DNA of 37,350 nucleotides from Rhodospirillales bacterium (GTDB lineage Bacteria; Pseudomonadota; Alphaproteobacteria; Rhodospirillales; 2-12-FULL-67-15): positions 1 to 37,350 of the forward strand of contig SHWG01000004.1 in assembly GCA_009693905.1 (NCBI GenBank), written 5' to 3'. How positions within the stretch are numbered: the stretch's first letter is position 1; each line of letters begins with the position of its first letter. Position numbers and translations under genes: made by a program. The notes under the pieces were generated by a model, which made no database searches, was not told where the DNA came from, and saw only the letters and a list, made by a program, of their open reading frames with translations. Below, piece by piece: positions 1 through 37,350 of this stretch.

Positions 1-28
1 AAAAGCCCATAACGACGCGAGAATTGCC

Positions 29-442
29 GTGGTGGCCTTCACCAACGCCGAGCGGCCGCGCTGGCTCCGCTTCCTCGCCAGGGGATTCCGCCATTGCTTC
101 GCGCTGGTGTGCACTTCCGGGCGCTGGGTCGTGATCAATCCGATGTCCCATTGGACCGACGTCGCCGCGCTTGCCGAATCGGCCGACGGCGCGACCGCCG
201 ACGAGATGGTGCGGACCCTGGAAGAGCGCGGCTTCGCCGCCGTCGTGTGCGCCATCGCCGAGCCGCCGCGGCGCTCAGGACCGCCCGCTCCCTTTACCTG
301 CGTCGAGGTGGTGAAGCGGATCCTCGGGATCCAGGCGCCGCTGGTGCTGACGCCGAGGCGGCTTTTCCGTTTTCTCGTTGAAAATCAATCTATTGAAAAA
401 AATCATACTAATACGAAAATAAACCTTAACAAGGGTATATGA
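29..442 (+). CDS. Hypothetical protein, possibly 5'-truncated; His/Cys pattern of a permuted papain-like fold
   Basis: Function is not recognised. The listed start is a GTG, but the frame stays open to the left edge of the window (it reads KAHNDARIAV before the GTG), so the true start may lie outside. Visible elements are FRHCF (H22), a Trp/Asn-Pro segment (W33, N37-P38) and FTCVEVVKRILGI, with C91 at the start of a predicted helix. A His followed by a helix-capping Cys is the order seen in permuted NlpC/P60 or LRAT-like proteins, but this is inference only. The last ~20 residues (rich in N, K, T and I) are coded by AT-rich DNA unlike the rest and are probably not part of the conserved domain. 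There is no signal peptide. Existence as a gene is fairly likely; the function is open. Confidence 0.6.
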   Translation: MVAFTNAERPRWLRFLARGFRHCFALVCTSGRWVVINPMSHWTDVAALAESADGATADEMVRTLEERGFAAVVCAIAEPPRRSGPPAPFTCVEVVKRILGIQAPLVLTPRRLFRFLVENQSIEKNHTNTKINLNKGI

Positions 443-590
443 ACCTATTAAAACTCACTTCCAGCGACCGCCCGCCGGAACGTCGGAACGTGATATTGTA
501 TGTCAATACAAACGGTAATAGCGATGGGCAACGAAATATCCCAATAGCGTCAGCGCAATAATCTTATCCGGCCCGCAGCCGAGCATCTCC
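370..590. other. AT-rich compositional break
   Basis: The sequence changes abruptly from GC-rich coding DNA to an AT-rich tract (strongest at about 370-460), covering the tail of the first ORF and most of the gap before scpA. The 207-base gap at 443-649 contains no convincing gene. It holds the palindrome at 496-511 and a hairpin at 615-634. The tract could be an old recombination or integration boundary or simply an AT-rich spacer; I see no att repeat or transposase. Confidence 0.5.
496..511. repeat. Perfect inverted repeat, 6-bp arms with 4-base spacer
   Basis: TTGTAT and ATACAA flank the spacer GTCA in the AT-rich gap between the first ORF and scpA. The 16-bp dyad has the size of an operator half-site pair, but no promoter could be assigned around it, so the role is unknown. 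Confidence 0.45.
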
Positions 591-614
591 GTTTGGGTTA
601 CAATCGGCTGATTC

Positions 615-634
615 CAGGCGTTTTTAGTCGCCTG
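615..634 (-). terminator. Possible weak hairpin terminator after scpA
   Basis: CAGGCG and CGCCTG form a 6-bp stem with an 8-base loop, 16 bases past the scpA stop. On the minus strand no U-run follows the stem, so intrinsic termination is uncertain. Confidence 0.25.
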
Positions 635-649
635 CGGGCGAAACGTCCC

Positions 650-2845
<2,196 letters not shown>

Positions 2846-2888
2846 GGCGTGTTCTCTTTGTCCCCAGATATTTCGCTACGTCGGCGCA

Positions 2889-2917
2889 AGTATAGCAACC
2901 GCCTCGCCGCCGGACAT
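2889..2917 (-). promoter_or_regulatory. Putative scpA promoter (extended -10)
   Basis: On the minus strand TGCTATACT gives an extended -10 (TATACT at 2894-2889, preceded by TG-C). The -35 at 17-bp spacing is weak (ATGTCC). It lies 44 bases before the scpA ATG. Read by eye only. Confidence 0.4.
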
Positions 2918-2955
2918 TTCCGCAAACTCGAACCATCATATGGACTTAACGACCA

Positions 2956-2983
2956 TTATCCACAATCTATAGACTTATCCACA
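2956..2983 (+). promoter_or_regulatory. Two perfect DnaA boxes (TTATCCACA) between scpA and gcrA
   Basis: TTATCCACA occurs at 2956-2964 and again at 2975-2983, in the same orientation and 19 bp apart start to start (about two helical turns). Both match the classical DnaA box TTATNCACA exactly. They sit just upstream of the putative gcrA promoter at 3000-3028. In Caulobacter DnaA directly activates gcrA transcription (established), so an activator site is the simplest reading. Part of an origin is the alternative, but no dnaA, dnaN, hemE or parAB is nearby. Confidence 0.75.
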
Positions 2984-2999
2984 ATATCTTGTGTTTTTG

Positions 3000-3028
3000 T
3001 TGCCGACATATCCATTCCTTTGTAGAGT
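3000..3028 (+). promoter_or_regulatory. Putative gcrA promoter
   Basis: TTGCCG (3000-3005) and TAGAGT (3023-3028) with a 17-bp spacer each match the sigma70 consensus at 4 of 6 positions. It is 16 bp downstream of the second DnaA box and would leave an untranslated leader of roughly 105 bases before the GcrA ATG. Confidence 0.4.
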
Positions 3029-3141
3029 TTATTCATGAACGGACGCCGAAGGGGCGTCTCGAATACCCAGCGGAGGCGAAGCTCGCGGCAGAGGAGAGGG
3101 TTTGGGAACTTTCCCCACCCCGCGCGCCCGAAACACCGGAC

Positions 3142-3504
3142 ATGTCGGAAGAATGGACACCGCTCAAGATCAGCGCCCTGATCGCCCTCTGGAACGAGGG
3201 CCTTACCACCAGCGAGATCGGCAATCGGCTGGGCGTCACCAAAAACGCCGTCATCGGCAAGGTCCATCGCTTGGGTCTGCCGAAGCGCAATTCGCCGATC
3301 CCCAAGAAACCCGAACCCGCCAAGGTGCTGCGCTTCGAGAACATCGCACCCGGCCAGTGCGCCTGGCCCGAGGGCGAGCCGGGCACGGAGGAGTTCCGGC
3401 TCTGCGGCGACCCGGCGATCGAGGGTAAGCCCTACTGCGCGAGCCATTGCGAGCGGGCCTATGTCCGCGTCGTCAAGGAGCGCAGGGACACCGAAGCCGC
3501 CTGA
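3142..3504 (+). CDS. gcrA: GcrA-family cell-cycle transcriptional regulator
   Basis: GcrA binds sigma70 and methylated GANTC promoters to drive S-phase gene expression in alphaproteobacteria (family knowledge). The start ATG at 3142 gives MSEEWTPLKISALIALWNEG, matching the family's N-terminus; an in-frame upstream extension is open but lacks a start and similarity. Residues 1-46 form the DNA-binding HTH, including TKNAVIGKVHRLGL (residues 33-46). The C-terminal sigma-interacting region has C73-A-W-P, FRLCG (C88) and PYCASH (C99, H102), a spacing that could hold a metal. At 120 residues it is shorter than Caulobacter GcrA because the central linker is short. No strong Shine-Dalgarno precedes the ATG. 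No ccrM methylase gene is in the window. Confidence 0.93.
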   Translation: MSEEWTPLKISALIALWNEGLTTSEIGNRLGVTKNAVIGKVHRLGLPKRNSPIPKKPEPAKVLRFENIAPGQCAWPEGEPGTEEFRLCGDPAIEGKPYCASHCERAYVRVVKERRDTEAA

Positions 3505-3516
3505 TCCGGGCGGCGT

Positions 3517-3963
3517 TCAGGACTCGTAGGCGATCACGCCCGAGGCATCGAGTTCGTTGAACTTGATGGTTAGGTGCTTGAACGCCCGCTCGACCATCGC
3601 CGGCGGTTGTTCGGCCTTGGCCAACTGGGCGAGATCTTCGGTTATTGCCTTGCGCGCCGCGGGGTCCAGCGCCGCCTGAATTTTCTTTTGCAACATCGCG
3701 TCCTTCTCGGTCGCCTTGAGAAAGACGATGAGTTCGGCGTGGTCCACGCTCCTGAGGAAGGTCTGCACGCTGACGATATTGGCATGCTTGAGGCGGATGG
3801 GCAGATCTTCGGGCCGGGGGGCGAACTTGATCACGTCGGGCAACAGGGTTTCGACGACCTGGCGCAAAAGTTTTTTCATGTCCTTGTCGTTGAGGACCGC
3901 GCGCTTTTCGCCGAGCGCGACAACGTAAGTGTTCTGCCCGGTTTTGTTGACGGATATGTCCAT
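3517..3963 (-). CDS. Orphan FliG C-terminal-domain-like protein
   Basis: A 148-residue protein without signal peptide or membrane segment. From about residue 58 it follows the pattern of the FliG C-terminal domain, the torque-generating part of the flagellar switch. ANIVSVQTFLRSVDHAELIV resembles FliG's 'iv.LDDraiQrvLReVd.kdLalALK', then FLKATEKDAMLQKKI, AARKAITEDLAQL, and a tail EL-DASGVIAYES like FliG's final 'LeesGeIvi'. The FliG N-terminal and middle domains are missing and no flagellar gene is nearby. It could bind FliM- or FliF-like partners or be a repurposed helical module. It converges on gcrA, with only 12 bases between the stops, and is divergent from the Nudix gene. The homology call is by eye. 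Confidence 0.6.
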   Translation of the reverse strand: MDISVNKTGQNTYVVALGEKRAVLNDKDMKKLLRQVVETLLPDVIKFAPRPEDLPIRLKHANIVSVQTFLRSVDHAELIVFLKATEKDAMLQKKIQAALDPAARKAITEDLAQLAKAEQPPAMVERAFKHLTIKFNELDASGVIAYES

Positions 3964-4037
3964 GAAGAGCGCGCACCTATTTTTTCTCCGCGCTCAAGCC
4001 CCACTCCTTGCGGTGACAGGGCGATAACGGGAGGCTA

Positions 4038-4087
4038 TTATCCACTCGATTGTCCTGTCCCCGTGGTTAAAGAATCCTGAACGATTC
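4038..4087. promoter_or_regulatory. DnaA-like box and two GANTC (CcrM) sites in a divergent intergenic region
   Basis: TTATCCACT (4038-4046) matches the DnaA box at 8 of 9 positions. GAATC (4072-4076) and GATTC (4083-4087) are two CcrM methylation sites 11 bp apart, just upstream of the Nudix ATG at 4099. GANTC clusters near the -10/-35 are the targets of GcrA with CcrM methylation in Caulobacter (established). A weak -35-like TTGTCC at 4050-4055 would put the first GANTC at the -10. Which of the two divergent genes is controlled cannot be told. Confidence 0.5.
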
Positions 4088-4098
4088 GCCTGAAATTC

Positions 4099-4944
4099 AT
4101 GGCCTTTCTCGACCGGATCGAAGATTGCCGCCGCTTCGACCCTGCCGGTTATCGACCGTTTACCGTCGGGGGAGCGAAGGTTGGATACGTCGGCCATGCC
4201 TTCGCCTCCCGACTCAAGGACTTTCCCGGGGTCTTCAAAGTTGAGGCGGCGGGCGTGCATCTCGCCGATCGGCTCGCCGACTTCGATTCCCGCACCCGGG
4301 CGGTGGCCGATGTCCTTGGCAATTTGCGCGCAAAAGGCGAGATCCACGGCTGGCGCGACGAGCCCTACCCGGTCGCGGTCTCATTTTCCGCGGCCCCTTT
4401 GATGACCCTGGAGCGCGCCGCGGTGCCGCTGTTCGGCGTATTGGGTTTCGGCGTTCACCTCAACGGGGTGGTCGGCGCCGGGCCGGCGTTGCGCATGTGG
4501 GTCGCCCGGCGCAGCCTTTCCAAACTGACCGGTCCCGGCAAGCTCGACCAGCTGGTCGCGGGCGGCCAGCCGGCCGGCGTTTCGCTTGCCGACAATCTGA
4601 TCAAGGAATGCGCCGAGGAAGCGGCAATCCCGCCCGACCTCGCCGGCCGGGCCATACCGATCGGGGCGGTCTCCTACACCACCGCGCGGCCCGAAGGCTT
4701 GAGACGCGACGTGCTGTTCAACTACGATCTCGAACTGCCCGAGGACTTTGCACCCGCCAATACCGACGGCGAAGTCGAATCTTTCCATCTTTGGCCGATC
4801 GAGCGAGTGATCGAGACCGTGCGCGATACCGATGCCTTCAAGTTTAATTGCGCGTTGGTCGTGATCGATTTTTTGATTCGCCGCGGATTGATTACGCCCG
4901 ACCATCCCGACTACGTTCAGTTGCTGAAGGGCTTGCACGGTTAG
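4099..4944 (+). CDS. DUF4743-type Nudix hydrolase
   Basis: A 281-residue cytoplasmic protein resembling the Nudix domain attached to fungal thiamine pyrophosphokinase (DUF4743 plus Nudix). The N-terminal DUF4743-like part covers about residues 1-120; the Nudix fold follows (LRMWVARRS at 131-139). The Nudix box is at 155-177 (GGQPAG...LIKECAEEAAI). It keeps KE..EE (K169, E170, E173, E174) but has Val161 where the consensus has its first Glu, and Ala for the late Gly, as subfamilies with unusual substrates do. The substrate is unknown; oxidised thiamine diphosphate derivatives are one possibility known for related plant and yeast enzymes. The gene begins a plus-strand run; the next gene starts 44 bases downstream. 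Confidence 0.85.
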   Translation: MAFLDRIEDCRRFDPAGYRPFTVGGAKVGYVGHAFASRLKDFPGVFKVEAAGVHLADRLADFDSRTRAVADVLGNLRAKGEIHGWRDEPYPVAVSFSAAPLMTLERAAVPLFGVLGFGVHLNGVVGAGPALRMWVARRSLSKLTGPGKLDQLVAGGQPAGVSLADNLIKECAEEAAIPPDLAGRAIPIGAVSYTTARPEGLRRDVLFNYDLELPEDFAPANTDGEVESFHLWPIERVIETVRDTDAFKFNCALVVIDFLIRRGLITPDHPDYVQLLKGLHG

Positions 4945-4988
4945 CATTATGATGGTCCGATACCCGGCAACTGGCTCAAGGTGAAAGC

Positions 4989-5966
4989 ATGGACGCCGCC
5001 CGTTCCGTTCGCGATTTCTTTCCCCGGATCGAACCCTTCGCCCAGGGCATGCTCGACCTGGAAGGCCCGCATCGCATGTACTGGGAGCAATCCGGCAACC
5101 CCGAGGGCTTGCCGGTGCTGTTCCTGCACGGCGGCCCCGGCGCCGGGGCCGGGCCGGCGCACCGGCGCTTCTTCGATCCGGCGTTTTATCGCATCGTCAT
5201 CTTCGACCAGCGCGGCGCGGGACGTTCCGCTCCCTACGCCGAGACCAGCGACAACACGACCCCACACCTGATCGCCGACATCGAGCGGCTCCGCCGTCAC
5301 CTCGGGATCGTTCGTTGGCTCGTTTTCGGCGGCTCGTGGGGCGCGCTCCTGGCGCTGGCCTACGCCATCGCGCATCCCGATCGCTGTCTCGGTTTTGTCT
5401 TACGTGGGGTATTCCTCGGCCGGAATTCCGAGATCGAATGGTTTATGAACGGCCTCGGAACCGTATTCCCCGAAGCTTGGCGCGCCTTCGCTGGACACGT
5501 ATGGCCAAACGGCGTCGCGCCGCTGCCTGCGCCGGACGATCTGCTTGCGGCCTACCGCCAAAGGCTCATGGATTCCGATCCCGCCGTGCACCTACCCGCG
5601 GCCCGGGCCTGGAGTCGCTACGAGACGGGTTGCTCCTATCTCGTCCCGCCGCCGGGCGGCGAGGATGGCGCGGCGGGCGCGCTCGCGCTCGCCCGCATCG
5701 AGGCGCACTATTTCGCCCACCGCATGTTCCTGCCCGAAAACCATGTTCTCGCCAATCTTGCCCGGATACGTGAATTGCCCGCGACCGTCGTCCAGGGGCG
5801 CTATGACATGGTCTGTCCCGCCGTGACCGCCGACGAGCTGGTTCGCGCCTGGCCCGGCGCGCGCTACGTGGTCGTGCCCGACGCCGGCCATTCGGCCATG
5901 GAGCCTCCCATCCGCTCTGCCTTGATCGAGGCCACGGAAGCGATGAAAGAGCAGATTGTTCCGTAA
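4989..5966 (+). CDS. pip: Proline iminopeptidase (alpha/beta hydrolase, S33)
   Basis: Cleaves N-terminal proline from peptides in the cytoplasm. The 325-residue length is typical. Oxyanion-hole motif HGGPG is at residues 47-51, followed by DQRGAGRS (73-80). The nucleophile is S116 in GGSWGA, and the remaining triad residues are D273 in QGRYDMVCP and H301 in DAGHSAMEP. WFMNGLGTVFPEAW and the following cap segment are characteristic of the family. The gene lies between the Nudix gene (44-base gap) and the cyclodeaminase-like gene (11-base gap), so co-transcription is likely. Confidence 0.93.
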   Translation: MDAARSVRDFFPRIEPFAQGMLDLEGPHRMYWEQSGNPEGLPVLFLHGGPGAGAGPAHRRFFDPAFYRIVIFDQRGAGRSAPYAETSDNTTPHLIADIERLRRHLGIVRWLVFGGSWGALLALAYAIAHPDRCLGFVLRGVFLGRNSEIEWFMNGLGTVFPEAWRAFAGHVWPNGVAPLPAPDDLLAAYRQRLMDSDPAVHLPAARAWSRYETGCSYLVPPPGGEDGAAGALALARIEAHYFAHRMFLPENHVLANLARIRELPATVVQGRYDMVCPAVTADELVRAWPGARYVVVPDAGHSAMEPPIRSALIEATEAMKEQIVP

Positions 5967-5977
5967 GATTGGATCCG

Positions 5978-6913
5978 ATGCGCACTCTCGACGGCCCGCA
6001 AATCGCCAAGATTCTCGACTATTCGGAATTGATGGAGCGGATTGCCGCGATGTTCCGCTCCGGCGCAACCGCGCCCTTGCGTCACCATCACGCCTTTAGC
6101 GCCAACGCGGGAACTCTTCTTCTGATGCCGGGATGGGACAACCGGTTTCTCGGAATTAAAATCGCCACCGTCGTTCCCGGCAATGCCGCTCGCGGAATCG
6201 CCAACGTGCAGGCGACGTATCTCCTGCTCGACGGCGTGACCGGACAGCCGCTCGCGGTCCTGGAGGGGCGCGAGCTGACGCTGCGCCGCACGGCGGCAAC
6301 CTCCGCGCTCGCCTCGCGTTACCTCTCGCGGCCCGACAGCGCGCGGCTGCTGCTGGTGGGCGCCGGCGCGCTTGGTGCCCATCTCGCCCGGGCTCATGCG
6401 TTCGTCCGCCCGATCCGGGAGATCGCCATTTGGAATCGCACACCGGCGCGCGCCGCGGCCCTGGCGAAAACGCTCGCGTCCGAACTGGCGGCGAAGAACA
6501 TCGCCGTGCGCGCGACCGCCGACCTTGCCGGCGCGGTCGCGGATGCCGACATCGTTTCCACCGCCACCCTGGCGACCGAGCCGATTTTACGCGGCTCCTG
6601 GCTCAAAGCCGGCCAGCATCTCGACCTGGTCGGCGGTTTCCGTCCCCATATGCGCGAGGCGGACGACGATACGCTGCGCCGCGCGCGCCTTTATTGCGAT
6701 TCGCGGGAGGGCGCGACCCGGGAATCGGGCGATTTTGTCGGCCCGCTCGCGCGGGGCGTCGTCGCGCCTGAGGATATCCGGGGCGACATGTTCGACCTGG
6801 TCCGCCGCGACGGACCGGCGCGGACCGAACCCGACGAGATCACGTTGTTCAAGTCGGTCGGCCACGCCTTCGAGGACCTTGCCGCCGCCGTCTTGGCCTA
6901 CGAACGCGCCTGA
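5978..6913 (+). CDS. Ornithine cyclodeaminase / mu-crystallin family NAD(P)-dependent enzyme
   Basis: Family members either deaminate ornithine to proline or reduce cyclic imines such as pyrroline-2-carboxylate; sequence alone does not separate these. I chose ATG 5978 (311 residues); an in-frame TTG at 5969 would add three residues. Seen: K61 in LGIKIATVVPGN, the ELTLRRTAATSALAS stretch (99-113) that contacts substrate and cofactor, and the Rossmann motif LLLVGAGALGAHLA (124-137). WNRTPARAAALA then places the cofactor ribose. A proline-releasing peptidase gene immediately upstream suggests a shared role in proline or ornithine metabolism. Confidence 0.88.
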   Translation: MRTLDGPQIAKILDYSELMERIAAMFRSGATAPLRHHHAFSANAGTLLLMPGWDNRFLGIKIATVVPGNAARGIANVQATYLLLDGVTGQPLAVLEGRELTLRRTAATSALASRYLSRPDSARLLLVGAGALGAHLARAHAFVRPIREIAIWNRTPARAAALAKTLASELAAKNIAVRATADLAGAVADADIVSTATLATEPILRGSWLKAGQHLDLVGGFRPHMREADDDTLRRARLYCDSREGATRESGDFVGPLARGVVAPEDIRGDMFDLVRRDGPARTEPDEITLFKSVGHAFEDLAAAVLAYERA

Positions 6914-6969
6914 TATTTCGCGCTCCGTCCTTCTAGCCTTCGCGGATTCCTGAGCGTATAAACGCGGGC

Positions 6970-7707
6970 ATGACGACATCCGCCGCTCTCGCGCCCGCCG
7001 AACGTCTTTTTGTCGCGCTCGACACCACCGATGCCGCCGCCGCGACCAAGCTTGCCAAGGGTCTTAAGGGCGTCGTCGGTGGCGTGAAGCTCGGCCATGA
7101 GTTCTTTGCCGCGCACGGTCCCGCCGGCATCGTCCGCGTCGCGGCCGAGGGTCTGCCCGTCTTTCTCGATCTCAAATTTCACGACATTCCCAATACGGTT
7201 GCCGGCGCGGTCAAGTCCGCGCTCGCCTTGAAGCCGTTCATGCTCAACGTCCACGCTTCGGGCGGCGCGGCCATGATGCGCGCGGCCGCGAAGGCCGCCG
7301 CCGAGCCGGGCAACGTCCGGCCGCTGGTCGTCGCGGTCACGGTGCTGACCTCGCTCGACGACGACGATCTCCGCGCCGTCGGGATGCGTCCGCCGGTGGT
7401 GGACCAGGCGGTGCGGCTCGCAAAGCTCGCCCAGGCGAGCGGACTCGACGGCATCGTCTGCTCGGCCAAGGAAGCCATGGCGATTCGCGGCGCCTGCGGA
7501 CGCGCCTTCCGTCTCGTGGTGCCGGGCATTCGGCCGGTATGGGCCGAGGCCGCGGATCAAAAGCGGATCGTCACGCCCCGCGAGGCGATCGCGCTCGGCG
7601 CCGATTACCTCGTCGTCGGCCGGCCGATCACCGAAGCGCGCGATCCGGTCGCCGCCGCAAAGCGGATCGTCGCCGAAATTGCGTCGCCCGAAAGCTACGA
7701 ACCATGA
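6970..7707 (+). CDS. pyrF: Orotidine 5'-phosphate decarboxylase
   Basis: Last step of de novo UMP synthesis, OMP to UMP plus CO2. The 245-residue TIM barrel shows the catalytic Asp-Lys-Asp core D67-L-K69-F-H-D72-I-P-N-T, the first-strand LFVALDTT, KLGHEFF (K40), and the phosphate-binding end VPGIRPVWAEAADQKRI and DYLVVGRPIT. A 56-base gap separates it from the cyclodeaminase gene. Its TGA overlaps the ATG of trpF (ATGA at 7704-7707), indicating translational coupling to tryptophan synthesis. Confidence 0.97.
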   Translation: MTTSAALAPAERLFVALDTTDAAAATKLAKGLKGVVGGVKLGHEFFAAHGPAGIVRVAAEGLPVFLDLKFHDIPNTVAGAVKSALALKPFMLNVHASGGAAMMRAAAKAAAEPGNVRPLVVAVTVLTSLDDDDLRAVGMRPPVVDQAVRLAKLAQASGLDGIVCSAKEAMAIRGACGRAFRLVVPGIRPVWAEAADQKRIVTPREAIALGADYLVVGRPITEARDPVAAAKRIVAEIASPESYEP

Positions 7708-8345
7708 GCATCGCGGTCAAGATCTGCGGCCTCAACGACGCGGCGTCGGTCGCGGCGGCGGTCGCGGGGCGGGCGGATTTTGTCGGCTTCGTTTTTTTTC
7801 CGGCTTCGCCACGCTTTGTCGAGCCCGAAACCGCCGCGCAACTTGGCGCGGCCGTTCCGAAAACGATCGTCAAGGTCGGTTTGGTCGTCGACGCCGACGA
7901 CGCAACCCTCGGCCGGATCGTCACCCGGTCGGGTGTGGACATGCTCCAACTCCACGGCGCGGAGTCGCCTGAGCGCGCCGCCGATATCCGCGCGCGCTTC
8001 GGCCTTCCGGTCATGAAGGCGATTTTGGTCGCGACCGCCGCCGATGTGGACAAAGCCCGCGACTTCGAGCCGGCCGTCGACCGGCTGATGTTCGACGCCC
8101 GCCCGCCCAAGGACGCGACCCGACCCGGCGGCAATGCGCTGCCCTTCGAGTGGACGCTGCTCAAGGGCCGCGCACCAGCCAAGCCCTGGCTGCTCGCGGG
8201 CGGGTTGTCGGCGGCGAACGTCGCTGAAGCCGTGCGCGCAAGCGGGGCCCGAGCCGTGGACGTTTCTTCCGGCGTCGAGGCAACCCCCGGCCGCAAAAGC
8301 CCTGAGAAGATATTGGAGTTTTTGATGGTTGCCGCCGCCCTATAG
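7704..8345 (+). CDS. trpF: Phosphoribosylanthranilate isomerase
   Basis: Converts N-(5'-phosphoribosyl)anthranilate to CdRP in tryptophan synthesis. The start at 7704 gives [10 protein letters not shown], the standard N-terminus with the catalytic Cys (C8); the frame is open further upstream inside pyrF but that part has no similarity. The catalytic acid is probably D131 in LMFDARPP. Also seen: [23 protein letters not shown] and the phosphate site [11 protein letters not shown] with [14 protein letters not shown] near the end. The 213-residue length is normal. It overlaps pyrF by 4 bases; trpB follows after 83 bases, which contain a GC-rich hairpin but no clear terminator. Confidence 0.96.
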
Positions 8346-8428
8346 GGCCGCGCGCCTTTGCGCCCCCGGCCCGGCTGTGGTTTATTGATCCCCCATTTTC
8401 CCGGGCTTCGTTACGGGCGTTTCCGAGC

Positions 8429-9670
8429 ATGACCAAACGAAACACCTACCGCGCCGGCCCCGACGAAGGGGGCCACTTCGGCATTTACGGCGGGCGCTTC
8501 GTCGCCGAAACCCTGATGCCGCTGATCCTGGAGGTCGAGCGCGCCTACGCGCGCTACAAGGACGAGCCTGAGTTCCTCGCCGAGAAGGCGTACTACTACA
8601 AGCACTACGTCGGCCGGCCGAGCCCGCTTTACTACGCCAAGCGCCTGTCGGAACGGTGCGGCGGGGCAAAAATATTCTTCAAGCGCGAGGATCTCAACCA
8701 TACCGGCGCGCACAAGGTCAACTCCTGCATCGGCCAGATCCTGCTCGCCCGGCGCATGGGCAAAACGCGCGTCATCGCCGAAACCGGCGCCGGCCAGCAC
8801 GGGGTCGCCACCGCCACCGTCTGCGCGCTGTTCGATATTCCTTGCGTCGTTTACATGGGCACGACCGACGTCGCCCGCCAAGCGCCCAACGTTTTCCGCA
8901 TGAAGATGCTCGGGGCCGAGGTGCGCGCCGTGACTTCGGGCTCGGCGACGCTCAAGGATGCGATGAACGAGGCGTTGCGCGACTGGGTCGCCAATGTCCA
9001 TGACACCTATTATCTGATCGGCACCGTCGCCGGGCCGCACCCTTATCCGATGATGGTGCGCGATTTCCAGTCGGTGATCGGCAACGAAACGCGCGAGCAG
9101 ATTTTGGAGCTGGAGGGCCGTCTGCCCGATTCGCTGGTTGCCTGCGTCGGCGGCGGGTCGAACGCCATGGGGCTCTTTTACCCCTTCCTCGACGAGGCGG
9201 ACGTGCGCATCGTCGGCGTCGAGGCTGCGGGCGACGGCATCCGCACCGGCCGTCACGCCGCGAGCATTACCGCCGGCCGGCCCGGCGTGCTCCATGGAAA
9301 CCGCACTTATCTGCTCCAGGATGCGGACGGACAAATCCAAGAAGCGCACTCGATTTCCGCCGGGCTCGACTATCCCGGCATCGGGCCGGAACATTCCTGG
9401 CTCAAGGATGCCGGCCGGGTCGAGTACGCGACCATTACCGATAAAGAGTCGGTCGAGGCTTTCCACCTTCTCACTCGCACCGAGGGAATTATTCCCGCGC
9501 TCGAATCGGCGCACGCGATCGCGCATGCCGTGAAGATGGCGCCGAAGCTGCCTAAGTCCCACCTGATGGTCGTATCCTTGAGCGGTCGCGGCGACAAGGA
9601 CCTCGACACCATCGCTAAAATTTCGGGCCCCGCGAGCGTAGGCGAGCAAAAAAAAGGTCAACCGCCGTGA
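8429..9670 (+). CDS. trpB: Tryptophan synthase beta subunit
   Basis: Condenses indole with L-serine, PLP-dependent, in the alpha2beta2 complex with TrpA. The 413 residues include [15 protein letters not shown] near the N-terminus, HTGAHKVN with the PLP lysine K96, the substrate loop [16 protein letters not shown], the phosphate-binding glycine loop [12 protein letters not shown], and [11 protein letters not shown] near the C-terminus. The stop overlaps the GTG start of trpA (9667-9670), coupling equal synthesis of the two subunits. Confidence 0.98.
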
Positions 9671-10533
9671 GCCGCGCGCCACACACCCGTCTTGCCCGCC
9701 GGTTCGCCGCGCTCCGCACCGAAGGGCGCGCCGGCCTCGTCACCTTTCTCACCGCGGGCGATCCCGACGCCAAGACGGCGTGGAAAATTCTCAAAGGCCT
9801 GCCCGGAGCGGGCGCGGACGTGATCGAGATCGGGATGCCGTTTTCCGATCCCATGGCCGACGGCCCGGCGATCCAGGCGAGCTCGCTCCGCGCCCTCAAG
9901 GCGGGCCAAACACTCAAGAAGACGATCGGGGTGGTCGCGCGCTTCCGCAAGGCCGACCGCGACACGCCGATCGTGCTGATGGGTTACTTCAATCCGATCT
10001 ATTCCTACGGGGTTGCCAAGTTCCTGAAAGACGCCCGCGCCGCCGGCGTGGACGGGCTGATCGTGGTCGACACGCCGATCGAGGAGGAAGACGAGCTGTG
10101 CGGGCCGGCGCGCGCGGCCGGGCTCGATTTCATCCAACTCGTCGCGCCGACGACCGGCGAGGCGCGCTTGCCCAAGGTATTGGCGCGCGCTTCGGGTTTT
10201 GTCTATTACGTGTCCATCACCGGCATCACGGGGACGCGCTCGGCCGCGGTTTCCGACGTGGCGGGGGCAGTCCGGCGCATTCGCCGCCATACCCATCTTC
10301 CGATCGCGGTCGGTTTCGGGATCAGAACGCCGAAGCAAGCCGCCGAAATCGCGCGCATCGCCGAGGCCGCCGTAGTCGGCTCCGCGCTGATCAACGTGAT
10401 CGCGGACGGACTCGATAAGTCGGACAAGGCGAAAAAAGGACTAGGTCCGCGGGTGCTCGGGCTGGTCACGCGCCTGGCGCGCGGCGTGCGCAGCGCCAAG
10501 AGCGGACGCGGCGCAAAATGGAAAGCCGCGTGA
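9667..10533 (+). CDS. trpA: Tryptophan synthase alpha subunit
   Basis: Cleaves indole-3-glycerol phosphate to indole, which is channelled to TrpB. GTG start inside the trpB stop. Catalytic residues are visible as E54 in [17 protein letters not shown] and D65 at its end. [41 protein letters not shown] and the phosphate site [13 protein letters not shown] follow in order. At 288 residues it is about 15-20 longer than usual because of a basic C-terminal tail (from about residue 262, rich in Lys and Arg). accD starts 1 base after the stop. Confidence 0.97.
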
Positions 10534-10534
10534 G

Positions 10535-11437
10535 ATGAACTGGCTCAAGAACTTCGTCCGGCCGAAGTTGCGCCAGTTGGTGGGCAAGCCGAAGGACGTG
10601 CCCGACGATCTCTGGCACAAGTGCCCGGCCTGCGGCCAGATGATCTTCCATCGCGAGCTGGAAAAGAACTTACGCGTCTGCCAACACTGCGGCCACCACA
10701 TGCGGCTTTCCGCGCCCGAGCGCTTCGCCATGCTGTTCGACGAGCGCGCGTATCAAACGATCGAGGTCAAGGCCCAGGTGCACGATCCTCTCAAGTTCCG
10801 CGACCAGAAAAAATACGCGGATCGGCTTAAGGACGCCCAAGACAAGACCGGGCACGACGACGCGCTCGCCGTCGCGCACGGGCGGATCGGCGGCTCGCCC
10901 GTCGTTGCCGCCGCGCTCGACTTCGGCTTCATGGGCGGCTCGATGGGCATCGCGGTGGGCGAAGGCCTGCTCGCCGCGGCAAAGCTCGCCAAGGAAAAGC
11001 GCGCACCGCTGATCGCCGTCACATCTTCCGGCGGCGCGCGGATGCAGGAAGGCATCTTCTCGCTGATGCAGATGGTCCGCACGACCATCGCGGTCGAGGA
11101 TCTGAGCGCGGCGCGCATTCCCTATATCGTCGTGCTCGCCGATCCGACCACGGGCGGGGTCTCGGCCTCTTTTGCGATGCTCGGCGACATCGCCATCGCC
11201 GAGCCGGGCGCGATCATCGGCTTTGCCGGCGCCCGCGTGATCGAGCAGACCATCCGCGAGAAACTACCCGAAGGCTTTCAGCGCGCCGAATATCTACTCG
11301 ACCACGGCATGGTGGATATGGTCGTGCACCGCCACGATTTACGCGCGACGCTGGCGAAGCTCCTGCGCCTGCTCGCCGGAAAGCATGACGGCGGCCGGCC
11401 GTCGGCTTACGGCGGCACGCAGACCGCCGCGGGCTGA
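10535..11437 (+). CDS. accD: Acetyl-CoA carboxylase carboxyltransferase beta subunit
   Basis: Transfers the carboxyl group from biotin to acetyl-CoA with AccA, the first committed step of fatty acid synthesis. The N-terminal zinc ribbon has C30-P-A-C33 and C49-Q-H-C52. The crotonase-fold core includes GFMGGSMGIAVGEGL and the oxyanion/CoA segment SSGGARMQEGIFSLMQM, then DPTTGGVSASFAMLGDI and GFAGARVIEQTIREKLPEGFQRAEYLLDHGMVD. 300 residues, normal length. Its placement between trpA and folC is a common proteobacterial arrangement and supports one long transcript. Confidence 0.98.
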   Translation: MNWLKNFVRPKLRQLVGKPKDVPDDLWHKCPACGQMIFHRELEKNLRVCQHCGHHMRLSAPERFAMLFDERAYQTIEVKAQVHDPLKFRDQKKYADRLKDAQDKTGHDDALAVAHGRIGGSPVVAAALDFGFMGGSMGIAVGEGLLAAAKLAKEKRAPLIAVTSSGGARMQEGIFSLMQMVRTTIAVEDLSAARIPYIVVLADPTTGGVSASFAMLGDIAIAEPGAIIGFAGARVIEQTIREKLPEGFQRAEYLLDHGMVDMVVHRHDLRATLAKLLRLLAGKHDGGRPSAYGGTQTAAG

Positions 11438-11449
11438 AAGCCGGGTCGG

Positions 11450-12745
11450 ATGGGCACAAACCCGGGCCCGATTCTCGAACGCCTCACCCGGCTGCATCCC
11501 AAGGTCATCGATTTATCCTTGGGCCGCATCCAGCGGCTGCTGAGTCTCCTGGACAATCCGCACCTGAAACTCGCGCCCGTGGTCCATGTCGCCGGCACCA
11601 ACGGCAAGGGCTCGACGCTCGCCTTCCTGCGCGCGGCACTGGAAGCCTCAGGCCTGCGCGTCCACGTCTATACCTCGCCGCATCTGGTCCGCTTCAACGA
11701 GCGCATCCGCGTCGGCGGCGAAATCATCGCCGATCAAGTGCTCGCCGCCCTGCTCGAGGAATGCGAGGCGGCGAACGCGGGCGAGCCGATCACCTTTTTC
11801 GAGATCACTACCGCCGCCGCCTTTCTCGCTTTCGCCCGCGCGCCCGCCGATATCGTGTTGCTCGAAACCGGCCTCGGTGGACGGCTCGACGCCACCAACC
11901 TGATCCCCCGTCCCGCCGCGTGCGCGATCACGCCGGTTTCCCTCGACCACCAGCACTACCTCGGCGACACGCTCGCCCAAATCGCGGGGGAAAAAGCCGG
12001 GATCCTGAAACCCAGCGTCGGTTGCGCCGTCGCGGCGCAAGCGCCCGCGGCGGCATCCGCCATCGAGACCCGCGCCCGCCAAGTCGGCGCACCCCTCTTT
12101 CTGGAGGGGCGAGATTGGAAGATCGCGCGGCGCGAAAACAGTCTTGAATATACGGATTCGCGCGGCGCCCGCGCGCTGCCCGCACCGTCGCTTCCCGGCG
12201 CGCACCAGATCGGCAACGCCGGCCTGGCGCTCGCCGTGCTGGCACTTCTCGACCAACAGGGCCTCGGCGTTTCCGCGGCGGCGTTGGCGCAAGGGATCGC
12301 GCGCGCCGAATGGCCGGCCCGCTTGCAGCGTCTCACGCGGGGGCCGCTCGCGGCGCTTCTGCCCCAGGGGTGGGAACTCTGGCTCGACGGCGGGCACAAT
12401 CCGGCCGCGGGCGCGGCGCTCGCCGCCGAAGCCGCGATCTGGACGCGGGAGCGTCCGGTGCATCTCGTTTTCGGCATGATCAACAGCAAGGACGTCGCCG
12501 GGTTTCTTGCGCCGCTCGCGCCCCATGTCCGCTCGATTCATGCTATGGCGATCCCGGGCGAAGCCAACGCAGTGCCGGCCGGGACGCTCGCCAAAGTCGC
12601 GCAAGGGCTTGGGCTCGCGGCCCAAACCGCCACCGACGCGGCGGCGGCGATCAGGACCCTGGTCGCGCAAGAGCCCGCGCCGCGGCGAATCCTGATCTGC
12701 GGCTCGCTCTATCTCGCCGGAACCATTTTGGCCGATAACGGCTGA
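11450..12745 (+). CDS. folC: Bifunctional folylpolyglutamate / dihydrofolate synthase
   Basis: Adds glutamate to dihydropteroate and polyglutamylates folates, ATP-dependent, Mur-ligase fold. The 431 residues contain P-loop HVAGTNGKGSTLAFL (47-60, K53), YTSPHLVRFNERI, FFEITTAAAFLAFA, ETGLGGRLDATN with the magnesium/ATP region, and ITPVSLDHQHYLGDTLAQIAGEKAGILK. The C-terminal Mur-ligase domain carries LDGGHNPAA. It starts 12 bases after accD. A 38-base gap leads to gloB. Confidence 0.97.
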   Translation: MGTNPGPILERLTRLHPKVIDLSLGRIQRLLSLLDNPHLKLAPVVHVAGTNGKGSTLAFLRAALEASGLRVHVYTSPHLVRFNERIRVGGEIIADQVLAALLEECEAANAGEPITFFEITTAAAFLAFARAPADIVLLETGLGGRLDATNLIPRPAACAITPVSLDHQHYLGDTLAQIAGEKAGILKPSVGCAVAAQAPAAASAIETRARQVGAPLFLEGRDWKIARRENSLEYTDSRGARALPAPSLPGAHQIGNAGLALAVLALLDQQGLGVSAAALAQGIARAEWPARLQRLTRGPLAALLPQGWELWLDGGHNPAAGAALAAEAAIWTRERPVHLVFGMINSKDVAGFLAPLAPHVRSIHAMAIPGEANAVPAGTLAKVAQGLGLAAQTATDAAAAIRTLVAQEPAPRRILICGSLYLAGTILADNG

Positions 12746-12783
12746 TCGTTTATGCTGGCTTTCCGCCAACGGAGGATTCTTTC

Positions 12784-13575
12784 GTGATCGTCGAACAGAT
12801 CTGGATCGCCAACAATTACCGCAATTTCAACTATCTGGTCGCGTGTCCGGAAACCGGCGAGGCGCTGGCGATCGACCCGCTCGATCATCGGAAATGCCTG
12901 GGCGTGGCCAAGGACCGTGGCTGGACCATCACCCAGGTGCTCAATACCCACGAACACGGCGATCACATCGGCGGCAACCGCTTCGTGATCGAGGCGACCA
13001 AAGCGAAGCTGCTCGCCCATAAGAACGCCAAGGACAGCATTCCGGGGATGGACCGGGGGCTTGCCGCGGGCGACGCGATCAAGGTCGGCCGCACCGTGAA
13101 ACTCCAAGTCCTGGACACGCCCGGCCACACCATGAGCCACGTCTGCCTGCTGGCGCACGCGGGCCAGCCCGCTCTCTTTTGCGGCGACACCCTGTTCAAC
13201 GCCGGCGCCGGCAACTGCCACAACGGCGGGCACCCGAAGGAGCTCTACCGCACTTTCGCCAGCCAGCTTTATGCGCTCCCCGACGATACCCTCATCTTTC
13301 CCGGCCACGACTATATCGAGAACAATCTCAAATTCACGTTGGATCGGGAGCCCGACAACGCGCTCGCCGCCGAGATGCTGAAGAGCGCCAGCACCCAGTC
13401 GCCCGAACAGCGGGTTCCCACCACCATCGGCGTCGAGAGAATGGTCAACACATTCTTTCGACTCTCAAGCCCGAGCGTGATCCGCGCTTTGCGCGAGGCA
13501 TTTTCCGATCTGTCCGAAAAACCTGATCCGGAAGAAGTGTTCCTGCGCCTCCGTCAGTTGCGCAACGATTGGTGA
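12784..13575 (+). CDS. gloB: Hydroxyacylglutathione hydrolase (glyoxalase II)
   Basis: Hydrolyses S-lactoylglutathione to lactate and glutathione, completing methylglyoxal detoxification. Metallo-beta-lactamase fold with the binuclear metal motif T-H56-E-H58-G-D60-H61, then DTPGHTMSH, FCGDTLFNAG and FPGHDYIENNL supplying the remaining ligands. The C-terminal glutathione-binding helical part ends LRNDW. GTG start with a clear Shine-Dalgarno GGAGG at 12771-12775, 8 bases upstream. It is the last gene before the bidirectional terminator. Confidence 0.96.
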   Translation: MIVEQIWIANNYRNFNYLVACPETGEALAIDPLDHRKCLGVAKDRGWTITQVLNTHEHGDHIGGNRFVIEATKAKLLAHKNAKDSIPGMDRGLAAGDAIKVGRTVKLQVLDTPGHTMSHVCLLAHAGQPALFCGDTLFNAGAGNCHNGGHPKELYRTFASQLYALPDDTLIFPGHDYIENNLKFTLDREPDNALAAEMLKSASTQSPEQRVPTTIGVERMVNTFFRLSSPSVIRALREAFSDLSEKPDPEEVFLRLRQLRNDW

Positions 13576-13580
13576 AAAGA

Positions 13581-13611
13581 AAAAAGCCCGGCCGAGAGGC
13601 CGGGCTTTTTT
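13581..13611. terminator. Strong bidirectional intrinsic terminator between gloB and trxA
   Basis: GCCCGGCC and GGCCGGGC form an 8-bp GC stem around a GAGA tetraloop. It is flanked by an A-run on the left and a T-run on the right, so it works in both directions and closes the two convergent operons. Confidence 0.93.
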
Positions 13612-13630
13612 ATGTATCGAGATTCGATTC

Positions 13631-13948
13631 TCAGATCACCGATTCTATCCATTCCTTGAGCTTGTTCTTGGGCAGCGCGCCGACCTTGGTCGCGGCGACC
13701 TCGCCGCCCTTGAAGATCATCAACGTCGGGATTCCGCGCACGCCGTAGCGGGACGGCGCGACCGGGTTCTCGTCGACATTGAGCTTGGCGATCGTCACCC
13801 GCCCGTTCAACTCGGTGGCAATCTCCTCGAGCGCCGGGGCGATCTGCCGGCAGGGACCGCACCATTCGGCCCAGAAATCCACCAGCACTGGGCCTGAGGA
13901 TTTGAGAACATCGGCGTCGAACGAGGTATCGCTGATCTGCTTGGGCAT
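13631..13948 (-). CDS. trxA: Thioredoxin
   Basis: Small disulfide reductase of the cytoplasm. The 105 residues have the active site W-C30-G-P-C33-R, the cis-proline P74 in [11 protein letters not shown], and FWAEW before the active site. A Shine-Dalgarno-like AAAGG precedes the ATG. It is the last gene of the minus-strand run headed by tsaE; a 70-base gap separates it from addA, so it may also have its own promoter. It ends at the terminator shared with gloB. Confidence 0.97.
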
Positions 13949-14018
13949 GGGGACCTTTATCTTTTGGAAACGGCGGGATGGCGTGGCACCGGAAATCTAG
14001 GTGCGGGGTCGGGGCGCG

Positions 14019-17000
14019 TCAACCCCGCGCCGGCGGATTTGATTCGGGCGCGAATCGGTCGAGCGCGGCGTCCGACAACTCCATGATTCGCGGCCCTTCG
14101 GTCCAAAGCAGAACGCAGCGGATCGCGCGCCCCGGAAAGACCCGCGCGAGCAGCGCCCGGTAAAGCGCCATCTGGCGGAGATAGACTTCGGGCACCTGCG
14201 ATTCGTTCGCGGGCGCCTGGCGGTGGGTCTTGTAATCGAGGATAAAGACCGAATCGGACAAAACCGCCAACCGGTCGACCTGTCCGGAGACGACTGTCGC
14301 CCCGATCGCGCCCGTGATCGGCACCTCGGCCCGGCTTTCCGGCCCGAACAGATGCGCGAACGCGGGATCGGCGATGACCGCAAGGGCTTCGGCCGCGAGC
14401 CGCGCGCGCATCTCGACGTCCAAATCGGCCGCGGCGTGTCCGAGCCAGCGTTGCGCCGCCGCGACACGCCGCTCCGGCGCGACATCCGGTAGATACTGCA
14501 ACAACCGATGCAAGAGCGTTCCGCGCCGGAAGCGAAGACCCCCGTCCGGCCCGAGCGGCGAAGGCAAACCCGGCTCGTCCCCAGGCGGGCGGGAGGGCGC
14601 GAGCGGACGCGCCGGCACCGGCTCCGGCGGGGCCGCCCCGCGCGCCCAATCCGGCAGCGGCTCGGGCGTTTTGCCCATGGCCCGCGCCTTGTCATCGGGC
14701 TCGGCGTCCTTGATCTGGGGCGTGACGAGGCGCAGCACGCTTGCGCCCGCGGTCTCCCCGGCCTCATGGAGGATGGGATCCTCGGTCTCCGTGGCGATGC
14801 CTGCGAGTCCGGCGCGAATCAATTCGTACCAGTTGCCTTCGGACGGCGCGTTCTTTCCCCGCCAGCCGCAAATGTAGAGCCGGTCCTCGGCCCGGGTCAT
14901 GGCGACGTAGAGCAAGCGGCGGAACTCGTTCGCGCCAAGCACGGCCGCCCGCGCCCGCTCGGATTCGGCGACGTCCTCGGCGAAGGCGCGCCGGGGCGGC
15001 CAAAGAAGGATTTCAGACGAGGCCTCGCCGGCCGTCGGATCATTCGCCGCCTCGGTCCAGAAGAACTTCGGCCCCTTGGTCGGCACCTGCATCGTGTCGG
15101 GTAAAAACACCACCGGCGCTTGCAATCCCTTGGCGCCGTGAATCGTGATCACGCGCACCGCGTCGGTCGCCCCATGTTCGAGGTCGCGCTTGACTTCGAC
15201 CGCGCCGCGCTCGAGCCAATGCAAAAACCCCTCAAGCGAGGGCGGATGCGCGCGCTCGAACCCGAGCGCCAAATCGAGGAACACCGTGAGCGGATCGTCG
15301 GCGTCGGGGCCGAGCCGGGCGCGCAGCTTCTCCCGCCCGCGCCCGCGCCCGAGAATATCGGCGTAGAACTCGAAGGGCGGCACAAAGTCGGCCCGCGCCA
15401 GCAGGCCGCGAAGCTCGTCGCGGGCGCGCGCAAACGCCGCGTTTTCGCCGGCCAGCGCGTTCAACGCCCGCCACAGGCTTCCGTCCCGCTTATGGGCGAG
15501 GTGAAAAAGATCGTCTTCCGTCAATCCTACCAACGGACCCTTGAGCACGGTTGCGAGCGTGAGATCGTCCTCGGGCAGAAGAGCAAAACGCCCGAGCGCG
15601 ATCAGATCCATGACCGCGAGGTGTTCGGTCAGGACCAGGCGGTCGACTCCGGCGACGGGGATGTCGAGCTTCTTGAGGGCGCGCACCAGCGCGTCCACGA
15701 ACCCGGTCCGGCGTCGGACCAGCACCATCACGTCGCCCGGTCGAATCGGGCGATCGCGCGAGGGCAGCATCTCGCCGTCGCGCACCATGCGGGCAATGCG
15801 CCGGGAGATCAGGGAGGCCAAGCGCACTTCGGGCGAATCGCCCCGCGTCCGCTCGACCGGGGGCTTCCACGCCGGGGGATCGTCGGACGGCCGCGGCTCG
15901 ACCGGCGGCCACAATTCCACCAGCCCGCCTTGCCCGGCGCGGGAAGCTTTGTGGCGGATTGGCACGTCGTCGAGATTGACGCCGCTCGCCGCCTCGGGCC
16001 GCGCGAAGACCGCGTCCACGGCGTTCAACACCGCGGCCACGGAACGGAAGTTGGCATTCAGTTCAACCGTCCGGAAAGGACGCAGGGCGGCGCGGGCCTT
16101 GGCCCCGAACATGTCTCGCATGGCGAGGAACGCGCCCGGGTCCGCGCCCTGGAATCCGAAAATGGATTGCTTCACGTCGCCGACGGCGAAGACCGTGCGC
16201 GGGCTCAGATCCAAGGCCTCGTGCCGGCCGAGCCCGGCGAAGAATTCGGCGGCGAGGGCGGCAACGACGCGCCATTGTTCGGGATTGGTGTCCTGGGCCT
16301 CGTCGATCAGGATGTGGTCGATGCCGCCGTCGAGCTTATAGAGCACCCAAGACGCGTTGCCCTGGGTCGCCAGCAACCGCTCGGCGGCGTGGATCAGGTC
16401 GTCGTAATCCAAGAGCGCCCGGGCGCGCTTGAGGCGGGCATAAGTCGCGAGCAACGCCTCGGCGAGCGCCAAGAGTCCGGCGGTCGCCGCCGCCGTCTCC
16501 GCGGCGCGGCGGCGGAACACGGCCGCGAGCAGTCGCGCCGCCTCGCCGTCCAGAATACTCTCGATCCCGGCGGCATTGGCCGCGATTTCCTGGGTCGCGA
16601 GCCGGGCGCGCACCTTCGGCATGTCGCCCGAGAAAGTGAGGAACAGATCCGCGTAGGCGTCGAAGGTCTCGGCCCGGGACGCGGGCGCGGACGCAAGCCA
16701 GCGGGCGATTCCTTCGCCCCGCTCGGTGTCCGTTTTTTTCGCGCTCGCCCGCAACGCCTCGGCCGCGAGTTTCAGTCCGAGCCGATCGAACGCCCGGTCG
16801 GCGCAGGCTTCGCCGATAATCGCGACCGGCGTCTCATCGGGGCCGAGCCCGAGCACGCGGCCGAGCGCCGCGACCGCGCCCGCGCCCGAGCCGAAACGGC
16901 GAAACATGCGATCGAGCCTTCCCCGCGCCCGGGCGATCTCCGCCATCAGTTCGGCGAACGTATCTTCGTCGACGTGGCGCGTCACCTGGGCGAGCGCGGC

Positions 17001-17543
17001 GCGAAGTTCTCCGTCCGGCGCGCTTTGCGCCAGGCCGAGCACTTCCTCGCGCGCAGCCTCGAGCATTTCCTCGGCGTCGCGCTCGTCCATGAGCGCGAAG
17101 TGCGGCGCGATGCCGGCTTCGAGCGGGAACCGCCGGAGCAACGACTGGCAGAAGGCATGAATGGTCTGGATCGGCATCCCGCCCGGGACATCGAGCACGC
17201 GGGCGAACAACCTGCGGGCGCGGTTTTTCTCCGCCACGCTTGCCGGCCGTCCGAGCAGCGCGGCGGTTTCTTTTTCGAGATCGGCCTCCGCCATCGCCGC
17301 CCACGGCCCAAGCCGCTCGGCGATGCGGCTCGCCATCTCGGCGGCGGCGGTCTTGGTGAAAGTGAGCGCAAGGATGCGCTCGGGCGCGATCCCTTCCAAC
17401 AGCAACGCGAGAATCCGCTCGGTCAGAACCTTGGTCTTGCCGGTGCCGGCCGAGGCCGCGACCCAAACCGAGGCCGCCGGATCGGACGCAAGCCGCTGGT
17501 TTGCGGCCGGATCGGATTCGGCGGCGCGCGCGGGCGGGATCAC
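14019..17543 (-). CDS. addA: Double-strand-break repair helicase-nuclease AddA
   Basis: Subunit A of the AddAB helicase-nuclease that processes double-strand breaks for RecA loading, replacing RecBCD. GTG start at 17543, overlapping the addB stop by 4 bases; the upstream open frame inside addB is not used. 1174 residues. Q-motif NQRLASDP near 15, Walker A AASAGTGKT (29-37), UvrD-type motifs including FTKTAAAEMASRI, Walker B LIDEAQDTNPEQW near 412, FAVGDVKQSIFGFQGADP, TIHGAKGLQAPVV and LLYVAMTRAEDRLYICG. The C-terminal RecB-type nuclease has QVDR (D1090) and ILDYKTHR (D1103, K1105). A complete enzyme is expected. Confidence 0.97.
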   Translation of the reverse strand: MIPPARAAESDPAANQRLASDPAASVWVAASAGTGKTKVLTERILALLLEGIAPERILALTFTKTAAAEMASRIAERLGPWAAMAEADLEKETAALLGRPASVAEKNRARRLFARVLDVPGGMPIQTIHAFCQSLLRRFPLEAGIAPHFALMDERDAEEMLEAAREEVLGLAQSAPDGELRAALAQVTRHVDEDTFAELMAEIARARGRLDRMFRRFGSGAGAVAALGRVLGLGPDETPVAIIGEACADRAFDRLGLKLAAEALRASAKKTDTERGEGIARWLASAPASRAETFDAYADLFLTFSGDMPKVRARLATQEIAANAAGIESILDGEAARLLAAVFRRRAAETAAATAGLLALAEALLATYARLKRARALLDYDDLIHAAERLLATQGNASWVLYKLDGGIDHILIDEAQDTNPEQWRVVAALAAEFFAGLGRHEALDLSPRTVFAVGDVKQSIFGFQGADPGAFLAMRDMFGAKARAALRPFRTVELNANFRSVAAVLNAVDAVFARPEAASGVNLDDVPIRHKASRAGQGGLVELWPPVEPRPSDDPPAWKPPVERTRGDSPEVRLASLISRRIARMVRDGEMLPSRDRPIRPGDVMVLVRRRTGFVDALVRALKKLDIPVAGVDRLVLTEHLAVMDLIALGRFALLPEDDLTLATVLKGPLVGLTEDDLFHLAHKRDGSLWRALNALAGENAAFARARDELRGLLARADFVPPFEFYADILGRGRGREKLRARLGPDADDPLTVFLDLALGFERAHPPSLEGFLHWLERGAVEVKRDLEHGATDAVRVITIHGAKGLQAPVVFLPDTMQVPTKGPKFFWTEAANDPTAGEASSEILLWPPRRAFAEDVAESERARAAVLGANEFRRLLYVAMTRAEDRLYICGWRGKNAPSEGNWYELIRAGLAGIATETEDPILHEAGETAGASVLRLVTPQIKDAEPDDKARAMGKTPEPLPDWARGAAPPEPVPARPLAPSRPPGDEPGLPSPLGPDGGLRFRRGTLLHRLLQYLPDVAPERRVAAAQRWLGHAAADLDVEMRARLAAEALAVIADPAFAHLFGPESRAEVPITGAIGATVVSGQVDRLAVLSDSVFILDYKTHRQAPANESQVPEVYLRQMALYRALLARVFPGRAIRCVLLWTEGPRIMELSDAALDRFAPESNPPARG

Positions 17544-20542
17544 GATTCCCCGCCTTCGCCCGCCGCCCATTCCTTGATGCGGGCGAGGTGCTCGTAATCG
17601 CTGAAGCGCGGCGCCCGGTCGGGGCGCGGGCGGGCTTCGTAAGGGGTCGCTGGATCGTCGAACGTCGCGATCAGGCGGGCGAGGCCCGCGCGGGCTTCGG
17701 CGACCAGTTTCGCCGGATCGAGCGCAAGATTGCAAATTTCGCCCGCTGGCTCGCTCCCCTTGAGGCGCCAGTATTCGAGCCGGGCGACGGCGCCGGCGGG
17801 GATGCCTGAAAAACCGCCTGCTTCCGCGATCAACGCTTCGAGCGGCAATTGCGGCGCGAAGCCGGCGGCGACTTCGTCGGCCGTGGGCGGCGCCCCGGTC
17901 TTGTAATCGAGAATAACGAGTCCGCCCGCGGCGTCCCGGTCGATGCGGTCGGCGATCGCGCTGACGACGAAAGGCCCTTCCGGCCCGGCGATCTCGATTT
18001 GCCCCTCGGCCTCGGTGACGCTGGCGGCGAGGCCGGCGCGGCGAGAGCGTTCGGCGGCGACGAACCAGCGGGCGATGCGCTCGAAGCGCGGCCACCAGAA
18101 CACCCAAATGCCGGGACGATCGCGCGCGGCGGCGAATGTTTCGCGCCCGAGATCGAGCAGGCGGGCCTCGGCGTCCGCGGGCACCGGCGCGGGCGGCGGA
18201 TAGCGCCGGATGAATCGTTCCAAGGCGGCGTGAATGAACGTGCCGTAGTCGGCGCGGCCCGGATCGGCGTCGAGCGGGTCGAGCTTGCGGAGCCCAAGGA
18301 CGTGGCGGGCGTAAACCGCGTAGGGATCGCGCATCCAGGTCTCGATTTGAGTAACGGAAAGCGCGCGCGGGCGGGCGGCGACGGGCGGGCGCGGCTGCGG
18401 GCGCGGCACGCGCACCGATGCCGCCGGCTTGTCCAACGCCGCCTGCCAATGGCTCCAGGCTTCCGGATCCGTGAAGGCGGTTTCGCATGGCGTATCCTTC
18501 ACCAGGTTGGCAATCCGCGTCAGCCAGCGCGAAGGCACCGTCGGCGAACCTTCGCTCCGCTCGGCGCGAGTGAGAAAGACCCTGGGCGCGGCGAAGGCCT
18601 GAATGAAATCGTGGGCGGAAAGACCGATGCGCCGCTCGGGCGCCGGCAGGCCGAAAGCCGTCATCATCGGCCGGCTCATCCACGGACTCGCGGCGGCCTC
18701 GGGCGGCCAGGTCCCCTCGTTGAGCCCGGAGAGGATCAGCACGTCGGCGTGTTGCAGCCTTGCCTCGAGCGGCCCCCAGATGTGCAAGCGCGGATGCAGA
18801 CCGTAGTGCGGACGGACCACCCGCCCGGCCATCAGGGATTCGAGCAGGGCGGGGTAGGCCGGGCCCTCAAGCGTGCCAAGCGCATCGGCGGCTTCGAGAA
18901 ACTCGGCGGCGAAATCCGCAGCCGCGGCGCCCGCCGCGCCGGCCCAGAGTCGGCTCGCGGCAGGCGCGGCGCGCCCCGATAGGGGCGCATCCTTATGCGC
19001 GCGCGGGGATTCGCCCGCGCGATCCGCGGCGAGCGCCTCGGCCGCGGCGATGTGCCCAGCCACGATAGCTTTGAGCGAAACCGAGGGCGCGCGAACAAGT
19101 TCGGCGAACGCCCGAGTCGCGTCCGCGAACGCGGCAATGGTTTCCCGATCGCGCGCGTTCTCTCCCGCCGCCGCGACGAGGCCGGAGAGTCCCGGCGCCG
19201 GCCGGGGGCCGCGCAACGCGGCCCGCTCGAACGCGCGTACCCGGGCGCGGAATTCGGCCGGCGCGAACCCGCACGCGGCCAGCGGATGCTTGAGCAGAGC
19301 CAAGAGCGGAATCGGGGCGAAGGATTCGGACGCGGCACGGGCGAGCAGGCGGAGGAAAATTCCGGGCGGCGTCTGGTCGAGGGGAGTACCGGCGGAATCG
19401 TCCACTTCGATCCCGAACCGCCTGAGTTCGGCCGCGACCCGGCGCGCGAGCGCGCGGTCGGGCGTGATCAACGCCGCGGTACGTTCCTCCTCTTGCAAAG
19501 TCGAGCGCATGATCAGCGCGATCGTGCCCGCCTCCTCGTGCGGCGTCGGGCAATCGATCCGCGTCACGCCGTCGAGCGCGCGGGGATGAACGGGCCGAAC
19601 CGGCGGACCGGCGGTGGCCGGGCGCAGCGCCTCGGCCGCGAGCCGGACGCGGTGCGGGAGAACGCGCTCGATTCCGGGCGCGGTCCAATCGCGCACCTCG
19701 GCTCGCTCGATCCCGAGGCGCTTCAGGAGCCGCGCCATGCCGAATTGGGCATGACTCGGCTCGAGCGCATTCCAGGCAACATCGTCGAGTTCCCGGTCCA
19801 GCCCCGGCAGCACCACGATGCCCTGTGGAAGACCGAGGATGGTTTCCAACAGATCGGCGGTGGCGGGCACGCTGCCGGTGGTGCCGGCGGCAACAACGGG
19901 CCCTTGGGGCGGCTGGGCGTGCCAGAGCTGGGCGCGGGCGGCGAGCAGCCGGTTACGCCGATCCGCCGGGCCGAGCCGTCCCTCCAAGGCAAGCGCCTTG
20001 GGCCAGGCCTCGGTGACGATGCGCAGGAATTCGAGCGTCTTCTGCCAATGGACCGCAAATTCCTCCGGCACGAGCTTCCCGAGATGGGCAAAATCGAGAC
20101 GTTCGGTCTCGACGTGATCGAGCAGGCGCGCCAGCTCGCGCGCCAGTCCCGCCGCCTGGTCGGCGGCGGCGGCGTGCCGGGTCGGATCGGCGCGCACCAG
20201 CCGCGCCAGCAGCAAAATCCGCCGAATCTCGCCGATGGCGGGGGGAAGGTCCGCGCCGAGGCCAAGCGCGGATTCGTCCGCGGCGGCGAAGATCAACTCG
20301 TCTTCGTCGGCATCCCCGAGCGTCCGGATCGAGGGGAGCACAGTCGGGCGACCGGAGGTCTGGCGAAGAAATGCCTCGGCGAGAGCGCGCGCGCCGCGCC
20401 GAGTGGGCAGGAAGATTTGTGCATCCGCCAACGCAAGAGTGTCCGAGCCCATCCGCGCGAGCAATCCGGCGGCCAAGGCATCGGCGAACGACACGCCGGG
20501 GGCGATGGTGAAGATTCCAAAAGGCGCGCGGGTATCGCTCAT
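17540..20542 (-). CDS. addB: Double-strand-break repair protein AddB, alphaproteobacterial type
   Basis: Partner of AddA. ATG at 20542 (1000 residues), overlapping the murU stop by 4 bases; a longer open frame exists but runs into murU. The N-terminal helicase-like part (IFLPTRRGARALAEAFLR) has no Walker A, so it is a degenerate helicase used for binding rather than motoring. The C-terminal nuclease is intact: IADRIDRDAAGG, VILDYKTG and QLPLEALIAEAGG. The cysteines that hold an Fe-S cluster in Bacillus AddB are absent: the first site reads MRDPYAVYARHVL and the end reads APRFSDYEHLARIKEW. This matches my recollection of alphaproteobacterial AddB. Confidence 0.94.
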   Translation of the reverse strand: MSDTRAPFGIFTIAPGVSFADALAAGLLARMGSDTLALADAQIFLPTRRGARALAEAFLRQTSGRPTVLPSIRTLGDADEDELIFAAADESALGLGADLPPAIGEIRRILLLARLVRADPTRHAAAADQAAGLARELARLLDHVETERLDFAHLGKLVPEEFAVHWQKTLEFLRIVTEAWPKALALEGRLGPADRRNRLLAARAQLWHAQPPQGPVVAAGTTGSVPATADLLETILGLPQGIVVLPGLDRELDDVAWNALEPSHAQFGMARLLKRLGIERAEVRDWTAPGIERVLPHRVRLAAEALRPATAGPPVRPVHPRALDGVTRIDCPTPHEEAGTIALIMRSTLQEEERTAALITPDRALARRVAAELRRFGIEVDDSAGTPLDQTPPGIFLRLLARAASESFAPIPLLALLKHPLAACGFAPAEFRARVRAFERAALRGPRPAPGLSGLVAAAGENARDRETIAAFADATRAFAELVRAPSVSLKAIVAGHIAAAEALAADRAGESPRAHKDAPLSGRAAPAASRLWAGAAGAAAADFAAEFLEAADALGTLEGPAYPALLESLMAGRVVRPHYGLHPRLHIWGPLEARLQHADVLILSGLNEGTWPPEAAASPWMSRPMMTAFGLPAPERRIGLSAHDFIQAFAAPRVFLTRAERSEGSPTVPSRWLTRIANLVKDTPCETAFTDPEAWSHWQAALDKPAASVRVPRPQPRPPVAARPRALSVTQIETWMRDPYAVYARHVLGLRKLDPLDADPGRADYGTFIHAALERFIRRYPPPAPVPADAEARLLDLGRETFAAARDRPGIWVFWWPRFERIARWFVAAERSRRAGLAASVTEAEGQIEIAGPEGPFVVSAIADRIDRDAAGGLVILDYKTGAPPTADEVAAGFAPQLPLEALIAEAGGFSGIPAGAVARLEYWRLKGSEPAGEICNLALDPAKLVAEARAGLARLIATFDDPATPYEARPRPDRAPRFSDYEHLARIKEWAAGEGGES

Positions 20543-21273
20543 CGCCGCCGCTTGCTGCCCGGATAGCGCACCCGCATGTAGTCCTCGGCTTCGGCGAGCC
20601 CTTCGGGCGTGCCGACGTGGAACCACTCGCCGTCGTGAATAATTCCATAAAGCCGACCCGCGGAGATCGCCCGATTATAAAGAACGTTGAGCGAAAACGC
20701 GCCTTTGGAGCAATCCTGGAACAGGCGCGGGTGCAGAATCTGGACCCCGGTGAAAAGATACGGCGCGAGCTCGCGCTCGGGCCGGCGCGCGAGTCGTCCG
20801 GCCGAATCGGAGAGGAAATCGCCCTCGCCGTCGTAGCCAAAAGCAACCGTCGTCTCGTGGAGCAGCAAGAGCGCGTCCATTTCGGCCTCGCGCCAATGGC
20901 TCTTGAGCCGCGCCAGCGCATCAAAGGGCCCGTTCAGCCACAGCACATCGGCGTTGACGACAAAGAAGGGGCCTTGGCCCAGCAACGGCAGGGCGTTCAG
21001 CACCCCGCCGCCGGTTTCCAGCCGCTCCCGTTCGCGGGAAAGGACGATCTTCGGTTTTTTCCGATCCTTGAGATGATCCGCGATCGTGTCGCCGAGGTGA
21101 TGCAGGTTGACCACCGCCGTTTCGACGCCAGACTCCGCGAGCCGATCGAGCGCGTGGTCGAGCAGCGTCTTTCCCGCGACCAGCACCAAGGGTTTCGGCA
21201 GCCGCTCGGTCAGGGGCTTCAATCGGGTTCCGAGCCCGGCGGCGAGCACCATGGCGGTCGAAATCGCCGTCAT
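20539..21273 (-). CDS. murU: N-acetylmuramate alpha-1-phosphate uridylyltransferase (MurU-like)
   Basis: Makes UDP-MurNAc from MurNAc-1-phosphate in the peptidoglycan recycling route that bypasses MurA and fosfomycin. 244 residues of nucleotidyltransferase fold with the signature AAGLGTRLKPLTERLPKPL (11-29). VNADVLWL carries the metal-binding Asp, GYDGEGDFLSD follows, and FTGVQILHPRLF matches sugar-phosphate uridylyltransferases. The specific substrate is inferred from the adjacent amgK gene, a known functional pair in Pseudomonas and Caulobacter. It overlaps amgK and addB by 4 bases each. Confidence 0.88.
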   Translation of the reverse strand: MTAISTAMVLAAGLGTRLKPLTERLPKPLVLVAGKTLLDHALDRLAESGVETAVVNLHHLGDTIADHLKDRKKPKIVLSRERERLETGGGVLNALPLLGQGPFFVVNADVLWLNGPFDALARLKSHWREAEMDALLLLHETTVAFGYDGEGDFLSDSAGRLARRPERELAPYLFTGVQILHPRLFQDCSKGAFSLNVLYNRAISAGRLYGIIHDGEWFHVGTPEGLAEAEDYMRVRYPGSKRRR

Positions 21274-22313
21274 CGGGGCATGCCCTTGCCGGCCAGAGCG
21301 CGCGAGGGAACGGTTCGCGATTCGGGCGGCAGGTAGAGCGCGAGCCAGTCCCGGACGCCCGCCAACGCGGGGTGATCGAGCCGGCGTTCGAGCAGCCGCC
21401 AGACGCGCGGGATGTGGACCAAATAATCGGGCTTGCCGTCGCGCGCGAGCAGCCGGGTAAATATCCCAATCACCTTGGCGTGCCGCTGCGCCGCCAGGAT
21501 GGCGAAATCGCCCGTGAACCGGGCGCGGTTCATGTCGGGAAAAGCGGCGAGATAGCGTTCGGTCATCGCATTCGCGAGCTCAAGGGAAACGTCGCGCCGG
21601 GCGTCTTCCAGGAGCGACATGAGATCGTAGGCCCGCGGGCCTTCGAGCGCGTCCTGGAAATCGAGCAGCCCGCAGCGGGCGATCCCTTTGCCCGTCTCCC
21701 GCACCACCAGATTGTCGACATGAAAATCCCGTAGCACCAGCGTCGAAGGAAGATCGGAAAGTCCCATGAACGCCGTCCCGAGCCAGGCCATGACGAACTC
21801 GCGCTGCGCAACCACCGAGGCGCGCCGGCCCATGACCGCCGGACAATACCAATCGAACAGCAGCATCGCTTCGTCCAGCAACCGTTTATGGTTGTAAGAC
21901 TCCAGCCCTTCCGGCACCGCGCGGGCAGGCGCGATGCGATGGAGCCCGATGAGAACGTCGGTCGCGAGCTCGTAGAGCGCGCGTTCTTCCGCCGCCTTTC
22001 CGGCAAGAACGCGGGTGAAAGTGGCGTCGCCGAAATCTTCCAGGATCAAAGCGCCGAGCTCGGGGTTTTCCGCCAGCACCTCGGGCGCGGCGAAGCCGAG
22101 CGCGCGCAAGTGCCGCGCCAAGGCGACGAACGGACGCACGTCTTCTTGCGGCGGCGGCGCATCCATCAGCACCGCGCGGGTTCCGTCGCGCTCAAGCCGC
22201 TCGTAGCGCCGAAAGCTCGCGTCGCCCGCGAGTGGCGCGCGACGCGCATCGCCCCAACCGTGCCGGGCAAGAAAAGCGCGCAGCCGTTCGGCCCGGTCTG
22301 TTTTATCGGTCAT
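21270..22313 (-). CDS. amgK: Anomeric MurNAc/GlcNAc kinase (AmgK-like)
   Basis: Phosphorylates cell-wall amino sugars at C1, upstream of MurU. 347 residues of aminoglycoside-phosphotransferase fold: nucleotide loop GDASFRRYERL (30-40), ILEDFGDATF in the hinge, catalytic loop LRDFHVDNLVV (H198, D200, N201), and metal-binding LLDFQDALEGPRAYD (D218). DFQDA rather than the DFG-type loop of antibiotic phosphotransferases agrees with AmgK. It overlaps tsaE by 11 bases at its start and murU by 4 at its end. Confidence 0.9.
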   Translation of the reverse strand: MTDKTDRAERLRAFLARHGWGDARRAPLAGDASFRRYERLERDGTRAVLMDAPPPQEDVRPFVALARHLRALGFAAPEVLAENPELGALILEDFGDATFTRVLAGKAAEERALYELATDVLIGLHRIAPARAVPEGLESYNHKRLLDEAMLLFDWYCPAVMGRRASVVAQREFVMAWLGTAFMGLSDLPSTLVLRDFHVDNLVVRETGKGIARCGLLDFQDALEGPRAYDLMSLLEDARRDVSLELANAMTERYLAAFPDMNRARFTGDFAILAAQRHAKVIGIFTRLLARDGKPDYLVHIPRVWRLLERRLDHPALAGVRDWLALYLPPESRTVPSRALAGKGMPR

Positions 22314-22869
22314 TGTATCCGGCTTCCTTGAGCCGCTTATTGCCGGCGCCGAAACCGACGATCTCGGCTGTCCGTGCGCCGATCGTCGCGCCCGGAGCCA
22401 GCGTCAACTCGAGCCGCGAACGCGGGAGAAAATGCCCGAGCCGCTCGGGCCATTCGATCAGGCATATGCCGGAGGTGAAAGCGTCCTCGAGGCCAAGCTC
22501 GATCGTCTCGTCCGGTTTTTCGATGCGGTAGAGGTCGATATGAAACACAGTCGGCGATAGAGCGACGTCGCCTGGAAAATCGTATGTCTGCACCAAGGTG
22601 AAGGTCGGGCTTGGAACGTCGTCCACCTCGACCCCGGACAAAGCGGCGCGCGCGGCGATGAAGGCGCGAGCGAACGTCGTCTTGCCCGCGCCGAGCGGAC
22701 CTTTGAGCCCGATCATGTCGCCGGCGCGCGCATGGGCGGCGAGCCGGACGGCCAGAGCCCGCGTTGCCGCTTCGTCGGGAAGATCGAGCCGAATGCCCAC
22801 GAGCGCCTTATGCCTTTCACCGGGTCTAAGCTTCCGCGCGGGGTTGCGCCCGGCCGTCCCCACCGTCAT
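22303..22869 (-). CDS. tsaE: tRNA threonylcarbamoyladenosine synthesis ATPase TsaE
   Basis: ATPase that drives the TsaB-TsaD step of t6A37 formation in tRNA. P-loop GPLGAGKTTFARA is at residues 57-69 (K63), followed by VPSPTFTLVQTYD, FHIDLYRI and the Walker B-like CLIEWPERLGHFLP. At 188 residues it is longer than the usual ~150. The first 23 residues look non-native, and an in-frame GTG at 22800 (giving VGIRLDLPDE) is a credible alternative start. First gene of the minus-strand operon; 101 bases separate it from the divergent reductase gene. Confidence 0.94.
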   Translation of the reverse strand: MTVGTAGRNPARKLRPGERHKALVGIRLDLPDEAATRALAVRLAAHARAGDMIGLKGPLGAGKTTFARAFIAARAALSGVEVDDVPSPTFTLVQTYDFPGDVALSPTVFHIDLYRIEKPDETIELGLEDAFTSGICLIEWPERLGHFLPRSRLELTLAPGATIGARTAEIVGFGAGNKRLKEAGYNDR

Positions 22870-22970
22870 CTTATCGTTATTGGCACGGCGGGGCCGTCCC
22901 CGTCAGCCCCCTTTCCTCCGCCCGCCGCGGGGCCTACCCCCCCCGCGCCGCAAGCCGAAGCGCCGTTTCC

Positions 22971-24011
22971 ATGGCCAATTCTCGCGCCGACAACCAATCG
23001 CCGCCCCGGAAAACCGATATCGCCATTATCGGCGCGGGGCCGGTGGGCCTTTTCTGCGTGTTCGAATGCGGGATGCTGGATATGCGCTGCGCCGTGCTCG
23101 ACGCCCTCGACGCCCCCGGCGGCCAGTGCATCGCGCTTTATCCGGAAAAGCCGATCTACGACATTCCCGGTTATCCCGAAATCTCCGCCGGGGATCTGGT
23201 CGAAAAGCTTCTCGCCCAGGCGCGGCCGTTCCAGCCCGCCTTTCATCTCGGCCAGCCGGTGACGTCGCTCGCCCGGACGGCGACCGGTTTTCGCCTCGCC
23301 ACCGCCAAGGGGGTCACGCTTGATGCCGGGGCCGTCATCATCGCGGCCGGGGTCGGCGCCTTCGGTCCCAACCGGCCGCCGCTCGCGAATCTCGCCCGGT
23401 TCGAGGCGAGCGGCGCGGTGCAGTATCTGGTCAAGCGGCGCGACGATTTCGCTAACAAACGCGTCGTCATCGCCGGCGGCGGCGATTCGGCGGTGGACTG
23501 GGCGCTTTCGCTCAGTCCCATCGCCCGGAGCCTCGCCGTCGTCCACCGGCGTGACAAGTTTCGCGCCGCGCCGGAAAGCGAGCGGCGTTTGCGCGCGCTC
23601 GCCGCCGAAGGCCATGTCGAGCTGATCGTGCCCTATCAACTCGACGCACTCGAAGGCGCGGGCGGAAAGCTCAAAACCGTGATCGTCAAGAGCCTGGACG
23701 GCAAGACACGAGGCATTCCCGCCGACGTGCTGTTGCCGTTTTACGGGCTCGCCCAGGATTTGGGTCCGATCGCCGGCTTCGGGTTGAACCTGGAGCGCAA
23801 TCTGATCGTCGTCGATCCCGCGACCTCGGCCACCAGCGCGAAGGGCGTGTTCGCCGTCGGCGACATCGTCACTTATCCCGGCAAGCTGAAGCTGATTCTT
23901 TCGGGTTTCGCCGAGGTGGCGCAGGCCGCGCACGCCGCGCGCGCATATTTGAGACCGAGCGAGGTGTTTCATTTCGAATATTCCACCACCCGCGGGTTGC
24001 CGAAGCCATGA
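22971..24011 (+). CDS. Ferredoxin-NADP reductase, thioredoxin-reductase-like type
   Basis: Flavoprotein that passes electrons between NADPH and ferredoxin or flavodoxin. 346 residues: FAD motif IIGAGPVGLFCVF (19-31), APGGQCIALYPEKPIYDIPGYPEI typical of this FNR class, NADP-binding VVIAGGGDSAVDWALSL, and the C-terminal FAD segment GVFAVGDIVTYPGKLKLILSGFAEVAQAAHAAR. The redox-active CxxC of true thioredoxin reductases is absent, which supports FNR. Its TGA overlaps the cytochrome ATG (24008-24011), so the two proteins are translationally coupled. Confidence 0.94.
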   Translation: MANSRADNQSPPRKTDIAIIGAGPVGLFCVFECGMLDMRCAVLDALDAPGGQCIALYPEKPIYDIPGYPEISAGDLVEKLLAQARPFQPAFHLGQPVTSLARTATGFRLATAKGVTLDAGAVIIAAGVGAFGPNRPPLANLARFEASGAVQYLVKRRDDFANKRVVIAGGGDSAVDWALSLSPIARSLAVVHRRDKFRAAPESERRLRALAAEGHVELIVPYQLDALEGAGGKLKTVIVKSLDGKTRGIPADVLLPFYGLAQDLGPIAGFGLNLERNLIVVDPATSATSAKGVFAVGDIVTYPGKLKLILSGFAEVAQAAHAARAYLRPSEVFHFEYSTTRGLPKP

Positions 24012-24700
24012 CATCCCGAACGGCGTCGATGACGGCGCTCGTTCTTTTCGTCGCGGCCGGGACCGCGAGCGAAGCCGCCGAGGACCGCTCCCATCTTCCC
24101 TTGCCGGTGCGCCCGTGCGCCGTCTGTCACGGCAACGAGGGTATCTCCGAGCTTGCCGGGTTTCCCAATCTCGCCGGACAGAAAGCCGGCTACCTCGTCA
24201 AGCAAACGACGGAAATGCACTTGAGCGCGCGCGCCCTGCTTGGCCTCGGCGCTGGCGGGGTGGAAGGCCCGCCCACCCGCCATCAATCGCTCTGGACCGA
24301 GCACCGCGAAAACCGGACCATGGCCCGCCAATCGGTCATGCTCGACGACGCCGGTATCCAGGCGATCGCCGGCTACTTCGCCGCCAAGCCCCGCGCCTGT
24401 CCCCCACCGGGAGTGACACGCGGCACGAAGCTCACCCTCGTGGAGCGCTGCGCCGTCTGCCACGGCGAAGACGGGATCGGCGCAACCCCCAATGTTCCCA
24501 ACCTCGCCGGGCAGCACCGCCTTTACCTCGCCGACCAGATCCGAAAGATGCGCTCGGCCGAGCGGGGTGAGGTGTTCATCGACGCGGAAATCGCGCGGGC
24601 GAGCGGCGTCATGGGCCCTCAAGCCGTACAGGTGCCCGAAGACCAGATCGACGCGCTCGCGCTCTGGTTTGCGAACAGCCCCTGCGCGGAAAGAAAATAA
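24008..24700 (+). CDS. Periplasmic dihaem c-type cytochrome (c4/c553-like)
   Basis: A 230-residue exported electron carrier. Residues 1-25 form a signal peptide (hydrophobic core ALVLFVAAG, likely cleavage near ASEAAE). Two haem sites follow: C37-A-V-C40-H41 and C148-A-V-C151-H152. Each is followed by a similar NLAGQ...YL segment, so the protein is a tandem of two class-I domains as in cytochrome c4. Translationally coupled to the upstream reductase by ATGA; the product leaves the cytoplasm, so the two need not interact directly. The stop abuts the convergent MFS gene directly, with no terminator seen. Confidence 0.92.
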   Translation: MTSRTASMTALVLFVAAGTASEAAEDRSHLPLPVRPCAVCHGNEGISELAGFPNLAGQKAGYLVKQTTEMHLSARALLGLGAGGVEGPPTRHQSLWTEHRENRTMARQSVMLDDAGIQAIAGYFAAKPRACPPPGVTRGTKLTLVERCAVCHGEDGIGATPNVPNLAGQHRLYLADQIRKMRSAERGEVFIDAEIARASGVMGPQAVQVPEDQIDALALWFANSPCAERK

Positions 24701-25879
24701 TTAGCGCGCGATCCGCAGTCCGATAAGCGCCAACACCGCGAACGCCGCGCCGGCGAGAAACGCCGCCGGCGCCCCGAAGAATTGCCACAACCCGCCCGCG
24801 AGCGCGCTCGCCGCGAACGTCAGAATCCCGCCGATCAGATGGAAGACCCCGAACGCGCTGCCGCGAAGATGGGCGGGCGCCGCGTCGGCGACCATCGCCG
24901 CGAACAGCCCCTGGGTCAGCCCCATGTGCAGGCCCCACAGCACCGCGCCGACCAGCGCCGCCGCGCGCCCCGCGCCGAAGGCGAAAACGAGGTCGGCAAC
25001 GATCAACAGCGCGATCCCCAATGCGAGCAGACGGGCGCGCCCGAGGCGATCGGAAAGCGCGCCGGCCGGATAGGCCGAAGCCGCATAGGCCGCCGCCATG
25101 GCCGCCATCACCAGCGGCGCGAAGGAAGGACCGAACCCCATGTCCAGACCGCGGAGCACGAGGAACGCCTCGCCGAAGCGGGCGAGCGTCAGGACCGCCG
25201 CCACCGCCGTCACTTTCCAGAACGCCCCACCGAGCGCGGCCGGATGCAGAGCGGCGCGGAACGACAGCGGCAATGGCTCCGGCTGCGCGGCGTGGCGCGC
25301 GGGCTCGCGCACGCAAAGCGCCAGCACCGCGACCGCCGCGACCGCCGGGATGACGGCGACCCAGAACACCGCGCGCACGTCGCCCGCGAACAGGACCATC
25401 AGGCCGACGGCGGCGATTGGCGCGATCAGCGCCCCCACCGTATCGAGCGACTGGCGGAGCCCAAACGCCGCGCCCCGTTGCGCGGGCGCGGTCAGATCGG
25501 CGACCAGCGCGTCGCGCGGGGCGCCGCGAATACCCTTGCCCAGCCGGTCGGCCAGGCGCGCGGCGAACACCCAACCCAGCGTCGGCGCGAGCGCGAATAG
25601 GGGCTTGGTCAACGCGGCGATGCCATAACCCGCGAGCGCGAGCGGCTTGCGCCGTCCGATCCGGTCGCTGAACCAGCCCGAGAATACCTTGACGATGGAG
25701 GCGGCACCCTCCGCCACCCCCTCGATCAGGCCGAGCGCGAATACGCCCGCGCCGAGCGTTCCGACCATGAAAATCGGAAGCAGGCTGTGAATGATTTCGG
25801 AAGAGAGATCCATGAGCAGGCTGACGAAGCCGAGCGCCCACACCCCTGCGGGAAGCCGCGCCGCGCCCGCGCCGCTCAT
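24701..25879 (-). CDS. MFS transporter
   Basis: A 392-residue inner-membrane transporter with about 12 hydrophobic segments. ATG at 25879 overlaps the stop of the exoD-like gene (ATGA); the longer open frame upstream is not used. The loop between segments 2 and 3 carries GWFSDRIGRRKPLALAGYG (the MFS motif A), and AARLADRLGKGIRGAPRDALVAD follows. AYPAGALSDRLGRARLLALG repeats motif A in the second half. The substrate cannot be told; the SEIIHSLLPIFM start and GKGIRGAPRDAL resemble uncharacterised drug-efflux-like MFS proteins. Last gene of a four-gene run. Confidence 0.9.
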   Translation of the reverse strand: MSGAGAARLPAGVWALGFVSLLMDLSSEIIHSLLPIFMVGTLGAGVFALGLIEGVAEGAASIVKVFSGWFSDRIGRRKPLALAGYGIAALTKPLFALAPTLGWVFAARLADRLGKGIRGAPRDALVADLTAPAQRGAAFGLRQSLDTVGALIAPIAAVGLMVLFAGDVRAVFWVAVIPAVAAVAVLALCVREPARHAAQPEPLPLSFRAALHPAALGGAFWKVTAVAAVLTLARFGEAFLVLRGLDMGFGPSFAPLVMAAMAAAYAASAYPAGALSDRLGRARLLALGIALLIVADLVFAFGAGRAAALVGAVLWGLHMGLTQGLFAAMVADAAPAHLRGSAFGVFHLIGGILTFAASALAGGLWQFFGAPAAFLAGAAFAVLALIGLRIAR

Positions 25880-26529
25880 GCGCCGATCTTTCCCAACATG
25901 AACATCCCGGCGGCGATCAGCGTACCGTAAATGACGACCACTATAACGACGGCGGCGACCGCGGCGATCCAGCCAAGAATCGCGAACACGCCATCCCGTT
26001 CGACGAGTCCCACCGCGAACAGCGCGACAGCGACGGCGGGCGGCTGGTTGGCGCCGGGAATCGGCAAAGCGAGCAATACCGCCATGACCACGCAAACCGC
26101 GCCAAGCGCGCGCTCGGCCGCGGCCCCGGTGAGCGCGGGCAGACGCGGATGGACCGCGCGCTCGATCCTGGCGAGCCAGGGATCGGCCCGCTCGATGGCG
26201 CGTACCAGGGTTTCGCGCCGGATCGTGCGCTTTGCCAGCAGGGCGGGCAGCAATGGCCGAGGATAGCCGAGCATGAGTTGGGCGCACACCACCACCAGCG
26301 GCAGCCCGAACACCGACGAGACGCCTGGGATCGCCGACAGCGGAGTCGCCATCGGCAGCGCCAGCACCAGCATCAGAGCGCCGAACGCGCGCTCGCCGAA
26401 AAAATCTAGAATGTCACTGAGCACGATCGTTTCTTCGCGGTGGCGCGCGAGCAGTTGGGCGAGCATCTCCCGGACCGAGCGCCGGCCGTCGAAAGGAGCC
26501 TCGAAATCAGGCGGCGAGGAAAGCGTCAT
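25876..26529 (-). CDS. exoD: ExoD-family membrane protein
   Basis: A 217-residue integral membrane protein. It follows the exopolysaccharide-synthesis ExoD pattern: RRSVREMLAQLLARH at the N-terminus, FFGERAFGALMLVLALPMATPLSAIPGVSSVFGLPLVVVCAQLMLG, and a second related segment ALPIPGANQPPAVAVALFAVGLVERDG. ExoD is linked to exopolysaccharide and alkali tolerance in rhizobia, but the biochemical role is unknown. It overlaps the GST gene by 23 bases and the MFS gene by 4, so translation of the three is coupled. Confidence 0.88.
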   Translation of the reverse strand: MTLSSPPDFEAPFDGRRSVREMLAQLLARHREETIVLSDILDFFGERAFGALMLVLALPMATPLSAIPGVSSVFGLPLVVVCAQLMLGYPRPLLPALLAKRTIRRETLVRAIERADPWLARIERAVHPRLPALTGAAAERALGAVCVVMAVLLALPIPGANQPPAVAVALFAVGLVERDGVFAILGWIAAVAAVVIVVVIYGTLIAAGMFMLGKIGA

Positions 26530-27181
26530 AGCGGGGAATGCGCGGTTCGTTCTTGGCCGCGGCTATCCATTCTTGCACCGCGGGCCAGGCCCAAATCGCA
26601 TCGCAGTACGCCTGGGCACTTGCGGGCAGCGGCACCCGGTAGGTGCGGAAGCGGCCGACGACCGGCGCGAACATGGCGTCGGCGATGGAGAACTCGCCGA
26701 ACAAAAACGGCCCGGCTTGACCGAAGCGGCGGCAATCGTCCCACAGGGCCCAGATCCGCTCGATGTCGGCCCAAACCTCGGCCGGTAGGTTCGATTTGTC
26801 GCGCGGCCGGGTCGAGCGACCGTGCAAATTCATGTTAAGGGTCGCGCGCAAGGGCCCGAAGCCGGCGTGCATCTCGGTCGCGACCGCGCGGGCGTGCGCG
26901 CGCTGGGCGCGATCTTCGGGCCAGAGCATCGCCCTGGGGAACAGCTCGGCCAGATATTCGCAGATGGCGAGGGATTCCCATATTTTGACCGCGCCATGCT
27001 CGATCACCGGAACCTTGCCGGTCGGCGAATGGGCCCCGATCAAGGCGGCCTTGTTGGGATCGTCCAGGTGAATCAGGACTTCCCGGAAAGGCGCGCCAGT
27101 CCGTTTGAGCGCGAGCCACGGCCGCCACGACCAGGACGAATAATTTTTGTTGCCGATGACGAGGGTGAGCGCGTTCGCCAC
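26507..27181 (-). CDS. Glutathione S-transferase family protein
   Basis: A 224-residue cytoplasmic protein. The thioredoxin-like N-domain has NKNYSSWSWRPWLAL (11-25), where S15/S16 take the catalytic place, GKVPVIE (cis-Pro) and WESLAICEYLAEL (glutathione gamma-glutamyl contact). The all-helical C-domain contains FGEFSIADAMFAPVV, the N-cap/hydrophobic staple region. The substrate is unknown. It starts 9 bases after the rhodanese gene and overlaps exoD, so it belongs to that operon. Confidence 0.92.
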   Translation of the reverse strand: MANALTLVIGNKNYSSWSWRPWLALKRTGAPFREVLIHLDDPNKAALIGAHSPTGKVPVIEHGAVKIWESLAICEYLAELFPRAMLWPEDRAQRAHARAVATEMHAGFGPLRATLNMNLHGRSTRPRDKSNLPAEVWADIERIWALWDDCRRFGQAGPFLFGEFSIADAMFAPVVGRFRTYRVPLPASAQAYCDAIWAWPAVQEWIAAAKNEPRIPRYDAFLAA

Positions 27182-27190
27182 GGTTAACCG

Positions 27191-28210
27191 CTATTTCGCC
27201 GCCGGCGCGCGGGTTTTCGCCGCCGCCAGATCCCCTTCCAACTGCTCGATGCGCCGCTGCATGCCGGCGAGCCGGCCGTTGAGCGCGCCGACGTTGAAGA
27301 AAGTCTCGTTTTTGACCGGAGCGGAGAGCTTGGCCGCGTAACCGAGCCAGGAGGATTCGTAGACCTTCACATTCTCGAATCCGAGATCTTCGAGCACCGC
27401 CGCCGTTTGCGCGGCGCGCACGCCGCTCTGGCAATAGACCACCGTTTCCTTCTTGGGATCGAGCTTGGCGTAGAGCGCCTTCAGCGCGTCGCGGTCCTTG
27501 AGATCCATCCCCGCGTTGTCTTTGACCTGTTTCCGGGCAAGCTTCTGCGGCGTTTCCGGATCCTTCCAATTCTGTTCGTAGGGCACGTTGATCGCGCCGG
27601 GAATGTGCCCGCCGCGGATGGCGCGGATGTCGTCGCCCGAGAATTCCTTGGGCGTGCGCGCATCCACGATCTGGACATCGGCGCGGCCGACCGCTTTCAC
27701 CATCTCGTCGGTGGTGACGAAATTCGACGTATCGACCTTGAGGGAGAGCTTGACCGGCGTCGGTGTAGGTGGGGTCTTGGACACCTGACCGCCCCCGGCG
27801 ACCCAGTCCTCGATGCCCGCGTGATAGATGTACGCTTTGCGCCCGCCGATGAAACGGATCGCGTATTGCGCGTACGCCATGTACGGATTGCCGGTGGAGC
27901 CGTAAACGACGATCTCGCGCGCCGGATCGACGCCCGCCTCGCCGAGGATTTTCTCGATGGCGGAAACCGGGATGAAATCCTCGCGGTTGGGATCGCGGAG
28001 CGTCCTGGCCACGTCGCCGACGTTGACCGCGCCCGGAATGTGGCCTTTCAGGTATTCGGTCTCGTCGCGCACGTCCCAGAGAATGGCCCCGCGCTTCTGG
28101 GCCACCTGGACGAACGTCCGATCCACGTTGTTGGGTTCGGTCGCGGCCCGCGCCGGCCCGGCGGCGAGCAACGCCAGCGCCGCGATAACGATGATCCTTC
28201 CCACAGACAT
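27191..28210 (-). CDS. Exported two-domain rhodanese-like sulfurtransferase
   Basis: ATG at 28210 gives MSVGRIIVIAALALLAAGPARA, a clear signal peptide (residues 1-22), so the protein acts in the periplasm; the upstream open frame would bury it. Domain 1 (about 30-145) has WDVRDETEYLKGHIPGAVNV but reads YGSTGN (103-108) where a catalytic Cys would be, so it is inactive, as in thiosulfate sulfurtransferases. Domain 2 (about 165-295) has VDARTPKEF, GHIPGAINVPYEQN and the active loop C260-Q-S-G-V-R. Residues about 305-335 look like a short coiled coil. Length 339. First gene of the run leading to GST, exoD and MFS. Confidence 0.92.
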   Translation of the reverse strand: MSVGRIIVIAALALLAAGPARAATEPNNVDRTFVQVAQKRGAILWDVRDETEYLKGHIPGAVNVGDVARTLRDPNREDFIPVSAIEKILGEAGVDPAREIVVYGSTGNPYMAYAQYAIRFIGGRKAYIYHAGIEDWVAGGGQVSKTPPTPTPVKLSLKVDTSNFVTTDEMVKAVGRADVQIVDARTPKEFSGDDIRAIRGGHIPGAINVPYEQNWKDPETPQKLARKQVKDNAGMDLKDRDALKALYAKLDPKKETVVYCQSGVRAAQTAAVLEDLGFENVKVYESSWLGYAAKLSAPVKNETFFNVGALNGRLAGMQRRIEQLEGDLAAAKTRAPAAK

Positions 28211-28367
28211 TTTTCTTCTCCCCGCTTCTGATCGTGAAATTGAAGCCATTGCGGCTGTAAGGCGCGATGCTAACACGGCCGGGGTGTTCCCTGCCAACCG
28301 GGCCTAAGTCACCATCGCTCGCCGCTTCCGTACCCCGCCGGCGACCCTATAGAGTGCTATCCCGCAA

Positions 28368-29849
28368 ATGATTTTCCCAGGTTTTCAGCCACCGAGCACA
28401 CCCATGTCCCGAACATTCTCCCTTTCACCCATTCCTATTTCCCTCGTCGACCGGGCTCGCGGCGCGGTGCCCATAGCCCAAATCACCCCGAAGACGCTCG
28501 CGGCGTGGTTGAAAACGGCGCCGGCGCGCTTGAAGCGTTGGGTTCGCGCCATGAATTTCGAGGCCGATCCCGGCGCGGCGCTGGCGCTGCCGGCCCCCGA
28601 CGGGCGGATCCAGCGCGTGCTCTTTGCCCAAGCGAAAGAACCAAGTCCGTGGGACTACGCCCAACTCCCGGCCAAGCTCCCGCCCGGAACCTACCGCCTG
28701 GAAATCGAACCCGAACAAATCGCCGCCGATGCCGCCGCGCTCGGCTGGGCGTTGGCGGCCTATGACTTCGCCCGCTACCGGCAAGCGAAGAAGAAAGCGG
28801 GCATCGCCGTTCTCGTCTGGCCCAAGGCCACCGATCGCGCCGCCGTGACGCGGGCGGTGGAAGCGACGTTCATGGTCCGCGATCTGGTCAACGCGCCGGC
28901 CAACGACCTCGGCCCTGGCGAACTCGCCCAGGCGGCGCGCGTGCTCGCCCGCCGGCACGGAGCGCGCATGACCGAGATCGTGGGCGAGGCTTTGCTGAAA
29001 AAAGGTTATCCGGCGGTCCACATGGTCGGCCGGGCCGCGTCGCCGGCGCGCGCGCCGAGATTGATCGATCTCGTCTGGGGCCGCGCCGGAGCGCCCCGGA
29101 TCACGCTGGTCGGCAAGGGGGTCTGTTTCGATTCCGGCGGGCTCGATCTCAAGCCTTCGTCCAACATGAAGCTGATGAAAAAAGACATGGGCGGCGCCGC
29201 GCACGCGCTCGGGCTCGCCCACATGGTGATGGCGGCGAAACTCGATGTTCGGTTGCGCGTTCTGATCCCGGCGGTCGAAAACAGCGTTTCGAGCGAGGCG
29301 ATGCGGCCGCTCGACGTAGTGCGGACGCGCAAAGGCTTGACCGTCGAAATCGGCAACACCGACGCCGAGGGGCGCGTGATTCTCGCCGACACGCTCACCG
29401 AGGCGGCGCGCGAGGCGCCTGCGCTGATCGTGGACTTCGCGACTTTGACCGGCGCGGCGCGCATCGCGCTCGGGACGGAATTGCCGGCGCTCTTCTGCAA
29501 CGACGAGCCCACCGCCGAAGCGTTGCTGGCGGCGAGCAAGACCGCCGCGGATCCGCTTTGGCGTCTGCCTCTCTGGGCTCCTTACGGCAAGCACATCGAG
29601 GGCCATACCGCCGATCTCACCAATGCGCCCGAAAGCGCCCACGCGGGCGCGATCACGGCGGCGTTGTTCCTGGAACGCTTCGTCAAACCGTCGATTCCCT
29701 GGGTTCACCTCGACCTGATGGCCTGGAACACGTCTTCTCGCCCCGGCCGGCCCGAGGGGGGCGAGGCGATGGGATTGCGCGCCGTCTTCGCGTTGCTCGT
29801 GGATCGTTTTGGCCCCGGATCGCGGGCGAAACAGAAGCGAATAAAATAG
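28368..29849 (+). CDS. M17 leucyl aminopeptidase family protein
   Basis: Two-metal cytoplasmic aminopeptidase. 493 residues from ATG 28368; ATG 28404 (481 residues, MSRTFSLSP) is equally possible because neither has a good Shine-Dalgarno. All metal and catalytic residues are present: K250 and D255 in VGKGVCFDSGGLDLKP, K262, D273 in KKDMGGAA, and N330-T-D332-A-E334-G-R336, the family signature. The N-terminal domain is divergent from PepA, closer to the short PepB-like branch. It is divergent from the rhodanese gene with 157 bases between starts. A 121-base gap follows. Confidence 0.95.
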   Translation: MIFPGFQPPSTPMSRTFSLSPIPISLVDRARGAVPIAQITPKTLAAWLKTAPARLKRWVRAMNFEADPGAALALPAPDGRIQRVLFAQAKEPSPWDYAQLPAKLPPGTYRLEIEPEQIAADAAALGWALAAYDFARYRQAKKKAGIAVLVWPKATDRAAVTRAVEATFMVRDLVNAPANDLGPGELAQAARVLARRHGARMTEIVGEALLKKGYPAVHMVGRAASPARAPRLIDLVWGRAGAPRITLVGKGVCFDSGGLDLKPSSNMKLMKKDMGGAAHALGLAHMVMAAKLDVRLRVLIPAVENSVSSEAMRPLDVVRTRKGLTVEIGNTDAEGRVILADTLTEAAREAPALIVDFATLTGAARIALGTELPALFCNDEPTAEALLAASKTAADPLWRLPLWAPYGKHIEGHTADLTNAPESAHAGAITAALFLERFVKPSIPWVHLDLMAWNTSSRPGRPEGGEAMGLRAVFALLVDRFGPGSRAKQKRIK

Positions 29850-29970
29850 GTTCCGATATGGGTCTGTTCCGCAAATTCTGTTGCGGGTTCAGATGTTTCC
29901 CGATAGAAAGTTTTGAGTGCGGAACGATTTTGCGAGGCCTCGCCAACGGCTTCGGTGAACAGGGGATCGG

Positions 29971-30318
29971 ATGCCGGTCCAACTCGACGAGCTTCAGGCG
30001 CTCGATATCTGGCGGCGCGCGCTCAGCGCGAGCGTCCGTCTCGCGACGCCGGACCTATCGGCCCGTCAGATGTCCATCCTGCTGACCGTCTATCTCACCG
30101 CCCCTCCGCACACGGTGCGCGGGCTCGCCCAAACCATCAATATCTCCAAGCCCGCGGTCACCCGGGCCATCGACCGCTTGACCGAGACCGAGTTCGTCCG
30201 GCGCAAGGTCGACGATCAGGATCGCCGCAGCGTGCTGGTGCAGCGCACGGTGCGCGGATCCGTCTTCCTGCGCGAATTCGGCGAGTTGATCGTCGGCGCC
30301 GGCCGGGAAGTTTTCTAA
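29971..30318 (+). CDS. Short MarR-like HTH regulator
   Basis: A 115-residue winged-helix protein. ARQMSILLTVYL, VRGLAQTINISKPAVTRAIDRLTETEFVRRKVDDQDRRSVLV is the MarR recognition helix and wing. The N- and C-terminal dimerisation helices are shorter than in usual 140-150-residue members. A good Shine-Dalgarno (AGGGGA at 29961-29966) precedes the ATG. It converges on the NDUFA9-like gene with only 7 bases between stops. No obvious target promoter or ligand. The 121 bases upstream contain no other convincing gene. Confidence 0.85.
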   Translation: MPVQLDELQALDIWRRALSASVRLATPDLSARQMSILLTVYLTAPPHTVRGLAQTINISKPAVTRAIDRLTETEFVRRKVDDQDRRSVLVQRTVRGSVFLREFGELIVGAGREVF

Positions 30319-30325
30319 GCGCCGG

Positions 30326-31339
30326 TCAGATCGCCGCCGACGAACGGCGGGTCGGCGGGCGAAAGCGCGCGAGATAGCCGGGCACCACCGCCTCGGCGGG
30401 CGTCGGCGCTAGCCCGAGCGCCGCGAGGCCGGGCAACGTGCCGCCGGCGACATTGTCCGTCATCAACATCCGCACCTGATCGGGCGTGAGCAGTGGCTTC
30501 GGCAGCCATTGCAAAACCATCGCCTCGAGTTCGGCCAGCCAGAAAGGCAGCGGGACCAGAAGCCGGCGACGCCCGGCGGCCTTGAGCGTCAGCGTCATGA
30601 TCTCCTTGAAGCTATAGGCGCGCGGCCCGGCGAGATCGAAGGTCCGCCCTTCGGTATCCGGGCGCTTCAGGCACGCCATCACCGCGTCCGCCACGTCGCC
30701 GACGAAGACCGGCTGGAGCTTCGGCCCGCCCGCGCCGAAAAAATCGAGCGTGAAGGGCAGCCCGCCTTGGCTGCGGCGAAAGGACGGAAACGTCGGCGCG
30801 CCGATCACCGGAAGCACCGGCGAAAAGCGCGCCATCGCGGCGAACCGGTTGAAAAAATCGTCCTCGGGCCCGAAGACCACGCTCGGGCGCAGAATCGCGG
30901 CCCAAGGGAACGCCGCGCGGACGCGCGATTCTCCGTCCGCCTTGCTCCGGGCATAGCTTGATACCGAATTGGCGTCCGCGCCGAGGGCGGAGACATGCAC
31001 GAGCCGACCCACGCCGGCCGCCCGGGCGGCGCGGGCGACGTTCTCCGCGCTTTCGGCGTGGACGCGCGCGAACGTGCGCCGGCCGCGCTCGAACAGAATG
31101 CCGACCAGATTGACCGCGGCGGAAGCGCCGGCAAGGGCGCGCTCGACCGTCACCGCGTTGGTGACGTCCGCCGCCCACGGCACGATATGGCCGACGTCGC
31201 CGAGCGGCTTCAAGAACATGGCCCGCTCCGGATCGCGTCCGGCGACGCGGACGACGGCGCCTTCCTGGGCGAGCCGCTGGACCACATGCCGACCGAGGAA
31301 TCCCGCCCCCCCGAAAACCGTCACGACTTCGCGGCGCAT
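30326..31339 (-). CDS. NAD(P)-binding SDR, NDUFA9-like (complex I accessory type)
   Basis: A 337-residue atypical short-chain dehydrogenase. ATG at 31339 gives MRREVVTVFGGAGFLGRHVV, with the Rossmann glycines GGAGFLG at 10-16; the long open frame upstream would cross the tRNA gene and is rejected. Also seen: VRVAGRDPER, AAVNLVGILFERG, RLVHVSALGADANSVSSYARSKADGE (Tyr-x3-Lys) and ILRPSVVFGPEDDFFNRFA. This series is characteristic of the NDUFA9 homologues that accompany respiratory complex I in alphaproteobacteria. No nuo gene is in the window, so an accessory complex I role is inference from family. Confidence 0.88.
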   Translation of the reverse strand: MRREVVTVFGGAGFLGRHVVQRLAQEGAVVRVAGRDPERAMFLKPLGDVGHIVPWAADVTNAVTVERALAGASAAVNLVGILFERGRRTFARVHAESAENVARAARAAGVGRLVHVSALGADANSVSSYARSKADGESRVRAAFPWAAILRPSVVFGPEDDFFNRFAAMARFSPVLPVIGAPTFPSFRRSQGGLPFTLDFFGAGGPKLQPVFVGDVADAVMACLKRPDTEGRTFDLAGPRAYSFKEIMTLTLKAAGRRRLLVPLPFWLAELEAMVLQWLPKPLLTPDQVRMLMTDNVAGGTLPGLAALGLAPTPAEAVVPGYLARFRPPTRRSSAAI

Positions 31340-31443
31340 GCTCCAAGCCCTCTCCGTGGCGACCCCCGCCTTCAAATCCGCGGCTCGCATTTTGCCACAG
31401 GGACCGTCCGCGGACCATCCCCGGGCATTCCCGGCAATCTCGG

Positions 31444-31472
31444 TTGACAGAGAGCCCCCCCTCGGATTAACG
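31444..31472 (+). promoter_or_regulatory. Putative tRNA-Leu / rnd promoter
   Basis: A perfect -35 TTGACA (31444-31449) is followed after 15-17 bp by a poor -10 (GGATTAACG). It is 77 bases upstream of the tRNA. A good -35 with a weak -10 is common for alphaproteobacterial stable-RNA promoters. A GC-rich tract (CCCCCC then GGGGGC) follows, and the rest of the 187-base gap to the SDR gene shows nothing else. Confidence 0.4.
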
Positions 31473-31526
31473 ACGGGGGCCTTTGGGGCGGTTTCCGTGC
31501 CGGATGCCCCTTGTTTTGCGCCCGAT

Positions 31527-31613
31527 GCCCAGGTGGCGGAATTGGTAGACGCGCAGGTTTCAGGTACCTGTGGCCGCAAGGTCGTGGAAGTTCGAGTCTT
31601 CTCTTGGGCACCA
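31527..31613 (+). tRNA. tRNA-Leu (anticodon CAG)
   Basis: Class II tRNA of 87 bases with encoded CCA. Acceptor GCCCAGG pairs with CTTGGGC (31603-31609), followed by A and CCA (31611-31613). The D-loop segment TGGCGGAATTGGTAGACGC is typical of tRNA-Leu. The anticodon stem CAGGT/ACCTG encloses the loop TTCAGGT with CAG at 31561-31563. A short variable arm follows and the T-arm has GTTCGAGTC. It reads CUG codons. The flanks CCCGAT and ATCGGG are complementary (see finding). Confidence 0.97.
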
Positions 31614-31654
31614 TCGGGGGTACAATCGGGTCCCCTATCAGGAGCATCGCACCC

Positions 31655-32284
31655 GTGAAAACCAAGAAACCTGCCGTCGAGGTTCACCGCGGCGATTTGC
31701 CTAAGGGGTTGGATTTCGGCCGTGCCGTCGCCGTGGATTCCGAATCGCAAGGGCTGCATCCGCATCGCGACCGGCTGTGCATGGTTCAGCTATCGGCGGG
31801 CGACGGCACCGCGCATCTTGTCCACTTTCCCGAGCCCGACTTCGCCGCCCCCAACCTGAAAGCGGTGCTGGCGGACAAACGGGTCACCAAGATATTCCAC
31901 TACGCCCGCTTCGACATCGGCATCATCCGCCAGTATCTCGGCGTCATGCCGACGCCGATCTATTGCACCAAGATCGCGTCCAGGCTCGTGCGCACCTACA
32001 CCGACCGCCACGGCCTCAAGGATCTGTGCAAGGAACTGCTCGGCATCGAACTCAGCAAAGAGCAGCAATTGTCCGACTGGGCGGCGGAGAAGCTCAGTCC
32101 GGCGCAGGTTCATTACGCCGCCGCCGATGTACTCCATCTCCATGCGTTGAAGGAGAAGCTGGACGCCATGCTCGCGCGCGAGGATCGGGCCCGGCTGGCC
32201 GAATCCTGTTTTACCTTCCTTCCCGTTCGGGCCGAACTCGATCGCGCCGGGTTCGAAGCCGAAGACCTCTTCGCCCACATCTAG
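31655..32284 (+). CDS. rnd: Ribonuclease D-like 3'-5' exonuclease
   Basis: A DEDDy-type exonuclease that trims tRNA and other RNA 3' ends. GTG start at 31655, with AGGAG at 31640-31644 ten bases before it; a longer open frame runs back through the tRNA and is rejected. Motifs: ExoI VDSES (D28, E30), ExoII FHYARFDIGI (D87) and ExoIII HYAAADVLHL (Y154, D158). At 209 residues it is the short form without C-terminal HRDC domains, common in alphaproteobacteria. It lies 41 bases after tRNA-Leu and is probably read from the same promoter. Confidence 0.93.
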   Translation: MKTKKPAVEVHRGDLPKGLDFGRAVAVDSESQGLHPHRDRLCMVQLSAGDGTAHLVHFPEPDFAAPNLKAVLADKRVTKIFHYARFDIGIIRQYLGVMPTPIYCTKIASRLVRTYTDRHGLKDLCKELLGIELSKEQQLSDWAAEKLSPAQVHYAAADVLHLHALKEKLDAMLAREDRARLAESCFTFLPVRAELDRAGFEAEDLFAHI

Positions 32285-32353
32285 GGCCGAACCGTAGACC
32301 CCCTTGTTTCAGCGGGGAACAGGTCACTTGTGGCCCGTTTTCCGCATCTTTCA

Positions 32354-32382
32354 TTGACGAATCATAGGGTTAAGGGCATACT
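32354..32382 (+). promoter_or_regulatory. Promoter for the kdsD-lpt-rpoN operon
   Basis: TTGACG (32354-32359) and CATACT (32377-32382) with a 17-bp spacer match the sigma70 consensus at 5/6 and 4/6. This is the best promoter-like sequence in the 290-base gap between rnd and kdsD and would give a leader of about 185 bases. Confidence 0.5.
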
Positions 32383-32448
32383 TGGCGCTCAAGCTCCGGA
32401 TTATCGGGGTTGCCGGGCGTTCTGGCCCAACCATTGCGTTACGGCTTC

Positions 32449-32527
32449 CCCTCGGAGGCCTGGGCCGAGGGTCCAGGACAAGGCTCCGGCGGAAGAAGGC
32501 ACGGGCGCCAACCGGGACCGATCCCGG
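32449..32527 (+). other. Two stable hairpins in the kdsD leader
   Basis: Hairpin 1 is CCCTCGG/CCGAGGG (32449-32455 with 32465-32471, 9-base loop). Hairpin 2 is CCGGGA/TCCCGG (32512-32527, loop CCGA). Neither is followed by a U-run, so they are not clear terminators. They do not match a riboswitch I recognise. The rest of the gap shows no gene. Confidence 0.4.
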
Positions 32528-32574
32528 CTTCCATCGGAAGGAACCGCGACCCAGGATCACGGACAAGATCGCGC

Positions 32575-33570
32575 ATGGGAACCAGCAAGGCCAAGATCTC
32601 GTCGAATGTCGAACGCGACCCCGGCGTCAAAACCGCCCGGCGCGTGCTCGCGCTTGAAGCGGATGCGCTGCGCGCGCTCGCCGACAGCCTGGGGCCCAGC
32701 TTCGTCGCCGCGCTTGATGCGCTCGTCACCGTCGCCGGCCGCGTGATCGTCTCCGGCATGGGCAAGAGCGGCCATGTCGCGCGCAAGATCGCGGCGACAT
32801 TCGCTTCCACCGGCACGCCGGCGCTGTTTGTCCACCCGGCCGAAGCGAGCCATGGCGATCTCGGCATGGTGACCGAAAAAGACGCCGTGTTGGCGCTCTC
32901 TAATTCGGGCGAAACGGCCGAGCTTGCCGACCTTGTCGCCTACGCCAAGCGTTTCGCCATACCGTTGATCGCGATGACATCGGACCCCGCGAGCGCGCTC
33001 GCCCGCGCCGCCTCCGTCGCCTTGATCTGTCCCGTTGCCGAGGAAGCCTGCCCAATGGGTCTCGCGCCGACGACCTCGACCACGGTGATGCTCGCGCTCG
33101 GCGATGCGCTCGCGGTTTCGCTCCTGGAACGCAAGGGGTTTTCGACCGACGATTTTCGCGTTCTCCACCCCGGCGGCAAGCTTGGACGCCGGCTGCTCCG
33201 CGTGACCGACATCATGCACTCCGGCGCGCGCATGCCGCTTCTGCCGCCGGCGACACCGATGATGGACACCATCGTCGAGATGACGGGCAAAAGCCTGGGC
33301 TGCGTCGGCATCGTCGATTCGGATGGCCGCCTGAGCGGGATCATCACCGACGGCGACATCCGCCGTCACATCACGGATGCGAACGTGCTCGGCCGCACCG
33401 CCGGCGAAATCATGAACCGCAACGTCAAGACCGTCCGCGTCGATGCGCTCGCGAGCGAGGCGCTTCAGATCATGAACGCCAAATCGATCACCGCTTTGTT
33501 CGTGGTCGAGGATGGCCGGCCAGTCGGGATTCTGCATATTCACGACTGCCTGCGCGCGGGCGTGGCTTGA
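32575..33570 (+). CDS. kdsD: Arabinose-5-phosphate isomerase (KdsD/KpsF)
   Basis: Converts ribulose-5-phosphate to arabinose-5-phosphate, the precursor of Kdo for lipid A. 331 residues from ATG 32575; the upstream open frame is not conserved. The SIS domain (about 40-180) has VIVSGMGKSGHVARKIAATFASTGTP, HPAEASHGDLGM and ALSNSGETAEL. SPTTSTT is replaced by LAPTTSTTVMLALGDALAV, normal for the family. Two CBS domains follow (about 205-331), including GIITDGDIRRH and KSITALFVVEDGRPVGILHIHDCLRAGVA. First gene of the LPS-transport operon. Confidence 0.96.
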   Translation: MGTSKAKISSNVERDPGVKTARRVLALEADALRALADSLGPSFVAALDALVTVAGRVIVSGMGKSGHVARKIAATFASTGTPALFVHPAEASHGDLGMVTEKDAVLALSNSGETAELADLVAYAKRFAIPLIAMTSDPASALARAASVALICPVAEEACPMGLAPTTSTTVMLALGDALAVSLLERKGFSTDDFRVLHPGGKLGRRLLRVTDIMHSGARMPLLPPATPMMDTIVEMTGKSLGCVGIVDSDGRLSGIITDGDIRRHITDANVLGRTAGEIMNRNVKTVRVDALASEALQIMNAKSITALFVVEDGRPVGILHIHDCLRAGVA

Positions 33571-33596
33571 AAATCGCATCCGATAGGCTCTAAGTC

Positions 33597-34295
33597 ATGC
33601 TCTCACCTCCCGCAGGCACGGCCTCAATCCCCACCGCCGTTCGGCCCGACGGCGGCGGCGTCGAGGCGCGCGTGCCCGGTCCCGGCCCATTCCGGCGCGT
33701 GGGGTACAGTCGCTTTGTCGCGATTGCGAAGCTCGTGCTCCCGCTAGCGGCGGTGGCTCTGCTCGCGCTGGTGTGGGCGTGGCCGAACTTGCGCGGCACC
33801 GATCTCCGTTTCCGCCTCGGCTTTTCCGACTTCGTGACCCGCGAGACCGCCGGGCCGAGCATAATCAATCCCCGCTACGTCGGCTCCGACAGTCAACAAC
33901 AACCCTACTCCATCACCTCCGATGTCGCGCGCAATTCCGCCAGCGACCGCCTGAAGGTCGACTTGGATGCGCCGAAGGGCGATATCGCCCTCAATGACGG
34001 GACATGGCTCATGCTCGCCGCCGAGACGGGCGTCTATGCCCGCACCGCCAAAATCCTCGATCTTGTCGGCGGCGTCACCCTCTTCCACGACAGCGGCTAC
34101 GAAATTCGCACCGATTCCGCCTCCGTCGATCTCGAGCAAGGCACCGCCCAAGGCACGGACCCTGTGCGCGGCCAGGGCCCGTTCGGCGATCTCCGTTCCG
34201 AAGGCTTCGTCTTGCTCGACAAAGGCAAGATCATCCATTTCACCGGCAAGTCCAAACTGGTGATGTATCCCGGATTCCGGATGAACCCCTCATGA
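33597..34295 (+). CDS. lptC: LPS export periplasmic/bitopic protein LptC
   Basis: Single-pass inner-membrane protein that receives LPS from LptBFG and hands it to LptA. 232 residues. One transmembrane helix (about 40-62, FVAIAKLVLPLAAVALLALVWAW) follows a 35-residue Pro/Gly-rich cytoplasmic tail. The rest is a periplasmic beta-jellyroll with the family pattern NPRYVGSDSQQQPYSITSD. The call rests on this pattern and on position between kdsD and lptA. It overlaps lptA by 4 bases (ATGA at 34292). Confidence 0.9.
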   Translation: MLSPPAGTASIPTAVRPDGGGVEARVPGPGPFRRVGYSRFVAIAKLVLPLAAVALLALVWAWPNLRGTDLRFRLGFSDFVTRETAGPSIINPRYVGSDSQQQPYSITSDVARNSASDRLKVDLDAPKGDIALNDGTWLMLAAETGVYARTAKILDLVGGVTLFHDSGYEIRTDSASVDLEQGTAQGTDPVRGQGPFGDLRSEGFVLLDKGKIIHFTGKSKLVMYPGFRMNPS

Positions 34296-35158
34296 CCGAG
34301 CCTCGCTTTCGCCCGAGTGTCTTCGCCTTCGCCGCCGCCGTCATTTACGCTCTGCAGGGCGCCGGCGGGGGAGCCGCACAAACGCTCAACTTCGGCTCGG
34401 GCGATTCCGACCAGCCGATCGAGATTTACGCCGACGACGGCATCGAGTGGCAGCAGGAGAACCTTCTTTTTCTCGCCCGCGGCAACGCCCGGGCCGTCCG
34501 CGGCGACGTGACCGTGTTCGGCGACGAGCTACGGGCTTATTACCGCGAGAAGTCCGAAGGCGGGAGCGAGATCCACCGGCTCGACGCCCTCGGGAATGTC
34601 CGCATCGTCTCTCCCACCCAGGAGGGGATCGGCGAGCAGGCGATCTACGATGTCGACAACGCCGTTTTGATACTGTCCGGCGCCAAGCCCCGGTTTCGCA
34701 GCGGCAGCGACGAAATCGTCGCCGAGCGGCAGATCGAATACTGGGAACAGAAACAGATGGCGGTCGCGCGCGGCAACGCGGCCGCGACCCGCGAAGACCG
34801 CACGCTGCGGGCCGAGACGCTGGCCGCCTATTTCCGCAAGGATGCCGACGGCACAAACAGCGTGTTTCGGGTCGATGCCTTCGACCGGGTTCGGATCCGG
34901 ACCACGACCGAAACCGCGACCGGGGATCGCGGCGTCTATAATGTGGAAAGCGGTATCGCCACGCTGACTGGATCGGTTAAGGTCGAGCGCGAAAACAACG
35001 TGTTGACCGGCTGCCGTACCGAGGTCAACTTGATGACCAATGTCAGCAAGATGTTCGCCTGCCCCACGGACCGGGTGCGCGGCGTGCTGAGTCCGAGCGA
35101 GGCGCGCAAGACGCAACCGACGAAGTCGCAAAAACAATCCAAATCCCAGAAATCGTGA
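34292..35158 (+). CDS. lptA: LPS transport periplasmic bridge protein LptA (OstA-like)
   Basis: Periplasmic beta-jellyroll protein that bridges LptC to LptD. ATG 34292 gives a signal peptide (residues 1-29, FAFAAAVIYALQGAGGGAAQ). The OstA repeat pattern is clear: PIEIYADDGIEWQQ, FLARGNARAVRGDVTVFGDELRAYYRE, NVRIVSPTQEGIGEQAIYDV, VILSGAKPRFRSGSDEI and TLTGSVKVERENNVLTGCRTEVNL. The Lys/Ser-rich tail (last ~20 residues) is probably disordered. Length 288. The next gene, lptB, begins 31 bases downstream. Confidence 0.93.
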   Translation: MTEPRFRPSVFAFAAAVIYALQGAGGGAAQTLNFGSGDSDQPIEIYADDGIEWQQENLLFLARGNARAVRGDVTVFGDELRAYYREKSEGGSEIHRLDALGNVRIVSPTQEGIGEQAIYDVDNAVLILSGAKPRFRSGSDEIVAERQIEYWEQKQMAVARGNAAATREDRTLRAETLAAYFRKDADGTNSVFRVDAFDRVRIRTTTETATGDRGVYNVESGIATLTGSVKVERENNVLTGCRTEVNLMTNVSKMFACPTDRVRGVLSPSEARKTQPTKSQKQSKSQKS

Positions 35159-35189
35159 CGCGCCAGAGAGAACCGACCCAGCCATACCC

Positions 35190-35984
35190 ATGAACAACCG
35201 CCCCCCGCAACCGCCCGCCTCGCCGCCCGCGGCACCCTCCGCCCCCCGTCTGGTCGCGGACAATCGGGGTTTGGCCGCCAACAATCTCGGCAAGCGTTTC
35301 AAGAAGCGCCCCGTGGTGCGCGGCGTCACGCTCACGATTCAACGCGGCGAGGTGGTCGGCCTGCTTGGCCCCAACGGCGCCGGCAAGACTACCTGTTTCT
35401 ACATGATCACCGGGTTGATTCCTCCCGACTATGGCTCGATCGTGCTCGACGGAGAGGACATCACCGATCTACCCATGTATCGCCGCGCCCGACTCGGCAT
35501 CGGCTATCTGCCGCAGGAGGCCTCGATCTTTCGCGGCCTCAACGTCGAGGAAAATATCAGCGCCGTGATCGAGACGATCGAGCCCATCCGCGATCGGCGC
35601 GAAGCCATTCTCGACGCTCTGCTCGCCGAGTTTTCCATTACCCATCTGCGCCGCACACCGGCGATGGCGCTTTCGGGCGGTGAGCGGCGCCGGGTCGAGA
35701 TCGCCCGTACGCTGGCCTCGAATCCCCATTTTGTCCTGCTCGACGAGCCGTTCGCCGGAATCGATCCGATCGCGGTCGGCGATCTGCGCGATCTGGTCGC
35801 GCATCTCAAGGATCGCGGGATCGGTGTTCTTATCACCGACCACAACGTGCGCGATACACTCGGTGTCATCGACCGGGCCTACATCATCCATGACGGCATG
35901 GTCTTGATGGAAGGCGGGCCGCGCGAAATCGTCGGCAACGAAGACGTACGCCGAGTTTATCTCGGCGATCGTTTCTCTTTATAG
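35190..35984 (+). CDS. lptB: LPS export ABC transporter ATP-binding protein LptB
   Basis: ATPase of the LptB2FG extractor. 264 residues. Walker A GPNGAGKTT (60-68, K66), Q-loop Q109 in LPQEASIFRGLNVEENI (the LptB-typical sequence), ABC signature LSGGE (161-165), Walker B FVLLDEP (E186) and switch H218 in ITDHNVRD. About 25 residues of Pro/Ala-rich sequence precede the usual start, longer than E. coli LptB; no later in-frame start is obvious. lptF/lptG are not in the window. rpoN follows after 46 bases, the classical arrangement. Confidence 0.96.
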   Translation: MNNRPPQPPASPPAAPSAPRLVADNRGLAANNLGKRFKKRPVVRGVTLTIQRGEVVGLLGPNGAGKTTCFYMITGLIPPDYGSIVLDGEDITDLPMYRRARLGIGYLPQEASIFRGLNVEENISAVIETIEPIRDRREAILDALLAEFSITHLRRTPAMALSGGERRRVEIARTLASNPHFVLLDEPFAGIDPIAVGDLRDLVAHLKDRGIGVLITDHNVRDTLGVIDRAYIIHDGMVLMEGGPREIVGNEDVRRVYLGDRFSL

Positions 35985-36030
35985 GAATGATCCGGCGCTA
36001 GCAGGCTGGCCGGACAGGCATGGCGGCGAC

Positions 36031-37350
36031 ATGGCCCTAACACCCCGGCTTGACCATCGCCAGACCCAGGCGCTCGTGATGACGCCGCAGCTGCAGCAGG
36101 CGATCAAGCTGTTGCAGATGTCGAATCTCGAGCTCGCCGAATACGTGGCTGGCGAACTGGAGCGCAACCCGCTGATCGAGCCCGAGGATGCCGAATGCGG
36201 CGGCGCCGAATCGGTCGCGGCCGAACCGGGCAGCTCCCGGACGATGGATACGGAGGCCCCAGAGAGCGGCGGCGATCCCGGGCTCGAGCGCATCACCACC
36301 GACGAGGCCCTGCCCGAGACGGTGGCTCAAGCCCTCGACGTCGACTACGACAACAATTGGGCGGGCGGCGACGATGGCAACGACCGCAACGGTCGCGCGG
36401 AAGGTCCGAGTTTGCCCAGCTTCAGCGGCGCCGGTCGCGGACGCGGCCTCGAAGGCGACCAGCCGCGGGCGGAAGATTCGCTGACCCGAGACGTAACTTT
36501 GCGCGAACATCTTCTCGCCCAGCTCGGGGTCGAAATTTCCGATCCGCAGGATCGGCTGATCGGTACCCACCTGATCGACGCCCTGGACGAAGCCGGCTAC
36601 TTGGTCGGCGGTCTCGATCCGGTGGCCGAGAGGCTCGGGTGCGACGTGGAACGCGTACGCGCGACGCTCGGGCAATTGCAGCAGTTCGACCCGGCGGGGA
36701 TTTTTGCCCGCGACCTCGCCGAGTGTTTGGCGTTGCAACTTAAGGAAATAGACCGGCTGGATCCGGCGATGCAGACCCTGCTCGGCCATCTCGACCTGAT
36801 TGCCCGGCGCGATTTTTCCACGTTGACGCGACTGTGCGGCGTGGACGCGGACGATATCGCCGATATGCTCGACGAAATCCGCGCCCTCAATCCCAAACCG
36901 GGACTCGTTTTCGACCCCGCACCGGCCGAACCCGTCATCCCCGACGTCCTGATGCGGCCGCAGCCGGGCGGCGTCTGGATCGTGGAGCTCAACCCCGACA
37001 CCCTGCCGCGGGTCCTGATCAACAACGCCTATTATGCCAAGGTCAGTCGCGCCGCGCGCACCAAGGAGGACCGTCATTATATCGCCGAGCAATTTCAGAG
37101 CGCCAACTGGCTGGTAAAATCGCTGCATCAGCGCGCGACCACGATCCTGAAAGTCGCAACCGAGATCGTCCGCCAGCAGCAGATGTTCTTTGCCCGAGGG
37201 GTCGCGCACTTAAAGCCGCTGGTGCTGCGCGACATCGCGACCGCCATCGAGATGCATGAAAGCACGGTCAGCCGCGTGACATCGAACAAGTTCATCGCCA
37301 CTCCGCGCGGCATCTACGAGCTCAAGTACTTTTTCTCCACCGCCCTGGCG
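36031..37350 (+). CDS. rpoN: RNA polymerase sigma-54 factor, 3' end outside window
   Basis: Alternative sigma factor for enhancer-dependent promoters. ATG 36031; 440 residues are visible with no stop, so the gene is cut by the window. Region I is LTPRLDHRQTQALVMTPQLQQAIKLLQMSNLEL (residues 3-35), followed by ELERNPLIE. Region II is acidic (about 50-150). The core-binding domain begins near 160 (TLREHLLAQL, IGTHLIDALDEAGYL, LQQFDPAGIFARDLAECLALQL). FKSANW-like FQSANWLVKSLHQRATTILKV and MHESTVSRVTSNKFIATPRGIYELKYFFS mark the start of the DNA-binding part. The RpoN box lies beyond the edge. Downstream of lptB, as in many proteobacteria. Confidence 0.97.
   Translation, partial: MALTPRLDHRQTQALVMTPQLQQAIKLLQMSNLELAEYVAGELERNPLIEPEDAECGGAESVAAEPGSSRTMDTEAPESGGDPGLERITTDEALPETVAQALDVDYDNNWAGGDDGNDRNGRAEGPSLPSFSGAGRGRGLEGDQPRAEDSLTRDVTLREHLLAQLGVEISDPQDRLIGTHLIDALDEAGYLVGGLDPVAERLGCDVERVRATLGQLQQFDPAGIFARDLAECLALQLKEIDRLDPAMQTLLGHLDLIARRDFSTLTRLCGVDADDIADMLDEIRALNPKPGLVFDPAPAEPVIPDVLMRPQPGGVWIVELNPDTLPRVLINNAYYAKVSRAARTKEDRHYIAEQFQSANWLVKSLHQRATTILKVATEIVRQQQMFFARGVAHLKPLVLRDIATAIEMHESTVSRVTSNKFIATPRGIYELKYFFSTALA

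Follow-up and report, generated by a model that had tools for sequence, protein, structure and literature searches.

Exact tandem DnaA boxes upstream of gcrA carry NrdR-box-like palindromes in a lineage of Rhodospirillales

Introduction

The gcrA promoter of Caulobacter crescentus has one DnaA box, by which DnaA activates it directly (PMC3193534; Hottes et al. described this promoter in 2005, according to PMC8203912). NrdR represses reductase genes and binds DNA when it carries both dATP and ATP; the C/G pairs in its box are essential (PMC9110341). For the NrdR of other bacteria, strong binding was found with 15–17 bp between boxes (31–33 bp between their starts), and also when the distance grew by one helix turn (PMC12051234). 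At topA of Pseudomonas aeruginosa there is a single box and NrdR is an activator (PMC4409342). In a 2025 study of Caulobacter, high dNTPs delayed the start of replication independently of CtrA and DnaA levels, by a mechanism that its authors stated to be undefined (PMC12186491). The PMC papers searched on NrdR together with gcrA or Caulobacter report no link between NrdR and gcrA.

Results

The gcrA locus and its DnaA boxes

The stretch of DNA analyzed here (the window; 37,350 nucleotides) belongs to a MAG of 1.91 Mb in 132 contigs, 82% complete, whose nearest named relative is Rhodospirillales bacterium RIFCSPLOWO2_12_FULL_67_15. It encodes the cell-cycle regulator GcrA (3142–3504, + strand; 120 aa; PF07750, E 3.5e-27) and, divergently, the B12 gene scpA for methylmalonyl-CoA mutase (650–2845, − strand). 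The region between these genes is best explained as the control region of gcrA. A gcrA promoter, TTGCCG-17-TAGAGT, is predicted at 3000–3028 on the + strand, with a putative start site at about 3035; it was read from the sequence, and its elements align and are conserved in the genus. Neither CtrA nor CcrM sites were found in the intergenic region.

A small hairpin at the start of the predicted leader (3042–3058, + strand; GACGCC-GAAGG-GGCGTC) folds in the three genomes of the genus, and the genus alignment revealed a compensatory change in sister genome G002. The fold of the whole leader was no more stable than that of shuffles (z about −0.5), and a known RNA element was discarded as a candidate, the Rfam search being empty over 2840–3200.

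Two perfect DnaA boxes had been claimed upstream of gcrA by a sequence-only reading of this DNA, and both exact copies of the consensus TTATCCACA were confirmed, at 2956–2964 (box 1) and 2975–2983 (box 2), on the + strand and 19 bp apart from start to start. They are the sole exact matches within the 37 kb window; with at most one mismatch there were four matches, versus 1.46 expected. Genome-wide scans were done by pattern search only, and they gave 14 exact matches in the MAG versus eight for the reversed control. The check that had been proposed, an alignment of the intergenic region from relatives, showed that both sister genomes keep both boxes and their 19-bp spacing (3/3 in the genus), at −186/−167 and −187/−168 from gcrA, within a region that has otherwise partly diverged.

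Exact tandem boxes are rare in the order, which would suit an origin of replication or a site that titrates DnaA: a same-strand pair with a gap of 6–16 bp was present in just 15 of 317 genomes. At gcrA the exact tandem is mostly confined to the genus of the window, most relatives having a single box in either orientation. The GC skew, which the sequence-only reading had named as the check for an origin, had no minimum at the boxes, its profile running from about zero to negative. The two are the only exact boxes in the window, with no box cluster, and their position relative to the gcrA start is conserved across families. It is extremely improbable that they form part of an origin or a titration site.

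DnaA boxes upstream of gcrA across the order

The upstream regions of gcrA were collected from 130 genomes of the order, representing 27 families and 71 genera, all oriented to gcrA. The commonest 9-mer of all in these regions was TTATCCACA, present in 57 genomes and 28 genera; 1000 permuted 9-mers gave a mean of 0.41 and a best value of 11, the best being shifted versions of TTATCCACA. Two outliers aside, its positions cluster between −113 and −224 from gcrA, in either orientation. The counts for the order are uncorrected for phylogeny and, because the genomes are related, overstate independence; the sites nevertheless span many families. Since the boxes are conserved beyond chance in both the genus and the order, they are most naturally read as a sign that the DnaA-to-GcrA link is conserved, and the earlier suggestion of such a link in this lineage was borne out. 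The further suggestion that the link may be stronger here stays a conjecture. The link itself is not new, as it is already known in Caulobacter.

NrdR-box-like palindromes fused to the DnaA boxes

The new part, and the more interesting element, escaped the sequence-only reading: a palindrome that resembles an NrdR box is fused to each of the DnaA boxes. Palindrome B (CCACAATATCTTGTGT, 2979–2994) is near-perfect and invariant in the genus, and it has CCACA (2979–2983) in common with DnaA box 2. It scored 19.4 of 20.3 bits with a matrix derived from nrdJ and was the best match of the genome to ACACWATATATWGTGT in a pattern search for NrdR boxes. Its 16 bp include the conserved C4 and G13 and the C/G pairs essential for NrdR, and the genome encodes an NrdR with the DNA-contact residues of the family (D15 and R17). 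The weaker palindrome A (CCACAATCTATAGACT, 2960–2975) lies 19 bp upstream of B and overlaps DnaA box 1 by CCACA; it has decayed to 5.6 bits in the window from the 13.1 bits that it scores in both sister genomes.

A second NrdR box three or four helix turns from B is absent in the window. The expected position of palindrome C (ATCCATTCCTTTGTAG, 3010–3025), at +31 bp and over the predicted −10, scored −3.4 bits and is degenerate in the genus, which therefore lacks half of the two-box arrangement that is usual for NrdR; palindrome C is good in many other families of the order.

It had also been suggested that the boxes could tie scpA to replication. Both genes have the intergenic region in common, and some 110 bp separate the boxes from the start of scpA. 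Relatives without scpA in the 3 kb upstream flank have boxes and palindromes upstream of gcrA all the same, and L057, L058, L064, and L066 have the sites with no scpA beside gcrA. This tie was not upheld: in view of such relatives we rejected scpA as the conserved target of the sites, and we hold it very unlikely that the boxes regulate scpA, on which they may have a side effect in the genus of the window.

Survey of gcrA promoters with a matrix derived from nrdJ

The NrdR-box matrix was built from the regions upstream of nrdJ (class II ribonucleotide reductase) in 25 genomes, and no gcrA sequences entered it. The search was seeded with the published NrdR consensus, so the resulting motif, CACWANATNTWGTG, is NrdR-like by design; its pairs are mostly 31–33 bp apart. 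Sites of at least 8 bits were found in 100 of the 130 gcrA upstream regions, versus 14.8 in shuffles, and 300 column-permuted palindromic matrices all fell short of the real count, whether the threshold was 8, 12, or 14 bits. The NrdR-like palindrome is conserved at least as well as the DnaA box.

Pairs of palindromes at gcrA were spaced by 19, 31, 32, and 50 bp in 28, 14, 11, and 18 cases, against a null of about 0.01–0.05 (about 0.01 for 31 and for 32 bp). The 31- to 32-bp spacing agrees with the NrdR requirement, for which the literature names 15–16 bp between boxes (PMC12051234). The 19-bp spacing is no NrdR spacing, and we counted it against NrdR. A spacing of 42 bp, matching one extra helix turn, occurred at gcrA in several other alphaproteobacterial MAGs, and one of 33 bp at many Pelagibacterales gcrA loci.

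Over the 130 upstream regions, 19 bp is the most frequent palindrome spacing and 50 bp (19 + 31) is also frequent; a three-box layout of 19 + 31 bp lies outside the known NrdR geometry. In Pelagibacterales (L090–L124), CTACTATATATAGTAT is found about 66 bp upstream of gcrA, usually with a second palindrome at −33, and TTATTCACA often at about −105, in DNA of 23–28% GC with a high background.

Four families (f16, f18, f22, and f29) have NrdR, no DnaA boxes, and nearly no NrdR-like sites at gcrA, which suggests that the wiring of gcrA was lost or replaced there. Only four NrdR-negative genomes have GcrA: G395 had two sites at gcrA (10.5 and 12.5 bits) and the three others had none. We counted both the four families and G395 against NrdR.

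Composite DnaA/NrdR sites

Of the gcrA promoters, 55 had an exact DnaA box no more than 300 bp away, and every one of these also had an NrdR-like site; an NrdR-like site with no exact DnaA box occurred in 45 of the 130. Box and palindrome overlapped in 34 of the 55 promoters (about 35% per box would be expected at random placement), and the +4 offset of the window recurred 22 times in seven families. The composite TTATCCACAAnATnTwG occurred 46 times in 317 genomes, versus twice for the reversed control; coordinate comparison and tblastn placed 26 of the 46 upstream of gcrA, and gcrA loci outside the order but within the class had it as well (G341, G375, and G462). A DnaA box was present in one of 20 nrdJ upstream regions, which shows that the fusion is not general to NrdR boxes.

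The sharing of CCACA between DnaA box and palindrome, and the activation of gcrA by DnaA in Caulobacter, would also fit a plain DnaA–gcrA link in which no second protein takes part and the palindromes consist of inverted, degenerate half-sites for DnaA (CCACA...TGTGG). We find this improbable, because the palindrome is kept in the 45 promoters with no exact DnaA box, many of its forms (e.g., ACCCTAAATATAGTGT) do not contain CCACA, and its core CnAnATnTnG is that of the nrdJ boxes, where DnaA boxes are rare.

Sites were also observed elsewhere in G000. The composite TTATCCACAACATATAGTGC lies upstream of a FecR/adhesin-like gene (C112:26659–26709; L284 2160–2210), with a second palindrome 31 bp away adjoining TATAAT, and both sister genomes have retained the palindromes. 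Further NrdR-like palindromes lie upstream of mnmE (C36:495 and 526, a 31-bp pair) and dsbA-smc (C48:2846) and at priA/DUF484-xerC (C132:9422), in L287, L285, and L286, respectively; these are replication and segregation genes.

Similar sites lie near several genes with no obvious dNTP connection, namely tolC, dsbA-smc, mnmE, and a giant adhesin-like gene, and could point to another regulator. DnaA alone would then act as proposed below, and a different cell-cycle regulator with an NrdR-like motif would bind the palindromes and control gcrA, smc, mnmE, priA/xerC, and others. The frequent 19-bp spacing and the sites in one genome with no detected NrdR fit such a protein, as do the sites near smc, mnmE, priA/xerC, tolC, and the adhesin-like gene. 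The motif, on the other hand, comes from nrdJ promoters, whose known regulator is NrdR, and the spacings of 31–32 (and 42) bp are those of NrdR. We know of no other regulator with an NrdR-like palindrome, and we consider this explanation unlikely, although it deserves more weight than that of DnaA half-sites.

Discussion

A model of gcrA control by DnaA and NrdR

On the sequence evidence, we somewhat favor a model in which overlapping sites let DnaA activate gcrA and let NrdR restrain it at high dATP; the gcrA promoter would probably read both the start of replication and the dNTP supply. In this model, DnaA would bind boxes 1 and 2, centered at about −76 and −56 from the predicted start, and activate gcrA at the start of replication as in Caulobacter. 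DnaA binding at these boxes is well supported by precedent. For the second protein, we infer that NrdR loaded with dATP/ATP would bind palindrome B, which has five base pairs in common with DnaA box 2. The overlap of the two sites at the level of base pairs suggests mutual exclusion: NrdR would block DnaA or compete with it, and an excess of dNTPs would make gcrA fall. Many relatives have another NrdR-like box 31–32 bp downstream, over the −10, which is the geometry of a classical repressor; in the genus of the window this downstream box has decayed, and an extra palindrome is present 19 bp upstream instead.

That NrdR restrains gcrA is a guess as to direction, given that the single NrdR box at P. 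aeruginosa topA activates. We also counted against NrdR that deletion of nrdR in Caulobacter leaves the dNTP-dependent G1 delay unrelieved (PMC12186491). The wider proposal, that NrdR directly controls the master cell-cycle regulator gcrA in much of the Alphaproteobacteria, in competition with DnaA at a composite site where the two overlap, and that dNTP supply gates the DnaA–GcrA module, is put forward tentatively, its chances falling slightly short of even. If it is true, an NrdR-type site fused to the DnaA site of gcrA would connect dNTP pools directly with the cell-cycle circuit, and the NrdR regulon would extend beyond the reductases and topA.

Comparison with known systems

The locus resembles gcrA of C. 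crescentus in having DnaA boxes closely upstream of the promoter. It differs in their number and context: one box is described in Caulobacter, whereas the window has two, in exact tandem and both fused to NrdR-like palindromes.

With the NrdR boxes of reductase genes (PMC9110341; PMC12051234) it has in common the consensus CACWANATNTWGTG, the spacing of 31–32 bp in many relatives and 42 bp in some, and the placement of one box near −35 and another over −10. It differs in that the predicted target is a cell-cycle regulator and in the overlap with a DnaA box; in the genus of the window, moreover, the second box is degenerate and the neighboring palindrome lies at 19 bp.

The topA gene of P. aeruginosa (PMC4409342) offers a parallel for single-box NrdR control outside the reductases, which here is predicted. 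The predicted target in our case is gcrA, whereas topA is activated by NrdR and no DnaA box is described there.
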